From Microbispora corallina (lineage in GTDB: Bacteria; Actinomycetota; Actinomycetes; Streptosporangiales; Streptosporangiaceae), in contig NZ_BOOC01000014.1 in assembly GCF_016863035.1 (NCBI RefSeq), positions 186,001 through 250,000 of the forward strand: 64,000 nucleotides of DNA, read 5' to 3'. Under the pieces are notes generated by a model, which was not told the origin of the DNA, made no database searches, and saw nothing but the letters and a program-made list of their open reading frames with translations. Every line of letters begins with the position of its first letter. Position 1 is the first letter of the stretch. Below are positions 1 through 64,000 of this stretch, piece by piece. The position numbers were made by a program, and so were the translations under genes.

Positions 1-1
1 G

Positions 2-418
2 ACCCTGCCCGGCGGCGAGCCCTGGCGGATCGCCAAGTTCTACCACACGGCCGTTCCGAGGTCGGTGATGAAGCGGGCGGCCGAGGCGATGCGCGAGGCC
101 GCCGTGGAGTTCTGGGCGCCGGACGACGTCGACGACATGCCGTTCGGGTGCGCGGACGAGGACGTCACCACCGAGATCGACGCCCGGCCGTACGTGGAGG
201 CGAAGCTCGACGCGATGCGCGCGCACGCCTCGCAGATCGCGGTGGACGCGCCGTGGTTCGCGCTGTCGAACAACATCGGGCAGCAGGCCTTCGGCGTCGA
301 GCACTACATCCTGCGCGCGGGCGTGCCCGGCCCGCCTGGAATCGGCGCGCCGTACGAGGCGGGCGGCCTTGGCGAGCCGCACAACCGGGAGACCGATCTG
401 TTCGCGGGCATCGGCTAG
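2..418 (+). CDS. mshB: MshB, mycothiol-pathway deacetylase (3' end only)
   Basis: C-terminal part of N-acetyl-1-D-myo-inositol-2-amino-2-deoxy-alpha-D-glucopyranoside deacetylase, the zinc enzyme that deacetylates GlcNAc-inositol in mycothiol synthesis. The reading frame is open from base 2, so the start and the metal-binding N-terminus lie outside the window. Visible family features are the segment [14 protein letters not shown] near the left edge and the C-terminal stretch [11 protein letters not shown] followed by ALSNNIGQ and FGVEHY, which is characteristic of MshB rather than of the related amidase Mca. The stop codon TAG at 416-418 is also the first half of a TAGGGT box in front of the next gene. 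The neighbour DUF6113 commonly follows mshB in actinomycetes. Confidence 0.88.
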
Positions 419-421
419 GGT
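416..421 (+). promoter_or_regulatory. TAGGGT -10 box of a leaderless gene
   Basis: TAGGGT lies 7 bases before the ATG at 429, the spacing expected if transcription begins at or next to the start codon. Its first three bases are the mshB stop codon. No ribosome binding site is visible before 429, which fits a leaderless message. No clear -35 hexamer was found. Confidence 0.45.
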
Positions 422-428
422 CGGCCGC

Positions 429-1085
429 ATGACCGAGGAGACGCCCGGACGCGAGGCCGGACCCGGCACGCCGGCCGGCGGTCCCGTGCCCGCCGACGGT
501 CACCCGCAGCCCGGCCCGTACGACGGGGGCGCCGCGTGGCCGGCCGGGCCTCACGGTCAGGGTCCCGCCGCGCCGGCCGGTTGGGCGACGCCTGGCCGGC
601 CGGGGTCTGACGGTCAGGGTCCCGCCGGTCCGTACGGCCCGTTCGGGCCGCCGGCGGGGGCGTACGGCCAGACCGCCGCGGGTGACGAGGCCATGAGCGG
701 ACCGCTGGCGGGGGCCCTCACGGGCGCCGTCTACGGCGTGCTGTTCCTCCTCGGGCTGGTCCTCGGCGTGGTCGGCGGGTTCGAGCACGCCTGGTACGTC
801 GGCGAGATCCCGGGGGCCGCGATCGTGTGGCTGGCGGCGCTGTTCGCCGTGCCGTACGCGACGGGCCGGCTGATGGGCGGCAAGCTGGCCGCGCTGATGC
901 CCGCCGCCGGGTGGCTCGTCAGCTCCTTCCTGCTCGCCACCCCGCAGGCCGCGGGCGACCTCGTCATCGCGGGCGACACCTCCGGGTTCGTCTACCTGTA
1001 CGGCGGGGCCGTGGCCGTCGCGGCCGCCGTCGTCGTCACCCGGTCCAAGGGGTCCTGGCTCCTGCGGTCGTACGGCAGATCCTGA
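429..1085 (+). CDS. DUF6113 family membrane protein
   Basis: A 218-residue protein. About 80 residues of Pro/Gly/Ala-rich, probably disordered cytoplasmic sequence with imperfect GPHGQGP/GSDGQGP repeats precede a membrane domain of about four hydrophobic segments (near residues 95-115, 125-145, 155-175, 185-205). The length, architecture and position directly behind mshB match the DUF6113 family, which has no known biochemical function. ATG 429 is preferred over the upstream in-frame ATG at 369, which lies inside mshB, because it follows a TAGGGT box at leaderless spacing. Co-inheritance with mshB suggests a link to mycothiol or envelope physiology, but that is inference only. Confidence 0.75.
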   Translation: MTEETPGREAGPGTPAGGPVPADGHPQPGPYDGGAAWPAGPHGQGPAAPAGWATPGRPGSDGQGPAGPYGPFGPPAGAYGQTAAGDEAMSGPLAGALTGAVYGVLFLLGLVLGVVGGFEHAWYVGEIPGAAIVWLAALFAVPYATGRLMGGKLAALMPAAGWLVSSFLLATPQAAGDLVIAGDTSGFVYLYGGAVAVAAAVVVTRSKGSWLLRSYGRS

Positions 1086-1130
1086 GGCGCGGTGCTTGCG
1101 GCTCCGGTGGGCCGCGCGGATGCTGGGGGC

Positions 1131-1553
1131 ATGCGGCGTGTGCACCGGGTCCGGCAGGTGGTGAACTACGTCAACCTCTCCACGCCCCTCGGGCTGTGCA
1201 TCGCCCGGATCGGCGGGGCCACGACCCGGAGGGGGGAGCGGGGCCTCGTCTACGCCCACGGCTACCGCATCCCGTTCCCGATCGCCGGGGCGTTCACGGT
1301 CGGGAACGTGATCCTCACCAAGCACGAGGACGGCTATCTCGAGGGAAGGCTCCTCGACCACGAGTCCCGGCACGCCACGCAGTACGCCGCCTGCGTCGGC
1401 CTGCCCATGCTCCTCCTCTACGTGGCCGCCTCGGCGCTGTCGCTCGCCATCTGCGGCCACCCCGCGTCCTGGAACCTGTTCGAGCGCCTGGCGAACCTCG
1501 ACGACGGCGGCTACCCCAGGGTCATGCCCTGGTGGAGTAGGTCCCAAGGATGA
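1131..1553 (+). CDS. Small membrane-associated protein with HExxH motif
   Basis: A 140-residue protein of no family I can name. It contains H77-E-S-R-H81, a perfect HExxH zinc-peptidase-type motif, followed directly by ATQYA. A hydrophobic segment follows at about 88-108. A second candidate metal ligand downstream is not obvious, so protease activity is suggested rather than shown. The N-terminus has an amphipathic, Arg-rich stretch (RRVHRVRQ). ATG 1131 is chosen; the GTG at 1092 would add 13 unsupported residues. It has the same orientation as the mshB-DUF6113 pair, 45 bases downstream. Similar proteins are probably annotated as hypothetical in related genomes. Confidence 0.6.
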   Translation: MRRVHRVRQVVNYVNLSTPLGLCIARIGGATTRRGERGLVYAHGYRIPFPIAGAFTVGNVILTKHEDGYLEGRLLDHESRHATQYAACVGLPMLLLYVAASALSLAICGHPASWNLFERLANLDDGGYPRVMPWWSRSQG

Positions 1554-1624
1554 GCGGAATCCGCCGGTCGTAGGAGGAATATTCCGCTCCCCGTGGGGAT
1601 CATGGACTGCTGAAGGGAGGGTCC

Positions 1625-2668
1625 ATGTCGCAGACGATCCAACCGGAGAGCCCCGAGACCCCGCAGGTCCCCCTCGCTCCCGTTCCCGCCGCCGCTGCCG
1701 CCACCACCGCCGTCCCCGTCGCCCCCGTCGTCCGGCCCCCGGGTCCCCGCCGGTGGCCGTCGAGCTTCGCCGATCGCCTGACCTGCCCGCTGCCGGACTT
1801 CCGCGAGGTCCTCAGCGTCATGTGGCACGGGGGGTTCCGCACCGACGTCGGCGACGCCGACCAGATCCCGGTGCGCCGGTCGGGGCTGCCCCGGGCCGCC
1901 GCCACCGACACCGTCGTCACCTGGGTCGGGCACGCCACGTACGTCCTGCGGATCGGCGGCCTGACCGTCCTCACCGACCCCGTGTGGTCGCGCAAGATCC
2001 CTGGAGTCCGGCAGCGGCTCACCCCTCCCGGCGTCGCCTGGTCCGACCTGCCGGCGATCGACGCCGTGGTCATCAGCCACAACCACTACGACCACCTCGA
2101 CGCGCCGACGATCCGGCGGCTGCCCAGGGACACGGCCGTCTTCGTCCCGGCCCGGCTGGCTCCCTGGTTCACCCGGCGCGGCTTCCGGAACGTCACCGAA
2201 CTCGACTGGTGGGAGTCGGCCCGCCTCGGCGAGGTGTCCTTCGACTTCGTCCCGGCCCACCACTGGAGCCGCCGCACGCCGTGGGACACCTGCCGCACCC
2301 TGTGGGGGGGCTGGGTCCTCACGTCGCCCCGGCACCGGGTCTACTTCGCCGGCGACACGGCGTACGGGGAGCGGTTCGCCCAGATCGGCGAGCGGTACCC
2401 GGGCATCGACCTCGCCCTCATGCCCGTGGGCGCGTACGAGCCCAGGTGGTTCATGAAGGTCTCCCACGTCGACCCGGCCCAGGCCGTCCAGGGGTTCCTC
2501 GACGTCGGGGCCCGGCGGATGGCGACCATGCACTGGGGCACGTTCGTCCTGTCCGGCGAGCCGCTCCTCGGGCCGGTCGCGGAGACGCGCGAGGCGTGGG
2601 CGTCCCACGGCCTCGACCCCGCCGACCTGTGGGACCTCGCCGTCGGCGAGAGCCGTACGCTCCCCTGA
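1625..2668 (+). CDS. MBL-fold metal-dependent hydrolase, NAPE-PLD/UlaG type
   Basis: A 347-residue metallo-beta-lactamase-fold hydrolase. After a Pro/Ala-rich N-terminus of about 45 residues come GHATYVLRIGG (about 102), the DPVWS segment, the metal-binding box SHNHYDHLD (151-159), the GDTAYG motif (about 244) that supplies the bridging aspartate, and HWGTF towards the end. This order and the VGHAT start are typical of the family including N-acylphosphatidylethanolamine phospholipase D and L-ascorbate-6-phosphate lactonase-like enzymes. The likely reaction is hydrolysis of a phosphodiester or lactone, substrate unknown. The start ATG 1625 follows a GAAGGGAGGG ribosome binding site. It converges with the next gene, with only 3 bases between the stops. 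Confidence 0.82.
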   Translation: MSQTIQPESPETPQVPLAPVPAAAAATTAVPVAPVVRPPGPRRWPSSFADRLTCPLPDFREVLSVMWHGGFRTDVGDADQIPVRRSGLPRAAATDTVVTWVGHATYVLRIGGLTVLTDPVWSRKIPGVRQRLTPPGVAWSDLPAIDAVVISHNHYDHLDAPTIRRLPRDTAVFVPARLAPWFTRRGFRNVTELDWWESARLGEVSFDFVPAHHWSRRTPWDTCRTLWGGWVLTSPRHRVYFAGDTAYGERFAQIGERYPGIDLALMPVGAYEPRWFMKVSHVDPAQAVQGFLDVGARRMATMHWGTFVLSGEPLLGPVAETREAWASHGLDPADLWDLAVGESRTLP

Positions 2669-2671
2669 GCC

Positions 2672-3256
2672 TCACGCCGGCGGCGCACAGGGGGACTCAG
2701 GGAAGGGGAACCGGGTCGACAGCTGGAGGTTCCACACCCGGAACAAGGTGCGGGGCGCGGCCGGCAGGCAGTCGTCCGCGGAGTAGGCGCCCAGGTAGCG
2801 CCAGTCGCCGCGTCCCGGCCTCGTCCAGGCGTGACTGGGGAGGCCGGTGCTGACGACGTAGTAGGCGTCGGCCGGCTCGGTCTCCCCGTAGACGACGCCG
2901 TAGTAGAGCGTGCCGTGGACGGCGGCGGTGAGCGCGGCGGGCCCGGCCCCGGCACGGCGCGCCGCCTCGGCGAGCCTGTTCCGGGTGGCCTCGCCGAGCT
3001 TGAGGGGCCAGGCCGTGCCGGCCGGCAGGCGCTCCTCGTACCCCTCGTCCTCCTCGTCCATGGAGGCGCCCTCCTGCCGCGGCTGTGATGAGGGGACGGG
3101 CGCCGCCACCGCGGACGGCACAGACGGCGCGGACGGCGCGGCCGTGTCTCCGGACGGCGCGGCCGTGAGCACGAGAACCAGGGCCACGACGACCGCGGCG
3201 GCTCCGGCCGTCGCCGCAATGGCGACGGCCACGGGGGTGATCGGCTGTCCTCGCAT
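2672..3256 (-). CDS. Membrane-anchored or secreted protein, function unknown
   Basis: A 194-residue protein. An N-terminal hydrophobic segment (about residues 9-33, after MRGQPIT) acts as signal anchor, followed by a Pro/Ala/Ser-rich linker and an acidic stretch (MDEEDEGYEE). The C-terminal globular domain (about 85-194) contains LYYGVVYGETEPADAYYVV and a WRYLGAYSADDCLP segment. No family is recognised; the composition suggests an extracytoplasmic domain. ATG at 3256 is chosen because upstream in-frame sequence overlaps the divergent rraA gene. The two genes share an 85-base divergent intergenic region. Confidence 0.6.
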   Translation of the reverse strand: MRGQPITPVAVAIAATAGAAAVVVALVLVLTAAPSGDTAAPSAPSVPSAVAAPVPSSQPRQEGASMDEEDEGYEERLPAGTAWPLKLGEATRNRLAEAARRAGAGPAALTAAVHGTLYYGVVYGETEPADAYYVVSTGLPSHAWTRPGRGDWRYLGAYSADDCLPAAPRTLFRVWNLQLSTRFPFPESPCAPPA

Positions 3257-3341
3257 GCGCGACTTGTAGCACGCGGCGTCCGGTGATGGAACCGTGCGGG
3301 TCCGCGAAAGCCGGCGGGCGGCGTCCTGCCACAATTCCGGC

Positions 3342-3824
3342 ATGAGCTTCGCGACGGCCGACCTCTTCGACGCCCACGGCGACGCGCTGGGCAGTTGCAC
3401 CACGCAGTTCCGCCCGTACGGCTCCCGCGCCCGCTTCTGCGGCCCGGTCGCGACCGTCCGCTGCCTGGAGGACAACGCGCTGGTCAAGCAGGTGCTCGGG
3501 ACGCCGGGGGAGGGGCGGGTCCTGGTGGTCGACGGGGGCGGGTCGCTGCGCACCGCGCTGATGGGCGACGTGATCGCCTCGTCCGCGGTCGCGAACGGCT
3601 GGGCCGGAGTGATCGTCAACGGCGCCGTGCGCGACACGGTCGCCCTGGCCGGGTTGGATCTCGGGATCAAGGCGCTGGGGTCGAACCCCCGCAGGAGCGC
3701 CAAGACGGGCCTCGGGGAGGTCGACGTGCCCGTGACGTTCGGCGACGTCACGTTCCGGCCCGGGCAGTGGGTCTACAGCGACGAGGACGGCGTCGTCGTC
3801 AGCGACGAGCGCCTCCCCGTCTGA
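3342..3824 (+). CDS. rraA: RraA family protein
   Basis: A 160-residue RraA-fold protein. Visible features are [10 protein letters not shown] near the start, the central [11 protein letters not shown] loop, and [11 protein letters not shown], which carries the Arg-Asp pair used for metal/substrate binding in the aldolase members. In Escherichia coli RraA inhibits RNase E; many RraA homologues are instead 4-hydroxy-4-methyl-2-oxoglutarate/oxaloacetate (HMG/CHA-type) aldolases, and sequence alone does not decide between these roles. ATG 3342 is preceded 6 bases upstream by CACAAT, a possible -10 of a leaderless transcript. The length is the usual one for the family. Confidence 0.82.
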
Positions 3825-3926
3825 CCTCCGCCGGCGTGCCGAGGATCGTCGCCCGTTCCCGACATCCCGAGGGCCTCCGCGAGGCTCCCCACCCGTGAGC
3901 CGCCGCGGGGGGCGCCGGTCGCCGGC

Positions 3927-4868
3927 TCAGGGGACGCGGACGACGGTCTTGCCCCGGCTCGTGCCGTCGGCGAGGCGGTGGACGGCAGTCTCCACGTCGG
4001 CCAGGTCGTACTCGGCCGTGACGTCCACCCGCACCCGGCTCTCGGCGACGGCGCGGATCGCCTCGCGGACGGAGGCGGCGAGCCGCTCGGGGTGGGTGGC
4101 GGCGAGCAGGTTCCCGTTGTACGTCACCAGCGACGTGCCCCTCATGAGCAGGTCGTTGGCCGACGCCGTCACCGGCTCGTAGCTCGCGAGGTTGCCGTAC
4201 GCCACGAGCCGGCCGTGCGGCGCGAGCCTGTCCAGGCCGGCCTGCCTGACCGGGCCGCCCACCGGGTCGAGGATGACGTCGAACTCCTCGTCCAGCTCGG
4301 GGAGGTCCGCGCGGAGCAGCACCTCGTCGTAGCCGAACCCTTTCGCGTAGGCCGTCCGATCGGCGTCGCCCGCCACACCCACGACCCTCGCCGCGCCCGC
4401 GAGCCGGGCGAACTGCACCGCCAGCGTTCCGACGCCGCCCGCCGCGGCGTGGACGAGGACGCTCTCGCCGGGCCGGACGCGGCCGGCGGTCGCCACCAGG
4501 TCGTAGGCCGCCGGCGCGGTCCACCCGAGGGCGGCCGCCGTCCGGAGGTCCAGCCCGCCGGCCGCCGTCGCCAGGGCCGCGGGCGCCACCACCACCTCGG
4601 CGTACGCGCCGGACGAGGTCAGCGCGAGGACCTCCTCGCCCACGCGGGCGCTGTCCACCCCCTCGCCCACCGCGACGACGCGCCCGGCGGCCTCGAACCC
4701 GGGGACGAACGGGCGGGGCACGGCGAAGTGGCCGTCGCGGACGAGCACGTCACCCCACTGGACACCGGCGTAGGCGACCCGGACGGCCACCTCTCCCGGG
4801 CCCGGCGCGGGCTCCTCGACCTCGGTGAGCCGGAACCGGTCCTGCGCGTCGAGCACGACGGCCTTCAT
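3927..4868 (-). CDS. NADPH:quinone oxidoreductase, zinc-independent MDR family
   Basis: A 313-residue medium-chain dehydrogenase/reductase of the quinone-oxidoreductase (QOR) type. Recognisable features are EEPAPGPGEV near the N-terminus, GVQWGDVLVRDGHF, PGFEAAGRV, and the NAD(P)-binding loop HAAAGGVGTLAVQFA at about 143-157. The catalytic zinc ligands of alcohol dehydrogenases are absent, as usual for QOR. The expected reaction is two-electron reduction of quinones or enones by NADPH. It is transcribed divergently from a MarR regulator across a 96-base region with several palindromes, so it is probably the regulator's target and induced by electrophiles or quinones. ATG 4868 is preceded by an AGGAGGCTG-like site. 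Confidence 0.85.
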   Translation of the reverse strand: MKAVVLDAQDRFRLTEVEEPAPGPGEVAVRVAYAGVQWGDVLVRDGHFAVPRPFVPGFEAAGRVVAVGEGVDSARVGEEVLALTSSGAYAEVVVAPAALATAAGGLDLRTAAALGWTAPAAYDLVATAGRVRPGESVLVHAAAGGVGTLAVQFARLAGAARVVGVAGDADRTAYAKGFGYDEVLLRADLPELDEEFDVILDPVGGPVRQAGLDRLAPHGRLVAYGNLASYEPVTASANDLLMRGTSLVTYNGNLLAATHPERLAASVREAIRAVAESRVRVDVTAEYDLADVETAVHRLADGTSRGKTVVRVP

Positions 4869-4891
4869 TTACAGCCTCCTGAGCTGAATCA

Positions 4892-4942
4892 GTATCCTGA
4901 TACAGGTGAAGGTATAGATATCAGGTACCTGAGTCAACTCAG
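4892..4942. promoter_or_regulatory. Stacked palindromes, probable MarR operators
   Basis: The divergent qor/marR promoter region holds three dyads: GTATC-CT-GATAC at 4892-4903, the perfect 12-mer TCAGGTACCTGA at 4921-4932, and CTGAGT-CA-ACTCAG at 4929-4942, the last two overlapping. MarR proteins bind such dyads as dimers and usually repress both their own gene and the divergent target. The A/T-rich segment TATAGATATC between the first two may contain promoter elements. Confidence 0.6.
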
Positions 4943-4964
4943 GATGCTGTTGATAGGAGGGATG

Positions 4965-5423
4965 ATGGCCGAGGTACCGGTGGAGGAGTACCTGTGCAGC
5001 CGGATCAGGCGGGCCGAGCAGGCGCTGATGGCCCACCACGAGGCCGTCCTGCGCGGTCACGGGCTCACGATGACGCAGTACACCGTGCTCCTCACGCTCT
5101 CGCGTGAGGGCGGCATGTCCGGTGCCCAGGTGGCCAGGGCGTGCGGAGTCACCCAGCAGACGATGGCCACCGTGCTCACCGGGCTGCAGACCAGGGGACT
5201 GGTCGCGCGCGAGCCGTCTGCCGTGCACGCCAAGGTCCTCGTCGCCACCCTGACGGACGAGGGCCGCGAGCTGCTCGACCGCGCCTACCGGGAGGTCATC
5301 GTCCTGGAACGGGCGCTCACCGGCGCGTTCACGCCGGAGGAGCACTCATCGCTGTGCGACCTGCTGGAACGCGCGACGGGAGTGCTGATCCGACAGACCC
5401 GGCAGTCCGAGGCCGCCTCCTGA
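4965..5423 (+). CDS. MarR family transcriptional regulator
   Basis: A 152-residue winged-helix regulator. The central region TMTQYTVLLTLSREGGMSG followed by AQVARACGVTQQTMATVL (about residues 40-75) forms the helix-turn-helix, and VAREPSAVHAKVLVATLTDEGREL (about 82-105) the wing, which has a diverged form of the DxR motif. Long flanking helices form the dimer interface. The start is uncertain: ATG 4962 and ATG 4965 both follow the GGAGGG at 4956-4961 very closely, while ATG 4944 overlaps the palindromes. It is divergent from the quinone oxidoreductase, which it most likely represses. Its stop is 8 bases from the end of the convergent cysS-like gene. Confidence 0.85.
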   Translation: MAEVPVEEYLCSRIRRAEQALMAHHEAVLRGHGLTMTQYTVLLTLSREGGMSGAQVARACGVTQQTMATVLTGLQTRGLVAREPSAVHAKVLVATLTDEGRELLDRAYREVIVLERALTGAFTPEEHSSLCDLLERATGVLIRQTRQSEAAS

Positions 5424-5431
5424 ACGACGGC

Positions 5432-6805
5432 TCAGAGGGTCCAGACCTGGCCGTCCGGGGTGTCGGCGACGGCGACGCCGAGCCCGGACAGCTCCTCCCT
5501 GAGCCGGTCGGAGGCGGCCCAGTCGGCGGCGGCCCGGGCCCGCTCCCGCTGCAGGAGCAGGTCGGCGGCCCCCGGCGGCAGCACCGGCACCTTCCCGATC
5601 TCGGACGACAGGTCGAGGCCGAGGACGTGGTCGAAGTGGAGGAACGTCTCGAACCGCGAGCCCGGCTCCACCGACTCGTCCCGTTCGAGGTCGCGCAGCA
5701 GCCGCAGCGCCAGCGGGACGTCGAGGTCGTCGTCGAGGGCCTGCTCGACCGGCCGCGCCCTGTCGGGGTCGATGGGCCGGCTGGGGGACTCGGCCCACTG
5801 GGCCACCCGCCGCCGCCACCGGCGCAGCGTCCGGTCGGCCGCGCGCAGCGTGTCCCAGGTCAGGTTCATCTGCTGCCGGTGGCGGTGCTCCAGCAGCGCC
5901 AGCCGTACGGCGAGGGGGTCGAGGCCCTCGGCCGCGACGTCGGACAGCAGCACCACGTTGCCCGTCGACTTGGCCATCTTGCGGCCGTCGAACAGCAGGT
6001 GCTCGTTGTGCGCCCAGCGGGAGACGACCTCGTGCCCGGTGGCGGCGTCCGACTGGGCCCGCTCGTCCTCGTGGTGCGGGAAGCGCAGGTCGATGCCGCC
6101 GGTGTGCAGCTCGAACCGGTCGCCGAGGTAGCGCAGCGACATGGCCGAGCACTCGATGTGCCAGCCGGGGAAGCCCCGCCCCCAGGGGGAGTCCCAGGTC
6201 AGCTCGCCCTCGCCGGGCTTCCACAGCGCCCAGTCGGCGTGGAACCGCTTGCGCTCGTCCACCGCGTCGATCCGGTGGGCCGGCTTCAGCTGGTCGAGCC
6301 GGTTGCCCGAGATCTCGCCGTACGAGGGGAAGGAGGCGGCGTCGAAGAAGACGGCCCCGCCGGGCGCCTCGTACGCGTGCCCCCGCTCGATCAGCCGCGC
6401 GATGAGCTCGATCATCAGGTCGAGCGTCTCGCTCGCCCGCGGCGTGTGCTCGGGCCTGCGGATGTTGAGCGCGAGCGTGTCGCGGAAGAACGCGTCCTCG
6501 TAGTGCCTGGCCACCTCCAGCGGGGACCGTCCCTCGCGCCGGGCCTGCGCGAGCACCTTGTCCTCGCCGTCGTCGGCGTCGTCCGTCAGGTGGCCGACAT
6601 CGGTGATGTTCTGGCAGGCGATCACCCGCAGCCCGCGCCGCTCGGCCACCCGGCGGACCAGGTCCGCGAACACGTACGCCCGGAGGTTCCCGACGTGGGC
6701 GGGCCGGTAGACGGTCGGCCCGCAGGTGTACATCCGCAGGACGCGGGCGCCCTGCGGGACGACGGGTTCGGTGCGCCTGGTCCGGGTGTCGTGGAGCCGC
6801 AGCAT
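5432..6805 (-). CDS. Cysteinyl-tRNA synthetase, probable second copy
   Basis: A 457-residue class I aminoacyl-tRNA synthetase. It has the CysRS zinc and ATP motifs: CGPTVYRPAHVGNLR (Cys and HIGH-like, about 28-42), GWHIECSAMS (zinc Cys, about 212-221), GGIDLRFPHHEDE (zinc His/Glu, about 235-247), and KMAKSTGN in place of the usual KMSKS (about 275). The expected role is charging tRNA-Cys. The segment NITDVGHLTDDADDGEDK differs from the sequence usual in actinomycete housekeeping CysRS, and the ispF-rlmB neighbourhood usual for that gene is absent, so this may be an accessory copy; whether another copy exists cannot be seen here. It lies 31 bases behind the helicase cassette but has a good promoter of its own. 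Confidence 0.8.
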   Translation of the reverse strand: MLRLHDTRTRRTEPVVPQGARVLRMYTCGPTVYRPAHVGNLRAYVFADLVRRVAERRGLRVIACQNITDVGHLTDDADDGEDKVLAQARREGRSPLEVARHYEDAFFRDTLALNIRRPEHTPRASETLDLMIELIARLIERGHAYEAPGGAVFFDAASFPSYGEISGNRLDQLKPAHRIDAVDERKRFHADWALWKPGEGELTWDSPWGRGFPGWHIECSAMSLRYLGDRFELHTGGIDLRFPHHEDERAQSDAATGHEVVSRWAHNEHLLFDGRKMAKSTGNVVLLSDVAAEGLDPLAVRLALLEHRHRQQMNLTWDTLRAADRTLRRWRRRVAQWAESPSRPIDPDRARPVEQALDDDLDVPLALRLLRDLERDESVEPGSRFETFLHFDHVLGLDLSSEIGKVPVLPPGAADLLLQRERARAAADWAASDRLREELSGLGVAVADTPDGQVWTL

Positions 6806-6811
6806 GACACG

Positions 6812-6840
6812 AGCCTATGCGGTGGCGTCCCGAGGGTCAG
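6812..6840 (-). promoter_or_regulatory. Promoter of the cysS-like gene, leaderless
   Basis: Read on the minus strand: CTGACC (-35, plus-strand 6835-6840), a 17-base spacer, TAGGCT (-10, plus-strand 6812-6817), then 6 bases to the ATG at 6805. This is close to the actinomycete housekeeping consensus. It overlaps the stop codon of the upstream gene and suggests that the synthetase gene can be transcribed separately from the helicase cassette. Confidence 0.6.
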
Positions 6841-8705
6841 GAGAGGAACTGGAGGATCTCGCGGTCGCCCCGGTCCCGCAGCCGGTCGAGCACCTCCTCG
6901 CGGGAGGCGCCCTCGGGCAGGCCGATGCGGGCGCCGATGAGGCGGAGCCCCTCGGCCTCGGACGCCACCGGGGCCGTGTACCCGATCAGGTACAGCGCCC
7001 GGTTGAGCGGCGGCAGCCCGGCGGCTGCGGCCGGCAGGAAGCGGGTCAGCAGCTCCCCGCCGTCGGAGACCGTTAGGAAGACGTGGTCGCCCTCGGCGGC
7101 GTTGTACTCCGCCAGCACCCCCCGGATCGACCCGATCGTCGGCTGGTTGTGCCAGCTGATCACCACCTCGCCCGACGCCGTGGAGGCCGTGAGCTGCCCG
7201 CCCGGCGCCATCCCGAGGTGCGCGGCGAACCCGGTCGGCAGCGGCGAGCCCGAGCCGCGCAGGTGCTCGGCGTTGACGTCCACCCGGTGCCACCAGCGCC
7301 CGTCGCGGCTGCGGAAGCAGCGGCGGGTCGTCGACACGTCGCGCCGCGGCTGGTACGCCTCGGCCTGGTCGGGGGCCGCCACGCGGATCCAGCCGCGCTG
7401 GGTCCGCTCGAACCCCGGCCCCCCGGCGTACGCCCGGATGGAGCTCTCGCTCACCTCGTAGCGGGAGGTGAGGCTGTCGACGATCGTGCTCACCGACGCC
7501 TCGCCGCCGGCCCGTTCGATCTCCCGGCCGATCATCTCCCGGATGCCCAGGTACTCATCGCCGCCCCAGCGCCGCAGGCCGTACTTGTTGCGGTCGAGCC
7601 GGATGAACCGCTCGTCCGAGGCGAGCTGGTTGCGGATGCCGACGATGCTGTAGTCCTCGCCGATGCCGGCCTGGATCTCCTCCGGCGTACGGGGGGACCC
7701 GGCGACGGCCAGCACGGCCTCGGCCTTGTCGTTGACGCTGCGCGGCCAGGGCACGACGTGGCCCTCCAGCACCCGCAGGTGGGGGACGGCGGTCAGCCAG
7801 CGCTCGGCCACGTCCTCCCGGATCCCGAGCTGGGCGACCATGGACACGGCCTCGTCGAGGGGCCGGGGCCCGTCGGAGAACAGCTGCCGGGTCTTCTCCC
7901 TCAGCTCGTCGGCGCCTCCGGCGACCAGCCACCCGTCCACCTGCTCGTACCCGGTGAGCAGCGTGCGGACGAACCGCCAGGCGGGGATGGCGAGCGTGGT
8001 CAGCTCGGTGCGGTGCCAGGGCACGGCCGCCGCCAGGTCGTCGGCCGGCGCGGCCGAGCCGAGCCGGGTGCGCAGCCATGCGAGGTGGGCGGTCAGCGGG
8101 GCCGCCTGGGGGCCGTTCATCCAGCCCAGGACGTGGTCGCGCAGGTCGCGTTCGATCTGCCGGATCCGCTCCCGGGTCACCGAGAACCGCTGGGCCAGCT
8201 CGTCGAGCGTCGCCCGCTGCGCGGCCTGGCCCGGCTGCCGGCTGGAGTCGAAGTAGAGCCGGTCCCTGGCGATCGCCCGCTGCCTGTCGTCGAGCCTGGC
8301 GAAGATCTCGTCGATGACCTCGGGGAGCGGCCGCTCGGGCAGCGCCGGGGGGACCGGCGCGGCCGCCGACTCCTCGTCGGGGTCGGTGGCCAGCAGCTTG
8401 TCGATGACAGCGGTGAACAGGGCGTGGACCGCCTCGCGCGGGCCGGGCGTCTGCAGGCTCTCGTGCGGGTCGGTGAACCTGAGCAGCGGCAGGATGTCCC
8501 CGAGGATCAGGTGGGACCAGCAGGCCGTCGTCAGGTCGGCGAGCCGGGAGGCGACCTGGGCCGTCCCCACCGCCGCGCAGGCCCGGTCCAGGGGGAGTGC
8601 CTGCCACCACGCGTCGGGGAGACCGGGGTCGCTCGCGATCGGCTCTACCTGGCTGGGCGCCGTCCAGCGCAGCGGAGGCACGATGTCGCTAAGGCTCAGG
8701 TTCAA
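6837..8705 (-). CDS. Sigma-region-4/winged-helix DNA-binding protein (cassette protein B)
   Basis: A 622-residue protein, third gene of the helicase cassette. The N-terminus (LSLSDIVPPLRW, then LPDAWWQALPL) is paralogous to protein A. At about residues 166-190, LDELAQRFSVTRERIRQIERDL is a sigma-70 region 4-type helix-turn-helix. At about 320-385 lies a winged-helix/HARE-like domain (TPEEIQAGIGEDYS...IRLDRNKYGLRRWG), and at about 395-445 a further helical DNA-binding-like segment. The C-terminus (RCFRSRDGRWWHRVDV to RGDREILQFLS) is again shared with protein A. No sigma region 2 is present, so it is unlikely to be a true sigma factor. TTG 8705 is chosen because it aligns with the start of protein A; TTG 8723 would add six residues. 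Function unknown. Confidence 0.7.
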   Translation of the reverse strand: MNLSLSDIVPPLRWTAPSQVEPIASDPGLPDAWWQALPLDRACAAVGTAQVASRLADLTTACWSHLILGDILPLLRFTDPHESLQTPGPREAVHALFTAVIDKLLATDPDEESAAAPVPPALPERPLPEVIDEIFARLDDRQRAIARDRLYFDSSRQPGQAAQRATLDELAQRFSVTRERIRQIERDLRDHVLGWMNGPQAAPLTAHLAWLRTRLGSAAPADDLAAAVPWHRTELTTLAIPAWRFVRTLLTGYEQVDGWLVAGGADELREKTRQLFSDGPRPLDEAVSMVAQLGIREDVAERWLTAVPHLRVLEGHVVPWPRSVNDKAEAVLAVAGSPRTPEEIQAGIGEDYSIVGIRNQLASDERFIRLDRNKYGLRRWGGDEYLGIREMIGREIERAGGEASVSTIVDSLTSRYEVSESSIRAYAGGPGFERTQRGWIRVAAPDQAEAYQPRRDVSTTRRCFRSRDGRWWHRVDVNAEHLRGSGSPLPTGFAAHLGMAPGGQLTASTASGEVVISWHNQPTIGSIRGVLAEYNAAEGDHVFLTVSDGGELLTRFLPAAAAGLPPLNRALYLIGYTAPVASEAEGLRLIGARIGLPEGASREEVLDRLRDRGDREILQFLS

Positions 8706-8754
8706 TGCAGGTCCAACCGGCAAGGGGAATATATCCGCAGTTCAGACTAGGGGA

Positions 8755-10815
8755 TCAGGAAGGCAGGAAGGGACTGGCGCGACCGGAATAGGACACGTAG
8801 AGCAGCTCTCCCGCTCGTGTGCACGCCACGTAGAGCAGCCCCCGTTCCCGTTGCAGATCGTGCGCCCGGGCCGTGGGGTCCTCCGTGGCCGGGGTCAGCG
8901 CGTCGGGCGCCGGCACGATTCCGTCAGCCACGCCTATCACGGCCACGCGGCGGAATTCCAGACCCTTCATGCCGTGAAGTGGGGTCACTTTGACCATGAT
9001 GCCCGCTTCGCGTAGTGCGGTACGTGCGGTTTTCACGAGGTCTGCGGTGCGGGCGGTGACGGCGATCTCAGCCGTGGGGACGCCGTCCTCGACCCACTCG
9101 GACACGTGGGAGACGAGCCCGGCGAGCTCCGCCTCCGGCGTGACGTACTCCCGGACCATCGGGCGGGGGCCGTGGCCCACGGCGCGGTAGCCGTACATCT
9201 CGGCGTTGCCGGGGACGAGGCCGTCGGCAGGGCCGCCGCCGCGCAGCCGCACCCCCCACGTCAGGATCTCCTGCGGCAGCCGGTAGGAGATCCTCAGGTG
9301 GAAGCGGCGGGCCGGGATGCCGACGTCCGCGAGAGCCACCCGGGTGTCGAACATCCGCTGGTGCGGGTCGCCGACCACGAACAGGTCGTTGGCCGCGACC
9401 GGGACGGCGGCGCGCAGCAGCCGCCACTGCGCCGGATGCAGGTCCTGCGCCTCGTCCACCACGATGTGCCGGTACGGCCGGCTCCCGGGCGCCTCCTCGC
9501 CCAGCAGGTCGCCGACCGACCGGCCGAGCAGGTCGGCGGCCTCGGAGGCGAGCTGCAGCAGCGTACGGCGGCCCGTCTCCCGCAGCCTTCCGACGACGTG
9601 CTGGACGGCCTCCCACACCACCAGGCGGGCGTCGGCGTCCAGCTCCACGCTCCGCCCCGGGCGGGCCGCGTCCCGGTACTCGTCGAACGTCCGCAGGTTC
9701 TGCGCGAGGATGACCTGCTCCCACTCGCGCAGCAGGAACGCCGTGCCGAACCGGCCGATGGCCGCCTCCTGCCACAGCTCGGCCAGCTCCGCCGCGCCCA
9801 CCAGCGCGGGGGCGCGGCCCTCGGCCTCGGCCACGATGCGGTGGGCGATGCGGTCCACGTTGCCCACCTCGACGCGCTTGCGGACCACCTCGTCGTTCAC
9901 GATCATGTCGAGCCGCGCCGACAGCTCGGTCGCGAGCCCCTGGGAGAACGTCACCAGCAGCACCGGCCCGCCCGCCGCGCGCGCGAGCCCGGCCGCCCGG
10001 TGCAGCGCCACGATCGTCTTCCCGGTCCCCGCGCCGCCGGTCACCAGCACCGGGCTGTCGTAGTGCGGCCAGTTGGCGTACGTGTGCTGCGGCGGGTGCA
10101 GGAACGTGCACCAGTGGGGCGTCGTGAGGATGCGGTCGAGCTCGTGCTGGCCCTCCGCGAAGGCCGCCTGGCCCGGACTGCGCCGCAGCGCCTCGGCCAG
10201 GTCCTCCGGGTCGACCTCGTCGAGGGGGAAGGCCCGGCACGCGTCCAGGTCCCGCCAGGCCGCCGCGAGCGAGCCGCCCCGCGCGAGCGCAGCCAGCGGC
10301 GCGTACTGGCTCTCCGGCAGCAACGGCTCCACCGCCGTCAGATGGCTCTCCGACGTCATCATGCGCAGCAGCGGCAGCAGCCGCGCGTCGATCCCGAGGT
10401 GCAGGAGCTCGGTGTCGCAGAACCCGTCGAACAGCCGCCGGTCGGAGCTCTCGGCCGCCCGGTAGAGCGCGGGCTCGATCCGTTCGAGCGCCTCGGCGTC
10501 CCAGCACTCGACGACCCCGATGGCCGTGTTCACGCCGAACCGGTGCCGTTGGGCGTACGACCACGCCTCCGCGTCGGGCAGCACCGTCAGCAGCCAGTAG
10601 ACGTCGTTCTGCCGGACGACCACGCCGCGGTGCCGGTCGGCCAGCCGCAGCGTCGCCACCCGGTGGTCGCGGCTGTTGCGCACCCGCTCCGGGTGCGGCG
10701 CCGACGGGGAGTTGCGCAGGAACCGGCGTACCGCGACGACGACGTCCCGGCGGACCGGCCGGGCCAGTGCGCCGAGGTCCCGGGTGAACTCCGGGGCGAT
10801 CGCGAGCCGGGGCAC
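8755..10815 (-). CDS. RelE-like domain fused to UvrD-type SF1 helicase
   Basis: A 686-residue protein. Residues 1 to about 100 resemble a RelE/ParE-type toxin fold (FTRDLGALARPVRRDVVVAV, then VATLRLADRHRGVVVRQNDVYWLL and ending AQRHRFGVN). The rest is a superfamily 1A helicase: Walker A GGAGTGKT (260-267), Walker B VVDEAQDL (452-459), motif III VGDPHQRMFD (481-490), motif IV ISYRLP (509-514), motif V HGMKGLEF (614-621) and motif VI LLYVACTRA (660-668). All ATPase motifs look intact. It starts with GTG 10815, 4 bases after the stop of protein A, and is followed 49 bases later by protein B, so the three are probably cotranscribed. A role in DNA/RNA processing or defence is inferred. Confidence 0.82.
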   Translation of the reverse strand: MPRLAIAPEFTRDLGALARPVRRDVVVAVRRFLRNSPSAPHPERVRNSRDHRVATLRLADRHRGVVVRQNDVYWLLTVLPDAEAWSYAQRHRFGVNTAIGVVECWDAEALERIEPALYRAAESSDRRLFDGFCDTELLHLGIDARLLPLLRMMTSESHLTAVEPLLPESQYAPLAALARGGSLAAAWRDLDACRAFPLDEVDPEDLAEALRRSPGQAAFAEGQHELDRILTTPHWCTFLHPPQHTYANWPHYDSPVLVTGGAGTGKTIVALHRAAGLARAAGGPVLLVTFSQGLATELSARLDMIVNDEVVRKRVEVGNVDRIAHRIVAEAEGRAPALVGAAELAELWQEAAIGRFGTAFLLREWEQVILAQNLRTFDEYRDAARPGRSVELDADARLVVWEAVQHVVGRLRETGRRTLLQLASEAADLLGRSVGDLLGEEAPGSRPYRHIVVDEAQDLHPAQWRLLRAAVPVAANDLFVVGDPHQRMFDTRVALADVGIPARRFHLRISYRLPQEILTWGVRLRGGGPADGLVPGNAEMYGYRAVGHGPRPMVREYVTPEAELAGLVSHVSEWVEDGVPTAEIAVTARTADLVKTARTALREAGIMVKVTPLHGMKGLEFRRVAVIGVADGIVPAPDALTPATEDPTARAHDLQRERGLLYVACTRAGELLYVSYSGRASPFLPS

Positions 10816-10819
10816 CCGA

Positions 10820-13294
10820 CTATCCCATCAGGGACAGCAGGTCGCGGTCCCCGCGTTCTCGTAACCGGGTGAGGAGCTCGGCCCTGCCGGCCGGCCCGCT
10901 GAGCCCGATCCTCGTCGCGATGACCCGGACGGCCTGGTCCTGGGTGCCTCCGGGGGCCGTGTAGCCGACCAGGCGCAGCGCGCGGCTCGTGTCGTCGCCG
11001 CCGGCCGCGGCCGGCAGGTGCCTGACCCGCAGCATCCCCTCCTCCGAGAGGGTGAGGAAGATGTGGCTGCCCTCCTCCGCCGCCACCTCGCCGAGGATCC
11101 GCTGCAGCGAGCCCAGCGCCGGGCGCGCGTGCCACGCCACCGCGACCTCTCCCGCGGCGCTCCGGACCGTACGGCTGTCGCCCGGGTGGAGCCCCACGTA
11201 CGCGGCGAATCCTGTCGGGAGCGGGACCTCCCCGCCGTCGAGGTGGTCCGCCGTCACGTCCACGCGCAACCACCAGCGGCCGTCGGGCTGCCGGAAGCAG
11301 CGGCGGGTGAGGCTCACGTCCTTGAGCTGACCCTGGGGGCGTTCCGGGGCGCCGGGCGCGGCCCCGAACCGGCGCCGTTGGCCGGAGGCCGCCGGCGACG
11401 CCGCGGGCCCGGGCCCGGCCGCTCCCCGCTCCCCGGACGCTCCGGATGCCGCGGACACCCCGGAGGCCGCTGACGCACCGGGAGCGACGGGCACGCCGGA
11501 CGCCGCGGGGACGGCGGGGGCGAAGGGCTCACGCGCGGAGACGGGCTCGCGGGAGGGGAAGGGCTGTCGCGAGGAGAGGGGACGTGGGGGCGGCGTGAAG
11601 GCCGAGGGCGCTGCCGGAGCTGGGGACGGCGGGTGCACGCCGTTCGCGCCGCCCGGCGCGCCGAGGTGCGGCACGCTCTCCAGCCACTCCTGGGCGGCCT
11701 CGGGCCGGACGCCGAGCGACGCCACGAGCTCCCGCGCCCGGGAGACGGTCGGCGTCCGCTCCTCGGCCTCGAACAGCGTCCGCGTCCGGCTCCGCAGGTC
11801 GTCCACGTCGCCGGACACCAGCCAGTCGCCCTGCAGCCGGTGATCGGGCAGGGTCGCGAGCACGACCTGCCAGGCGGGCACCTCGAGGGAGCGCAGATCG
11901 TGGCGGTGCCAGTCCGCCGCGTCGAGGAGGCTCGCCCTGGGCGCCGCCGCTCCGAGCGTCGCCGTGAGCCACGTGAGATGCGCCACGTACGGCTCGGCCT
12001 CGGGGGTGGCGAGCCAGGCGACGACCCGGGCGCGCAGGGCGGTCTCGACGGTCTCCAGCACCGCCGGGGTGACGCCGAGCAGCTTGGCGAGCGCCTCCAC
12101 GGGTGTCGGGGTGTCGGAGAAGACCCGGTTCTGGGCCACCATCCAGGTCTGGTCGTCCAGGTCGGCGAAGGCCGCGTCGAGCAGTGCCGGGAAGTCGTAC
12201 CCCACAGGCTGCTCCGGGACGGTCTCCGGCCCCGGCGCCCCGCCGAGGTCGTCCTCCTCACCGAGCTCGTCGTCGGCGTCCCGCTCGTCCCCGTCGCGGT
12301 CGTCGCCTTCCCCCGGCTCGTCGTGGTCCTCGGCGACGTCCTGGTCGTCCGCGTCGTCGCCGTCATCGAGCCGGTCGTCGGCGTCGCGCTCGCCGGCGTC
12401 GTCAGCCTCGCCGGGCTCGTCGGCGGCGTCCTGCTGGTCCGCGTCGTGGCCCTCGCCCAGGTGGTGGTCGGCGTCGCGCTCGTCCGCGTCGTCGTCGTCA
12501 CCGAGTCGGTGGTCAGCCTCGCCGAGCTCGTCGGCGGCGACCTGCTGGTCCGCGTGGTGGCCCTCGCCGAGTCGGTGGTCGGCGATGTCCCGCTCGCTCG
12601 CGTGGTCAGCCTCGCCGAGCTCGCCTGCGGCGACCTGGTGGTCCGCGGCGTCGCTCTGACCGGGCTCGTCGTGGTCCACCGGGGCCCGGCCGTCCCCGGC
12701 ACTGGGGCCGCTCCGCTCGGCCGTGACCCGAGCGTCGTGCCCGTCCACGCCGGCGTGCGCGCCCGCGTCCTGCCCGTCGTGCGCCTCCACGGCGGCGGGC
12801 GCCGAGACGAGCGGGGCGGCGACGGAGGCGATGCGGGCGGCGGCCGTGTGCCCCACGGGTGGGACGGCCGGCTCGTCCCGGTGCACGGGCGAGGGCGACA
12901 GCCGTACGAACACGGCCGTGAAGAGGGCGGTGAGGACGGGGCGCGCCCTGATGAACGGCTGGTCGGCGAGCTCGCGCCCGGAGAGGGCGAGCAGGCCGGG
13001 CCAGGAGCCGGCGCGGTCGAGGGCGATCGCCACCTGGGGGTCGTCGGCCTCGTCCGGGTCGAGCACGTGGAGCGCGGGTAAGACGTCGCCCACGGCGGCG
13101 GCGGGCCAGTGCTCCAGCGCGAGGTCGGTCAGCAGCTCGCCGAGGCCCTCGGGCTCCAGCACCGCCAGGACCCGGTGCACGGGCAGGCTCCGCCACCAGG
13201 CGTCCGGCAGGCCGGGCCGGCCGGTCAGGAGTGCGATGCGGGCGGCGTCACTCCAGCGCAGCGGTGGCACGAGGTCACTCAGGCAGAAGTTCAT
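10820..13294 (-). CDS. Large paralogue of cassette protein B with acidic repeats (protein A)
   Basis: An 824-residue protein, first gene of the helicase cassette. Its N-terminus (MNFCLSDLVPPLRW, then LPDAWWRSLPV) and C-terminus (RCFRQPDGRWWLRVDV ending RGDRDLLSLMG) align with protein B. The middle differs: a long Asp/Glu/His-rich low-complexity segment (DNA 12240-12660) is inserted, the helix-turn-helix position reads VEALAKLLGVTPAVLETVE and has lost the sigma-like ERIRQIE signature, and a Pro/Ala/Ser-rich linker (DNA about 11340-11640) replaces the winged-helix domains of B. ATG 13294 has a GGGGAG site 5 bases upstream; longer frames run into the divergent-looking shadow of the methyltransferase. 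This looks like a duplicated partner that kept the interaction ends and lost DNA binding. Confidence 0.68.
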   Translation of the reverse strand: MNFCLSDLVPPLRWSDAARIALLTGRPGLPDAWWRSLPVHRVLAVLEPEGLGELLTDLALEHWPAAAVGDVLPALHVLDPDEADDPQVAIALDRAGSWPGLLALSGRELADQPFIRARPVLTALFTAVFVRLSPSPVHRDEPAVPPVGHTAAARIASVAAPLVSAPAAVEAHDGQDAGAHAGVDGHDARVTAERSGPSAGDGRAPVDHDEPGQSDAADHQVAAGELGEADHASERDIADHRLGEGHHADQQVAADELGEADHRLGDDDDADERDADHHLGEGHDADQQDAADEPGEADDAGERDADDRLDDGDDADDQDVAEDHDEPGEGDDRDGDERDADDELGEEDDLGGAPGPETVPEQPVGYDFPALLDAAFADLDDQTWMVAQNRVFSDTPTPVEALAKLLGVTPAVLETVETALRARVVAWLATPEAEPYVAHLTWLTATLGAAAPRASLLDAADWHRHDLRSLEVPAWQVVLATLPDHRLQGDWLVSGDVDDLRSRTRTLFEAEERTPTVSRARELVASLGVRPEAAQEWLESVPHLGAPGGANGVHPPSPAPAAPSAFTPPPRPLSSRQPFPSREPVSAREPFAPAVPAASGVPVAPGASAASGVSAASGASGERGAAGPGPAASPAASGQRRRFGAAPGAPERPQGQLKDVSLTRRCFRQPDGRWWLRVDVTADHLDGGEVPLPTGFAAYVGLHPGDSRTVRSAAGEVAVAWHARPALGSLQRILGEVAAEEGSHIFLTLSEEGMLRVRHLPAAAGGDDTSRALRLVGYTAPGGTQDQAVRVIATRIGLSGPAGRAELLTRLRERGDRDLLSLMG
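12240..12660 (-). repeat. Acidic His/Asp/Glu-rich coding repeats in protein A
   Basis: Imperfect coding repeats in which LGEADH, DERDADH and LGEGHDADQQ recur, followed by an Asp/Glu-rich run. They encode roughly 140 strongly acidic, His-containing residues that are very probably disordered. In DNA the region appears as alternating GTCGTC/GGCGTC-type motifs. Confidence 0.6.
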
Positions 13295-13362
13295 GCGCTC
13301 CCCATCACTCCAAAAGACCAGACCATAGTCTGGCAAATCACCCAGCGGTGGCGAGAGTTTCC

Positions 13363-14160
13363 TCAGTGACGCACGGCGGCGAACCGCAGGCGGACGTAGT
13401 CGGCCATCCAGCCCGACTCGCGGCGCAGCGCGGGTGCGGCCAGCTCGTTGACGCGGCGCAGCAGCGGCTCCACGGTCGCCGGGGGCACCCGGTCGAGCAG
13501 CGTGCCGGCGAACATCCGCACCCAGTCGGCCGCGCCGTTCGGACACTCGTCGAGTGGCGTGGGACGGTCGAAGTACTCCAGCAACCGGACCGTGAAGCCG
13601 CCCTGTTCGAGCCGGTAGGCGTACTGGGCGGGAGTCGGGAAGTACCAGGGCAGCTCGGGCTCGCGCAGGCCGTGCTCCCGCCACGCGGTGAGCATGGCCG
13701 AGGTCAGCGCGGCGCAGTTGCCCGCCCCGCCGAGCTCGGCGACGAACCGGCCGCCCGGGCGCAGCGCCATGCGGACGCAGGCGATCACGGCGTCCGGGTC
13801 GCGGCTCATCCAGTGCAACGCGGCGTTGGAGAACACGGCGTCGTACGGCTGGGCCACGGTGAAGTCGTGCCCGTCGCCGACCGTGAAGTCCAGCCCGGGG
13901 TGCTGCGCGATGGCGGTCTCGATCATGGCGTGGGAGCCGTCGATCCCCAGGACCTGGGCGCCGCGGGCCGCGATGTCGGCCGTGAGCACGCCGGTGCCGC
14001 AGCCGAGGTCGAGCACGCGCTCACCCGGCTGAGGGTCGAGCAGCTCCAGGAGCGGCGCCCCCTGCGCCGAGACGTACCCGAAGGAGCTGTCGTAGGCGCG
14101 GGCGTTCCACCTCGTGAGACCAGGGGTTTCGTACCGCAAGATCGGCTCGCATTCTGACAC
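13363..14160 (-). CDS. Class I SAM-dependent methyltransferase
   Basis: A 265-residue methyltransferase of the trans-aconitate/malonyl-ACP methyltransferase-like group. After NARAYDSSFGYVS come motif I VLDLGCGTGVLT (about 50-61), motif II GIDGSHAMI, the acidic GDGHDF loop, and DAVFSNAALHWM (about 104-115), the post-motif II typical of this family, then LRPGGRFVAELGG. The substrate is unknown. GTG 14160 is chosen (a TTG at 14187 would add nine residues). It lies upstream of and on the same strand as the helicase cassette, 68 bases before its first gene, but a functional link is not evident. Confidence 0.8.
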   Translation of the reverse strand: MSECEPILRYETPGLTRWNARAYDSSFGYVSAQGAPLLELLDPQPGERVLDLGCGTGVLTADIAARGAQVLGIDGSHAMIETAIAQHPGLDFTVGDGHDFTVAQPYDAVFSNAALHWMSRDPDAVIACVRMALRPGGRFVAELGGAGNCAALTSAMLTAWREHGLREPELPWYFPTPAQYAYRLEQGGFTVRLLEYFDRPTPLDECPNGAADWVRMFAGTLLDRVPPATVEPLLRRVNELAAPALRRESGWMADYVRLRFAAVRH

Positions 14161-14304
14161 ATCGGGACCGGTGCCGTGTTGCCGCAATCTCAGGCCGACT
14201 GCTGGGATTGCAGGGGTATCGACACACTTTACGGCTTCGGGTGCCTCCGCGAGGTGTGTGGTGCCCGGGAGGTCCGCGCCGGGAGGTCGTGCCCGGGAGG
14301 TCCG

Positions 14305-15441
14305 TCAGCCCACGCTCTGCGCCCAGTGCGCCTTGAGGTACGCCTTGGCCTGGTCCTGCTCGGGAATCGTGAGGACCACCGGGGTGCCGGTCGCCGGAGG
14401 GAGCTTCTCCGCGGCGTCCCCGTCGAGGCTGCCCCGCATCTCCATGGCCTCCATGCGGGCCGGCCGGGCGAACGCCTTGAGATAGAGGTTCTGGCCCTCG
14501 TCCGAGAGCAGGAACTCCTCCCAGAGCCGGGCCGCCGCCGGGTGCGGGGCGCGGGCGCTGACCGCCTGGACGTAGTAGGAGGCGAGCACGGCGTCCTTGG
14601 GGATCGTGACGCGCCAGGTGGCGTCGCCGTTCTTGGCGACGGCCGCCCGGGCCGCGTTCATGTAGTCCCAGTCGACGACGGCGGTGGCCCGGTCGGGCTG
14701 GCCGAGCATGCCGGCCTTCTTGAGCCGGGCGAACAGGTCCACGCCCCGGGCCGCGTCCGCCCGGCCGCCGCTGATCGAGGCCGCCATCACGCCGCTGAAC
14801 GCCGAGGCCACCCGCAGCGGGTCGCCGGGCAGCGCGACGAGCGCGCCCGGGCGCTGGAGGGCGCCGTACGACGCGGGCGCCGGGATCTTGCGCGGGTCGT
14901 AGCCGATGGACATGTAGCCGCCGTACGCGGCGTACCAGCGGCCCTTGTTGTCCTTGAGGTCGTCGGGGACGTCGGCCCAGCCCTTCACCTTGTACGGCGC
15001 GAAGCTCGCGGCGTTGGCGACGGCGACGTCCATGGACAGGTCGAACACGTCGGGCGCGTCCGCGCCGCCCTGCTTCTGCTTCGCCAGGTCGATCTCCTGC
15101 CTGCTGCCGGCCTCGGGGGCCAGCGAGACGACCTTGATGCCGTACTTGTCGGAGAACCGGTCGATGATCTCGCCGTACCCGACCCAGGTGCGGGGCAGGC
15201 CGACCACGTTGAGCACGCCCTCCTTGCGGGCGGTGTCGACCAGCCTGTCCATCGTGCCGAAGCCGGCGTGCAGGCTCGTGGCCCTGGGGTTGAGGGGCGG
15301 GAGCGGCTCGTCCGGGGCGCGTTCCGAGGAGCAGGCGGCGGCCGCCGAGACGAGCAGCGCGACTACAGCACAGGCACGTATGGTCACGCGCCGTATATTC
15401 GGCGCCGCGCGGCCCAGGGTCGAGGAGGCACGCGGGGACAT
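14305..15441 (-). CDS. ABC-transporter substrate-binding lipoprotein (orphan)
   Basis: A 378-residue extracellular solute-binding protein. A basic region (NIRR) and a hydrophobic signal core end in the lipobox-like SAAAAC at about residues 33-38, so it is probably a lipoprotein. The mature part begins LVDTARKEGVLNVVGLP and contains FSDKYGIKVV, APDVFDLS and ARLWEEFLLSDEGQ, typical of the cluster of periplasmic proteins that bind ferric iron, thiamine or polyamines. No permease or ATPase gene is adjacent, so the partner transporter is encoded elsewhere. GTG 15387 is an alternative start giving a shorter signal peptide. Confidence 0.8.
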   Translation of the reverse strand: MSPRASSTLGRAAPNIRRVTIRACAVVALLVSAAAACSSERAPDEPLPPLNPRATSLHAGFGTMDRLVDTARKEGVLNVVGLPRTWVGYGEIIDRFSDKYGIKVVSLAPEAGSRQEIDLAKQKQGGADAPDVFDLSMDVAVANAASFAPYKVKGWADVPDDLKDNKGRWYAAYGGYMSIGYDPRKIPAPASYGALQRPGALVALPGDPLRVASAFSGVMAASISGGRADAARGVDLFARLKKAGMLGQPDRATAVVDWDYMNAARAAVAKNGDATWRVTIPKDAVLASYYVQAVSARAPHPAAARLWEEFLLSDEGQNLYLKAFARPARMEAMEMRGSLDGDAAEKLPPATGTPVVLTIPEQDQAKAYLKAHWAQSVG

Positions 15442-15462
15442 TACCGATCTACGGCGGAAGGC

Positions 15463-15684
15463 TCAGCGGGAGGGCACGACCTTGGCCGCGACCAGCGTCT
15501 CCTCGGGGATCTCGACGGCCGTCCCGTCGCGTCTGCGGACGACGAGCACGCCGCCGTCCCAGGACTCCAACACGCCGACGGCGTCCCGGAAGCCGCCGGG
15601 CACACGCCGTCTCGTGGTGACCCGTCGTCCCACGTCCTGCGGGGTGACGGCGACCACGAGCCGCGCTCCGAGATGAGGGCTCAC
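15463..15684 (-). CDS. Small stand-alone domain, like the N-terminus of acetyltransferases near fdxA
   Basis: A 73-residue protein rich in short beta-strand-like sequence: DVGRRVTTRRRVPGG, GVLESWDGGVLVVRRRDG, TAVEIPEETLVAAKVVP. As I recall, in other actinomycetes a similar module forms the N-terminal part of a GNAT-family protein encoded beside the 7Fe ferredoxin gene; here it ends without a GNAT domain. The start GTG 15684 follows an AGGAGGGGGG site about 10 bases upstream; longer frames overlap the divergent ferredoxin gene. It could be a natural single-domain protein or a truncated remnant. Confidence 0.6.
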   Translation of the reverse strand: MSPHLGARLVVAVTPQDVGRRVTTRRRVPGGFRDAVGVLESWDGGVLVVRRRDGTAVEIPEETLVAAKVVPSR

Positions 15685-15781
15685 GAGGATTGCCCCCCTC
15701 CTGTTCCGGCTAGTCGGCGGGCACCGCAATACTAGGGCGTAGCAACCGCGGTCGAGTCGTGCAACCCAGAAGGAGCCCGAG

Positions 15782-16108
15782 GTGACGTACGTCATCGCGC
15801 AGCCTTGCGTGGACGTCCTGGACAAGGCGTGCATCGAGGAGTGCCCCGTCGATTGCATCTACGAGGGCGAACGCATGCTCTACATCCACCCCGACGAGTG
15901 CGTGGACTGCGGCGCTTGCGAGCCGGTCTGCCCGGTAGAGGCGATCTTCTACGAGGACGACCTTCCCGAGCAGTGGAAGGACTTCTACAAGGCCAACGTC
16001 GACTTCTTCGAGGACCTCGGTTCCCCCGGCGGCGCCTCGAAGGTCGGAAAGATCAACAAGGACCACCCCGTGGTGGCGGCGCTCCCGCCGCAGGGCGAGG
16101 AGCACTGA
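15782..16108 (+). CDS. fdxA: 7Fe ferredoxin FdxA
   Basis: A 108-residue 7Fe-8S ferredoxin ([3Fe-4S] plus [4Fe-4S]), a small cytoplasmic electron carrier. The N-terminal half carries the cysteine pattern: C9 in QPCVD, C17 and C21 in [11 protein letters not shown] (the canonical ligand between them replaced, as in 7Fe types), then [12 protein letters not shown] for the [4Fe-4S] cluster. The C-terminal extension after about residue 60 is usual for the actinobacterial FdxA family. GTG 15782 is preceded by an AAGGAG site. It lies 31 bases before dapC, an arrangement common in actinomycetes. Confidence 0.93.
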
Positions 16109-16139
16109 GCGAGCGGGCGGTCGGGCGACCTCGCGCCGC

Positions 16140-17297
16140 GTGAGCCCGCGCGAGGGGTCCGGCCCGTCGAACTGGGCGCTCCCCGAGCGCCCGTCACGAC
16201 TGGGGGATTTCTTGATCGCGTTGCCGGACTTCCCGTGGGATCGGCTCGCGCCGTACCAGGACCTGGCGCGGGAGCATCCCGGCGGGATCGTCGACCTGTC
16301 GGTGGGCACGCCCGTCGACCCGGTGCCCGAGGTCGCCAGGACCGCCCTCGCCGGGGCCGCCGACAGCCCCGGCTACCCGCTGACGTACGGCACCCCGCGG
16401 CTGCGTGAGGCGGCCGCAGGCTGGCTGCGCCGGCGGCACGGCGTCACGGTCGACCCGGCCGACGTCCTGCCGACCATCGGCTCGAAGGAGCTCGTGGCCT
16501 GGCTGCCGACGCTGCTCGGGGTGGGGCCCGGCGAGCGGGTCGTGTTCCCCGAGCTGGCCTACCCGACGTACGACGTGGGCGCCCGGCTGGCCGGGGCGGA
16601 GCCGTACGCCGCTGACGGCCTGCTCGCGCTCGGTCCCGAGAGGGTGCCGCTCGTGTGGGTCAATTCGCCGTCCAACCCCACCGGCAAGGTCCTGCCGGCC
16701 GAGCACCTGCGCAAGGTCGTGGCGTGGGCGCGCGAGCGGGGCGCGGTGGTGGCCTCCGACGAGTGCTACATCGAGCTGGGCTGGGAGGACCAGCCCGTCT
16801 CCGTCCTCCACCCCGACGTCTGCGGCGGCTCGTACGAGGGACTGCTGGCGGTCCACTCGCTGTCGAAGCGGTCGAACCTCGCGGGCTACCGCGCCGGGTT
16901 CGTCGCCGGGGACCCCCGGCTCGTAGGGCGCCTGCTGGAGGTGCGCAAGCACGCGGGGATGATGATGCCTGCCCCGGTCCAGGCGGCGGTGGCCGCCGTG
17001 CTGGACGACGACCGCCACGCCGACGAGCAGCGGGAGCGGTACGCCCGGCGCAGGGCCGTGCTGCGCCCCGCGCTGGAGGACGCCGGCTGGCGCGTCGAGC
17101 ACTCGGCCGCCGGGCTCTACCTCTGGGCGACCAACGGCGGCGACTGCTGGGACCAGGTCCGCGCGCTCGCGGAGCGGGGGATCCTGGTGGCTCCCGGCGA
17201 CTTCTACGGCCAGGCCGGCCGCACGCACGTCAGGGTCGCGATCACGGCCACCGACGAGCGCGTGGACGCCGCCGTCGACCGCCTCCGCGCCACCTGA
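16140..17297 (+). CDS. dapC: Succinyldiaminopimelate transaminase DapC
   Basis: A 385-residue fold-type I PLP aminotransferase catalysing transfer of the amino group from glutamate in the succinylase branch of diaminopimelate/lysine synthesis. Features: LPDFPWDRLAPY near the N-terminus, DLSVGTPVDPVP (about 52-63), NSPSNPTGKV (about 177), SDECYIELGW (about 205), the PLP-lysine segment SLSKRSNLAGYRAGF (about 241-255), and the C-terminal Arg in THVRVAIT. The fdxA-dapC order and the downstream dapE support the assignment. The start is uncertain: GTG 16140 is used, but TTG 16213 has a closer GGGGGA site and would begin just before LPDFPWD. Confidence 0.9.
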   Translation: MSPREGSGPSNWALPERPSRLGDFLIALPDFPWDRLAPYQDLAREHPGGIVDLSVGTPVDPVPEVARTALAGAADSPGYPLTYGTPRLREAAAGWLRRRHGVTVDPADVLPTIGSKELVAWLPTLLGVGPGERVVFPELAYPTYDVGARLAGAEPYAADGLLALGPERVPLVWVNSPSNPTGKVLPAEHLRKVVAWARERGAVVASDECYIELGWEDQPVSVLHPDVCGGSYEGLLAVHSLSKRSNLAGYRAGFVAGDPRLVGRLLEVRKHAGMMMPAPVQAAVAAVLDDDRHADEQRERYARRRAVLRPALEDAGWRVEHSAAGLYLWATNGGDCWDQVRALAERGILVAPGDFYGQAGRTHVRVAITATDERVDAAVDRLRAT

Positions 17298-17441
17298 GCC
17301 CCGCCTGACGCCGCGGCCCGGCCACCGGCCGGGCCGCGCGTGCTGTGTGGCGCCCGCGGAGGAGGCGTTCACACGGGGGGATGTCCCGACCGGCGATCTC
17401 GCCGATGCGGGCGTGCCGCGCCTCCAGTAGGATCGCGCGCC

Positions 17442-18086
17442 ATGACGACAGCGATCGTGCTCGTGCTGAGCCTGGCCACGATCGTCGTCGTGCTTGGCGC
17501 CTTCGTCATCACGGCGCGTCAGGGCCGGGTCCCCGCTCCCTTCCCGCAGCCTCCTGAGGAGGAGCCGCGGCGGGCTTCGCCCGCCGTCTCGCCCGGCGAC
17601 CCCGACTACTTCGACCCGAGGACCATCAAGGTCGGCGACACCGTGTACGTCGAGTCCGCGCGCTACCGGGCCATCGGCGCGCTCTACGCCACGATGCAGG
17701 GCGAGCAGTGGACGGAGTACCTCCTGGACGAGGGCGCGCGGAGCTACCGCTGGCTGTCGGTCGAGGAACGGCCCAGGCCCGGCGGGGGCGACGCCCGGCA
17801 CCTGGAGGTCCTGCTGTGGACCGACGTGCCCACGCAGGGCATGGTCCCGGCCAAGCACATGCTGATCGTGGACGGCATGGAGTTCCACCCCGTGGAGCGC
17901 GGCACCGCGGCGTTCCGTTCTGAGGGCGTGACTGGGCTCCCCGAGCGCGGCCTGCTCGACTTCGCCGACTACCGCGCGGCGGACGGGCGGCTGCTGTCGT
18001 TCCAGCGGGTCCAGGGCGGCCAGTGGGAGGCGTCGTACGCCCGCCCGCTGACGCCCGGCACGATCCGCGTGGAGCGTCTTCCCTGA
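17442..18086 (+). CDS. DUF4178 domain protein, membrane-anchored
   Basis: A 214-residue protein with an N-terminal membrane segment (residues 3-23) and a Pro/Glu-rich linker, then a DUF4178-like beta-rich domain (about 55-210) containing KVGDTVYVESARYRAIGA, QWTEYLLDEGARSYRWLSVE and a C-terminal WEASYARPL. DUF4178 proteins have no settled function and are often found near lipid or membrane genes. The ATG at 17442 is 8 bases behind a TAGGAT -10-like box. It lies between dapC and dapE; the following membrane protein starts 22 bases after its stop. Confidence 0.72.
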   Translation: MTTAIVLVLSLATIVVVLGAFVITARQGRVPAPFPQPPEEEPRRASPAVSPGDPDYFDPRTIKVGDTVYVESARYRAIGALYATMQGEQWTEYLLDEGARSYRWLSVEERPRPGGGDARHLEVLLWTDVPTQGMVPAKHMLIVDGMEFHPVERGTAAFRSEGVTGLPERGLLDFADYRAADGRLLSFQRVQGGQWEASYARPLTPGTIRVERLP

Positions 18087-18108
18087 TCGGCCGGGTAGGT
18101 TCTCGTAC

Positions 18109-18909
18109 GTGAATCGGCGCCTCTCCAGAACAGCCCTGACCATCGTGGTCATCGTCGTCCTGCTGACCGCCGCCATCTTCTACGGGGCCTACCACCTTCT
18201 GAAGAAGACGCAGCCTTTCGCTCTTGGCGAACACTGCCTGATCAGGACACCCGCCGGCTCGCTCGACCTGGACATCGACCAGGCCGAGGTGGCCGCCACC
18301 ATCGCCGCCGTCGCCGCCCGGCGCGGGCTGCCCGAGCGGGCGCTGCAGATCGCCTACATCACCGCCATCCAGGAGTCCAAGCTCGCCAACCTCCCGTACG
18401 GCGACCGCGACTCGGTGGGGGTGTTCCAGCAGCGCCCCTCCCAGGGCTGGGGGACGGTCGAGCAGCTGCAGGACCCGGTCTACGCGACCCGGAAGTTCTT
18501 CGCGGCGCTGGAGAAGGTCAAGCACTACCGGACCATGCCGCTGCACGAGGCGGCCCAGGCGGTGCAGCGCTCGGCCGACGGCTCCGCGTACGCCGAGCAC
18601 GAGCCGTCGGCGAAGATCCTTTCGGCGGCGTTCACCGGCCGCGTCCCCAAGGCCGTCCACTGCTGGTACCCGCCGCCGTCCAAGCCGCCGAAGCCGCAGG
18701 CCGAGGCGGCGCGCAAACAGCTCGTCCGGGCCCTGGGGACCGACGCCATGGCCAAGCGCGGCTGGCTGGTCGCCGCCTGGTACGTGACCCACGCCCAGAA
18801 GTACGGCCTGCGGCAGGTGAGCTACGACGGGGTGTCGTGGACGGCCGCCTCCGGGCATGACGGCTGGCTCAAGGACACCAAGGCCGACCACGCGGTCGAG
18901 GTGGCCTGA
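18109..18909 (+). CDS. Membrane-anchored lysozyme/transglycosylase-like protein
   Basis: A 266-residue protein with one N-terminal membrane anchor (residues 10-31) and an extracytoplasmic domain. The segment ITAIQESKLANLPYG followed by DSVGVFQQRPSQGWG (about 84-115) resembles the goose-lysozyme/lytic-transglycosylase signature: E89-S90 as possible catalytic acid, then S102-x-G104 and Q107. Related genes beside dapE are sometimes labelled heavy metal transporter, which nothing in the sequence supports. A role in peptidoglycan turnover is a reasonable inference. GTG 18109 sits 7 bases after TAGGTT (18096-18101). Confidence 0.65.
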   Translation: MNRRLSRTALTIVVIVVLLTAAIFYGAYHLLKKTQPFALGEHCLIRTPAGSLDLDIDQAEVAATIAAVAARRGLPERALQIAYITAIQESKLANLPYGDRDSVGVFQQRPSQGWGTVEQLQDPVYATRKFFAALEKVKHYRTMPLHEAAQAVQRSADGSAYAEHEPSAKILSAAFTGRVPKAVHCWYPPPSKPPKPQAEAARKQLVRALGTDAMAKRGWLVAAWYVTHAQKYGLRQVSYDGVSWTAASGHDGWLKDTKADHAVEVA

Positions 18910-18958
18910 CACCCTCTCCCCGGCGGCCGTCGCCCGCCGTGAACTAGGGTCAGGGGTC

Positions 18959-20014
18959 ATGCGGCTTGACCTTGCCCAGGACGTGGGCGCGCTGACGGCG
19001 CAACTCGTGGACATCGAGTCGGTGAGCGGGCACGAGAAGGCGATCGCCGACGCGATCGAGGAGGCGCTCGTCCCGCTGGAGCACCTCACCGTGCGACGGG
19101 TGGGCGAGAACATCGTGGCGCGCACCGAGCTCGGGCGAGCCGAGCGCGTGGTGATCGCCGGGCACCTCGACACCGTGCCCGTGGCCGGCAACCTGCCGAG
19201 CCGGGTCGAGGACGGCGTACTCTACGGATGCGGCACGTCCGACATGAAGAGCGGGCTCGCGGTGCAGCTCAAGCTGTGCCTGCTCGACCGGCCCAACCGC
19301 GACCTCACCTTCGTGTTCTACGACTGCGAGGAGGTCGAGGCCGAGCGCAACGGGCTGCTGCGGCTCACCCGCGAGCACCCCGACTGGCTGACCGGCGACT
19401 TCGCGGTCGTGATGGAGCCCACGAACGGGCTGGTCGAGGGCGGCTGCCAGGGCACGCTCCGGGCGGAGATCGTGGCGCGGGGGGCGCGGGCGCACAGCGC
19501 GCGGTCGTGGGAGGGCGTCAACGCCATCCACGGCATCCGGCCGATCCTCGAGGTCCTGTCCGGCTACGAGGCCCGGCGGCCGGTGGTGGACGGGCTCGAG
19601 TACCACGAGGGCCTGAACGCCGTCGCCGTCCGGGGCGGGGTCGCGGGCAACGTCATCCCCGACGAGTGCGTGGTGACGGTCAACTACCGCTTCGCCCCCG
19701 ACCTCACCCTCGAGCAGGCCTTCGACCACGTGAAGGAGCTGTTCGACGGCTTCGAGGTCCGGTTGGCCGACGGCGCCCCCGGCGCCCGGCCCGGCCTCAC
19801 CCACCCGGTGGCGGCGGCGTTCGCGGCGGCGATCGGCGGCACCCCGCAGGCCAAGCTCGGCTGGACCGACGTGGCCCGGTTCTCCGCGCTCGGCGTCCCG
19901 GCCGTCAACTGCGGCCCCGGCAATCCCGACATCGCCCACACCCAGGGCGAGAACGTCAGCCTGGACAAGATCGTCGACAGCGAGCGCCGGCTCACGGCCT
20001 GGCTGACCTCCTGA
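18959..20014 (+). CDS. dapE: Succinyl-diaminopimelate desuccinylase DapE
   Basis: A 351-residue M20-family zinc amidohydrolase that releases succinate from N-succinyl-LL-2,6-diaminopimelate, the step after DapC. Metal-site motifs: IAGHLDTVP (about 64-72, first His and Asp), GCGTSDMKSG (bridging Asp, about 89-98), YDCEEVE (catalytic Glu pair, about 121-127), EPTNG (about 151), and the C-terminal GPGNPDIAHTQGE that supplies the last His. The dimerisation domain begins near GARAHSARSWEGVNAI. ATG 18959 is 8 bases after TAGGGT (18945-18950), consistent with a leaderless transcript. A strong hairpin follows the stop. Confidence 0.93.
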   Translation: MRLDLAQDVGALTAQLVDIESVSGHEKAIADAIEEALVPLEHLTVRRVGENIVARTELGRAERVVIAGHLDTVPVAGNLPSRVEDGVLYGCGTSDMKSGLAVQLKLCLLDRPNRDLTFVFYDCEEVEAERNGLLRLTREHPDWLTGDFAVVMEPTNGLVEGGCQGTLRAEIVARGARAHSARSWEGVNAIHGIRPILEVLSGYEARRPVVDGLEYHEGLNAVAVRGGVAGNVIPDECVVTVNYRFAPDLTLEQAFDHVKELFDGFEVRLADGAPGARPGLTHPVAAAFAAAIGGTPQAKLGWTDVARFSALGVPAVNCGPGNPDIAHTQGENVSLDKIVDSERRLTAWLTS

Positions 20015-20030
20015 GACGCCCGGCACAAAA

Positions 20031-20076
20031 GAAAGTGGCTTTCCTCGCCGGCCATTTGGCGGGGAAAGCCACTTTC
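20031..20076 (+). terminator. 19-bp hairpin terminator after dapE
   Basis: GAAAGTGGCTTTCCTCGCC at 20031-20049 pairs with 20058-20076 (one G-T pair), leaving an 8-base loop. It begins 16 bases after the dapE stop. No downstream T-run, but an A-run precedes it, so it could also act on minus-strand transcripts. Confidence 0.85.
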
Positions 20077-20183
20077 GTCCCGAGCAGCACCCTCATCGCT
20101 TAGACGCAGCCTCGTCGAATCCCGGTTCCCCCTCTCCACTTTTAATTTCAAGATTGTTCGCCGGGCTCGACTAGCGTGTGGCC

Positions 20184-20945
20184 ATGAACCACCAACGTCC
20201 CGAACGCCGCCAGGGCTCCTCCGTCGTCCGCGGCGACCTCGTCCCCGACTCGACGTACGACCAGCGGCTCCTCGACCGCAAGGGACCCACGCACTGGCTC
20301 CACGAGGACCCCTGGCGCGTGCTGCGCATCCAGTCGGAGTTCGTCGAGGGGTTCGGCGCCCTCGCCGAGCTTCCCCCGGCGGTCACCGTCTTCGGCTCGG
20401 CGCGGACGGGGGCCGACACCGCCGACTACGAGCTCGGCGTCCGCGTGGGCGCGGCCCTGGCCAAGGCCGGGTACGCCGTGATCACCGGCGGCGGGCCCGG
20501 TCTGATGGAGGCGGCCAACCGGGGGGCGCTGGAGGCGGGCGGCGTCTCCGTGGGCCTCGGCATCGAGCTGCCCCACGAGCAGCGGCTCAACGACTACGTC
20601 GACCTCGGCGTCGAGTTCCGCTACTTCTTCGTGCGCAAGACGATGTTCGTGAAGTACGCGTACGGGTTCGTCGCCCTGCCCGGCGGCTTCGGCACGCTCG
20701 ACGAGCTGTTCGAGGCGCTGACGCTGGTCCAGACCCGGAAGGTCACGTCGTTCCCGGTGATCCTCATGGGCACCGAGTTCTGGTCGCCGCTGATCGGCTG
20801 GCTCCGCGACACGCTCCAGCGGACCGGCAAGATCTCTCCGCAGGACCTCGACCTCGTCTCCCTCACCGACGACCCCGACGAGGCCGTCCGCATGATCGTC
20901 GAAGCCGACCGGCGCCGGTCCGACGGCGGCTCCCGCGGTAAGTAG
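20184..20945 (+). CDS. TIGR00730/LOG-family Rossmann protein
   Basis: A 253-residue protein of the LOG (cytokinin riboside 5'-monophosphate phosphoribohydrolase-like) family. Motifs: VTVFGSAR (about 67), ITGGGPGLMEAANRGA (about 99-114) and PGGFGTLDELFE (about 168-179), the family's nucleotide-binding signature. Bacterial members hydrolyse purine nucleotide monophosphates at the N-glycosidic bond; the physiological role is often unclear. An N-terminal tail of about 60 residues precedes the fold. ATG 20184 is preferred over GTG 20178 because TAGCGT (20172-20177) then has the 6-base leaderless spacing. A second, shorter family member follows directly. Confidence 0.82.
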   Translation: MNHQRPERRQGSSVVRGDLVPDSTYDQRLLDRKGPTHWLHEDPWRVLRIQSEFVEGFGALAELPPAVTVFGSARTGADTADYELGVRVGAALAKAGYAVITGGGPGLMEAANRGALEAGGVSVGLGIELPHEQRLNDYVDLGVEFRYFFVRKTMFVKYAYGFVALPGGFGTLDELFEALTLVQTRKVTSFPVILMGTEFWSPLIGWLRDTLQRTGKISPQDLDLVSLTDDPDEAVRMIVEADRRRSDGGSRGK

Positions 20946-20954
20946 GGTGGCGGC

Positions 20955-21533
20955 GTGTTCATCTGCGTCTTCTGCTCCTCCAGCAACAAGATCGACCCCA
21001 AGTACGTCGCGCTCGCCGGCGAGGTGGGCGGCCGGCTCGCCGCGCGCGGCCACCATCTGGTGAGCGGCGGCGCGATCGTCTCCTGCATGGGAGAGGTCGC
21101 CCGGGCCGTACGGCGCGGGGGCGGCCGCACCGTCGGCGTCATCCCCCAGGCCCTCGTGGACATCGAGATCGCCGACACCGACTCAGACGAGCTGATCGTC
21201 ACGGCGGACATGCGCGAGCGCAAGGGCGTGATGGACGCCCGCTCCGACGCCTTCCTCGTCCTGCCCGGCGGCATCGGCACGCTGGAGGAGCTGTTCGAGA
21301 TCTGGACCAGCCGGGTGCTGGGGCTGCACGAGCGGCCGCTCGTCGTCCTCGATCCCTGGGGGCTGTACGCGCCGCTGCGCGCGCTCGTGGACGGGATGTA
21401 CGAGCAGGGCTTCACCCGGCCCAACGTCTTCGACGCGATCTCGTGGGCGACCGACGTCGAGGAGGCCCTCGACCTGCTGGAGAAGCCCGTCCCGCACCTG
21501 CGCCCCACCGGCGAGGAGATCGGCGAGTCCTGA
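20955..21533 (+). CDS. Second TIGR00730/LOG-family protein
   Basis: A 192-residue LOG-like protein beginning directly with the Rossmann strand FICVFCSSS. It has GGAIVSCMGEVARAV where LOG enzymes usually read GGGxxGLMG, and the complete PGGIGTLEELFEIW motif (about 109-122). Catalysis of a phosphoribohydrolase reaction is plausible but the altered first loop lowers certainty. GTG 20955 is 6 bases after TAGGGT (20943-20948), whose first three bases are the stop codon of the preceding gene. The tandem LOG arrangement beside dapE is recurrent in actinomycetes. Confidence 0.82.
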   Translation: MFICVFCSSSNKIDPKYVALAGEVGGRLAARGHHLVSGGAIVSCMGEVARAVRRGGGRTVGVIPQALVDIEIADTDSDELIVTADMRERKGVMDARSDAFLVLPGGIGTLEELFEIWTSRVLGLHERPLVVLDPWGLYAPLRALVDGMYEQGFTRPNVFDAISWATDVEEALDLLEKPVPHLRPTGEEIGES

Positions 21534-21600
21534 CCCCGGACGTCTCGCCCCGGGCGCCCGCCTCCCCACCCCCGCCCGGACCCGCCGACGAGGGCGGCGG

Positions 21601-21885
21601 TCAGGCCAGGCCGCGCCGGGTGAGCGCCGGGGGACGCCGCCCGAGCAGGCACTCGGTCATGTCGAGCGCCTGCCGCACGGAACGGGCCGTGCCGGCGGCC
21701 GTACGGAAGACGGCGGCGCCGGCCCAGGCGAAGGCGGCCGCCGCGGCCACCGCCTCGGTCTCGTCGTCCGGCAGCGTCACGACCACCGTCCGCCCCTCGC
21801 GGGCCAGCGCGGACGCCTCGGGCAGCGAGGACGCCTCCGCCCAGCCCGGCTCCGCGGGGTCGCCCGGGCCGATCACAACGGTCAT
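21601..21885 (-). CDS. Small conserved protein, possibly dihydropteroate-synthase-related
   Basis: A 94-residue protein: MTVVIGPGDP at the start, TVVVTLPDDETEAVAAAAAFAWAGAAVFRT in the middle and RSVRQALDMTECLLGRRPPALTRRGLA at the end. The C-terminal half resembles the last helices of actinobacterial folate-type TIM-barrel enzymes, and folP often lies at this position relative to LOG and DivIVA-like genes, so it may be a derived or truncated relative; this is weak. ATG 21885 follows GGAAGG with very short spacing; ATG 21894 and 21906 are alternatives. It is divergent from the DivIVA-like gene. Confidence 0.5.
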   Translation of the reverse strand: MTVVIGPGDPAEPGWAEASSLPEASALAREGRTVVVTLPDDETEAVAAAAAFAWAGAAVFRTAAGTARSVRQALDMTECLLGRRPPALTRRGLA

Positions 21886-21929
21886 GCCTTCCATGCTCGC
21901 ACGCATACGACTTGTGGCACGATTCGTAT

Positions 21930-22355
21930 GTGCTGGTCGTACTCATCGTCGCCGGGCTCGCCGTGGTCGCCTGCGTGGTGATGGTCTCCCTGGGGCACGG
22001 CGGCGAGATGGCGGAGTTCCCTCCCGACGTGCCGCCGCTCGACCTGCCGGCGGCGGGTCAGCTCACCGCCGCCGACCTGATCGCGCTGCAACTGCCGATC
22101 AGTGTGGTGGGCTACAACACCCAGATGGTCGACGAGACCCTGCACCGGGTGTCGACCGCGCTGAGCGAGCGCGACACCCGCATCGCCGTGCTGGAGCAGC
22201 GCGTCGCCGAACTGCTGGCGGGCCGCCTGCAGGCCCGCCAGGAGGCGTACGCCCGCCCGGCCGACCCCCCGCGTACCGAACATCAGCCCGAGATCCCCTC
22301 CCAGGCCGCCAACGGCTGGGAGGCCGAGCGGGCCGACGCGGAGGAGACGTGGTGA
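21930..22355 (+). CDS. DivIVA-domain-like membrane protein
   Basis: A 141-residue protein with an N-terminal membrane segment (about residues 2-21), a short linker, and a DivIVA-type motif: LPISVVGYNTQMVDETLHRV (about 57-76), where GY and VD are the family hallmarks, followed by a coiled coil (LSERDTRIAVLEQRVAELLAGRLQ). DivIVA-type proteins in actinomycetes organise polar growth and septation; this short form lacks the long coiled coils of DivIVA/Wag31 and is more like SepF-neighbour or Tag-neighbour variants. GTG 21930 is used (TTG 21912 is possible). Its stop overlaps the start of tag by 4 bases. Confidence 0.72.
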   Translation: MLVVLIVAGLAVVACVVMVSLGHGGEMAEFPPDVPPLDLPAAGQLTAADLIALQLPISVVGYNTQMVDETLHRVSTALSERDTRIAVLEQRVAELLAGRLQARQEAYARPADPPRTEHQPEIPSQAANGWEAERADAEETW

Positions 22356-22951
22356 CACAGACACCGGAGATCATGGTGGACGGGCTCGTGCGCTGCGGCT
22401 GGGCCGGCGCGACGCCCGACTACGTGGCCTATCACGACGACGAGTGGGGCCGCCCGGTGCGCGGCGACGACCTGGTCTACGAGCGGATCACGCTGGAGGC
22501 GTTCCAGTCGGGCCTGTCCTGGCTGACGATCCTGCGCAAGCGCGACAACTTCCGGGCCGCCTTCGCCGGGTTCTCCATCCCCGCCGTCGCCGCGTACGGC
22601 GAGGCGGACGTCGAGCGCCTCATGGCCGACGCCGGCATCGTCCGCAACCGCGCCAAGATCGAGGCGGCGGTGGCGAACGCCCGCGCGGCGCTCGAGGTGC
22701 CGGGCGGGCTGTCGGAGCTGGTGTGGAAGCACGCCGAGGAGCCGGCGGCCGGACCCACGACGCTGGGCGACATCCCGGCCCAGACCCCGGGCTCGAAGGC
22801 CCTCGCGAAGGAGCTGCGTCGGCACGGCTTCCGGTTCGTCGGCCCCACCACGGCCTACGCGCTCATGCAGGCGATCGGCCTGGTGAACGACCACGTGGCC
22901 GACTGCTGGGTCCGCGAGACCGTCGCCGGCCTGCGCGCCGCCACCCGCTGA
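22352..22951 (+). CDS. tag: DNA-3-methyladenine glycosylase I
   Basis: A 199-residue HhH-superfamily base-excision glycosylase that removes 3-methyladenine. Features: RCGWAGATPDYVAYHDDEWGRPV (a variant of the Tag start), FEAFQSGLSW-type segment (LEAFQSGLSWLTILRKR, about 44-60), AYALMQAIGLVNDHVADCW near the C-terminus with the His and Cys that help bind the structural zinc in Tag. GTG 22352 overlaps the preceding stop (GTGA), indicating translational coupling, and follows a GAGGAG site. Confidence 0.92.
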   Translation: MTQTPEIMVDGLVRCGWAGATPDYVAYHDDEWGRPVRGDDLVYERITLEAFQSGLSWLTILRKRDNFRAAFAGFSIPAVAAYGEADVERLMADAGIVRNRAKIEAAVANARAALEVPGGLSELVWKHAEEPAAGPTTLGDIPAQTPGSKALAKELRRHGFRFVGPTTAYALMQAIGLVNDHVADCWVRETVAGLRAATR

Positions 22952-22957
22952 GGCCGG

Positions 22958-23098
22958 GCTCGGCGCGACCGCGCGGACCGGTCAGCGGTCCCAGACCAAG
23001 GCCCGCTCGGCGACCGCGCGGACCGTGGCGAGGCCGCTCGGCGACCGCGCGGACCGTGGCCAGGCCCGCTCGGCGACCGCGCGGACCGGTCAGCGGCC
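22958..23098. repeat. Tandem repeats at the 3' end of the paaG-like gene
   Basis: Four imperfect copies beginning GCTCGGCGACCGCGCGGACC: 22958-23003 (longer), 23005-23035 (31), 23036-23067 (32) and 23068-23098. The last copy contains the stop codon (plus-strand TCA 23090-23092) and final codons of the minus-strand gene, and GCGGACCGGTCAGCGG occurs at both ends (22973-22988 and 23081-23096). It looks like serial duplication of the gene's 3' flank into the gap before tag. Confidence 0.75.
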
Positions 23099-23869
23099 CT
23101 CGAAGCGCGGACGCTCCTTGTTCAGGAACGCCTTCGTCGCGGCGGCGTGGTCGGCGGTCCTCGCGCACTCGTCCTGCAGCTCCGCCTCCCGCTCCAGGGC
23201 GTCGGGGAGCGACCGCGACGCGGCGTGGTCCAGCGCCCGCTTGGTCGCGCCGTACGCCACGGTCGGGCCCTGCGCCAGCCGTACGGCGAGCTCCCGGGCG
23301 GCCTCCGCGAGCCGGTCGGCGGGGACGACCCGGGTGGCCAGCCCGAGCTCGGCGGCCCGGGCGGCGTCCACGACGTCGCCGAGCAGCAGCAGCTCGCGCG
23401 CCCGCGCCGGCCCCACCAGCCGCTGGAGCGTCCAGGACGCGCCCGAGTCGGGCGCCAGGCCGATGCCGGAGAACGCCATGGAGAACTTCGCGTTCTCCGC
23501 GAGGATCCGGAAGTCGCAGGCGAACGCCAGCGAGGCGCCCGCGCCGGCGGCGACCCCGTTGACGGCCGCCACGACCGGCTTGTCCATCGTCGTCACAGAC
23601 AGGACGATCGGGTTGTAGTGCGCGCGGACGGTCCCAGCGAGGCCGCGGCCCGCCTCCAGGTTGTCGGCGTGCTCGCGCAGGTCCTGCCCTGCGCAGAAGG
23701 CGCGGCCCGCCCCGGTGAGCAGCACGGCCCGCACGGCCCGGTCGCCGGCGGCCCGGCGCAGCGCCCCGAGCAGGTCCTCCTTCATGGAGACGGTCAGGGA
23801 GTTCATCGCGTCGGGGCGGTTCAGGGTGATCGTGGCGACGGCCTCGTCGACGTCGTAGATCACGCTCAT
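23090..23869 (-). CDS. Enoyl-CoA hydratase/isomerase, PaaG-like
   Basis: A 259-residue crotonase-fold enzyme. The oxyanion-hole segments are GAGRAFCAGQDL (about 60-71) and [20 protein letters not shown] (about 98-117). GLAPDSGASWTL (about 131) has the Pro-Asp-Ser that in PaaG supplies the isomerase aspartate, whereas classical hydratases carry a glutamate there. With the adjacent paaX this suggests 1,2-epoxyphenylacetyl-CoA isomerase or a similar double-bond isomerase in phenylacetate degradation. ATG 23869 starts 1 base after the paaX stop; ATG 23884 would overlap it. Confidence 0.8.
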   Translation of the reverse strand: MSVIYDVDEAVATITLNRPDAMNSLTVSMKEDLLGALRRAAGDRAVRAVLLTGAGRAFCAGQDLREHADNLEAGRGLAGTVRAHYNPIVLSVTTMDKPVVAAVNGVAAGAGASLAFACDFRILAENAKFSMAFSGIGLAPDSGASWTLQRLVGPARARELLLLGDVVDAARAAELGLATRVVPADRLAEAARELAVRLAQGPTVAYGATKRALDHAASRSLPDALEREAELQDECARTADHAAATKAFLNKERPRFEGR

Positions 23870-23870
23870 C

Positions 23871-24644
23871 TCAGGCGGCTCCATCCAGGTTGTGGTCGAC
23901 GAACGCGGCGGCGGCCGGGAGCAGCCGGGCGGCCTCCTCCTCGAAGAAGGCGCGGGCCTTGTCGCCCGGCCATCCCGGCGGCAGCAGCTCCGCCGGCAGC
24001 CCCGGGTCGCGGAACAGGAAGTTGCGCCAGCCGTGCACCAACTTGCTGCGCACGGCGAAGACCCGGTCGTCCGAGGCCCGCGCCGGCAGCGACCCGACCA
24101 GGTCGACCGCGCTGGCCAGCCAATCCTCGTACGCCCTGGCGATGCCGTCCAGGTCCCACGCCCGGGCGAGCAGCGCGCGCGGGTCGCCCTCGAACGACGC
24201 CTCGAACCGGTGGGCCGCCAGGCGCAGGGCGTCGAGCTCCGGCGAGGGCCGGGGGCCGATCCAGGTCGTCTCCGACAGCGGCGCGTACCCGAGGAACGCC
24301 AGGTCGGCACGCAGGCGCTCCCGTCGCGCCCGATCCCTGACGGGCTCCACGACGAGCACGTGCCACCGGCCCGACCAGGGGCCGCCGCCCATGCCGTACA
24401 CCCGGGCGGCCGCCTCGTCCAGGCGGCGCTCGCATTTCGGCGTGACCGCGTACCCGGGCCCCTGCGGGAGCCGTACGGGGTCGAGCCAGCCCTGCCTGAC
24501 CATGCGGGAGATCGCGGTCCGGACCGCGGGCGCCGCGATGTCGAGCGGAGCGAGCAGCCGGACGAGGGCGGCCACCGACGCGCGGCCGCCGCGGGTGCGC
24601 AGGTGGTCCCCGTAAAGATCGAAAAGCGCGGCTCGGGCGTTCAT
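23871..24644 (-). CDS. paaX: PaaX family transcriptional repressor
   Basis: A 257-residue PaaX-type regulator. The N-terminal winged helix (FDLYGDHLRTRGGRASVAALVRLLAPL, then VRTAISRMVRQGWL, about 8-55) is followed by the PaaX central domain (GYAVTPKCERRLDEAAARVYG, W-SGRWHVLVVEP) and the C-terminal domain (RDPGLPAELLPPGWPGDKARAFFEE). PaaX represses phenylacetate catabolism and is released by phenylacetyl-CoA. It precedes the PaaG-like gene in the same direction, with stop and start nearly touching, so the pair is probably one transcription unit. Confidence 0.88.
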   Translation of the reverse strand: MNARAALFDLYGDHLRTRGGRASVAALVRLLAPLDIAAPAVRTAISRMVRQGWLDPVRLPQGPGYAVTPKCERRLDEAAARVYGMGGGPWSGRWHVLVVEPVRDRARRERLRADLAFLGYAPLSETTWIGPRPSPELDALRLAAHRFEASFEGDPRALLARAWDLDGIARAYEDWLASAVDLVGSLPARASDDRVFAVRSKLVHGWRNFLFRDPGLPAELLPPGWPGDKARAFFEEEAARLLPAAAAFVDHNLDGAA

Positions 24645-24825
24645 CACCACCAGTGTGGGGTCATGGCGGCTCTGCCCACAATGCGCGATCAGCCCCCATT
24701 GATCCACTGAACGGAGCCAGGACGTTACCTTTTTGAGCTCGGAGGCGGGATAATAAGACATCACAGAAACGTGAATACGCCGGTTACCCTCCGGGGCGGC
24801 CGACAACGCGGGAAGGGATACACGC

Positions 24826-24993
24826 ATGGCGGCGATGAAGCCGCGGACCGGTGACGGTCCGCTGGAGGTCACCAAGGAAGGACGGGGCATCGTCATGCGG
24901 GTCCCCCTCGAGGGTGGCGGCCGACTCGTCGTGGAGCTCTCGGCGGACGAGGCCAGCGCCCTCGGCGACGCGCTGAAGAAGGTCGTGGGCTGA
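24826..24993 (+). CDS. DUF3117 family small protein
   Basis: A 55-residue protein starting MAAMKPRTGDGPLEVTKEGRG and continuing with VMRVPLEGGGRLVVEL and SADEASALGDALKKVVG. It matches DUF3117, a small actinobacterial family of unknown function, predicted as a beta-hairpin plus one helix. The ATG follows GGAAGGGATACACGC, a ribosome binding site 9-10 bases upstream. It lies alone between paaX (divergent) and pepA. Confidence 0.82.
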   Translation: MAAMKPRTGDGPLEVTKEGRGIVMRVPLEGGGRLVVELSADEASALGDALKKVVG

Positions 24994-25073
24994 AGCCCGC
25001 GACCTGTTCGTTTCCATGTCCGGCCCTGGCGACGGGCGTCTCCCTCGCCGGGGCCGCTCTGTTGGAGGTAGAC

Positions 25074-26480
25074 GTGCCCATCGAGACCACGACGTCGCTC
25101 GCCGAGCGGCCCGCCGGCGAGCCTGAGCTGCTGGCCGTGCCCTTCGGGCCGGACCTCGCGCCCGCCGTCGAGCTGCCCGTCCCCGCGGCGGCCCTGCTGG
25201 CCCATTACGAGGCCAAGGGCGAGCCCGGCGAGATCGTCGAGGTCCCCGTCCCGCGCGGTGACGGCGTCGGCCGGATCCTGCTGTACGGCACGGGTGACGG
25301 CACGGCTCGCGCGCTGCGCCGGGCGGGCGCGTCGGTGGCGCGCAAGGCCAGAGGCCGGGCCTCGGTGACGGTCACGGTCCCCGGGGAAGGAGAGGTCGCC
25401 GCTCTCGCCGAGGGCGCGCTGCTCGCCACGTACACGTTCACCATCGGCAAGGGCGGCTCCTCGCCGGTGAGAGAGATCGTCTTCGCGGGCGGCGACGAGC
25501 GGGCCCTGCGGCGCGGCGAGGCCATCGCACGGGCCACCGCCCTGGCCCGCGACCTCGTCAACACCCCGTCGTCGGTCAAGACCCCCGCCTGGCTCGCCGA
25601 CCAGGCCAAGATCGTCGCTGCCGACTCGGGCCTGGACGCCCGCGTCTGGGAGGGGGAGCAGCTCGCCGAGTTCGGCGGCATCCGGGCCGTCGGCCAGGGC
25701 TCGATCAGCCCGCCCCGCCTCGTCCGGCTCTCGTACGCCCCGCGGGACGCGCGGCGCCACGTCGTGCTGGTCGGCAAGGGGATCACGTTCGACACCGGCG
25801 GCCTGTCGCTCAAGCCCACCGAGGGCATGAAGGCGATGAAGACCGACATGGCCGGCGGCGCCGCGATCATCGCCGCGATGAGCGCACTGGCCGCGTTCGA
25901 GGCGCCCGTCCGCGTCACCGGCCTGGTGGCCTGCGCGGAGAACGCCATCTCCGGCTCGGCCCAGCGGCCCAGCGACGTCATCCGGCAGTACGGCGGCCGC
26001 ACGGTCGAGGTGCTGAACACCGACGCCGAGGGACGGCTCGTGCTGGCCGACGCGCTCGCCTACGCCGACGCGGAGCTCGAGCCGGACGTCCTGATCGACG
26101 TGGCCACGCTCACCGGGGCGGCGAAGGTGGCCCTCGGCGTGAACCTCGGCGCGCTGTACGCGACCGACGAGCCGCTGGCGGACGCGCTGCTCGCGGCCGG
26201 GGAGGTCAGCGGCGACCGGCTCTGGCGGATGCCGCTGGTCGACGACTACCGCGACATGCTCGACTCCGACGTGGCCGACCTGGCCAACGTCGACAGGAAG
26301 ATGTCCGGCTCGGCGGGCTCGGTGGCGGCGGCCCTGTTCCTCAGGGAGTTCACCGGCGGGCGTCCGTGGGCCCACCTCGACATCGCCGGCCCGGCCCGCG
26401 CCGGGTCCGACGACGCCGAGATCACCAAGGGCGGCACGGGCTTCGGCGTCCGGCTGCTGCTGAGCTACCTCGCCGGCTGA
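25074..26480 (+). CDS. pepA: Leucyl aminopeptidase
   Basis: A 468-residue M17 cytosolic aminopeptidase, a two-metal hexameric enzyme that removes N-terminal residues. The catalytic domain carries VGKGITFDTGGLSLKP (metal Lys and Asp, about 230), MKTDMAGGAA (metal Asp, about 254), the signature NTDAEGRLVLADAL (about 309-322, metal Asp/Glu and catalytic Arg), and the C-terminal HLDIAGPA. The N-terminal domain is the usual length. GTG 25074 is preceded by GGAGG at 5-base spacing. The last codons and the 3' flank form a 17-bp tandem repeat (see 26460-26527). Confidence 0.92.
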   Translation: MPIETTTSLAERPAGEPELLAVPFGPDLAPAVELPVPAAALLAHYEAKGEPGEIVEVPVPRGDGVGRILLYGTGDGTARALRRAGASVARKARGRASVTVTVPGEGEVAALAEGALLATYTFTIGKGGSSPVREIVFAGGDERALRRGEAIARATALARDLVNTPSSVKTPAWLADQAKIVAADSGLDARVWEGEQLAEFGGIRAVGQGSISPPRLVRLSYAPRDARRHVVLVGKGITFDTGGLSLKPTEGMKAMKTDMAGGAAIIAAMSALAAFEAPVRVTGLVACAENAISGSAQRPSDVIRQYGGRTVEVLNTDAEGRLVLADALAYADAELEPDVLIDVATLTGAAKVALGVNLGALYATDEPLADALLAAGEVSGDRLWRMPLVDDYRDMLDSDVADLANVDRKMSGSAGSVAAALFLREFTGGRPWAHLDIAGPARAGSDDAEITKGGTGFGVRLLLSYLAG

Positions 26481-26527
26481 GCCACCTCGCCGACTGATTC
26501 ACCTGGCCGGCTGAGCTACCTGGCCGG
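26460..26527 (+). repeat. Four 17-bp tandem copies across the pepA stop codon
   Basis: CTGAGCTACCTCGCCGG (26460-26476, coding end of pepA) is followed by CTGAGCCACCTCGCCGA, CTGATTCACCTGGCCGG and CTGAGCTACCTGGCCGG in register to 26527. Each copy contains a TGA. It sits between the pepA stop and the convergent methyltransferase gene. Confidence 0.85.
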
Positions 26528-26544
26528 CGCCGTCCCCGCGGTGC

Positions 26545-27174
26545 TCAGGCGAGCCTGACGGCGGCGAGCAGGCCGTCGCCGAGGGGGAGCAGCAGCGGGC
26601 GCAGCCGCTCGTCGTTCCTGACCAGCTTGCCCAGCTCGCGCACGGCCACCGTGTCCGGGTCGCGCTGCGTCGGGTCGGCCACCTGGTCGTGGTGCAGGGC
26701 GTCGGCGAAGGCCACCACCCCGCCGACGCGCAGCAGCCGCACCGACTCGGTCAGGTAGTCGATGTACTCCTGCTTGGCGGCGTGGCAGAAGACGAGGTCG
26801 TACCCGCCGTCGGCGAGGCGGGGGAGCACGTCGAGGGCGCGGCCCCCGATCAGGCGGATCCTGCTGCCGGAGAACCCGGCCTCCGCGAAGGTCTGCCGCG
26901 CCATCCGCTGGTGCTCGGGCTCGACGTCCACACTCGTCAGCGTTCCGTCCGGGCGCATCCCCCGCAGCAGCCACAGGCCGGAGACGCCGCAGCCGGTGCC
27001 GACCTCGACCACCGAGCGGGCGTTGACCACGGTCGTGAGGAAGCAGAGCGCCGCCCCGCATCCGGGCAGGATCGGGCGTGCCCCGACCTCGATGCCACGC
27101 CGGCGCGCGGACCGCAGGATGTCGTCCTCCGGGACGAACTCCTCCGCGTACTCCAGGCTGGCCGGTGTCGCCAT
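26545..27174 (-). CDS. O-methyltransferase, upstream of sigE
   Basis: A 209-residue SAM-dependent O-methyltransferase of the catechol/caffeoyl-CoA type. Motif [17 protein letters not shown] (about 56-71) binds [18 protein letters not shown] and [16 protein letters not shown] follow, the latter with the acidic residue used for metal binding in this family; [15 protein letters not shown] is the post-motif. The same gene lies divergently upstream of sigE in mycobacteria (Rv1220c), so the conserved neighbourhood supports the assignment; the substrate is unknown. ATG 27174 follows a GGGAGAGG site; ATG 27198 would add eight residues. Confidence 0.82.
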
Positions 27175-27231
27175 CGGCCTCTCCCTCCCCTGCTTCATCT
27201 TGGACGCAGCCTAGGGGAGTCGGCCCGGAAC

Positions 27232-27258
27232 GGGAACTCACGCCACAACGGGGACGTT
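27232..27258 (+). promoter_or_regulatory. ECF (SigE-type) promoter of sigE
   Basis: GGGAACT at 27232-27238 and CGTT at 27255-27258, with 17 bases between GGAAC and CGTT, match the ECF group consensus for SigE-like factors. Placed about 75 bases before the sigE start, it indicates autoregulation. Confidence 0.65.
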
Positions 27259-27263
27259 GCACG

Positions 27264-27286
27264 CTTTGAACGGTCTTTGTTCAAAG
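27264..27286. promoter_or_regulatory. 8-bp inverted repeat at the expected sigE transcription start
   Basis: CTTTGAAC (27264-27271), 7 bases, GTTCAAAG (27279-27286). It starts about 6 bases after the ECF -10 element, so it would be either a hairpin at the 5' end of the message or a protein-binding site covering the start point. Confidence 0.5.
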
Positions 27287-27330
27287 GCCGCTCTGCCCGC
27301 GGTGCGCAGGAAGGGGCGAAACCAGGCACT

Positions 27331-27969
27331 ATGGCTGTAGCGACGATCCTGCAGAGAGGAATGCCGGTGGACGAACACGACCACCAGGCGGAGACTTCGG
27401 TGTCCGGCTGGACGCCTCCCACCTGGGAGGAGGTCGTCCGAACGCATTCCGCGCGGGTCTACCGGCTGGCGTACCGCCTGACCGGCAACGTGCACGACGC
27501 AGAGGACCTCACGCAGGAGGTCTTCGTCCGCGTCTTCCGGTCCCTGTCCAGCTACACGCCGGGCACCTTCGAGGGCTGGTTGCACCGCATCACGACGAAC
27601 CTCTTCCTCGACATGGCGCGCCGCAGGCAGCGCATCCGTTTCGAAGGGCTGGCGGACGACGCCGCCGAGCGGCTGCACGGCCGGGAGCCGTCACCCGCCC
27701 AGGCCTACGACGACGCGCACCTGGAGCCCGACATCCAGGCCGCGCTCGACTCGCTGGCGCCCGAGTTCCGGGCCGCGGTCGTGCTGTGCGACATCGAGGG
27801 GCTGTCCTACGAGGAGATCGCCGCCACTCTCGGCGTGAAGCTCGGGACCGTGCGCAGCCGCATCCACCGCGGCCGCGCCCAGCTGCGGGAGGCGCTCGAC
27901 CACCGGGCGCCCGCGGCGAACCGGAACAACGATCAAACCCCCCCTTCGATCAGCAGGGAGGGACTATGA
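27331..27969 (+). CDS. sigE: ECF sigma factor SigE
   Basis: A 212-residue group 4 sigma factor. Region 2 ([30 protein letters not shown], about 34-63) and region 4 ([44 protein letters not shown]) are both typical of the SigE/RpoE group (split here for length; about 133-176). It directs transcription of envelope-stress genes and is held inactive by the anti-sigma factor encoded next, with which it shares a 4-base stop/start overlap. Start ATG 27331 is used; ATG 27361 directly behind AGAGAGGA is an alternative. The order O-methyltransferase, sigE, rseA, htrA, tatB equals that of M. tuberculosis Rv1220c-Rv1224. Confidence 0.9.
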
Positions 27970-28526
27970 GCCACCTCGGCGAGCGCGTCTCCGCGCTCAT
28001 CGACGGCGAACTGGGCCACAACGACAGAGAACGCGCCCTCGCCCACCTGACCTTCTGCGCGGACTGCCGCGCCGAGGTCGACGCGTTGCGCGCGCTCAAG
28101 AGCCGACTGCGCTCGATGGACCCGCCGGCCATGCCGGCCGACCTCACGATGTCGCTGCTGCGCATGTCGGAGCCGGGAGGGCCGCTGCCGCCACGGATGC
28201 GGCCCTTTCCCGACCATCCGGCGTACGGCTCCGGGGGTCTTCCCGGCATGCACGTGGGCGGGCCCGTGGACAACCGGCCCCGGCGCCGTGACGCCGGATC
28301 CTCCGGCCCCGGACGGCCCGGCCGAGCCCGGCGCGCGGGATACGTCGCGGTCGGCGTGGCGTCCGCCGCCGTCGCGATCAGCACCATGTTCCTGGTGGGC
28401 GGCGGCTCCGCCCCGCAGACCCCCACACGGGGGGAGATGTTCGTGCCTCCGGTGCACAACCAGGCGCCGCTGGTGAGGTTGTCGCCGACTCCGTCACGGA
28501 GTGTGACGCCGACCCTTGCCCACTGA
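27966..28526 (+). CDS. rseA: Anti-sigma factor RseA-like, zinc-binding (ZAS)
   Basis: A 186-residue anti-sigma factor. The N-terminal domain has the zinc-associated anti-sigma motif: HLTFCADC, i.e. H-x3-C-x2-C (about residues 27-34). A Pro/Gly/Arg-rich linker leads to a hydrophobic segment (about 126-145) that is probably a membrane span, and a short C-terminal tail outside. It is expected to sequester SigE until surface or redox stress. ATG 27966 overlaps the sigE stop (ATGA), so the two are translationally coupled. Confidence 0.85.
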
Positions 28527-28632
28527 CGGGCCACGACGTCATACGATCGGTCCCTGAAGCCGTCGGGGGCGCGTTCGGCGTCGCAGGGCGGCCGCCAGCG
28601 GATGTCGCCGTGCGCGAGGAGTGACTGCCCCG

Positions 28633-29940
28633 ATGACCGACCACACGCGCTCGCACGACGCGTCGGACCGGCCCGAGCCCTCTCCCGGTGCCGAGGAACC
28701 CCGCTGGGGTCCTCTCGGCGGGCCGCCCGAGCCCCCGCCGCCCCCGCCGCCCCTGCCCGGCCCGTACGGGATGGGCCCTGAGTGGGCGCCGCCGCCCGCG
28801 CCCGCCCAGCCGCCGCAGCGGGGCCTCAACCTGGCTCTGTTCGCGGCGCTCGCGGTCGTCATCGCCCTGGTCGCGGGCGGCGTCGCGAGCTGGGGGACGT
28901 TCCTGCTGACGCGGTCGCCGTCGGGCACCGACCCGGGCTACTCGCTGGCCACGCCGTCCGCCGCTCCTACGGGCCGCGCCCCCGACTCGGTCGCCGGGGT
29001 GGCCGCGAAGGTGCTGCCGAGCGTGGTGTCGCTGGAGGTCAAAGGCAACGGAGAGGCCGGCACCGGCTCCGGCTTCGTCATCAAGGGCGGCTACGTCGTC
29101 ACCAACAACCACGTGGTCGCCGTCGCCGCTCAGGGCGGCGAGATCCACATCCGCTTCGCCGACCGCAGCTCGCTCGGCGCGCGGATCGTCGGCCGCGACC
29201 CCAACTCGGACATCGCGGTGGTGAAGCCCGACGGGCCGATCAGGGCGCCGGAGCTCCCCCTCGGGAACTCGGACGGCGTCGTGGTGGGAGACCCGGTCAT
29301 CGCGATCGGGTCGCCGCTCGGCCTGATGGGCACCGTCACCACGGGCATCATCAGCTCGCTGAACCGCCCGGTCGAGGCCGGAGGCTCCACCGGCTCCGAC
29401 TACGCCCTCATCAACGCCATCCAGACGGACGCGGCGATCAACCCCGGCAACTCGGGCGGTCCGCTCGTGAACGCCGCCGGAGAGGTCATCGGGGTCAACT
29501 CGGCCATCGCGACGCTGGGCGGCAGCGCGGGCTTCGGCCAGCAGACCGGCAGCATCGGCCTCGGGTTCGCGATCCCGGTCAACCAGGTCCGCCGGATCGC
29601 CCAGGAGCTGATCACCTCGGGGACGGCCAGGACCTCGCGGATCGGGATCAGCATCGACCAGAGTTACCAGGGCCAGGGCGTGCGCATCGCCACGCAGGCC
29701 ACGGGCGGGGCGACCCCGGTCACGCCGGGAGGCCCGGCCGACCAGGCGGGCCTGCGGCCGGGCGACGTCATCCTGGAGGTGGACGGCCGGCCCGTGGGCG
29801 ACAGCCGGGAGCTGATCGTGAGCATCCGCAGCCGGGCCCCCGGCGACCGGGTGGCGATCAAGTTCCAGCACGACGGTGAGGTCAGGACGGCGACCGTGAC
29901 GGTCGGCGCGGCCCCCGTCCCCTCCGCCGGTCCGTCCTGA
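28633..29940 (+). CDS. htrA: HtrA/DegP-like serine protease with PDZ domain
   Basis: A 435-residue membrane-anchored S1C protease. A Pro-rich cytoplasmic N-terminus of about 65 residues is followed by one membrane span (about 67-90), the trypsin-like domain with triad H160 (TNNHVV), D193 (NSDIAVV) and S274 (GNSGGPL), and a C-terminal PDZ domain (about 335-425) including GGPADQAGLRPGDVILEVDG. It degrades or refolds damaged extracytoplasmic proteins and belongs to the SigE response. ATG 28633 is used; GTG 28621 lies directly behind GAGGA and is possible. Confidence 0.88.
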   Translation: MTDHTRSHDASDRPEPSPGAEEPRWGPLGGPPEPPPPPPPLPGPYGMGPEWAPPPAPAQPPQRGLNLALFAALAVVIALVAGGVASWGTFLLTRSPSGTDPGYSLATPSAAPTGRAPDSVAGVAAKVLPSVVSLEVKGNGEAGTGSGFVIKGGYVVTNNHVVAVAAQGGEIHIRFADRSSLGARIVGRDPNSDIAVVKPDGPIRAPELPLGNSDGVVVGDPVIAIGSPLGLMGTVTTGIISSLNRPVEAGGSTGSDYALINAIQTDAAINPGNSGGPLVNAAGEVIGVNSAIATLGGSAGFGQQTGSIGLGFAIPVNQVRRIAQELITSGTARTSRIGISIDQSYQGQGVRIATQATGGATPVTPGGPADQAGLRPGDVILEVDGRPVGDSRELIVSIRSRAPGDRVAIKFQHDGEVRTATVTVGAAPVPSAGPS

Positions 29941-30019
29941 GCAGGCGGCCATCGGCCGTCCTCATCGCCGATACGGGGCATTAGGCTGAAACCAGCTCGT
30001 CTTGCAGAAGGAGATCACC

Positions 30020-30361
30020 GTGTTCGGACTGGGCTGGCCGGAGCTACTGGCGCTCGTGGTGATCGCTCTGCTCGTGTTCGGCCCGGACAAGCTGCCTCAG
30101 GCCGCGTCCCAGGCCGGCCGTACGCTGCGGCAGCTGCGGCAGATGGCCAACAACGCGAAGGCCGACCTCCAGGCCAACCTGGGCCCGGAGTTCTCCAACT
30201 TCGACCCGGCCGACCTCAACCCGAAGACGTTCGTGCGCAAGCACCTGCTCGACGATCTTGAGAACGACTGGAACGGCACGCCCGCCGTTCCCGAGGTGGT
30301 CTCCCCGACGCCGGAGCTCGGCGTCGGGGAGATCCCGCCGTACGACAACGAGGCGACCTGA
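30020..30361 (+). CDS. tatB: Sec-independent translocase subunit TatB
   Basis: A 113-residue TatB/TatA-family protein. A short N-terminal membrane helix (GLGWPELLALVVIALLVFGP, residues 3-22) with the family's Glu and FGP turn is followed by an amphipathic helix (LPQAASQAGRTLRQLRQMANNAKADLQ) and an acidic tail. It forms part of the twin-arginine receptor complex with TatC, encoded elsewhere. GTG 30020 follows GAAGGAG at 6-base spacing. A TAGGCT box at 29982-29987 suggests an additional promoter within the htrA-tatB gap. Confidence 0.88.
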   Translation: MFGLGWPELLALVVIALLVFGPDKLPQAASQAGRTLRQLRQMANNAKADLQANLGPEFSNFDPADLNPKTFVRKHLLDDLENDWNGTPAVPEVVSPTPELGVGEIPPYDNEAT

Positions 30362-30379
30362 TCCGGCCCCCGGCCGGGA

Positions 30380-31519
30380 TCAGTGCTTGACCGGGGAGAT
30401 GTCCAGCTTGAGGCCCTTGAGGCTGGTGGACTTCTTGCTCAGCGAGCCCGCGATCCGGCGCAGCTCGGTCGCGGCCGGGGAGTCGGGGTCGGTGAGGACG
30501 AGGGGCTTGCCCTCGTCGCCGCCCTCGCGCAGCCGCAGGTCGATCGGCACCTGACCGAGCAGCGGGACGCGGGCGCCGAGCGTGCGGGTCAGCGCGTCGG
30601 CCACGGTCTGGCCGCCGCCCTCGCCGAACACCGGGATCCGCTCGTCGCAGTGCGGGCAGGGCAGCCACGCCATGTTCTCGATGACGCCGGCGATCTGCTG
30701 GTGGGTCTGCGCGGCGATCGAGCCGGCCCGCTCGGCCACCTCGGCGGCCGCCTGCTGCGGGGTGGTCACCACGAGGATCTCGGCCGTGGGCATCCGCTGG
30801 GCCACCGAGATCGCGATGTCGCCGGTGCCCGGGGGCAGGTCCATGAGCAGGACGTCGAGGTCGCCCCAGTAGACGTCGGTGAGGAACTGGTAGAGCGCCC
30901 GGTCGAGCATGGGGCCGCGCCAGACGACCGGGGTGTTGCCCTCCGGCTTGAACATGCCGACCGAGATGACCTTGATGTCATGCGCCACCGGCGGCATGAT
31001 CATGTCCTCGACCTTGGTGGGGCGGTCGCTCACGCCGAGCATGCGAGGCACCGAGTGGCCGTAGATGTCCGCGTCGACGACGCCGACCTTGAGCCCCGAG
31101 GACGCCATCGCGGCGGCCAGGTTCACGGTGACCGACGACTTGCCGACACCGCCCTTGCCGCTGGCGACCGCGAACACGCGCGTCAGCGAGCCGGGCTTGG
31201 CGAAGGGGATCTCCTTCTCCGGCCCGCGGTCGCCGCGCAGCTTGGTCTGCAGGTTCTTGCGCTGCTCGGTGCTCATGACGTCCATGTCCACCTGGACGCG
31301 GGCCACGCCGTCGATCCGGGACACCGCGGTCGTGACGTCCCGCGTGATGGTGTCGCGCATGGGGCAGCCGGCGACGGTGAGATACACGCCAACGCGCACC
31401 ACCCCGTCGGGGGAGATGTCGACGCTCTTGACCATGTCGAGCTCGGTGATCGGCCGGCGGATCTCGGGATCGTTGACCGTCGCGAGCGCAGCCATGACCA
31501 GTTCTGGGGATGGTGCCAT
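30380..31519 (-). CDS. mrp: Mrp/NBP35-type Fe-S cluster carrier ATPase
   Basis: A 379-residue P-loop ATPase of the ApbC/Mrp family that binds and transfers iron-sulfur clusters. The N-terminal MIP18-like domain (about 1-95, with VAGCPMRDTIT) precedes the deviant Walker A GKGGVGKSS (about 120-128), MDLPPGTGD (Walker B region, about 225) and the cluster-binding CPHC (about 292-295). Full length. The gene follows the tatB cluster in convergent orientation, as in mycobacteria (Rv1229c). Confidence 0.92.
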   Translation of the reverse strand: MAPSPELVMAALATVNDPEIRRPITELDMVKSVDISPDGVVRVGVYLTVAGCPMRDTITRDVTTAVSRIDGVARVQVDMDVMSTEQRKNLQTKLRGDRGPEKEIPFAKPGSLTRVFAVASGKGGVGKSSVTVNLAAAMASSGLKVGVVDADIYGHSVPRMLGVSDRPTKVEDMIMPPVAHDIKVISVGMFKPEGNTPVVWRGPMLDRALYQFLTDVYWGDLDVLLMDLPPGTGDIAISVAQRMPTAEILVVTTPQQAAAEVAERAGSIAAQTHQQIAGVIENMAWLPCPHCDERIPVFGEGGGQTVADALTRTLGARVPLLGQVPIDLRLREGGDEGKPLVLTDPDSPAATELRRIAGSLSKKSTSLKGLKLDISPVKH

Positions 31520-31575
31520 GAATCCATGCTATGGACTCAGGCGGTGTTGTCAGTACACCGACCCCGGGTATCAGG

Positions 31576-32037
31576 TCAGACCGGACGCCCCGTCAGGTCG
31601 TCGTGCAGGCGCTGGAGCTCCGACCTGATGTAATCCCTCGTCGCCACCTCGCCCAGGGCCAGCCGCAGGCTCGCGATCTCCCGCGTCAGGTACTCGATCT
31701 CCGCCTGGTTCCGCTCGGCCGTCATGCGGTCCTGTTCGTACTGCACACGATCCCGGTCGGCCTGCCGGTTCTGCGCCAGCAGGATCAGCGGAGCCGCGTA
31801 CGACGCCTGGAGCGAGAGCATCAGCGTCAGGAAGATGAACGGGTAGGGGTCGAACTTGTACGGCGCGAACGTGTTCCACAGCAGCCACATCCCGACGACG
31901 ACCGTCATGTAGACGATGAACCGGGCGGTGCCGAGGAACCGGGCGATGCGCTCCGACAGCCGCCCGAACGCCTCGGGGTCGTAGTACGGCCGCAGGCGTG
32001 GGGTCAGCTCGCGCGGCTGGTCGAGTCGCTCTGTCAC
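31576..32037 (-). CDS. DUF1003 family membrane protein
   Basis: A 153-residue protein of the DUF1003 family. Two close membrane segments (about 41-61 and 68-89) contain the family sequence FIVYMTVVVGMWLLWN and FIFLTLMLSLQASYAAPLILLAQNRQADRDR; a coiled coil follows (QYEQDRMTAERNQAEIEYL). Function unknown. GTG 32037 overlaps the stop of the MgtE-like gene (GTGA), so the two are coupled; M. tuberculosis has a comparable pair near mrp. Confidence 0.85.
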   Translation of the reverse strand: MTERLDQPRELTPRLRPYYDPEAFGRLSERIARFLGTARFIVYMTVVVGMWLLWNTFAPYKFDPYPFIFLTLMLSLQASYAAPLILLAQNRQADRDRVQYEQDRMTAERNQAEIEYLTREIASLRLALGEVATRDYIRSELQRLHDDLTGRPV

Positions 32038-33239
32038 TGTCGCTCCCGCCAGTCCTCCGGCAGCATGTGGTCGAGGACGTCGTCCACGGTCACGGCGCCC
32101 AGCAGGCGCCCGATCTCGTCGACGACGGGGATCGCGACCAGGTTGTACGTCGCGAGGTAGGAGGCCACCTCGGTGACGGTCAGCTCCGGCCTGATCGGGT
32201 CCACCGTGTTGTCTATCACGCTGCCGAGCAGCGTCGACGGCGGCTCCCTGAGCAGCCGCTGGAAATGCGCCACCCCGAGGTAGCGGCCGGTCGGCGTCTC
32301 GTTGGGTGGGCGGGTCACGTACACCATGGCGGCGATCGCCGGAAGCTGCTCCTGCTGGCGGATGTGCGCGAGCGCCTCGGCGACCGTCGAGGTCGGCGGG
32401 AGGACGACGGGCTCGGTGGTCATCATGCCACCGGCCGTGAACTCGCCGTAGCTCAGCAGCCGCCGGACCGGCTCGGCCTCCTCGGGCACCATGAGCCGCA
32501 GCAGCCCCTCGGCCTGCTCCGCGGGAAGATCCTGCAGCAGGTCGGCGGCGTCGTCCGGGCTCATCTCCTCCAGGACGTCGGCCGCCCGCTCCCGGTGGAG
32601 CCGGCTCAGCACGAGGACCTGGTCGCGGTCGGGCAGCTCCTCCAGGACGTCGGCCAGCCGGTCGTCGTCGAGCGCGGCGGCCACCTCGGCCATCCGCTTG
32701 CTGGGCAGCTCGTGCAGCATGTTGGCCAGGTCGGCCGGGCGCAGCGCCTCGAACGCCGCGAGGAGGTTGGCCGCCCCCTGGTCCTTCTGGATCACCTCGA
32801 AGCCGCCGACCTCGTCCCAGTCCACGATCAGCGTCTCGCCCCTGCGGCGGGTTCCGCGCCGTACGGCGACCTTCGTGACCAGCCACTCGGACGGCCGCGG
32901 CTGCTCCATCGCGAGGTCCTGGACGGTGACCGGGTCGCCCTTGTACTCCACGCCGAGGTCGAGGAGCTCCCCGATGGCGAGGGTCTCGGCGTCCCTGCGC
33001 TCGAAGCGGCGCATGTTGAGCTTGCCCGTGAAGATCACCGCGCGGGCCTCGATGCTGGTGATCCTGGTGATCGGCAGGAAGACGCGGCGGCGCGGCTGCA
33101 CCTCCACCACGAACCCGTGGACCCGGGGCGGCAGCGGGCCGCGCAGCGAGACAACGACGTCCCGGATCCGGCCGATCTGGTCGCCGGCCGGGTCGAACAC
33201 CGCGAGCCCCGCCAGGCGCGCCACGAAGATCCGATCCAC
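32034..33239 (-). CDS. MgtE-N/CBS protein with N-terminal PRC barrel
   Basis: A 401-residue cytoplasmic protein that resembles the soluble part of MgtE magnesium transporters. A PRC-barrel-like region (RIFVARLAGLAVFDPAGDQIGRIRDVVV, about 3-30) and a second repeat precede the MgtE N-domain of short superhelical repeats (ADLANMLHELP, DRLADVLEELPD, DAADLLQDLPAEQAEGLL) and two CBS domains (about 275-395). The membrane channel of MgtE is absent, so it is likely a sensor or regulator for Mg2+ or adenine nucleotides rather than a transporter. GTG 33239 is chosen from the PRC start; an ATG at 33299 would add 20 residues. Confidence 0.82.
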   Translation of the reverse strand: MDRIFVARLAGLAVFDPAGDQIGRIRDVVVSLRGPLPPRVHGFVVEVQPRRRVFLPITRITSIEARAVIFTGKLNMRRFERRDAETLAIGELLDLGVEYKGDPVTVQDLAMEQPRPSEWLVTKVAVRRGTRRRGETLIVDWDEVGGFEVIQKDQGAANLLAAFEALRPADLANMLHELPSKRMAEVAAALDDDRLADVLEELPDRDQVLVLSRLHRERAADVLEEMSPDDAADLLQDLPAEQAEGLLRLMVPEEAEPVRRLLSYGEFTAGGMMTTEPVVLPPTSTVAEALAHIRQQEQLPAIAAMVYVTRPPNETPTGRYLGVAHFQRLLREPPSTLLGSVIDNTVDPIRPELTVTEVASYLATYNLVAIPVVDEIGRLLGAVTVDDVLDHMLPEDWRERQ

Positions 33240-33346
33240 CCTGCCAGGGTACGCAAGCCGCCCGCACGGACGCCGGGGGGATGCGGCGGAGGCGTCCATT
33301 GTGACAGGATCAAAGCACGTTATGGGTGATTACATGGGCGGGTGAC

Positions 33347-34291
33347 ATGAGGGCGGTCAGCCTGGGGATCGCGGCGGTCTCGGCGTTGTGCTTCGGCTTC
33401 TCCGGGCCGATGGCCAAGTTCCTGGGGGCGGCGGGGCTCACGCCGCTGGAGGCGGTCTGGGTCAGGATGGCGGGCGCCGGAGTCGTCCTGCTCCTGGTGC
33501 TCGCCGCCGTCCGGCCGAAGGCCCTGCGCATTCCCCGCGACCGCCTGCTGTTCTTCGCCGCCTACGCCGTGGTCGCCGTGGCCGCCGTCCAGTGCCTGTT
33601 CTTCCTGGCCATCACCCGGCTGCCGGTCGGGGTGGCGCTGCTCATCGAGTACACCTCGCCGGTGATGGTCGCGCTGTGGGTGCGGTTCGTCCGGCATGTA
33701 CGGCTGCCGCGCTCGGCCTACCTGGGGGCGATCGTCGCCGTGGCCGGCCTCGCGGTCGTCGTCGAGGTCTGGGACGGTCTGCGCCTGGACGCCGTCGGAC
33801 TACTGCTGGCCCTGGTCGCCTCCGCGTGCTGCGCCGGATATTTCCTGATGAGCGATTCCTTCGGTGACGACGTGGACACGCTCGGCCTGGTCGGCTGGGG
33901 GATGCTCGGCGCGGCCGTGGCCCTCGTGCCGGTGTCGCGCCCCTGGGACATCCCCTGGTCCGCCTTCGCCGGGAGCGCGAGCGTCGGCGGCCACTCCCTG
34001 CCCGTGGCCGGGGCCGCCGCCTGGCTGGTCCTGATCGCGACGGTCGTGGCGTACGTCACCGGGGTCACCGCGGTCCGGCGCCTGTCGGCCGCGGTGGGCG
34101 CGACCGTGGCGTCCATGGAGGTCATCGCGGGGGCGGTGATCGCCTGGGTGCTCGCGGGCGAGCGTCTCGGCCCGGCCCAGATCGTTGGCGGCGCGGTCGT
34201 GCTCGGCGGGGCCCTGCTCGCCCAGTCGGCGACCGTGCGGCTGCCGGCCGCCCACGACCCGGCGACCGCCGTCGAGGCCGCCCGCGTGTGA
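33347..34291 (+). CDS. EamA/DMT family transporter (RhtA-like)
   Basis: A 314-residue inner-membrane protein with about ten transmembrane segments in two EamA repeats. The first repeat contains FGFSGPMAKFLGAAGLTPLEAVWVR and the second GATVASMEVIAGAVIAWVLAGERL, as in the RhtA/threonine-homoserine exporter branch of the drug/metabolite superfamily. Substrate unknown. It is divergent from the mgtE-like gene across a 107-base gap. ATG 33347 is the start; the sequence GGCGGGTGAC upstream is a weak ribosome binding site. Confidence 0.82.
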   Translation: MRAVSLGIAAVSALCFGFSGPMAKFLGAAGLTPLEAVWVRMAGAGVVLLLVLAAVRPKALRIPRDRLLFFAAYAVVAVAAVQCLFFLAITRLPVGVALLIEYTSPVMVALWVRFVRHVRLPRSAYLGAIVAVAGLAVVVEVWDGLRLDAVGLLLALVASACCAGYFLMSDSFGDDVDTLGLVGWGMLGAAVALVPVSRPWDIPWSAFAGSASVGGHSLPVAGAAAWLVLIATVVAYVTGVTAVRRLSAAVGATVASMEVIAGAVIAWVLAGERLGPAQIVGGAVVLGGALLAQSATVRLPAAHDPATAVEAARV

Positions 34292-34366
34292 GGACGGTAC
34301 GAGAGCCCGGATGCGGGGTCTCATTCCCGCCGGTCCGGCGCGCCGCGCCTCGGCAGACTCGTATCC

Positions 34367-34972
34367 GTGAACCGCGCATTCGACGGGATCGTCGACCGCT
34401 ACGTCCTGGCCAGCGATGAGTTCGAGCGGAGGCTGCGGGAGGTGCGGCCCGGGCAGTGGTCCGGGCCCACGCCCTGCACTGGCTGGACCGTGCGCCATCT
34501 CGTGAACCACATGGCCGGGGGCAATCTCAACTACGTGCGTCTGCTGCGGGGCGGCACGAAGGAGGAGTTCCTGCGGCAGCGCGACGCCGACGTCCTGGGT
34601 GACGACCCGGTGGGCGCCTACACGCGTTCGGTGAGGGAGTGCGCCCGGGCGTTCGCCGGGGCGGGCGCCCTGGAGCGCGTGCTCGACTACCCGTTGGGGC
34701 AGGTGACCGGTGGGCAGGCGCTCGCCGTGCGGACCGCGGACAGCGTCATCCACACCTGGGACCTCGCCCGGGCCCTCGGGGTGGACGACGCCCTGGATCC
34801 CGGTCTGGTCGCGTGGGTCGACGACAACCTCGCCGAGATCTACGCCGGTCTGTCCGAGACTCCCGTCGACCTCCACACGACACACCGGTTCTTCGCCGCC
34901 CCCGACGGGACGCCCGGCCCCGGCGCGTCGCGGCAGGATCGGCTGCTGCACGTCATGGGGCGGCGTCCCTGA
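34367..34972 (+). CDS. TIGR03086 family (DinB/mycothiol-dependent) protein
   Basis: A 201-residue protein of the DinB-like four-helix family that includes mycothiol-dependent maleylpyruvate isomerase. TPCTGWTVRHLVNHMAGG (about 35-52) carries the first metal-binding His, and DSVIHTWDLARALG (about 125-138) the second His pair, matching TIGR03086. It may be a mycothiol S-transferase, in keeping with mshB in the same genome. GTG 34367 is preceded by no strong ribosome binding site. Confidence 0.8.
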   Translation: MNRAFDGIVDRYVLASDEFERRLREVRPGQWSGPTPCTGWTVRHLVNHMAGGNLNYVRLLRGGTKEEFLRQRDADVLGDDPVGAYTRSVRECARAFAGAGALERVLDYPLGQVTGGQALAVRTADSVIHTWDLARALGVDDALDPGLVAWVDDNLAEIYAGLSETPVDLHTTHRFFAAPDGTPGPGASRQDRLLHVMGRRP

Positions 34973-35055
34973 CCGCGCCGCGACCGTTCAGGGCCGCTTT
35001 ATAAATCCCGGCCGGCAGCGGGGCGGCGTGAGCCAGGCGACCGTGGCGCTGCCGG

Positions 35056-35445
35056 TCAGGACCCGCTGTCCGGGTCCGAGTCCGGGCGCGGCCTGAGCCG
35101 GACGACCGTGGCGTGCTCGGCCCAGCGGGCGGGCAGACCGGCGGCGTCGGGCGCGTTGAGACGGTCCTTCGCCAGGGCCGCCACCGCGTCGGCGGCGGCC
35201 GCCTGGTCGACGACCTCGACCGAGGCGGGGAAGCGGACGAGCCGCGAGCCGTTGTCCTTGCTCCGCAGCGTGACCTCGACCTCGGCCGACTCGGCGAGGC
35301 CGGGCAGCGACTGCTCGCCGCCGCCCGTCACCACGTAGATCGCGCCGTCGTGCCACACGTGCCACGCCAGCCGCGCCCCTGAGGGCAGCGCGAGCCACAG
35401 CACGCCCGACTTCTTCGCGCCCTCTTCGATGACCGCGATGCTCAC
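35056..35445 (-). CDS. Conserved hypothetical protein, split-barrel-like
   Basis: A 129-residue protein with alternating strand-like segments: SGVLWLALPSGARLAWHVWHDGAIYVV, GGGEQSLPGLAESAEVEVTLR, and SRLVRFPASVEVV, then a helical part with RLNAPDAAGLPARWAEH. The pattern is reminiscent of pyridoxamine-phosphate-oxidase-like split barrels used by F420- or heme-binding proteins, but no diagnostic motif is visible. It ends in an acidic Pro/Asp/Ser tail. ATG 35445; the bioY gene lies 29 bases upstream on the same strand. Confidence 0.6.
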   Translation of the reverse strand: MSIAVIEEGAKKSGVLWLALPSGARLAWHVWHDGAIYVVTGGGEQSLPGLAESAEVEVTLRSKDNGSRLVRFPASVEVVDQAAAADAVAALAKDRLNAPDAAGLPARWAEHATVVRLRPRPDSDPDSGS

Positions 35446-35474
35446 GCCCCCAGCCTCTCACGCCGGGGTACGGA

Positions 35475-36077
35475 TTACCTGTTGGCGAGACGCCAGGCCG
35501 CGGGCAGGAGACCGGCGGCGACGGCGATCTTCAGCAGGTCGCCCACGACGAACTTCCCTGCGCCCTCGACCAGGGCGGTGCCGAGGTCCATGCCCGTCAC
35601 GGCGACCAGGACCGGCAGGCCGAAGGCGTAGATGACCAGGTTGCCGAGGATCATCGTGCCGACCGTGCGGGCCACCGTGCGGTCGCCGCCGTGCTGGGCG
35701 AGCCACCCCACCAGCGCCGCGGCGGCCACGAAGCCGACGACGTACCCGAACGTCGCGCCGCCGAAACCGTGCGAGCCGTGGGCGAACCACGGCACGCCGG
35801 CCACACCGGCGATCATGTAAACAGCCATGCTGAGGGCCGCGCGGTTCAGGCCGAGCGCGGCGCCGACGAGCACGACGGCGAGCGTCTGCCCGGTGACCGG
35901 GACGGGGGAGCCCGGCACGGGGACGCTGATCTGGGCCGCCAGGCCGGTCAGGGCCGCGCCGCCGAGGACGAGGGCGGCGTCGCGGAGCCGGACGCCCAGC
36001 GCGCCGGAGGCGGCCGGGAACGCGGGGACGAAATCGGAAAGAACGGCGGGGCGGGCCCCCGTGGCGGCGTTGACCAT
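35475..36077 (-). CDS. bioY: Biotin transporter substrate-binding component BioY
   Basis: A 200-residue ECF-transporter S-component with about six membrane segments. The BioY signature appears as PVPGSPVPVTGQTLAVVLVGAALG (about 52-75), with FGYVVGF further on and GxxxKFVVGDLLK near the C-terminus. It binds biotin and works with an energising module encoded elsewhere or alone. ATG 36077 has an AAGGAG site at good spacing. No biotin repressor site could be recognised upstream. Confidence 0.88.
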   Translation of the reverse strand: MVNAATGARPAVLSDFVPAFPAASGALGVRLRDAALVLGGAALTGLAAQISVPVPGSPVPVTGQTLAVVLVGAALGLNRAALSMAVYMIAGVAGVPWFAHGSHGFGGATFGYVVGFVAAAALVGWLAQHGGDRTVARTVGTMILGNLVIYAFGLPVLVAVTGMDLGTALVEGAGKFVVGDLLKIAVAAGLLPAAWRLANR

Positions 36078-36409
36078 CGGTCACTCCTTGATGAGACGTT
36101 CGTGACCTCCGACCGGTCGGGGCACGGAGGATCTTTGCCTTCGTGCCCATTCTTCGGCTTCTGCGGGCAAAGCCCTACGGGCCCCGCGCCAAGAACGATT
36201 CGCTGGATTTGTAGGAGAGCCACAGCGGCACGAGGCCCGTACGCGAGGAGCGGGAGGAGATCCGGCCGCTCCCGGCGGCCGGGTTGTGGCACTCCTACCA
36301 AGACCGGTTCCGGCACTACCACCAACGACGAGTCCGGCGCTGCCCCGAAGGACACACGCCCGACGGCCCGGTGCGCCGCGATCCCGGCGGGCCTCGCTAG
36401 GGTGTGGCC
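36078..36409. other. Divergent intergenic region bioY/CoA-ester lyase
   Basis: A 332-base gap between divergent genes. A TAGGGT -10 box at 36398-36403 serves the rightward gene. Otherwise only GC-rich sequence with short repeats of GCGGCAC/GGCACTACC type is seen; no operator, riboswitch or small gene is recognised. Confidence 0.4.
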
Positions 36410-37342
36410 ATGCGCGCTCGACGATCGTGCCTGGCGGTGCCCGGCAGCAACCCCCGCTTCCTCGAGAAGGCGCAGGGGATCGCCGCCGACGAGGTGTTCC
36501 TCGACCTGGAGGACTCCGTGGCCCCCGGCGCCAAGGAGGAGGCCCGCCGCAACGTCGTGGGCGCCCTCCGCGAGGGCGACTGGACGGGCAGAACCGTCGT
36601 CGTCCGGGTCAACGACCTGACCACGCAGTGGACCTACCGCGACGTGATCGACGTGGTGGAGGGCGCGGGCGACCGACTCGACTGCCTCATGCTGCCGAAG
36701 GTCCAGGACGCCGCGCACGTGGTCTGGCTCGACACCCTGCTCGGCCAGATCGAGCGGGCGAACGGCCTCCCCGAGGGCCGGATCGGCATCGAGGCGCAGA
36801 TCGAGAACGCCCGGGGGCTCGTCAACGCCGACGACATCGCCGCCTCCTCGCCGCGGCTGGAGACGCTGGTCTTCGGGCCGGCCGACTTCATGGCGTCGAT
36901 CGGCATGCGGACGCTCGTGGTCGGGCGGCAGCCGCCCGGGTACGACGAGGGCGACGCCTACCACTACATCCTCATGCGCATCCTCATGGCCGCGCGGGCG
37001 CACGACCTCCAGGCGATCGACGGGCCGTACCTGCAGATCCGCGATCTGGACGGCTTCCGGGCGGTCGCCCGCCGCGCCGCCGCCCTGGGCTTCGACGGCA
37101 AGTGGGTGCTCCACCCGACGCAGGTGGAGACGGCCAACGAGGTGTTCTCGCCGTCCCAGGAGGACTACGACCACGCCGAGCTGATCCTGGACGCGTACGA
37201 GTACTACACGACGGTCGAGAAGCGGGGCGCGGTCATGCTCGGCGACGAGATGATCGACGAGGCGTCCCGGAAGATGGCGCTGGTGGTGGCGGCCAAGGGC
37301 CGGGCCGCCGGGCTGAGGCGCACCGGCGTCTTCACGCCGTGA
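36410..37342 (+). CDS. HpcH/HpaI-type CoA-ester lyase
   Basis: A 310-residue TIM-barrel lyase of the citrate-lyase beta/malyl-CoA lyase group. Motifs: RSCLAVPGSNPRF near the N-terminus, EVFLDLEDSVAPGAKEEAR (metal Glu/Asp, about 27-45), MLPKVQDA, EAQIENARGLVN (metal Glu, about 124) and FGPADFMASIG (metal Asp, about 150), then KWVLHPTQV. The likely reaction is reversible cleavage of a malyl-CoA-like ester to acetyl- or propionyl-CoA and glyoxylate. ATG 36410 lies 6 bases after TAGGGT; GTG 36404 would abut the box. Confidence 0.85.
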   Translation: MRARRSCLAVPGSNPRFLEKAQGIAADEVFLDLEDSVAPGAKEEARRNVVGALREGDWTGRTVVVRVNDLTTQWTYRDVIDVVEGAGDRLDCLMLPKVQDAAHVVWLDTLLGQIERANGLPEGRIGIEAQIENARGLVNADDIAASSPRLETLVFGPADFMASIGMRTLVVGRQPPGYDEGDAYHYILMRILMAARAHDLQAIDGPYLQIRDLDGFRAVARRAAALGFDGKWVLHPTQVETANEVFSPSQEDYDHAELILDAYEYYTTVEKRGAVMLGDEMIDEASRKMALVVAAKGRAAGLRRTGVFTP

Positions 37343-37357
37343 CGGCCGGCCCGGCCG

Positions 37358-37909
37358 TCAGAACCGCACGCCGAGCGTGGTGAAGAACCAGAACGACGAG
37401 GTCAGCCAGAGGCCGGCGAGCGCGGTGAAGACCAGGCCGCCGAGGACCGGCAGCGTCCACCCCGGCAGCCCCCGCTTGGGCAGCGCGAGCATCTTGGCCG
37501 TGAACACCCCGTAGAAGAAGCAGCCGAGCGCCGAGTGGACGAGCACGCGGGGCGCGTCGTACTGGGCGCCCAGCGAGTAGAGGCAGTGGAACGCCACCGG
37601 GACCGTCAGCACGAAGGCGAGGCGGCCGGACCAGCGGTGCAGCGGCGCCACCCACGAGCCGGTGACCGTGATCCTGCCCCACAGCGCCATGGCCGACAGC
37701 ACCTGGACGACCGCCAGCAGCGCGGCCCCCGTCGTCAGCCAGGCCTTCATGGCGAGCGGTCCGGAGAAGCCGGCCAGGCCGACGGCGAAGCCGGTGGGGG
37801 CGTGGGCCCTGCCGTACACGCCGAGGGCGACGGCGACGAGCCCGCCGGCGAGGAGGGGGACGAGAAGCGGCGCGGCTCCGCGCGCCGGGGCGACCTGTGT
37901 GTGCGTCAT
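37358..37909 (-). CDS. DUF6529 family membrane protein (cytochrome-b561-like)
   Basis: A 183-residue integral membrane protein with five or six membrane segments. Conserved-looking His residues lie in PLHRWSGRLAFVLTVPVAFHCLYSLG (about 88-113) and VLVHSALGCFFYGVFTAKML (about 122-141), a spacing suggestive of haem ligation as in ferric-reductase/b561 proteins. The family (DUF6529) has no proven activity. It is followed 81 bases on by a secreted protein gene upstream on the same strand, and the two may form one unit. ATG 37909 follows AGGAGCCTCCC. Confidence 0.68.
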   Translation of the reverse strand: MTHTQVAPARGAAPLLVPLLAGGLVAVALGVYGRAHAPTGFAVGLAGFSGPLAMKAWLTTGAALLAVVQVLSAMALWGRITVTGSWVAPLHRWSGRLAFVLTVPVAFHCLYSLGAQYDAPRVLVHSALGCFFYGVFTAKMLALPKRGLPGWTLPVLGGLVFTALAGLWLTSSFWFFTTLGVRF

Positions 37910-37990
37910 GGGAGGCTCCTGCTGAGGTGATCGGGACGGGGGTCGTGGGGTGGGGCGCCGCCGTAGCGGCCGGGCTCCGGGGACGAGAGG

Positions 37991-38737
37991 TCAGGGCGCG
38001 AGGTCGTCGAGGAACGCGTCGGGCTCCTGCGGGCGCAGGGGGACGCCGTAGTAGTCGACGGGGGAGCCGGGCGTGAAGGCGGGCGCGGGCTCGCCGCTGC
38101 CGCCGATGCCCACGCGACCGACCTCCTGGCCGCTGGGCAGCACGATCCAGCCGCCGACGATCCTCGCGCCGCGGACGACGGCCGTCGCCCGGTAGAGCCC
38201 GGACGGCTTCCTGACGAGCGGGGCGACGAACCGCCACGTGGCGTCGCCGAACTGGATCTTTCCCTGGGCCCTGCCCTTGCCGAGGGCGGCCGTGATCAGG
38301 GAGTGCCGGCCCTTGAGGACGACCGTGTCGTCCGCGGCGGTCCCCTTCAGCCAGGATTCGATGCGGCCGTCGCAGAAGTACGCCACGGCCCGGCCGTCGC
38401 GTACGGCGATGGCGACGAGGCCGCCGTTCCCCTGGGCGACGCCGGCGTAGTCGGCCTTCTTCGGCGTGGTGTCCACGGCCGCGGGCTCGGTCTGCGCGGG
38501 CTCGGTCTGCGTGGAATCGGTCTGCGTGGAATCGGTCTGCGTGGAATCGGTCTGCGTGGAATCGGTCTGCTGTGGCGAGGCCGTCTGCCCGGGGGTGGTG
38601 GTGACCTCCACGGGAGGGGCGGTGGCCTGCGCGTCCACCTGGCGGAGGGCGGGCGCGGCCGTCACGCTGGCCGCTGCCAGGCCGGCCGCGAGCACGGCGC
38701 CCGCGGCGAGGGTGAAGAAGGGTCCTGAGCGGCTCAT
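37991..38737 (-). CDS. Secreted protein with TDSTQ repeats
   Basis: A 248-residue secreted protein. A signal peptide (about 1-28, ending near TAAPA) precedes a Thr/Gln/Ser-rich linker containing four exact TDSTQ units and two TEPAQ-like units (about 58-88), then a globular domain from about 95 (ADYAGVAQGNGGLVAIAVRDGRAVAYFCDGRIESWLKG), which resembles small beta-rich extracytoplasmic domains; one Cys only. The C-terminus has PVDYYGVPLRPQEPDAFLDDL. No known function. It probably pairs with the adjacent DUF6529 membrane gene. Confidence 0.62.
   Translation of the reverse strand: MSRSGPFFTLAAGAVLAAGLAAASVTAAPALRQVDAQATAPPVEVTTTPGQTASPQQTDSTQTDSTQTDSTQTDSTQTEPAQTEPAAVDTTPKKADYAGVAQGNGGLVAIAVRDGRAVAYFCDGRIESWLKGTAADDTVVLKGRHSLITAALGKGRAQGKIQFGDATWRFVAPLVRKPSGLYRATAVVRGARIVGGWIVLPSGQEVGRVGIGGSGEPAPAFTPGSPVDYYGVPLRPQEPDAFLDDLAP
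38490..38564 (-). repeat. 15-bp coding repeat encoding TDSTQ
   Basis: Plus-strand unit GTCTGCGTGGAATCG is repeated exactly four times at 38505-38519, 38520-38534, 38535-38549 and 38550-38564, preceded by one diverged copy at 38490-38504. It encodes the linker of the secreted protein and could vary in copy number between strains. Confidence 0.9.
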
Positions 38738-38873
38738 GTCATGCTCCTGGTCGATCTACCTGGTGTTTCCTCCTGCCGAGTGAACCCGGGCGCGGGCCGC
38801 CTGTCTGTGAACTTCTACGCAAAGGAGCAGGCCCGTCGAAAGGCGTCCCCGGGCGGGCGCGAACAATGGAGAC

Positions 38874-40049
38874 ATGAGCGAACCTCAGCCGGACCCGGCG
38901 GCCTCACACCCGGCCGGCCCGTCGCGGGACGAGCCCGCCGACGGCGGGGCCGGAACCGGTGCGCCTCACGAGGACCGGCCCGGCACGCCGCCGGCCGCCG
39001 GGCCGTACGCCGAGGGACCGTACGGGCGGCAGCCCGTCCCCGGTGGGGGACGGCCTCCCGAGCCGCAGTGGCCGGCCGGGCAGCCCATGGAGGGGCAGGG
39101 GCCGTGGGCGGGGCAGCCGTTCCCGCCGTATCAGTGGCAGCCGCGCGCCGCGTGGGCCGTGCCGCCTCCGGCGGGGACCCGCTACGACCGGCTGGCCCGG
39201 ACGGCCGCGCACCGCTGGTGGCGGCCCGTCGTGGGCACGCTCGTGATCGTCGCCGCGTTCCTGGTCGTGTCGATCGGCGTGGGGCTGGTGGCCGCGCTGG
39301 TGTCGCTGCTGCTCGGCGCGCAGATGGCGATGGGCGGCGACCGGATCTTCGCCGATCCCGTCCTGGACCTCGGCGTCCACCTCGGGGTGATCGCCCTCGC
39401 GATCCCGCTGGTCTTCGGCGCGGCCTGGGCGGTCCAGCGGCGGCTGCCGGGGTCGCTGTCGTCGGTCGCCCTGCGCTTCCGGTGGAGATGGCTGGGGACA
39501 TGCCTCGTCGTCGCCCTGGTCGCGGTCGTGCTCGGCCAGCTCGTGGAGGGGGCGACGCTGGAGGCCACCGGCGAGGACCCGGGCTATCGGTGGGCCGGGT
39601 GGGAGGCGTTCCTCCCTCCGATGATCGTCATCCTCGTGCTCGTGCCGTTCCAGGCGGCCGCCGAGGAGTACGCGTTCCGGGGGTGGATCCTCCAGTCCTT
39701 CGGCGCGTACCTGCGCAATCCCTGGCCGGGCATCCTGCTGGGGTCGGTGGCCTTCGCCGCCCTGCACGGGTACACCGACTGGGGCATCGCCTACGTCTTC
39801 GGGTTCGGCATCCTGATGGGCTGGCTCGCGATCCTCACGGGCGGGCTGGAGGCCCCGATCGCGCTGCACGCGACGAACAACGTGGTGGCGTTCGGAGTCG
39901 TCGCCGCCTCCGGGGACATGGGCGGGGCGCTCCAGCAGGGGTCGCTGCCGTGGCAGTCGCTGACCGGGACGCTGGTGCAGTTCGCCGTGTACGGCATTGC
40001 AATCGTCGTTATCGCCCGTAAGAGGGCAATTCAGACACTCTCCCGATAA
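38874..40049 (+). CDS. CPBP family intramembrane glutamic endopeptidase
   Basis: A 391-residue protein. About 100 residues of Pro/Gly-rich cytoplasmic sequence precede roughly eight membrane segments. The CPBP (CAAX protease and bacteriocin-processing) motifs are present: AAEEYAFRGWIL (motif 1, E-E-x3-R, about 259-270), a second-motif HGYTDWGIAYVF (about 300) and HATNN (about 334). Such proteins cleave prenylated or leader-containing substrates in the membrane. ATG 38874 has a weak GGAGAC site. The substrate is unknown; no bacteriocin gene is nearby. Confidence 0.83.
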   Translation: MSEPQPDPAASHPAGPSRDEPADGGAGTGAPHEDRPGTPPAAGPYAEGPYGRQPVPGGGRPPEPQWPAGQPMEGQGPWAGQPFPPYQWQPRAAWAVPPPAGTRYDRLARTAAHRWWRPVVGTLVIVAAFLVVSIGVGLVAALVSLLLGAQMAMGGDRIFADPVLDLGVHLGVIALAIPLVFGAAWAVQRRLPGSLSSVALRFRWRWLGTCLVVALVAVVLGQLVEGATLEATGEDPGYRWAGWEAFLPPMIVILVLVPFQAAAEEYAFRGWILQSFGAYLRNPWPGILLGSVAFAALHGYTDWGIAYVFGFGILMGWLAILTGGLEAPIALHATNNVVAFGVVAASGDMGGALQQGSLPWQSLTGTLVQFAVYGIAIVVIARKRAIQTLSR

Positions 40050-40190
40050 ATCTGACTAGAGAGGTCTGGTTCCGGGCGCGTTCCCGTGTTGCTCTGGATT
40101 GGTGATGGGGTATCACAATGATCGCGTCCGCTTTGCCGTACCGATGGTGGAACGGTCCGGATTAGCCCCCTTGGGTAGGAGGTACTGAGC

Positions 40191-43100
40191 GTGGCCTCGG
40201 GCCCCCACGAGCGCGACCGGCGGCATGCCGCCGACGACCAGAGCACCTCACGCGCAGAGGAGTCCCAGCAGCACCCGGCGTCCCCTCCGACGCTTCACCA
40301 CTCGCCCCCCGGCCCCTCTCCCTGGGCCCTGCCCCCGTTCGCCGCCCCCGTGCCGGAGGACGCGGAAGAGCCAGAGGAGCGGGAGGGGCGCGAGCCCGGC
40401 CAGAGCGGCTGGGCTCCGCGACCGGAGTCACGGCCCGAGGGCCCGCAGGAGGGCGAGCGCGCGGCGAGGAGCGGGCGACGGCCCTACTCGGCGCCGTACG
40501 CCCCGGCCGAGTCCCGGCACGGCCGGCCGCCGGGACGGTCCCCCGCGGAGGGTTCCCCACCCGAGGCCGGCGGCGACGCCGCCCCGGCGACCTGGCACGG
40601 CGAGGGTGCCAGGTCGCCGGATCCGGCGTCCGCGGGCGGCGGCGATCCGGGACGGCCGGGGGCGGGCGGGCCGTCCGCCGGAGCCGGCCGGCCGTCCGTC
40701 GGTGAGAGCGCGGGACAGCGTGACCCGGAGCGCGCCGAGGGGCCGCCGAGGCGGATGGTGAACCGGCCGGACAAGCTGGTGGCTTCCGGTCCGCCCCGGG
40801 TCACCCGCGCCCGGATCCCCCACGAGAACCCCGACGGCCCCGGAGCGCCCGAGCTCGACACCCCGCCGTCCGGCCCCTTACGCGAGCCCCCGCCGGCGCC
40901 CGGCTCATCGCGCGAGGCCCCGTCCGCGCCGGCCGGCGCGTCGCGCGGGCGGCCTGAGGAGGGCGACTCCCCGTCGCAGCCCGGACAGGTCTGGAGCCAC
41001 ACCCCTCCCGAGCCCGCCTCCCGGCACGACCTCGGCGAGCCGGGCGGGTCCGGCATCCGCCTCCATCCCGAGATCCCCGCGGAGCCCGAACCCGGGCGGA
41101 CCGACGAGGTCCGCCGCCCCGGCCCCCACGCCTACCAGCCCCCGTACCGGGACCGCCCCCAGGAACCGCCGGTCCCCCCGGACGACGGGCCGCCGTACCC
41201 GGAGTCCCCGGAGGAGCCCGTACGGGAGCCGGTGGAGCGGATCGGCCGTCCTCCGGGCGGGCGGCCCGCCCGTCCGGACGTGCTCGTGGCCGTCGGCCCG
41301 CCCCGCGCGGGCGGCGGCCGGCGCCATCGGCGGGTCCTGCCGCCCCGCCGGTACCCCTCCGGCAGGCTGATGACCCCTCTCGTGGTGGCGGTGGTCCTGA
41401 TGGTCGCCGCCGTCCTCGGCGTGGCCGTGGTCAGGTGGACGCGGGAGCCGTCCACGGCCGGGCTGCGGCTGGCGGCCGGCGACGGCCAGTCGGGCGACGT
41501 GGCGTTCGCGGCGCCCGGCATGCCCGGCAACGGGTCGAGCCAGGTGCTCAACGCGTTCGCCTCGTCCGGGACGACGGTGGTGGCGGTCGGCAGCGACACG
41601 ACGAGCCCGAGCCCGCGGCCGCTGTTCCTCGTGTCCACCGACGGCGGCAGGGACTGGCAGCTCGGCCACGTCGCGGGCCCGGCCGGGTACGAGCCGAGCG
41701 CGGGGGCGGTCGGCCGGGTCGCGGGCGGCGGCGGCCGCTGGCTGGCCGTCGGGACCGACGCCCCCGGCCCGGCGGGTCCCGGCGCCCGCGGGATGTGGGT
41801 CTCCTCCGACGGCCGTTCGTGGACGGCGGTGGACCCGGCCGGGCTCACCGCGTTCTGGAGCCAGGACCGCATCGCCGACGTGGCCAGGACCGCGAGCGGC
41901 TTCCTCGCCGTGGGCGCCACGACGCTCAAGGACGGCACGGCCGGCCCGGTCGCCTGGGTCTCGCCGGACGGGAGGAGCTGGACGAGGGTCGACACCGACC
42001 AGATCGGCACCCCCGACAAGGTCAGGGGCATGCGGGCGGTGGCAGCACGCGGCGACAAGGTCGTGGTGCTGGCCGACCCGGGGTCCGGCGACTCGGTGTC
42101 GGTGATCCTGCGCTCGGACGACGGCGGCCGCAGCTGGCTCCGCACCGCCGCCGCCCTGGCCGACGTACGGCCGGAGCCGGGAGCGCTGGCGGTCACCGCG
42201 AAGGGGTTCCTGCTGGTGCCGACGCGCCAGAAGTCGGACGCCGGGGACGTGCGGGTCTACTGCTCCCCGGACGGCGCCCGGTGGTCCCAGTGCGGGGTGA
42301 TCGGGAAGCTGAGCGCCGAGGGCACCGGCGTGCGCGGCCTCGCGGCGTCGGCCGCCGGAGTCGCGGCGGTGGCCGAGTCGGCCTGGGAGCGCTACGCCGT
42401 CTACACGAGCGAGGACGGCCGCAAGTGGACCAGGAGCGCCGACCTCGGCGAGATCCCCGGCACGCTCCGCGGGCTGACCATCACCGACGCGGGCCTGCTC
42501 GTGGCCGGCGGCGACAAGCGCGGCCCCGGCGACGTGGAGAACCTCCCGGTTCTCATGACGGCGGGGAAGGGCGAGGCGGCCAGGGCGGTCCCCCTCGACT
42601 CGATCCCCGGGCTGAACCGCCTGGCCAGGGACACCGCCGACGTGGCGGCCGCCGGCGGCGCGTTCGTCGCGGTCGGCTCGGCCAACGGCGACGCCGCGAT
42701 CTGGACGAGCGGCAACAACGGGGCCAACTGGAAGGACGCGTCCTACCCCGACCTGCTCGGCGGCCCAGGACGGCAGGCGCTCAGTGGCGTCGCCCACGGC
42801 CCGCGAGGATGGCTGGCGGCCGGCAGCACGATGACCGATCCCGCGGTGACCCGGCCGCTGCTGGTCACGTCGGCGGACGGCCGCACCTGGCGGCCGGGGC
42901 CGGTCCTCGACGTCCCCCCGGGCCATTTCCTGCTCGCGCCCCAGGTCGTGGCCGCCGGGCACAAGGGGTACGTCCTCGCGGGCGAGGACAGGGGGGCGAC
43001 CGGCGTGGTGCCCGCGCTGTGGTTCAGCCCCGACCTCAAACGGTTCACGCGGTCGGCCGCGTCGAGCATGCCGGCCGGGGGAGCGGGCGTGCGGATCCAC

Positions 43101-43667
43101 GACGTGGCCGCGACGCCGTACGGGTTCATGGCGGTCGGCGCGTCCGGCTCGGCCGACCGGGAGACCGGGGTCGTGTGGATCTCGTCCGACGGCCTCAACT
43201 GGACCTCCCGCAGCGGCGTGGTCCCGCCGGGCGTCACGTCGGCCGGACTGCGCCATGTCGTGACCACGGCGTCAGCGGTCGTCGTGGTGGGCACGGCCGT
43301 CACCGGCGAGGGCGTCCGCCCGTTCTCCGCCGTCTCGACCGACAACGGCGCGACCTGGGAGTACGGCACCCTTCCCGCCGAGGAGGCGGCGGTCGTCCTC
43401 GACCTGACCGCCACCCGCGACGGGCTGGTGGCGGTGGGCGCGCACGGCGAGGGCGGCGAGGGCGACAGCGCCGCGTGGATCTCCGGCGACGGCCTCGACT
43501 GGACGTTGCAGGAGCTGACCCAGGACGGCCTGGGCGGGCCGGGATCCCAGTGGCTCGGGGCGGTGGCCGTGTCGGGCAGCCGGGTCGTCGCCATCGGCAG
43601 GTCCACGACGTACGCGGACGACCACCTCACCCTCTGGCGCAGCACGGTCACCTCGGGCGACCGCTAG
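40191..43667 (+). CDS. Large single-pass protein with extracytoplasmic Asp-box repeats
   Basis: A 1158-residue protein. Residues 1 to about 390 are Pro/Glu/Gly/Arg-rich and probably disordered in the cytoplasm; one membrane span follows at about 393-415 (TPLVVAVVLMVAAVLGVAVV). The remaining 740 residues carry about eleven sialidase-like Asp boxes (S-x-D-x-G-x-x-W), for example STDGGRDW, SSDGRSW, SPDGRSW, SEDGRKW, SADGRTW, SSDGLNW and STDNGATW, spaced 50-70 residues, so one or two beta-propellers are expected outside the cell. No catalytic residues of sialidases are evident; a binding or scaffold role is more likely. GTG 40191 follows TAGGAGG. Confidence 0.72.
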   Translation: MASGPHERDRRHAADDQSTSRAEESQQHPASPPTLHHSPPGPSPWALPPFAAPVPEDAEEPEEREGREPGQSGWAPRPESRPEGPQEGERAARSGRRPYSAPYAPAESRHGRPPGRSPAEGSPPEAGGDAAPATWHGEGARSPDPASAGGGDPGRPGAGGPSAGAGRPSVGESAGQRDPERAEGPPRRMVNRPDKLVASGPPRVTRARIPHENPDGPGAPELDTPPSGPLREPPPAPGSSREAPSAPAGASRGRPEEGDSPSQPGQVWSHTPPEPASRHDLGEPGGSGIRLHPEIPAEPEPGRTDEVRRPGPHAYQPPYRDRPQEPPVPPDDGPPYPESPEEPVREPVERIGRPPGGRPARPDVLVAVGPPRAGGGRRHRRVLPPRRYPSGRLMTPLVVAVVLMVAAVLGVAVVRWTREPSTAGLRLAAGDGQSGDVAFAAPGMPGNGSSQVLNAFASSGTTVVAVGSDTTSPSPRPLFLVSTDGGRDWQLGHVAGPAGYEPSAGAVGRVAGGGGRWLAVGTDAPGPAGPGARGMWVSSDGRSWTAVDPAGLTAFWSQDRIADVARTASGFLAVGATTLKDGTAGPVAWVSPDGRSWTRVDTDQIGTPDKVRGMRAVAARGDKVVVLADPGSGDSVSVILRSDDGGRSWLRTAAALADVRPEPGALAVTAKGFLLVPTRQKSDAGDVRVYCSPDGARWSQCGVIGKLSAEGTGVRGLAASAAGVAAVAESAWERYAVYTSEDGRKWTRSADLGEIPGTLRGLTITDAGLLVAGGDKRGPGDVENLPVLMTAGKGEAARAVPLDSIPGLNRLARDTADVAAAGGAFVAVGSANGDAAIWTSGNNGANWKDASYPDLLGGPGRQALSGVAHGPRGWLAAGSTMTDPAVTRPLLVTSADGRTWRPGPVLDVPPGHFLLAPQVVAAGHKGYVLAGEDRGATGVVPALWFSPDLKRFTRSAASSMPAGGAGVRIHDVAATPYGFMAVGASGSADRETGVVWISSDGLNWTSRSGVVPPGVTSAGLRHVVTTASAVVVVGTAVTGEGVRPFSAVSTDNGATWEYGTLPAEEAAVVLDLTATRDGLVAVGAHGEGGEGDSAAWISGDGLDWTLQELTQDGLGGPGSQWLGAVAVSGSRVVAIGRSTTYADDHLTLWRSTVTSGDR

Positions 43668-43677
43668 ACGTGCTCGG

Positions 43678-44085
43678 TCAGGGCGTGGTCACGTCGATCA
43701 CGCCCCAGGCCGTGAGAGCGTCGACGAGGCCGTCGGTCAGCGGGAGCCGTACGAGATCGGGCGGCGGCCACCAGCGGGCGTCGGCGGCGTCGTCCCCGGG
43801 GGACAGGCGTCCGCCGGCGGGCGTCGCGAGGTAGTCGTGGATCTCGTAGGTGACCCCGTCAGGCCCGGGGCGCGTGACCGTGCCCGCGAGCCCGCCGACC
43901 ACCACGTCGAGACCGGTCTCCTCGGCCATCTCCCGGCGGAGGGCCTGCTCGTCGGTCTCACCGGGCTCCACCCGGCCGCCCGGCAGCGACCACAGGCCCT
44001 CGCCCGGAGGGTGGCCGCGCCGCACCAGCAGGAGACGCCCGTCGGCGTCGGCCACGATGGCCCCGACACATCTGATGAGCCGCAC
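43678..44085 (-). CDS. Nudix hydrolase
   Basis: A 135-residue MutT/Nudix protein. The Nudix box is complete: [26 protein letters not shown] (positions about 37-62, read as G-x5-E-x7-R-E-x2-E-E-x-G; only key residues listed). N-terminal [23 protein letters not shown] is typical. Likely substrates are nucleoside di- or triphosphate derivatives. GTG 44085 is chosen because GGTGAT lies directly upstream and longer frames overlap the divergent gene. It converges with the large Asp-box gene, 10 bases from its stop. Confidence 0.85.
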
Positions 44086-44157
44086 ATCACCAAGATTACG
44101 ACTGGATAACGGGCAGGCTATTGACGCGGGCAGCGGTGCGACGCACCGTGAGTAGTT

Positions 44158-44799
44158 GTGAGAACCGCGCCCACTTGTCCGCGGTGTTTCGGGCCGCTGC
44201 ACGAGCCGAGCGTCTGGACGAGCTCCTGGCGCTGTGACGCGCACGGGGACGTGCTGCCTCTCCAGGCTCCCCGTCGCCCCTCCCGTTTCGCCCTCGACGC
44301 CCTGCGGGAGGCCGCCCGGGTGCCCGTCTGGCTTCCGTGGCCGCTCCCGGTGGGCTGGCTGGTGACCGGCTTCGCCGAGGCGGGCGACGAGCGCACCGGG
44401 GTCAGAGCGAGCGTCGTCGCCCTGACCGGGCCGTCGATCACCCACGGCCCGGCCGACATGCTGGTCATCGCCGAGGAGCCGGGTGTGGGTCTCGGGGCGG
44501 CGTTCGCGGGGCTTCCCGGCCCCGATCCCGGCGCCGGGTTCGACGCCGGCCCGCCGCACGCGAAGATCGACGCCCGGGGGCATCCGACGGCGCTGTGGTG
44601 CGCGGGCAGGGTCCCGGAGGACCGGGCGGTCTACGTCGGCGAGGCGCTCGGCAACTGGCTGTGGACGATCGCCTGGCCGGCCGAGGCCGGCTGCTTCATC
44701 GCGCTGGCCAACCTCTCGCTGCGCGACCTGCGCGACCACGACCAGGAGCTCGACCTGCCGTTCGGCGCGTTCTCCCCCCGCCTCGACGGCGACCTCTGA
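44158..44799 (+). CDS. DUF6758 family protein with N-terminal zinc ribbon
   Basis: A 213-residue protein. The N-terminus has CPRC (about 7-10) and C-DAH (about 26-29), a possible zinc ribbon, then a globular domain with [23 protein letters not shown] and, towards the C-terminus, [32 protein letters not shown] (split motif). Length and sequence match the actinobacterial DUF6758 family, which occurs in the wider mrp/mgtE neighbourhood of streptomycetes. Function unknown. GTG 44158; no strong ribosome binding site. Confidence 0.72.
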
Positions 44800-44830
44800 T
44801 CCCCGCTCGCAGGGCCGTGCCGGCGCCGGT

Positions 44831-45775
44831 CTACGCGAGTCTGCCGAGCCCGCGGGCCAGGACGGCGGCCGTCTCGGCGACGACCTTCTCGTCCGCGGGG
44901 GCGCCGGCCGCCTTCCGCGTCGTGTAGACGGCCATCACGATCGGGGCGCCGGTCCGGCCGGGCCGGACGAGGGCGATGTCGTTCGCCGTGCCGTACGACG
45001 GGCCGGTGCCGGTCTTGTCGCCGACGAGCCAGGTCGCGGGCAGGCCGGCGCGGATGCGGTTGCCGCCGGTGCGGGTGGCGCGGAGCCAGCCGTTCAGCCG
45101 GGCCCTGTCCTGCGGGGTGAGCGCGTCGCCGACGGCGAGGGCGCGCAGGTCCTGGACGACGGCGGCCGGCGTGGTCGTGTCCCGCCTCTCCCGGGGGCTC
45201 CAGACGTTGAGGCCGGTCTCCCAGCGGTCGAGCCGGGTCGTGCCGTCTCCGATCGAGCGGAGATACCGGGTCAGGCCCGCCGGTCCGCCGACCCTCTTCA
45301 GCAGGACGTTCCCTGCGGTGTTGTCGCTGCGCGTGATGGCCGCCTCGCACAGCCGCGCCACCGTCAGCCCGTCCTTCAGGTGCCCGGCCGTGATCGGCGA
45401 GTTGGGCTTCACCTCCGCGGCCGTCCAGCGGACGACACGCCCCATCAGGCCGGGATCGGAGGTGCGGGCCGTGTGCAGCACGGCCGCCGCGGCCAGGGCC
45501 TTGAACGTGGACAGCAGGGGGAACCGTTCGTCCGGCCGGTAGGAGACCGTGGCGCCGGTGGCCGTGTCCACGGCGTAGGCGCCGATCCGGCCCCGGAAGG
45601 ACGCCTCCAGCGCGCGCAGCTCCCGCCGGACCAGCGCCTGTCCCGCGGTCTCCCGGGCTGTGGGGACGGCGGTCCGGCTCGGCGCCGGCGTCGCCGCCGG
45701 AGCGGGAGCCGCGGCGGTGTCCTCACGGCACGCGGCGGCCCCCGCGAGCAGGCCGAGCGCCAGCGCGGCCCGCAC
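44831..45775 (-). CDS. Class A beta-lactamase, lipoprotein
   Basis: A 314-residue serine beta-lactamase. A short signal with lipobox LAGAAAC (Cys about 16) and an Ala/Pro/Thr-rich linker lead to the catalytic domain with S89-T-F-K92, S150-D-N152, the omega-loop Glu E186 in RWETGLN, RRDTTTP, and K254-T-G256. All catalytic residues of class A enzymes are present, so it should hydrolyse penicillins or cephalosporins at the outer face of the membrane. GTG 45775 gives a minimal signal; a TTG further upstream would give a longer n-region. No regulator gene is adjacent. Confidence 0.86.
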
Positions 45776-46019
45776 CGCGACCGGGAGACCGCGGGTACGG
45801 AGGTGTCGTATGCCCTGTCCTCGTTCTCGTCCGGTCGGGGCAAGGAGCAAAGCAGACGCCGTACGGCGACGTCCACTGCCGATATCGTGGAAGCGGCCGA
45901 CAACCGTTGACGTAGGACAGCAGGTCAGGAGAGGCCGGAACCGGCGGCGGGAAGAGCCGGGAAAGGGCCGTCCGTCGTTCGGCGGGCCTGATCCGCGAGG
46001 GATAGTAAGGTTCTGAGCC

Positions 46020-46730
46020 GTGACAGCGCGTATCGAACGAGTCGTTACCTCGGGCCCGGTGGACATCGAGGGCGTCGAGCACAAGGTCGAGAACAACACC
46101 TGGATCCTCGGCGACGACGACGAGGTGATCGTCATCGACCCCGCGCGGGACGCCGAGAAGATCCTCGAGAAGGTGGGCGACCGCGAGGTGCTCGCGGTGA
46201 TCTGCACCCACGGCCTGCCCGACCACGTCGGCGCCGCCATCGAGGTGGCCGCCAGAGACGAGGCCGTGATCGCGGTGCACTCCAAGGACAAGCGCCTGTG
46301 GCGCCAGACCTGGGAGGAGACCTGGCCCGACATCGAGATGGAGGACGAGGGGCTGTTCTCCGTCGCCGACGTCGAGCTGGAGGTCCTCGCGACCCCCGGC
46401 GTCACCCCGGGCGGCGTCTCCCTCTACTGCGAGGAGCTGGGCGCGGTCTTCACCGGCAAGACGCTGCTGATGGACGGCCCCGGCAAGCTCGGCGGGGAGT
46501 ACCCCGCGCTCGCCGACCAGCTCACCTCGATCGGCGAGCGGCTGTTCACGCTCCCGCACGAGACCCGGGTCCTGCCCGCCCACGGCGAGGAGGGCACGAT
46601 CGGCGACCTGGAGCCGCAGTTCGACCGGTGGCTGGCCGGGTCCCTCACCGGGACGGCGGAGTCGGAGCCCCCGCCGCTGGTCGACGGCACCGGCGCCTCG
46701 GGCATCAGGCTGAGCCTCGACGACGAGTAG
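46020..46730 (+). CDS. MBL-fold protein with degenerate metal site
   Basis: A 236-residue protein that aligns along its length with actinobacterial metallo-beta-lactamase-fold thioesterase/glyoxalase II-like proteins, but the metal motif is damaged: HGLPDH at 64-69 replaces HxHxDH (second His is Leu66), TPGVTPG replaces TPGHTPG (Val128), and GKTLL replaces GDTLF (Lys147). The HG-E-E-G near 183 retains its His. Loss of three ligands, including the bridging Asp, argues against a binuclear hydrolase. It may be a non-catalytic relative. GTG 46020 is 8 bases after TAAGGT; the RecB-like gene follows after 4 bases. Confidence 0.8.
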   Translation: MTARIERVVTSGPVDIEGVEHKVENNTWILGDDDEVIVIDPARDAEKILEKVGDREVLAVICTHGLPDHVGAAIEVAARDEAVIAVHSKDKRLWRQTWEETWPDIEMEDEGLFSVADVELEVLATPGVTPGGVSLYCEELGAVFTGKTLLMDGPGKLGGEYPALADQLTSIGERLFTLPHETRVLPAHGEEGTIGDLEPQFDRWLAGSLTGTAESEPPPLVDGTGASGIRLSLDDE

Positions 46731-46734
46731 GACG

Positions 46735-47742
46735 ATGGAGCAGCTCGGGCTGGAGGGCATGCCGCGGCGGCTCTACACCTGCACGCCGTCACGGCTGAAC
46801 ACCTGGCTCGACTGCCGCCGCCGGTACCGCTTCACCTACCTCGACCGGCCCGCCCCGCCGAAGGGGCCCCCGTGGGCGCACAACAGCGTGGGGGCCTCGG
46901 TCCACAACGCCCTGGCCGCCTGGTGGCGGGAGCCGTACGAGCGCCGCACCCCGCTGATGGCGGCCATCCTGCTGACGAACGGCTGGATCCGCGAGGGCTT
47001 CCGGGACGACGAGCAGTCGGCCGTCTGGCGTGACCGGGCGCGCGACATGGTGTCCGCGTACTCCGGGACGCTCGACCCCGCCGACGAGCCGGTGGGCGTC
47101 GAGCGGGTCGTCGCGACCCGCACGTCGGTCATCTCCGTCTCCGGCCGCGTCGACCGTCTCGACCGGCGAGGCGACGAGCTCGTCGTGGTGGACTACAAGA
47201 CCGGGCGCCGGCCGCTGACCGGCGACGACGCCCGCTCGTCGATCGCGCTGGCCCTCTACGCCGTCGCGTCGTCGCGGATGATGCACCGGCGCTGCCGCCG
47301 GGTCGAGCTGCACCACCTGCCCACCGGGTCGATCGTCGAGTGGGAGCACACCGACGAGTCCCTCGGCCGCCACCTGCGCCGGGCCGAGGAGATCGCCCTG
47401 GAGGCCGCCGCGGCCGACGAGGCGTACCGCGCCTGGGCCTCCGCCCACCCGTCCCCCCGCGTCCCCGCCCCAAGACGCGACGGCGGCACGTCCGCGGACC
47501 CGCGGGACGCCCCCGCGGCCGGTCCGCACGGCGCGGGTGCCGAGGAGGGCGGGGACACGGCGCCGGGCGCGCGGCGGTTACCGCCGGAGATCGAGGCGAT
47601 CTTCCCGCCCGAGCCCGGGCCCATCTGCTCATGGTGCGACTACCGGCGCCACTGCCCGGAGGGCCGCGCCGCCTCCCCCGATCGCCTCCCCTGGGACGGC
47701 CTCGCCGTCACCGACCCCGTCGAGGACGCCGGGACGGCCTGA
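46735..47742 (+). CDS. RecB family exonuclease (PD-(D/E)XK, probable 4Fe-4S)
   Basis: A 335-residue PD-(D/E)XK nuclease of the RecB/Cas4-like group. NTWLDCRRRYRFTYL (C27) near the start, the QhXXY-like and nuclease core with VSGRVDRLDRRGDELVVVDYKTG (about 136-158, catalytic Asp/Asp/Lys), and the C-terminal C298-x2-C301-x5-C307 (CSWCDYRRHC) together match the iron-sulfur staple of AddB/Cas4-type nucleases. An Ala/Gly/Pro-rich insert lies at about 240-285. A DNA repair or processing role is likely. The last codons are duplicated downstream (47719-47785). Confidence 0.85.
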   Translation: MEQLGLEGMPRRLYTCTPSRLNTWLDCRRRYRFTYLDRPAPPKGPPWAHNSVGASVHNALAAWWREPYERRTPLMAAILLTNGWIREGFRDDEQSAVWRDRARDMVSAYSGTLDPADEPVGVERVVATRTSVISVSGRVDRLDRRGDELVVVDYKTGRRPLTGDDARSSIALALYAVASSRMMHRRCRRVELHHLPTGSIVEWEHTDESLGRHLRRAEEIALEAAAADEAYRAWASAHPSPRVPAPRRDGGTSADPRDAPAAGPHGAGAEEGGDTAPGARRLPPEIEAIFPPEPGPICSWCDYRRHCPEGRAASPDRLPWDGLAVTDPVEDAGTA

Positions 47743-47785
47743 CCCGGAGCGTCTCGACCCGGTCGAGGACGCCGGGACGGCCTGA
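47719..47785 (+). repeat. Direct duplication of the recB-like gene's last 24 bases
   Basis: GTCGAGGACGCCGGGACGGC plus CTGA occurs at 47719-47742 (coding end with stop) and again, identical, at 47762-47785, a period of 43 bases. The copy lies in the short gap before the convergent MpaB gene. Confidence 0.85.
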
Positions 47786-47795
47786 TTCGGGCGCC

Positions 47796-48707
47796 TCACA
47801 CCGCCAGGCCGCCGGGCTGGCGGCGCGGGTCGACCAGGCCCCGCAGGCCCTTGCCCACGTCGTAGCCGGCCGCGGCGAGCCGCTCCCGCGACCCGCGCAG
47901 CATGTCCCGGGTGCGCCCGTCCAGCACCCTCTGGTGGACGAAGTCGGGGACCGAGTTCATCGCCAGCCGGAACGCCCGCAGCGCCGCCGTCACCGTGGCC
48001 TGCGGCACCTCGGGCAGCACGCCGTACAGGTCGCGCGCCCAGCGGGGCAGCGTGTAGTAGCACAGCGCGCCGAACGGCAGATACGCCGGCTTCGCGGGCG
48101 TCAGGAGGCGCAGCGGCCCCGGCAGGCGCGGCCACAGCAGGAACCGGACGGCCGCGGCGGACTCGGGGATGACCCGCAGCCGGGGACGCATCTCCTCGAA
48201 GTACTCGTCCATCTCGCGCAGCGAGCCGGGCACATCCTCCTCGTGCAGGCCCACGTACATCGCGCTGCGCCGCTGCTCCCGCAGGTACTGGTCGGCCAGC
48301 GCGTCGCCGATCCCCGCGCCCGCGCGCCTGACCACCTCCAGGTACGACATGACCTCGGCGCAGTGCACCCACAGCAGGAGCTCGGGGTCGTCGACCCGGT
48401 GGGTCCTGCCGGTGTCGGGGTCGTGGATGCGCAGCGACCTGTGGATCGCCCGCACCCGCCGGCCGATCTCCTCGGCCTCCTCGGGACTGCCGTAGGTGAC
48501 CCGCCCGACGAAGTCCGCCGTACGGCGGAGCCTCCCGAACGGGTCCTGCTGGAAGGTGGAGTTCTGCCAGACGCCCCGCATCGCCAGCGGATGCAGGGCC
48601 TGCAGCATCAGCCCGCGGACACCGCCCACCCACATCGTGCGGTCGATGTGCACCAGCCACGTGGCGGACTCGGGCGGCTGAACGGTGACGCCTTCGATGC
48701 CAGGCAT
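47796..48707 (-). CDS. MpaB family oxygenase (DUF2236)
   Basis: A 303-residue protein of the MpaB/latex-clearing-like haem oxygenase family. Conserved-looking segments: GVRGLMLQALHPLAMRGVWQNS (about 28-49), FVGRVTYGS, LLLWVHCAEVMSYLEVVRRAG (about 110-130), and LLTPAKPAYLPFGALCYYTLPRWARDLYG. His residues in LHP and WVH are the probable haem ligand region. Members oxidise hydrophobic substrates; no specific substrate can be inferred. ATG 48707. Confidence 0.82.
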   Translation of the reverse strand: MPGIEGVTVQPPESATWLVHIDRTMWVGGVRGLMLQALHPLAMRGVWQNSTFQQDPFGRLRRTADFVGRVTYGSPEEAEEIGRRVRAIHRSLRIHDPDTGRTHRVDDPELLLWVHCAEVMSYLEVVRRAGAGIGDALADQYLREQRRSAMYVGLHEEDVPGSLREMDEYFEEMRPRLRVIPESAAAVRFLLWPRLPGPLRLLTPAKPAYLPFGALCYYTLPRWARDLYGVLPEVPQATVTAALRAFRLAMNSVPDFVHQRVLDGRTRDMLRGSRERLAAAGYDVGKGLRGLVDPRRQPGGLAV

Positions 48708-48753
48708 AGTAATTGCATCATTACACGCGATGGCGGGGAACGTCCCGGCAGGT

Positions 48754-49632
48754 TCAGCCGTGCTGGAGCATCCGGCTCTCGGCCGCGTTCCAGAAGCGGG
48801 TGAGCGCCGCCGCCGTCGTCTCGGGGGCCTCGACGGCCGGCGAGTGCACCGAGCCGGGGACCACGACGCACTCGGCCTCCAGCCGGTGGGCCATCTCGGC
48901 CTGCAGCAGGGGCGGCCAGCCGTCGTCGTGCTCGCCGTACAGGACCATGAGATCCAGCCCGCAGCCGACCAGCTCCGGCACGCGGTCGCGCGCGTTCAGG
49001 ACCTCCTCGGCCATCGACACCAGCCCGGTCGGGTGGTTGGCCAGCAGCCGCTTGCGCAGGAACGCCACGATGTCGTCCGGCACCCCGGCGCGCAGCGCCT
49101 CGGGCTCCATCCGGTTCGCCCACATGTAGTCGATGCCGTACTCGGGCAGCTCGGCCAGCATGACGCGGCCGGCGCGCTCGCGGGGGCCGATGATCCCCGC
49201 GGGCCCGGAGCTCATCAGCGTGAACGAGGCCAGCTTGGCCTGCCCGGCCAGCACGGTCTCCCTGGCGACCAGGCCGCCGAACGAGTGCCCGAGCAGGTGC
49301 ACGGGCTCGCCCTGCCCCACGGCCGAGGCGATCGCCGCGACGTCCGCGCCCAGGGCCTCACAGGTGTACGCCTTGGGGTCGTCGGGGCCGGGGGTCTCGT
49401 ACTGCCCGCGCAGGTCGACCGCGACGACCTTGCGCCCGGCCTGGGCCAGGGTCTGCAGGACCGCGAGGAAGTCTTCCTTGCTGCCCGTGAAACCGGGGAC
49501 GAGCACGGCCGGCCAGCGCTCGGTGACCCCGCTGCCGGGCAGCGCCTCCAGGGCGGCGAACGAGCCCACCGGAGTCTCGATCTGCTGGACGGTCACACCC
49601 GGGGGGAGGGTCAGGAATCGCGGCGTACTCAC
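48754..49632 (-). CDS. Alpha/beta-hydrolase
   Basis: A 292-residue alpha/beta-hydrolase. PAVLVPGFTGSKEDF (oxyanion region, about 41-55), VVAVDLRGQYETPGPDD (about 69-85), nucleophile elbow GHSFGG (about 115-120, Ser117), an acidic strand LYGEHDDGWP (about 235-244) and the catalytic His in PGSVHSPAVE (about 262). The ordering is typical of esterases and C-C hydrolases. The substrate is unknown. ATG 49632 follows GGAGGAGG. Confidence 0.85.
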   Translation of the reverse strand: MSTPRFLTLPPGVTVQQIETPVGSFAALEALPGSGVTERWPAVLVPGFTGSKEDFLAVLQTLAQAGRKVVAVDLRGQYETPGPDDPKAYTCEALGADVAAIASAVGQGEPVHLLGHSFGGLVARETVLAGQAKLASFTLMSSGPAGIIGPRERAGRVMLAELPEYGIDYMWANRMEPEALRAGVPDDIVAFLRKRLLANHPTGLVSMAEEVLNARDRVPELVGCGLDLMVLYGEHDDGWPPLLQAEMAHRLEAECVVVPGSVHSPAVEAPETTAAALTRFWNAAESRMLQHG

Positions 49633-50056
49633 GAGGCCTCCTCCACCTCATCCGGAACACCCGGGACGGGTGGACGACCGTACAGGTCCGCCGCCCCGGA
49701 CCGTCTGCTGTGCACGCAGGCTCGCTCGCTCACGTGGCATCACGATACCCAGCGCGAACGATCTCGACACCGCCGAACGGCCTATGCGGGTTTCGCATGG
49801 TCATTGCGCATGCCTCCTGTCCAGGTCATACCCACTGCGGGGGTGGCGTTTCCCGGCGTCGCGGCCGGGCGGAAGACTGTGGAGGCGCCGGGGCGACCGG
49901 GCCGAAGACTGGGGAGGCGCCGGGGCGGCCGGGTGTACGACGGCGAAGGCGCCGGGGCGGCCGGGCGGCAGCGCTCGGAGAGCGCCGGCCCTGACGGCCC
50001 GGCGCTCTCCGGTCTGCCTGATCACACCCATGGACGAGCCGTGCCCGTTCCGGCCC
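49633..50056. other. Gene-free gap with three 32-bp repeats
   Basis: A 424-base gap between two minus-strand genes. Its clear feature is three tandem 32-bp units sharing GGAGGCGCCGGGGCG: 49867-49898, 49899-49930 and 49931-49962. The rest is GC-rich sequence; an upstream promoter for the hydrolase is expected between 49640 and 49760 but cannot be placed with confidence. Confidence 0.6.
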
Positions 50057-52237
<2,181 letters not shown>

Positions 52238-52552
52238 TCAGTACGCGAAGACGGGCCTTCCGGGACATCCGTCCGGCAGATCTTTCCCGGTCCGGGTCCT
52301 CGCGGACAGTCGCGCCTTCGTCGTGATCAGCGACCGCGGCATCCAGCTTCACTGGGGGCCCGAGGCCGACGGGCCCCGGATCATCGTCGTGCGGTCGCAC
52401 TTCCACGAAGCAGTCTACTCGATACCACAACCGAGAACCGATTTCTGCGACTTACCGCTAAAAGTCCGTGCCGTGTCGCCTCTCCACCGTCCGTCCGCGA
52501 GGCCGTGAGGAGCCGCCCGGACGCCCGGGGCGCGGACACGTACGCTGCACCC
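52238..52552. other. Divergent gap with an unassigned coding-like frame
   Basis: A 315-base gap between the helicase and the ferritin-like gene. Plus-strand frame 52224-52508 has high third-position GC around VVISDRGIQLHWGPEADG but no recognised family and no good start, so no gene is called. TACGCT at 52541-52546 is a probable -10 box for the rightward gene. The A/T-richer stretch 52400-52470 may contain the helicase promoter. Confidence 0.35.
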
Positions 52553-53212
52553 ATGACTGATTCACCTCCAGGGATTGTGGACCTGCTCGGCGTGCTGGCC
52601 TACGCCGAGCTCACCGCGTTCCTCCGGCTGGCGGAGGACGCCGCTCTGCTGGCCCCGACCCTGAACGACAGGGCGGCGCTGGGGGACGTCGCCGCCACCG
52701 AGTACGGCCACTTCCGCGTGCTCAGGGACCGGCTCTCGTCGATGGGCGTGGACCCGGAGGAGGCCATGGCGCCGTTCGTGGACGCGATCGACGCCTGGCA
52801 CGCGCAGACCAAGCCGCGCGACTGGCACGAGGCGCTGGTCAAGGCGTACGTCGGGACGGGCATCGCCGGGGACTTCTACCGGGAGGCGGCCCGGCACACC
52901 GATCCGTCGATCCGCGGCCTGGTGGACGAGGTGCTGGCCGACGAGAGCCGGTCGGAGTTCGCCGTCGAGCGGGTGCGGACGGCGCTCGACGCCGACCCCC
53001 GGCTGTGCGGGCGGCTGGCGCTGTGGGCCCGCCGCATGGTCGGGGAGGCGCTGAGCCAGGGGCAGCGGCTGGCCGCGGCCCGTCCCGAGCTCGCCGGGCT
53101 GCTCGTCGGGGAGGAGGGCGAGGACCTCGCCGAGATCGGGCGGCTGTTCGCCAAGCTCACCGAGGAGCACGGCAAGCGGATGGCGGCCCTCGGCCTCACC
53201 CCCGGCCCCTGA
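52553..53212 (+). CDS. Ferritin-like domain protein (MiaE-like)
   Basis: A 219-residue four-helix ferritin-fold protein. Helices carry ELTAFLRLAEDAALLAP, ATEYGHFRVLRDRL (E-x2-H, about 57-60), YVGTGIAGDFYREAARHTD and DESRSEFAVERVRTAL, giving Glu/His pairs suited to a di-iron site as in MiaE (tRNA hydroxylase) relatives. In actinomycetes this gene is regularly divergent from the DEAD-box helicase (M. tuberculosis Rv3210c/Rv3211). Whether it hydroxylates tRNA is unproven. ATG 52553 is 6 bases after TACGCT, suggesting a leaderless transcript. Confidence 0.82.
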   Translation: MTDSPPGIVDLLGVLAYAELTAFLRLAEDAALLAPTLNDRAALGDVAATEYGHFRVLRDRLSSMGVDPEEAMAPFVDAIDAWHAQTKPRDWHEALVKAYVGTGIAGDFYREAARHTDPSIRGLVDEVLADESRSEFAVERVRTALDADPRLCGRLALWARRMVGEALSQGQRLAAARPELAGLLVGEEGEDLAEIGRLFAKLTEEHGKRMAALGLTPGP

Positions 53213-53239
53213 GCCGGCGCGCCGCCGGGAGCCCGCGCC

Positions 53240-53431
53240 GGTCGCCGCGGGCAAGCCGGTCTGCTGATCGAGCGGCGTGAGGGTGCCAAACGGTTGTACC
53301 GTGCGAGATATGAGGGCCTCGCGCCGCTACGGCAGTTCCTTGACGAGATGTGGGCCGAATCGCTGGACTTCGCGCGCAGTGCTGCGAAGGGGGAGCGCGG
53401 ACTGCCCGACCACAAGCAGAAGGCGGGATGA
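53240..53431 (+). pseudogene. Remnant of an ArsR-family regulator (C-terminal part)
   Basis: An open frame without start codon reads GQAGLLIERREGAKRLYRAR, then YEGLAPLRQFLDEMWAESL and ends KQKAG before a TGA at 53429-53431. This corresponds to the wing and last helix of ArsR/HTH_20 regulators (compare AGLVxxRREGRxxLYRA...LxxFLxxMW). The recognition helix and N-terminus are missing; upstream sequence is unrelated GC-rich DNA directly after the ferritin-like gene. It is therefore a decayed gene rather than a functional regulator. Confidence 0.65.
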
Positions 53432-53534
53432 GCCCCACCGGGTCAGCCGGGCGCGGCGCCCCCGCGGATGCGGGTACGGCTGCCGCGACATCTGAACCGC
53501 TCTCGGTCTGACCCTTAGATCTCTCCGGTGGTGC

Positions 53535-53556
53535 GGCCGGCAGAGGGCTGCCGGCC
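53535..53556. terminator. Short GC-rich hairpin
   Basis: GGCCGGCAG (53535-53543), loop AGGG, CTGCCGGCC (53548-53556). Lying about 100 bases beyond the ArsR remnant, it may be the remnant's original terminator or act for the convergent DUF3107 gene. No T-run. Confidence 0.5.
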
Positions 53557-53568
53557 GCCCGGCCCGTC

Positions 53569-53655
53569 GTGTTCGGTGGGGAGGACGGTCACGCGTGTGG
53601 CCGGCTGACGCACGCGCTTCCGCCGTGTCCGGTGGGGAGGGCGGTCACGCGCGTG
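53569..53655. repeat. 31-bp direct repeats beside DUF3107
   Basis: GTGTTCGGTGGGGAGGACGG... at 53569-53599 recurs at 53625-53655 with three differences (period 56). It is followed by three shorter GCGGGTGT-YCM-CCCGSGA units up to about 53745, next to the end of the DUF3107 gene. Confidence 0.6.
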
Positions 53656-53742
53656 CTCAGCCGGGAGGGGTCCCGCGGGTGTTCATCCCGGGAGCGGGTG
53701 TCCCCGCCCGGGATCAACAGGATGCGGGTGTCCCTCCCGCGA

Positions 53743-53973
53743 TCAGAGGGTGCCGCCGAAACCGACGGGACGGGTCTCGTCCTCGCCGATCTCCACGAAT
53801 CCGAGCGAGGCGACGGGGACGACGACGCGGCGGCCGCTGGTGTCGGTGAGCGAGAAGACGCCCTTCTCGGACGCGAGCGCCTTGCGGAGCTCCTCCTCGA
53901 TCTCCTCGGCCGACAGGTCGGTGTCCACGACGAGCTCACGGTGCACGGACTGCACACCGATCTTGATTTCCAT
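53743..53973 (-). CDS. DUF3107 family protein
   Basis: A 76-residue protein: EIKIGVQSVHRELVVDTDLS, AEEIEEELRKALASEKGVFSL and GRRVVVPVASLGFVEIG, matching DUF3107, a small beta-alpha-beta family of unknown function (M. tuberculosis Rv3208A/TB9.4). ATG 53973 follows AGGGGAGCCCG. It is downstream of the TetR gene on the same strand, a conserved pairing in actinobacteria. Confidence 0.88.
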   Translation of the reverse strand: MEIKIGVQSVHRELVVDTDLSAEEIEEELRKALASEKGVFSLTDTSGRRVVVPVASLGFVEIGEDETRPVGFGGTL

Positions 53974-54069
53974 CGGGCTCCCCTTTCAGGAGGGCTGGTC
54001 CCTACCCATCGTCGCCGCCCGGCGGGCGGGGAGCGCCACGTGATCGCGTCAAGCGAACAGAAATCCTCG

Positions 54070-54690
54070 TCAGCCCGTACGAGGGAAGCCGCTGATGCCG
54101 CGCCAGGCGAGACGGGCCATGAGCTGGGTCGCCGCCTCCTTGGGGATGGAGCCGTGGCTGGTAAGCCAGTAGCGGGCGCTCACCTCGGCCATGCCGACCA
54201 GCCCCACGCCCAGCAGGTGGGCCTCGTCGCTGGAGCAGCCGGTGTCCTCCTGGATCACCTGGCTGATCGCCTCGGCGCTCTCGCGGAGCGACCGCTCCAT
54301 CCGCTGCCGCACGGGGGCGACGTTGCGCAGGTCGGACTCGAAGACCAGCCGGAACGCCTCACCCTGGCTGGAGACGAAGTCGAAGAACGCGCCGATGGCC
54401 GCCTGCACCCGCTGCTTGTTGTCGGTGGTGGAGGCGAGGGCCTGCCGGCAGCGGCTCACCATGTCGTCGACGTGCAGGTCGAGCAGCGCGAGGTAGAGCT
54501 CCAGCTTGCCCGGAAAGTGCTGGTAGAGCACGGGCTTGCTCACACCGGCCCGCTCGGCGATCTCGTCCATCGCGGCCGCGTGGTAGCCGTTCTCCACGAA
54601 GACTTCTTGCGCCGCGCTCAGCAGCTGGCGGCGGCGGGCCATCCGGGGTAGCCGGGTGCCCCGGGGTTTGGCGTCCGGGGTAGCGGTCAC
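54070..54690 (-). CDS. TetR family transcriptional regulator
   Basis: A 206-residue TetR/AcrR regulator. The HTH region RRQLLSAAQEVFVENGYHAAAMDEIAERAGVSKPVLYQHFPGK spans about residues 20-62 with the characteristic YQHF. The C-terminal ligand domain is all-helical; DTGCSSDEAHLLGVGLVGMAEVSARYW lies near its end. Orthologous position to M. tuberculosis Rv3208, upstream of DUF3107. Target genes are unknown. Confidence 0.88.
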   Translation of the reverse strand: MTATPDAKPRGTRLPRMARRRQLLSAAQEVFVENGYHAAAMDEIAERAGVSKPVLYQHFPGKLELYLALLDLHVDDMVSRCRQALASTTDNKQRVQAAIGAFFDFVSSQGEAFRLVFESDLRNVAPVRQRMERSLRESAEAISQVIQEDTGCSSDEAHLLGVGLVGMAEVSARYWLTSHGSIPKEAATQLMARLAWRGISGFPRTG

Positions 54691-54763
54691 GGCAGTCTCC
54701 TTGCAAGGATGCGCGTCGGGGGCTCCCGCCCCGGGGCCTCATCCTACGTGTCGGTAAAGCAGG

Positions 54764-54967
54764 TCAGCGATAGTCCTCGTCTTCGCCGAGGTCAACCGTG
54801 CGCTCCTGTTCCGCGACGTCGGCCGGGTCGGCCTCGAACGGGATCCGTTCCGGCCAGCGGGCGTCCTCCGCGATCCTCACCAGCTGGCGCTGCTCGACCG
54901 CGTCGGCCTCGGGAGCCTCGATCGAGATCTCCTCGACGACGTCGTCGAGGGGGTCCATCTCGGACAT
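54764..54967 (-). CDS. Small acidic protein, function unknown
   Basis: A 67-residue, strongly acidic protein: MSEMDPLDDVVEEISIEAPEAD at the start, AVEQRQLVRIAEDARWPERIPFEAD in the middle and an Asp/Glu tail. ATG 54967 has GGGAGG at 8-9 bases; ATG 55009 is a longer alternative. Small proteins of this type, probably disordered, are common in this group of organisms; no family is recognised. Confidence 0.6.
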   Translation of the reverse strand: MSEMDPLDDVVEEISIEAPEADAVEQRQLVRIAEDARWPERIPFEADPADVAEQERTVDLGEDEDYR

Positions 54968-55033
54968 CTGGCCATCCTCCCGTTCGAAGGTCTGCTGCGA
55001 CAGGTCCACCCTACGGCCCGGTCGGCGCGGGAC

Positions 55034-55915
55034 CTACGCGCCGACCGGCGAGAACAGGTCGCCGTGTTCCGCGACGCGCTCCAGCACGTCGTCGGCGGTG
55101 AACACGAGCCTGTCGGGGCTGTCGCAGTCCTCCACCTCCTCCCACAGCAGCGGCGTGGAGACGGTCGGCACGCGGTTGGCGCGCAGCGAGTACGGCGCGA
55201 CCGTGGTCTTGGCCGGGTTGTTCTGGCTCCAGTCGATGAAGACCTTGCCGGGCCTGGCCTTCTTCGCCATCACGCTCGTCACGAACGAGTGCTCCGACTC
55301 CATCCGCCGGGCCAGGGCCTTGGCGTATTCGGCGGTGCCGGCGTCGCGGTCCCACGGCACGTACAGCTGCATGCCCTTGTTGCCGCTGGTCTTGGGGAAG
55401 CTCTCCAGCCCGTCGTCCTTGAGCGCCTCGCGCAGCAGGAGGGCGACGCGGCAGCACTCGACGATCGTGGCCGGCGCGCCGGGATCGAGGTCGAAGACCA
55501 GGGTGTCGGGCGGGACCGGCTTCCCGTCCTCGCCGACCCGCCACATGGGCACGTGGATCTCCAGCGCGGCCAGGTTGGCGTAGTAGACCAGCGTCGGCAG
55601 GTCGTCGACCACGGCGAAGTCGATCTCCTCGCGGTTCTTGGTGCTGCCCGGCGCGGGGAGCCGGACCGCGCGGACCCACTCGGGCGTGTGGGCCGGGATG
55701 TTCTTCTCGAAGAAGAACTGCCCGTCCACGCCGTCCGGGTAGCGCTTCACCGTGAGCGGCCGCCCTCGGAGGTGGGGGAGCAGGACCGGCGAGATCCGCG
55801 TGTAGTAGTCGATGACCTCGGCCTTCGTGTAGGCGGCGTCGGGGTAGAGCACCTTGTCGAGGTTGGTCAACGCCAGTTGCCGGCTGCCGACCTTCACCCG
55901 CACCTTGCTCGTCAT
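55034..55915 (-). CDS. ligD: NHEJ polymerase/primase domain protein (LigD-Pol type)
   Basis: A 293-residue archaeo-eukaryotic-primase-like polymerase that fills gaps at double-strand breaks, as in the Pol domain of LigD. Features: RQLALTNLDKVLYP (about 11-24), GQFFFEKNIPAHTPEWV, catalytic DLDPGAPA (about 140-147, Asp-x-Asp), SGNKGMQLYVP (about 176) and FIDWSQNNPAKTTVAPYSLR (third catalytic Asp). No ligase or nuclease domain is fused; the ligase is encoded by the preceding gene with a 4-base overlap (ATGA). ATG 55915 follows GAGGAGGGG. The pair is divergent from ku. Confidence 0.9.
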   Translation of the reverse strand: MTSKVRVKVGSRQLALTNLDKVLYPDAAYTKAEVIDYYTRISPVLLPHLRGRPLTVKRYPDGVDGQFFFEKNIPAHTPEWVRAVRLPAPGSTKNREEIDFAVVDDLPTLVYYANLAALEIHVPMWRVGEDGKPVPPDTLVFDLDPGAPATIVECCRVALLLREALKDDGLESFPKTSGNKGMQLYVPWDRDAGTAEYAKALARRMESEHSFVTSVMAKKARPGKVFIDWSQNNPAKTTVAPYSLRANRVPTVSTPLLWEEVEDCDSPDRLVFTADDVLERVAEHGDLFSPVGA

Positions 55916-56886
55916 CGCCCCTCCTCTCGCCGTACCTCCGCAGGGATCTTGTCCGCCCGCACGCCCCGCCACACAGGGTTGCGCAGCCGCCCGTCTCGGG
56001 TCCACATCGTGAAGGCGACCTCTCCCACGATCTCCGGACGCACCCACCGGGCGTCCTTGCCGACTGCCCGCGGAAGCTCGTCAGAGAAGGCGCTCTGCCC
56101 GATCTCGAGCGGTTCAAGCAGGCGGCGGGTGTCGTCCAGCATCGCGTCGGTGAACCCGGTGCCCACGTGCCCCACAAAGAGGAACCCGCCGGGGGACGGC
56201 CGCCCGGCAAGGGGCGGCCCGGTGTACACGCCGACCAGGAGTGAGCCGACGCCGCCCGCCCGGCGTCCCTTCCCGGGCTTCCAGCCGCCGACCACCACCT
56301 CGGCCGTCCGCAGGTTCTTGACCTTGACCCACCACTCCGAGCGCCGTCCCGGCCGGTACGGCGAGTCGAGGCGCTTGGCCACCACCCCCTCCAACCCCTG
56401 CATCCGGGTCGCCTCCAGCACCTCGGGCTCACACGGGAAGTTCGGCGGCACCGCGAGCCCGAGCGAGTCGAGCAGCGCCCTCCGCTCGCCGTACGGCACG
56501 TCGAACAGCGTCCGCCCGTCGAGGTGGAGCAGGTCGAACGGCATGTACGTGACCGGGAAGTGGTCGAGCAGCCGCGAGCCCGCCGGGTCGGTGTTGTGCA
56601 TGCGGCGCTGCAGGCGGGCGAAGCTGGGCCGCCCCTGGAGATCGAAGGCCACCACCTCGCCGTCGATGACCGCCCTGCGGCCGGCCAGCGGGCCCGCGAG
56701 GGCGCCGATCTCCGGGTAGCGCGCGGTGAAGTCCGCGCCGTGCCGTCCGGTGACCCGGACACCCCGGTCGACGTACGCGATCGCCCGGATGCCGTCCCAT
56801 TTCACCTCCAGGGCGTACGCGTCGCGCGCCTGGGGGAGCTCGCCGGGGATCGCCAGCATGGGTTCAACCGGGTACGGCACCGCCAT
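55912..56886 (-). CDS. ATP-dependent DNA ligase, LigC/LigD-ligase type
   Basis: A 324-residue ATP-dependent DNA ligase. The adenylated lysine is K29 in EVKWDGIRA (K-x-D-G); RHGADFTARYPE, DGEVVAFD (motif III, about 76), EGVVAKRLDSPYRPGRRS (motif IV) and WWVKVKNL (motif V) follow, then the OB-fold with GHVGTGFTDAML. It seals ends held by Ku. ATG 56886 overlaps an inverted repeat in the divergent promoter region. Confidence 0.9.
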   Translation of the reverse strand: MAVPYPVEPMLAIPGELPQARDAYALEVKWDGIRAIAYVDRGVRVTGRHGADFTARYPEIGALAGPLAGRRAVIDGEVVAFDLQGRPSFARLQRRMHNTDPAGSRLLDHFPVTYMPFDLLHLDGRTLFDVPYGERRALLDSLGLAVPPNFPCEPEVLEATRMQGLEGVVAKRLDSPYRPGRRSEWWVKVKNLRTAEVVVGGWKPGKGRRAGGVGSLLVGVYTGPPLAGRPSPGGFLFVGHVGTGFTDAMLDDTRRLLEPLEIGQSAFSDELPRAVGKDARWVRPEIVGEVAFTMWTRDGRLRNPVWRGVRADKIPAEVRREEGR

Positions 56887-56929
56887 AGTGGGTACCTGCC
56901 CATGAGGTAAGTCCCTTGAATCCCACTAT
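56885..56929. promoter_or_regulatory. Inverted repeat between ligase and ku
   Basis: ATAGTGGG (56885-56892) and CCCACTAT (56922-56929) are perfect arms 29 bases apart, with an inner dyad TACCT/AGGTA (56893-56897, 56905-56909). The left arm touches the ligase start codon. It could bind a shared regulator of the divergent NHEJ genes. Confidence 0.45.
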
Positions 56930-56963
56930 AGCCGCATTCGAACAAAGAGACGAGAATGTAGTT

Positions 56964-57914
56964 ATGCGCAGCATCTGGAAAGGCGCGATCTCGTTCGGTC
57001 TGGTCACGATCCCGGTGAAGCTCTACTCGGCGACCGAGCAGAAGGACGTCTCGTTCCACCAGGTGCACCGGGAGGACGGCGGCCGGATCAAGTACAAGAG
57101 GGTCTGCACGGTCGACGGCGAAGAGGTGCCGTACTCCGACATCGCGAAGGGGTACGAGCTGGCGACCGGCGAGATCGTGGTGCTGACCGACGAGGACTTC
57201 GCCGACCTGCCTCTCAGCACGTCCCGGCGGATCGACGTGCTGCAGTTCACCCCCGTGGAGCAGATCGACCCCATCTACTTCGCGAAGTCGTACTATCTGG
57301 AGCCCGACGGCCAGGGGGCCAAGCCGTACGTGCTGCTGCGGGACGCCCTGGAGCGCTCGGGCCAGGTCGCGATCGTGAAGGTGGCGCTGCGGCAGCGCGA
57401 GTCGCTGGCGACGCTGCGCGTGCGCGACGGCGTGTTCGTGCTGGAGACGATGCTCTGGCCGGATGAGGTGCGCGAGGCGGAGTTCCCGTTCCTGGAGGAG
57501 GACGTCGACGTCCGGCCCCAGGAGCTGAAGATGGCCGAGTCGCTGATCGACACAATGGTCGCCGACTTCGACCCCGCCGAGTACAAGGACGCCTACCGCG
57601 AGGCGCTGCAGGAGGTCATCGAGGCCAAGGTGGCCGGCCGGGAGGTCGTCGCCGCCGAGGCCCCGGCCGAGCAGGGACCCGCGGTGGACCTCATGGCGGC
57701 GCTGCGCGCGAGCGTCGAGGCCGCCAAGCGGGAGCGCGAGGGAGCGGGCGCGGGCCGCGCGGCCGGCGCGGCCGGCGCGAAGAAGAAGGCCCCGGCCAAG
57801 CGCGCGGCCGAGGCGTCGGAGGAGAAGCCGGCGGCCAGGAAGGCGGCCGCGAACGGCGCGGACGAGGACGAGAAGGCGCCCGCCCGCAAGCGCAAGACCC
57901 GCCGCTCCGCCTGA
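56964..57914 (+). CDS. ku: Non-homologous end-joining protein Ku
   Basis: A 316-residue bacterial Ku homodimer subunit that encircles DNA ends and recruits the polymerase and ligase. MRSIWKGAISFGLVTIPVKLY is the family start; the bridge and core regions with VEQIDPIYFAKSYYLEPDG, MLWPDEVREAEFPF and MAESLIDTMVADFDPAEYKDAYREAL (about 190-215) follow. The last 60 residues are a Lys/Ala-rich basic tail as in many actinobacterial Ku proteins, which adds DNA binding. ATG 56964. A strong hairpin lies 74 bases after the stop. Confidence 0.95.
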   Translation: MRSIWKGAISFGLVTIPVKLYSATEQKDVSFHQVHREDGGRIKYKRVCTVDGEEVPYSDIAKGYELATGEIVVLTDEDFADLPLSTSRRIDVLQFTPVEQIDPIYFAKSYYLEPDGQGAKPYVLLRDALERSGQVAIVKVALRQRESLATLRVRDGVFVLETMLWPDEVREAEFPFLEEDVDVRPQELKMAESLIDTMVADFDPAEYKDAYREALQEVIEAKVAGREVVAAEAPAEQGPAVDLMAALRASVEAAKREREGAGAGRAAGAAGAKKKAPAKRAAEASEEKPAARKAAANGADEDEKAPARKRKTRRSA

Positions 57915-57987
57915 CGGTCCGGGGGTCTGCCGCTGCTGCCGCGGGGGTTGTGGGCGTGTGCCCTCGCGGATCTCCCGTGTGTCGAGA

Positions 57988-58016
57988 AGCTCCGGCGGAC
58001 GGTGTCCGCCGGAGCT
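57988..58016. terminator. 13-bp hairpin between ku and the secreted-protein cluster
   Basis: AGCTCCGGCGGAC (57988-58000), loop GGT, GTCCGCCGGAGCT (58004-58016): a perfect 13-bp stem, 74 bases after ku and 184 bases after the end of the convergent minus-strand gene. Probably a bidirectional terminator. Confidence 0.8.
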
Positions 58017-58199
58017 CCGTTCTCCTCCGTGGTCTCCGCGCCCCCGAGTGCGGTTCCTGTTCCGGAGAGCGTCACGAGGCCGGGCGTCCCGATGTCCCCT
58101 ACCCCCGGCCGCCGTTACCGACAGCGGTCGAGGCGCACCGGGCCCCACGGTCTCCACGCTCCACGGCCGGTGGCGCGGAGGTCATCGCGGTCTGCTCCG

Positions 58200-58493
58200 T
58201 CAGTCGGCGTCGTTGTCGATGTCGACGATCGTGTCGCCCGTCGAGCGGTTGCCGCTGCGGACGCCGACAAGGGCGGTCTGCACGGTCTTGCGGAACCGCC
58301 GCTCACTGCGGAAGTGGTCGAACCGGTGGCAGCGACGCCAGGCGCCGCCGTGACCGTTGCCCCAGCACGAGGCGACCGTGGCAGTGGTGGCGCTCGCGGC
58401 GCTCGCACCGGTGGCGGCGCTCAGGGCGACAGCCCCGCCGGTCAGGGCCGTGCTGATGGCCAGGCCCGCGATGACGTTCCGGAAAGTGGGCAT
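58200..58493 (-). CDS. Small secreted protein 1
   Basis: A 97-residue secreted protein. The signal peptide MPTFRNVIAGLAISTALTGG with AVALSAATGASAASA is closely related to those of the other four small secreted proteins in this cluster. The mature part (about 62 residues) has SCWGNGHGGAWRRCHRFDHF with two Cys, then TALVGVRSGNRSTGDT and an acidic end. It lacks the long Asn/Gln-rich runs of its neighbours, but LVGVRSGNRS may correspond to their GFQDKT core; this match is weak. ATG 58493 has a GGAGG site. Upstream lies the shared promoter/leader block. Confidence 0.7.
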   Translation of the reverse strand: MPTFRNVIAGLAISTALTGGAVALSAATGASAASATTATVASCWGNGHGGAWRRCHRFDHFRSERRFRKTVQTALVGVRSGNRSTGDTIVDIDNDAD

Positions 58494-58528
58494 TGCGTGT
58501 CCTCCTTGAAAGGATCGATTGCCCGACA

Positions 58529-58661
58529 TGACATTTCCCAATTGAGCAGAAATGTCACTGATAGCCCTTAATGAGCTATCTCTCCCGCGATGTCTTGATT
58601 GCCGGATTCGCTGGGCGACAAACGGGACGAATCACCCCTTTAGGGGTTGTTGTCCGTTTGT
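58529..58661 (-). promoter_or_regulatory. Conserved upstream block and leader stem-loops of secreted gene 1
   Basis: On the plus strand: stem 2 TGACATTTC/GAAATGTCA (58529-58537/58549-58557); stem 1 GATAGC/GCTATC core (58560-58565/58575-58580), 8 pairs in RNA with ATTAA loop; TGTCTTGATT (58591-58600); 17 bases; ACAAACG (58618-58624); and a further CCGTTTGT at 58654-58661. Genes on this strand are read right to left, so the leader RNA would contain stem 1 then stem 2 before the ribosome binding site. Confidence 0.6.
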
Positions 58662-59372
58662 GGTGGGATCCGAGAGGAGAAATGCGACGTTTGTACCGTT
58701 ATGTCCGGTTTGGTGTCACGGTGCGAGCCCCTGAGGCCTGGCGGCCGAAGGCCCAACCTACCGGCATCAGCCCGTCCGACGCCTTGAAACGGCCCGGAGA
58801 GGTCAGTGCCGGAGTGTGCTCACGTCGGCTCTCATGCGCCCAGGTCGTGATCTTCACCCGCACCCGTCGCCGGCCTGCTCGGTGTCGTCGAGGCCGGGAC
58901 GCGGCGTGGGCGGTCGGATCGGAGCGACCTCACTGGAGGGCGGGTGGTGGGGAGACGTTCGGAGGGCGCGCCTGGGCGGGTGGTGATCAGGGCGGCGCGC
59001 ATCGGGGCCCGTCAAGGCGGCGGGAATTGCAGGCGACGGAGCGACGGGCTGCGCCGGGGGGAGGTGAACGGCGGGCTGCGGCGCGGGCTGTCGGGGGCGC
59101 CGGCGGGTGGCGGGCTGTGCGGGTCGTGGGTCGCTGCGGGGGTGGACAGGCCAGGGCCCCGGTGGAAGAGCTTCCACCGGGGCCCCTGCCTCTATGCCCT
59201 GTACTGAATGTCCGTCCCGACTGGGAGGGGGTGTGGAGGGGCCGGTGCTCCCGGTTCCCCGTCACCGCCTCGTCAACGGCGCCGGGTCCTCGCGAAGCGC
59301 GGTCCCTCTCGCCTCCCAGCCGGTCTGCGCATGGCTACGGCTCATTCACGAAGGCCGTCAAGGTCTACTGGT
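58662..59372. other. Gene-poor stretch between secreted genes 1 and 2
   Basis: No convincing gene is seen in about 700 bases. It contains a strong hairpin near 59149-59190 (arms GGCCCCGGTGGAAG and CTTCCACCGGGGCC with AG between), lying about 180 bases beyond the end of secreted gene 2. Plus-strand frames here have no recognisable product. Confidence 0.5.
59149..59190. terminator. 14-bp hairpin downstream of secreted gene 2
   Basis: Perfect 14-bp arms GGCCCCGGTGGAAG / CTTCCACCGGGGCC separated by AG, within 59149-59190, followed on the plus strand by CCTGCCTCTATG. A similar hairpin followed by CTCTATATATG occurs at 61791-61830. Confidence 0.65.
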
Positions 59373-59768
59373 TCAGTTGCAACCGTTGCAGTCGTTGTTG
59401 TTGTTGTTGAACCAGTTGCAGTCGTTGTTGTTGAAGCAGTCGTTGTTGTTGAACCAGCAGTTGTTGTTCCAGCAGTCGTTCCGACTGGTCTTGTCCTGGA
59501 AGCCGATGCAGACATCCTTGGTCGCGATGGCGAAGGACGAGTTGTCGTCACGGCAGCTGTTCCAGCAGTTGTTGTTCCACCAGCAGTTGTTGTTGTTCCA
59601 GTTGCAGTTGTTGTTGTTCCAGCAGTTGTTGTTGTTGTTGTTCCAACATGGGCTGCCGCAGTTGCTGGTGGGGATGGTGCTGGCACTGGCCGCGGAGGCG
59701 CCGAGAGTCATGGCGCCACCAACGATGGCGGTGCTGAGGGCGATACCGGCGAAGACCTTCTTGAACAT
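59373..59768 (-). CDS. Small secreted protein 2, Asn/Cys/Trp-rich
   Basis: A 131-residue secreted protein of very unusual composition. The signal peptide (MFKKVFAGIALSTAIVGGAM, cut near ASAAS) precedes a body of WNNNNC-type repeats with about 14 cysteines and more than 40 asparagines. The repeats are interrupted by one ordinary segment, SSFAIATKDVCIGFQDKTSRND (about 76-97; first 20 residues conserved), which matches a segment in secreted protein 3. The Asn codons are nearly all AAC. It may form a Cys-crosslinked or metal-binding surface polymer; that is speculation. ATG 59768. Confidence 0.72.
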   Translation of the reverse strand: MFKKVFAGIALSTAIVGGAMTLGASAASASTIPTSNCGSPCWNNNNNNCWNNNNCNWNNNNCWWNNNCWNSCRDDNSSFAIATKDVCIGFQDKTSRNDCWNNNCWFNNNDCFNNNDCNWFNNNNNDCNGCN

Positions 59769-59812
59769 GGGTACTGCCTTTCTGTGAAAGGTGGTACTGC
59801 CACTGAATTCTT

Positions 59813-59831
59813 GACATTCCAGAAGAATGTC
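59813..59831 (-). promoter_or_regulatory. Leader stem-loop of secreted gene 2
   Basis: GACATTC (59813-59819), 5-base loop, GAATGTC (59825-59831), 45-60 bases before the ATG. It corresponds in sequence and place to stem 2 of the other leaders (ACATTTC/GAAATGT). The ACAAACG/TGTCTTGATT block is not present here, so this gene is probably transcribed together with secreted gene 3. Confidence 0.5.
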
Positions 59832-59867
59832 GAGAGAGAGGTACTACGACGGGCCGTCAGGCCAGTT

Positions 59868-59932
59868 GACTGCTTTGCTTAACTGCTTTGCTTAACTGCT
59901 ATGCTGAACCGCTTTCCTGGACTGCTTTTGCC
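59868..59932. repeat. Five 13-bp tandem repeats between secreted genes 3 and 2
   Basis: GACTGCTTTGCTT, AACTGCTTTGCTT, AACTGCTATGCTG, AACCGCTTTCCTG and GACTGCTTTTGCC run in register from 59868 to 59932, ending close to the stop of secreted gene 3 (59943). Confidence 0.8.
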
Positions 59933-59942
59933 GAGCTGCTAC

Positions 59943-60386
59943 TTACTTGTGCTCGACGTCCTTCTCCTTGTCGAACTGGCGGTCGTTGTCCCGGTCGTCC
60001 CGGTTCCACCAGCGGTCATCGTTGTTGTTCTGGTGGTCGTTGCGGTCCCACCAGTTCTGGTTGTTCCAGAAGTCGTCCTTGTCGGTCTTGTCCTGGAAGC
60101 CGACGGCCACGTCCTTGGCGGCGATGCCGAAGGCCGAGTGGTCGGTCTTGTCGAACTTCCAGTTGTTCTGGCCCCACCAGTTGTTGTTGTCGCGCAGCCA
60201 GTTGCGGTTGTTGTTCCACCAGTCGTTCTTGTCGCGGTCGGACTGGTTGTCGGCGTGGACGTCCCGCTCGGTGTTCTTGTCGTCCTTGGTGCCTGCGCTG
60301 GCCGCGGTGGCACCGACGGCGAGAGCGCCGCCCGCAAGCACGGTGCCGAGTGCGACGCTGGCGAGGACCTTCGTGAACATGGGCAT
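59943..60386 (-). CDS. Small secreted protein 3, Asn/Trp/Asp-rich
   Basis: A 147-residue secreted protein. The signal peptide MPMFTKVLASVALGTVLAGG with ALAVGATAASA is followed by a charged segment and by W/N repeats (DWWNNNRNW, NNNWWGQNNW, FWNNQNWWDRND, RWWNRDDRDND). Between them lies SAFGIAAKDVAVGFQDKTD (about 84-102), the counterpart of the segment in protein 2. No cysteine is present, unlike protein 2. ATG 60386 has GGGGGGAA upstream; ATG 60380 is possible. The shared promoter/leader block lies upstream. Confidence 0.72.
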   Translation of the reverse strand: MPMFTKVLASVALGTVLAGGALAVGATAASAGTKDDKNTERDVHADNQSDRDKNDWWNNNRNWLRDNNNWWGQNNWKFDKTDHSAFGIAAKDVAVGFQDKTDKDDFWNNQNWWDRNDHQNNNDDRWWNRDDRDNDRQFDKEKDVEHK

Positions 60387-60422
60387 TGAGTTTCCCCCCA
60401 AGTTTCTGCCCCGAATTCCCTA

Positions 60423-60533
60423 ACATTTCTCCGAACTGCTGAGAAATGTAGTCATGGCCCTCTAATGGACCATGTTCCTGCGCTGTCTTGATTTCCGGGG
60501 CCGTCTGGCTACAAACGAGGATCACAGGCTTTT
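60423..60533 (-). promoter_or_regulatory. Conserved upstream block and leader stem-loops of secreted gene 3
   Basis: Plus-strand order: stem 2 ACATTTCTC/GAGAAATGT (60423-60431/60441-60449); stem 1 CATGGCCC/GGACCATG (60453-60460/60467-60474), whose C-A mismatch becomes a G-U pair in the gene-sense RNA; TGTCTTGATT (60484-60493); 17 bases; ACAAACG (60511-60517); 9 bases; GGCTTTT (60527-60533). The motif TTATCGCTTTAT follows near 60543. Confidence 0.65.
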
Positions 60534-60589
60534 GATCGCTTATTATCGCTTTATGGGAAGCCTTAGACAGTTAATGACGGCTTTGTAGC

Positions 60590-62102
60590 GGTATGTCCGT
60601 TTTCTCGAGTCGGGACGAAGCTCGCATGCCGTATGCGGCGGGTGTATCTGGGTCTCCGTCCGCCGGCCTCCGGCCTCGTAGGGCGGTCACAAAGACGGCC
60701 CTGTCGGCGTGCTGCCGCCAGTACAGGGCCGAGAACGGCCCGGCGGACAACTCGGCCGCGAAACGGTGGCGAAACGCGCGTGCGGGATGTGAAAAGCCGC
60801 TCGCGTGAAGCGCCGGGCGCCGGAACAGGACTTCGGCCGGAGGCGGAAGTCGCGACGGGATCGCGCGACTCTGCCTGAAACCCGGCGGGAATGCGGCCCC
60901 GGGCATCCAGCCGAGACGGCGGGAAACGGCGCGCCGGCAGTCGTCGAAAGGACGCCGACGCCGAAAGGCGCTCGAGGGCGCTGAAAGGCCGTACAGGGCA
61001 CGAGGAAGCCCTGGAGGTCTCCGGCAGTCATGCCGGACGTCCCCCGTCCCCAGACGGCCACGCAAAGCCGCGCGAGACGGCGTGAAGGCCACGCCAGAAG
61101 GCGTGAGCGCGCCGGCGCGAAGTCCACACCGGAAGGCGCGACGGCGCAAAGGGCGACAGCGTGAAGGCACAGTGGGACGGCGCGACGGCACAGTGGGACG
61201 GCGCGACGGCGCAAAAAGCGCGGACGGCACCGCGAAAACGGTGTGAAGACCCCGCGGGACGGCGTGAAGCCAGCTCCCACGACGGCACCTCAGTGGGGGG
61301 CCGCTCACGTCGAGCAGGCGCGGGCAGCCGTTGCAGGGCGGCCGCCGTGAAGTGCTCGCACGCCGGCCACGCGCGGCCGGCCACGCGCGCCACCACCGAA
61401 GCCGTTGAAGAGGCTCGAGGACGTCTCCGGCGCGGCCGCACGCCGCTGGACGGCGTGGCCCAGCGGCCGTTGCGCCACCCGGAGCCGGTGGAAAGCCCGT
61501 GACATCCCCGGAGCCGCGAAAGGCGAATGACCCCCACCGGGAGTCGGTGAACGCCCGAGAGGCCGCCGCGAGCCCCTGGAAAGCCACACACCGGCGGACA
61601 CCCTGCCCGCCGCCGCGCGGTGCCGGCCGAGCCGGTGAGAAAGCTCATGAGGGCCGTCGGGAAGGCGCCGCCGGACTCGTGGAAAGCCGGCGAGGCCGAG
61701 GTACGCCCGAGGACCGCCGCGGGACCTGCCGGGATCGGGGCCCGGCGTCCGCGACGCCGGGGAGCACGGTAGAAGGCGGAAAGGCAATGGGCCAGGACTC
61801 CGGGGGCGTCGCCCGCCGGAGTCCTGGCCTCTATATATGTGCAGCGTCCCGACACGGGCTCCCGGTTCGGTGAGGAGCCGTACCGCGGGGGCGCTTATGG
61901 GTGGTGCTCGATCAGGTCCCGGCCGGTCTCGGCCGTGACGGCTCTCACGGACGCCGTTCCGGTCCACAGGACCGGAGACGGTCACCCGTCATGCGTACTC
62001 ACTCACATCAGGGCCGGTGAGGCCCTTGGGACAGCCGGCGGACGGCTGGCGAAACGTGTCGCCGGAGGCGACGGAACCGCGTGACGGACTACGGCACGGC
62101 GG
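60590..62102. other. 1.5-kb stretch without recognisable genes
   Basis: Long open frames exist on both strands, but none has a recognisable product and all are explained by high GC. The DNA shows scattered GAAAGGC/GGAAAGCC motifs every 15-60 bases and a 20-bp direct repeat (CACAGTGGGACGGCGCGACG at about 61168 and 61188). A hairpin lies at 61791-61830. It may be decayed sequence, a spacer or an RNA-coding region. Confidence 0.45.
61791..61830. terminator. 14-bp hairpin downstream of secreted gene 4
   Basis: GGCCAGGACTCCGG (61791-61804) and CCGGAGTCCTGGCC (61817-61830), loop 12 bases. It lies 273 bases beyond the stop of secreted gene 4. On the plus strand it is followed by TCTATATATG, so it could instead end a rightward transcript. 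Confidence 0.7.
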
Positions 62103-62633
62103 TCACTGGACCCCGGCGCCAGGCTTGACGGTCACGGTCACGGTCACGGTCGGCCTCGGAGTCACGACGGTCGACGGGTCGTTGTTGTTCTCGGGCTCCG
62201 TCTGCTGGTCCTGACGCGGTTCGGACGCCGTGTTCGTCCACTCCTGCTGGTTGTTCCGCGGGTGCACGCTGGCGTCCGTCTGCTGGTGGTTCCACGGAAT
62301 CGCGGCCGCGGAGTTCTCGGCCTTCTGGAACGGCGTGAGCACCAGCGTGAAGTCCCGCATGAGGAACTGACGCTGGTTCTGGTACTGCCGTCCGTGCTGG
62401 TGCTGCTTGTTCTTGTTCTTGGCCTTGGAGCCCTGGCCCTGCCGGTTGGACGCCACAGGGTAGTAGCTGCGGATGTAGTGGCGCGCGACCGGGCGGCCGC
62501 CCCCGACGTTGCCGCCCATCACCGTGGCGGCGCTCGCGGAGGTACTGGTGACGGCCGTGCCGAGAGCGACGGCACCGCCGGTCATGGCGGCGCTCACAGC
62601 GAGGAGGCCGACCAGGTTCTTCATCGTGGACAT
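62103..62633 (-). CDS. Small secreted protein 4, Gln/Asn/Lys-rich
   Basis: A 176-residue secreted protein closely related to protein 5. Signal peptide MSTMKNLVGLLAVSAAMTGG with AVALGTAV, then ATVMGG, a Tyr/Arg segment, NRQGQGSKAKNKNKQ, RQYQNQRQFLMRDFTLVLTPFQKAE (about 92-116, the conserved core), a Gln/Asn-rich part and a C-terminal TVTVTVTVKPG run encoded by alternating ACGGTCACC-type codons. ATG 62633 has GGAGAG upstream. Confidence 0.72.
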   Translation of the reverse strand: MSTMKNLVGLLAVSAAMTGGAVALGTAVTSTSASAATVMGGNVGGGRPVARHYIRSYYPVASNRQGQGSKAKNKNKQHQHGRQYQNQRQFLMRDFTLVLTPFQKAENSAAAIPWNHQQTDASVHPRNNQQEWTNTASEPRQDQQTEPENNNDPSTVVTPRPTVTVTVTVKPGAGVQ

Positions 62634-63127
62634 GATGCTTCTCTCCTTGAAAATGCTCGCCCCCGCCCGGCGGGTCCGCCGTCGTGCCGGTTGTCCCGGG
62701 ACGCCGGACGGCGGATGCGGGCCCCCTCCGGAGCACAGTCCGTGAGGAGAAGGACGCACGGCGGACCGCGCGTGAGCGTGAGGGCGTGTACTGCCGCCGC
62801 GTGCGACGCGGCGCGAACACATGGCGTGATGCCGAGGGCCCGCCACCGGACGACCCGGAGGCGGGCCACGGCTCGGATCAGACGAGTGAGCGCCGCGGGT
62901 GCCGCGCCGGCCCGCCGTGGACACCAGTCGCCGCGATGTCGTGCGCGGGACGAGCGGCCCCCCTCAGCAGGGCCTCCGCGCACGGGCGTCCGCGCCCGCC
63001 CGAGGTTCACCGTCACCCGGAAGGACCAGGGTCACGGGCGGGCGCTGACTCCCTTCTCATCGCGTCACTCCACGGCGTCGGGGCCGTTACGGCCGTTCAG
63101 GCGGCTGCTCGGCCCGGTCTCCCCGGA
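62634..63127. other. Gap between secreted genes 5 and 4
   Basis: A 494-base stretch. It holds a perfect hairpin TCCGCCGTC/GACGGCGGA (62675-62683/62707-62715) upstream of gene 4, different from the leader stems of the other genes. No ACAAACG/TGTCTTGATT block and no gene are seen; gene 4 may be served from the promoter of gene 5 or by an unrelated one. Confidence 0.5.
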
Positions 63128-63637
63128 TCAGGGGACCATGGGCTTCGCGGTCACCGTCACGGTCACGGTCGGAGTCGGCTCGACCTTCTTCGACGGGTCG
63201 TTCTCGTTCTCCGCCTCGGCGTCCTGCTTCTGCTTCGGGTTCGAGCGGGTGTCCGTCTGCGAGTCCTGGCGGTTCCACGGCTGCGCCCGGGTGTCGGAGG
63301 CCTGCCAGTTGTACGGCAGGGCCCGCGAGTCGGTCTCCGTCTTCTGGAACGGCGTCAGGACCAGGGTGAAGTCACGCAGCAGGAACTGGTGCTGGTTCTG
63401 GTGCTGGCGCTCGTGCTGCCACTGCTTGTTCTTGTTCTTGTTCTTCGTGCCCTGGCCCTGCCGGTTGCTCAGGCGCGGGTAGGCACGGCTCACGTAGGAG
63501 GGGCCGCCGACGTAGCCACCCATGACGGTGGCGGCGTTCGCGGAGGTCGCGGTCACCACGTTGCCGAGGGCGACGGCGCCACCGGTCATCGCGGCGCTGA
63601 TCGCCAGGACCCCGACGAGGTTGTTCAACTTGGGCAT
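63128..63637 (-). CDS. Small secreted protein 5, Gln/Asn/Lys-rich
   Basis: A 169-residue secreted protein, paralogue of protein 4. Signal peptide MPKLNNLVGVLAISAAMTGG with AVALGNVV and ANAATVMGG, then SNRQGQGTKNKNKNKQ, RQHQNQHQFLLRDFTLVL and TPFQKTE (about 81-108, conserved core), ALPYNWQAS, a Gln/Asp/Asn-rich part and the terminal TVTVTVTAKP. ATG 63637 follows AGGGGGAAATGAA. The shared promoter/leader block lies upstream. Confidence 0.75.
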   Translation of the reverse strand: MPKLNNLVGVLAISAAMTGGAVALGNVVTATSANAATVMGGYVGGPSYVSRAYPRLSNRQGQGTKNKNKNKQWQHERQHQNQHQFLLRDFTLVLTPFQKTETDSRALPYNWQASDTRAQPWNRQDSQTDTRSNPKQKQDAEAENENDPSKKVEPTPTVTVTVTAKPMVP

Positions 63638-63674
63638 TTCATTTCCCCCTAAGGATTTCTGCCCCGACACTCCG

Positions 63675-63785
63675 GCACTTTCCAAACAACCAGGAAAATG
63701 CCCTTTCTGACGACCCTTACGGATCATCCCTGCATTGTCTTGATTTCCTCGCCGCCCAAGGGACAAACGGCGATCGGCGGCTTTT
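63675..63785 (-). promoter_or_regulatory. Conserved upstream block and leader stem-loops of secreted gene 5
   Basis: Plus-strand order: stem 2 GCACTTTCC/GGAAAATGC (63675-63683/63693-63701); stem 1 GACGACCC/GGATCATC (63709-63716/63721-63728); TGTCTTGATT (63736-63745); 17 bases; ACAAACG (63763-63769); 9 bases; GGCTTTT (63779-63785). The mismatches on this strand (one in stem 2, two in stem 1) are all C-A and become G-U in the gene-sense RNA. TTATCGCTTTAT follows near 63796. Confidence 0.65.
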
Positions 63786-63789
63786 GCCA

Positions 63790-64000
63790 TCCGCTTATCG
63801 CTTTATTGACGAGGTTGGACGGCTACTGCTCACTTTGCTCGGAAATGTCATTCTTGTCGCATTTGAAATGTCCGAGTATGGGTGATTTGGCCGTTCCGTC
63901 GGAACCGTTGAATGCCGGGTTCGCGGCCCTCGCCATACGCATCAATGGGCCGTACGGCATCGGCCCGGCCCATCCCGGGTAGCGGGTGCGTCCGGCCGCC
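63790..64000. other. Right edge of the window
   Basis: No gene is recognised. The stretch is less GC-rich than the rest, as expected of an upstream regulatory region, and contains a second ATGTC/GACAT-like dyad near 63845-63873. Confidence 0.35.

Follow-up and report, generated by a model that had tools for sequence, protein, structure and literature searches.

The window, a 64,000-nucleotide stretch of the Microbispora corallina genome (contig NZ_BOOC01000014.1, positions 186,001 to 250,000), carries on its minus strand the five genes considered here, none of whose products matches a Pfam or NCBIfam family above cut-off. Genes 1 (58200..58493, 97 aa), 3 (59943..60386, 147 aa) and 5 (63128..63637, 169 aa), called from their open reading frames and by family comparison, encode secreted proteins of one family, the genes of which are paralogues with a common signal peptide, promoter and ribosome-binding site (RBS). 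Two further open reading frames encode an Asn-rich secreted family protein downstream of gene 3 (gene 2, 59373..59768) and a secreted paralogue downstream of gene 5 (gene 4, 62103..62633), and no promoter copy of its own was found for either of them.

Upstream of genes 1, 3 and 5 the order in gene sense is CGTTTGT-N17-AATCAAGACA, the hairpins P1 and P2, a Shine-Dalgarno (SD) site and ATG. The initial annotation, which gave the motif in plus-strand letters, described a constant order of ACAAACG, exactly 17 bases, the motif, two stems and the RBS; this order is exact at all three sites, the plus-strand form TGTCTTGATT-N17-ACAAACG lying at 58591-58624, 60484-60517 and 63736-63769. The -35 element CGTTTGT, an exact motif at genes 1 (58618..58624), 3 (60511..60517) and 5 (63763..63769), contains the GTTT of SigB-family promoters, as given in the available part of PMC8346170. 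The -10 element with its start block, recognised by the exact motif and the family profile, reads GGCAATCAAGACA at gene 1 (58591..58603) and GGAAATCAAGACA at genes 3 (60484..60496) and 5 (63736..63748). Sequence and RNA folding place P1 at 58560..58580, 60453..60474 and 63709..63728 for genes 1, 3 and 5, respectively, with eight pairs in each, as had been claimed, of which one, one and two are G-U. P2 follows at 58529..58557 (nine pairs), 60423..60449 and 63674..63702 (ten pairs, one G-U). The distances agree with those described earlier, the motif and P1 being separated by 10, 9 and 7 bases (7-10 claimed) and the two stems by 2, 3 and 6 (2-7 claimed). The SD sites, read from the sequence, are AAGGAGGA (58500..58507), GGGGGG (60394..60399) and GGGGG (63645..63649). 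Ahead of gene 2, which lacks a copy of this promoter, RNA folding gives a P2-like hairpin, GACATTC-TTC-TGGAATGTC (59813..59831), and the stretch upstream of this gene (59766-59860) folds with z = -2.53.

Promoter form and phased A-tracts

The promoter has the form GTTTGT-N14-GGMAAW and resembles the published SigB-family form, which, in the available part of the source, consists of a GTTT -35, a spacer of 12-15 and a GGGnAn -10 (PMC8346170). Examples given there for Streptomyces coelicolor are GTTTGC-N14-GGGCAA (SCO5332p) and GTTTGC-N14-GGGTAG (SCO1276p), and the SigF/SigH/SigN group shares with the module the GTTT -35, the spacer of 14 and a GG-rich -10 whose fifth base is A (PMC8346170). In contrast to the almost invariant third G of the S. 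coelicolor -10 elements in that source (PMC8346170), the third base of the module is A in 152, C in 23 and G in 6 of 186 promoter rows, all chosen for GG at the first two -10 positions. Thus, the module departs from the GGG of the SigB-family form, while it has the GTTT -35 and the spacer of 14. It also differs from the S. coelicolor promoters in a long conserved block after the -10 and in phased A-tracts upstream; the conservation after the -10 extends further than a promoter alone needs, which counts against the explanation preferred below. The A-tracts upstream of the -35 are helically phased, with a period of 10.25 bp in the family profile. In the window, A-rich stretches were recognised by eye and from this profile upstream of genes 3 (60518-60585, minus strand) and 5 (63770..63837, minus strand); upstream of gene 1 the stretch is weak by eye. 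Recurrence in its own and related genomes, together with the A-tract phasing, upholds and extends the claim of a shared promoter. Two SigBFG sigma factors lie above cut-off in the genome itself, which shows only that candidates exist.

Occurrence in the genome and in relatives

In the 8.36 Mb genome, a motif search allowing three mismatches returned the three window sites and C3:641621 only, and the reversed-pattern control gave 0 matches. A covariance model (CM) added two matches, C35:83336 and C52:48323, both with family genes downstream; these two matches and the phased A-tracts are absent from the initial annotation. The CM search, which that annotation had proposed, found the module across Microbispora (15 of 15 genomes) and in parts of the Streptosporangiaceae (42 of the 150 genomes sampled, belonging to 15 of 68 genera), with up to 12 matches per genome. 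Class-wide, 6 of 246 sampled genomes gave CM matches, and all 6 belong to Streptosporangiaceae. A motif scan at ≤2 mismatches matched 89 of 200 genomes, but its control columns were non-zero, and therefore the distribution rests on the CM search.

Of the 45 sequence stretches obtained by motif search, 5 belong to unrelated bacteria and the other 40 to genera of the Streptosporangiaceae. In the fetched loci, exact promoter matches precede a paralogous secreted protein in 60 of 65 cases, the 5 misses being in unrelated bacteria; with one mismatch 11 of 13, and with two mismatches 15 of 29, lie ahead of a family gene. Family membership was called with a signal-peptide profile built from the proteins behind the R1 matches, so that applying it to R1 matches involves some circularity, and applying it to promoter matches less. 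The loci scanned later include some from a pattern with its spacing off by one base, whose 10/200 matches are uncounted. From 107 pattern matches, 27 were set aside, at least 5 of which (L015, L025, L052, L073 and L074) precede family genes; restoring L025 gave 81 leaders, or 57 once near-duplicates were removed.

Folding and covariation of the leader

The three window leaders fold with z = -3.57, -3.04 and -2.71 (200 dinucleotide shuffles each), and across the 57 leaders the P1+P2 region has a mean z of -3.34, with z < -2 in 48. A fixed P1 window reached p ≤ 0.05 in 60 of 122 leaders (6 expected), against 1 of 122 for the control window. The P2 window of this test, set too far downstream, reached p ≤ 0.05 in 12 of 122 and is superseded by a positional z profile, which reaches its lowest values over leader positions 6-52 and 42-88 and then stays near 0 over the SD site and start. 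Both this profile and the 57-leader test found no structure beyond shuffles in the SD/start region (mean z ~0). Leader length, measured between the GG block and codon 2, is rather constant, with a median of 121 nt and extremes of 72 and 142 in 188 leaders, and loop conservation is low (0.25 bits for P2, 0.63 bits for P1). A strong promoter match is missing from 64 of 236 family genes and even a weak one from 29, or 24 once near-duplicates were removed; upstream of these 24 the mean z is -1.43, compared with -0.39 for 36 control genes drawn by a crude ORF chooser (p = 0.005).

Covariation was counted as two-sided changed cells, which numbered 67 against 31.5±4.7 shuffled, and 314 against 99±14.6 in another alignment. 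The seed alignment A1 holds 44 of the 57 leaders, 13 having been omitted by eye (near relatives of the MSKLH group, Sphaerisporangium-type and odd leaders). A further alignment of 84 distinct rows, 69 of them absent from alignment A2 and 78 from A1, gave 209 against 65±12.1. The structure itself entered into the fitting of the CM alignments. Under a tree-aware null, with 120 of 122 representatives on the tree, the structure-guided alignment gave 145 against 61.6±14.2 for P1 and 177 against 55.9±15.8 for P2. On a sequence-only alignment P2 still exceeded this null (43 against 18.1±7.3, reached by 3 of 500 null runs), whereas P1 did not (113 of 500 runs reached its value). Support is thus firmer for P2 than for P1, and the earlier claim of a structured leader is borne out by shuffling and covariation, with the reservation that P1 misses the tree-aware null on that alignment. 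The claim also survived a search of the family for further homologues without compensatory changes.

In the three window leaders, deviating pairs are always G-U and never A-C, as first described; the rule does not extend to the wider family. When 57 leaders were scored symmetrically without gaps, a rough method in which stems may overrun the real helix (gene 3 is an example), the G-U to A-C ratios were 26:24 for P1 and 26:23 for P2, and aligned columns of 44 leaders gave 24:31 and 46:25. On a tree of 188 leaders the events were 65:54 for P1 (p = 0.36 alone) and 88:56 for P2, combining to 153 G-U against 110 A-C (p = 0.0095), which in the family amounts to a modest preference for the RNA sense strand. 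The sense fold of P1+P2 is lower than the antisense fold in 72 of 122 leaders and higher in 48 (p = 0.016; p = 0.056 in the 57 leaders). The SD region of the 57 leaders is stabler in antisense (34 against 21, p = 0.033), their whole-leader folds show no strand difference (p = 0.83), and predicted folds contain no excess of G-U pairs in the sense strand (187 against 213, p = 0.16).

The initial annotation recognised no known riboswitch class, and Rfam agrees: at E ≤ 5 the window region 56000-64000 gave 10 matches, none at its gathering cut-off and none on a leader, and 17 loci (107922 bases) gave 0 at gathering cut-off. Conserved alternative pairing over the SD site or start codon, the mark of a riboswitch or translation switch, was not found. 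In single folds a third helix, GGGCA:UGCCC, appeared convincingly to cover the start codon; it was rejected after a swap test (GGGCA in 97 of 185 leaders, with its own complement in 6 of 16 TCC starts) and since the SD region lies within shuffles. A GGRR:YYCC helix upstream of the SD site scored above all 500 swaps, but with only 3.49 against 3.39 (130 distinct pairs). An intrinsic terminator or attenuator was likewise rejected, TTTT lying ≤12 nt after P2 in only 2 of 188 distinct leaders.

A candidate expression module

The shared arrangement is real and extends beyond the window, and its first reading as a promoter with a structured leader is partly supported. The explanation we prefer, with confidence about evenly balanced, is a conserved expression module in which a SigB-like promoter is joined to a two-hairpin, mRNA-protecting leader in a lineage-specific secreted family of Streptosporangiaceae. 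A promoter of SigB-family form, its A-tracts phased at one DNA turn, would drive each gene or gene pair; the sigma factor, any DNA bending and the gene pairing are what we infer, and the best reading of the promoter is a sporulation or stress type. Transcription would start at about GACA, and a 5' leader of ~100 nt is predicted, from folding and covariation, to form P1 near the 5' end and then P2, leaving by calculation the SD site and start codon outside the conserved structure. The most probable role of the hairpins would be to protect the 5' end against degradation and to keep the ribosome site insulated; mRNAs that persist and are translated well may in this way supply abundant proteins of the cell surface or associated with spores.

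The products of ompA and aprE are exported. The protective role is proposed because 5' hairpins are known as mRNA stabilisers, and in the available part of the source the ompA leader of E. coli and the aprE leader of B. subtilis likewise have 5'-proximal hairpins followed by a ribosome-binding site (PMC3997798). Unlike these leaders, the present one has two hairpins and recurs ahead of an entire family of paralogues (15 of the 68 genera sampled). Within these soil bacteria, the module looks like a variant, restricted to one lineage, of an established type of element that controls or stabilises mRNA. Like the family described here, the chaplin surface proteins of Streptomyces are several small secreted paralogues per genome in a spore-forming actinomycete. 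The rodlin surface proteins of this spore-forming actinomycete likewise form several small secreted paralogues per genome, as described in the available part of PMC5314377. Unlike chaplins and rodlins, the window proteins have no Pfam or NCBIfam match above cut-off, and the titles and abstract openings returned by a literature search do not name a candidate regulon of this family.

Less probable, though the strongest of the rivals, is a regulatory leader in which the binding of a protein, small RNA or metabolite to P1/P2 serves as a family-wide switch of translation or stability at one developmental stage. The same leader before many paralogues, the start block conserved past the -10 and the rather constant leader length would suit it, but little loop or unpaired sequence is conserved from start block to RBS segment, the SD and start region lies within shuffles, and neither the start-codon helix nor the small gain of the helix upstream of the SD site argues for a switch. 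Its bolder form, to which we give a somewhat lower probability, would make P1-P2 a regulatory leader RNA of a new class with a dedicated RNA-binding factor, placing a diversified secretome under post-transcriptional control as a unit in sporulating Streptosporangiaceae, atop a curved SigB-family promoter.

That P1 and P2 are DNA inverted repeats serving as transcription-factor operators, with accidental hairpins, appears unlikely. The rather conserved P2 core ACATTTY..RAAATGT, the almost equal G-T and A-C counts in ungapped scoring and the mild strand difference in folding are compatible with operators, but the arm sequences vary with pairing kept, unlike a single-protein operator, leaders of Planotetraspora and Microtetraspora show one-sided bulges in their P1 folds, and the repeats of the three window leaders are situated downstream of the promoter and upstream of the RBS. 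A search of the genome for the one exact pattern ACATTTY-N9..13-RAAATGT found it at two sites only, in the leaders of genes 1 and 3, and P2 as an operator was rejected. Recent gene duplication, which would make the leaders alike and the hairpins functionless, is very improbable: the genes are indeed paralogues with signal peptide, promoter and RBS in common, but the arms have diverged without loss of pairing, to a degree beyond the tree-keeping null (except for P1 on the sequence-only alignment), and the hairpin windows exceed shuffles where neighbouring windows do not.

With the preferred module, secreted proteins of Microbispora, Planotetraspora, Streptosporangium and relatives become a coherent candidate regulon, the five window members among them having no Pfam or NCBIfam name. 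The covariance model and promoter pattern allow further members to be found, and it is now testable which sigma factor and developmental stage turn these genes on, and whether actinomycetes stabilise surface-protein mRNAs with paired 5' hairpins.

Promoter element and the genes behind it

The promoter element that the initial annotation had reported upstream of genes 1, 3 and 5, three of the window's five secreted paralogues, is present there in three exact copies. Since these genes lie on the minus strand, the gene-sense order is CGTTTGT, 17 bases with GGM at their end, AATCAAGACA, the leader hairpins P1 and P2, the Shine-Dalgarno (SD) site and ATG. In a promoter profile of 186 rows, retained for GG at its expected position, the prevailing motifs are GTTT and GGnAA, and the counts at the third -10 position are 152 A, 23 C and 6 G. 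The pattern GTTTGT-N14-GGMAAW resembles the SigF/SigH/SigN-type promoters tabulated in PMC8346170 in its -35 element and spacing, but differs from those tabulated there in that the third -10 base is mostly A. Phased A-tracts cover some 60 bp upstream of the -35 element, both at the window sites 60518-60585 and 63770-63837 and in 117 relatives. In the non-redundant set of 117 upstream regions, AA steps are most frequent near -68, -48, -38, -28 and -17, counted from GTTT. Their best period is 10.25 bp, with a power of 0.41; the highest value among 1000 row-shifted nulls is 0.018, and the power further upstream is 0.0007. Such phasing may point to a region that is curved or UP-like, or else to activator sites arranged head to tail. 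Upstream of gene 3, three AAGC copies are spaced exactly 10 bp apart.

Among exact distinct promoter matches in fetched loci, 60 of 65 stand upstream of a gene encoding the family signal peptide (approximately MPKxKxxxAGLAxSTALTGGAVALGA), and the remaining five are those from unrelated bacteria; the proportion is 11 of 13 at one mismatch and 15 of 29 at two. Distinct leaders matched by the covariance model R1 have ATG at the expected place in 185 of 188 cases, and 184 of these 185 encode the family signal peptide, a count that is partly built in because the RBS and ATGCCC are part of R1 and the same set was the source of the peptide profile. The mature parts are highly divergent, many being Gly-, Asn-, Gln- or Trp-rich by eye among the rows listed, and none of the five window proteins has a Pfam or NCBIfam match above cut-off. 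Gene 2 (59373-59768) has a low-complexity mature part with Asn runs accompanied by Cys and Trp (NNNNNNCWNNNN). Elsewhere in the genome, a search allowing three mismatches found one site besides the window's three (C3:641621; none with the reversed pattern), upstream of a Cys-rich 46-residue peptide outside the family, whose leader scores only 23.5 bits with R1. Two Cys-rich peptides with CxC/CxxC repeats, at C3:641621 (L006) and C35:83336 (L164), stand behind the same promoter; the latter carries the family signal peptide and the former does not, and both appear metallothionein-like by eye.

Distribution among genomes

All 15 Microbispora genomes examined contain both the motif at up to two mismatches and R1 matches at E <= 0.001, with 4 to 7 copies of the latter per genome. 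Three of the genus members share an identical 600 nt around the motif with contigs named as Microbispora. Among named records, 45 stretches carry the degenerate motif exactly: 5 from unrelated bacteria and 40 from six genera (Microbispora, Microtetraspora, Planotetraspora, Sphaerisporangium, Streptosporangium and Sphaerimonospora). The proposed covariance-model search of actinobacterial genomes, run with R1, recovered further leaders, in 42 of 150 Streptosporangiaceae genomes and 15 of 68 genera, with up to 12 copies per genome; across the class, 6 of 246 genomes matched, all six within Streptosporangiaceae. Both scans used stricter filters, by which weak matches may be lost. In Microtetraspora and relatives (L104, L173, L077, L080), tandem family genes each have their own promoter-leader copy, giving some six to eight leaders on one strand within 8-9 kb. 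At L032, position ~1500, the sequence is unrelated to L021 beyond the promoter copy and no family gene follows, as if an insertion or rearrangement had occurred in one species.

Folding and covariation of the leader

The expectation of a structured leader is supported in 57 non-redundant leaders, in which the P1+P2 stretch folds beyond dinucleotide shuffles (mean z -3.34; 48/57 below -2), while the final 44 nt with SD and start show no such excess (mean z -0.29). Sliding windows over 122 representatives have two z minima, P1 at 6-52 (-1.97) and P2 at 42-88 (-2.25), and lie between -0.17 and 0.17 from leader position 54 onward; a fixed P1 window reaches p <= 0.05 in 60/122 (6 expected), against 1/122 for a control window. 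Predicted folds of the MSKLH group (L008, L010, L023) have an extra local UUCAG-loop-CUGAA hairpin and, around the segment that precedes the SD, a GACAG/CUGUC pairing.

Pairs changed on both sides are in excess in A1, the sequence-only seed alignment of 44 leaders (67 cells vs 31.5+-4.7 in shuffles and 20-38 with the partner slid), and in two model-fitted alignments, of 119 distinct rows (314 vs 99+-14.6) and 84 distinct rows (209 vs 65+-12.1), the second having 78/84 rows absent from the seed and 69/84 absent from the other. When substitutions are redistributed over the tree (120 leaders; 300 null runs per stem), P1 gives 145 vs 61.6+-14.2 and P2 177 vs 55.9+-15.8. Under the stricter combination of a tree null with the sequence-only alignment, P2 stays in excess at 43 vs 18.1+-7.3 (reached in 3/500), but P1 does not, at 24 vs 18.5+-6.8 (reached in 113/500). 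By eye, that alignment places P1 out of register; support for P1 is therefore taken from the shuffle test and the fitted alignments and is weaker.

Strand of selection and proposed role of the hairpins

The initial annotation held that deviating pairs are G-U only; this is so in the three window leaders, but in the family A-C is also common. The G-T:A-C ratio is 26:24 for P1 and 26:23 for P2 in symmetric ungapped stems, 24:31 and 46:25 on aligned columns, and 65:54 and 88:56 as tree events (combined p = 0.0095). For P1+P2, the sense fold is the lower of the two strands in 72 of 122 leaders and the higher in 48 (p = 0.016); among 57 leaders the corresponding counts are 35 and 22 (p = 0.056). 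Against this, the antisense fold is the more stable in the SD region (p = 0.033), the whole leader folds without difference between strands, and G-U pairs in predicted folds show no sense excess (187 vs 213). On balance, the evidence modestly favours selection for the RNA strand in P1 and P2; further support is that the P2 palindrome pattern has no occurrence elsewhere in the genome. Promoter-less family genes are more structured upstream than controls (mean z -1.43 vs -0.39 for 36 control genes, p = 0.005; below -2 in 8/24), with a P2-like hairpin at 59813-59831 upstream of gene 2, which is suggestive only as further support for RNA-level selection. At MSKLSNIMGVLA genes, family members that also lack the promoter, a long, strong hairpin of other sequence precedes the RBS (gene-sense, L039 position 2319, z -5.76; L087 position 5640, z -3.34).

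In line with the initial annotation, which recognised no known riboswitch class, no Rfam family is at gathering score in window 56000-64000 or in 17 loci (107922 bases), and neither leader nor promoter is named in the titles or abstract openings of the open-licence PubMed Central papers that literature searches listed. The module is classed as a putative structured 5' leader behind a promoter of SigB type. The main rival reading takes P1/P2 as a binding site for a regulator. The hairpins fill the leader from just past the inferred start until about 30-40 nt short of ATG, their loops are barely conserved in the 186-row profile, and SD and start lie outside the conserved structure in the sliding windows of the 122 representatives; from this, P1/P2 would look like a protective, insulating 5' leader. 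In E. coli and B. subtilis, hairpins close to the 5' end are known to stabilise mRNA, as described in PMC3997798. Such a leader would protect the mRNA 5' end and insulate the ribosome site.
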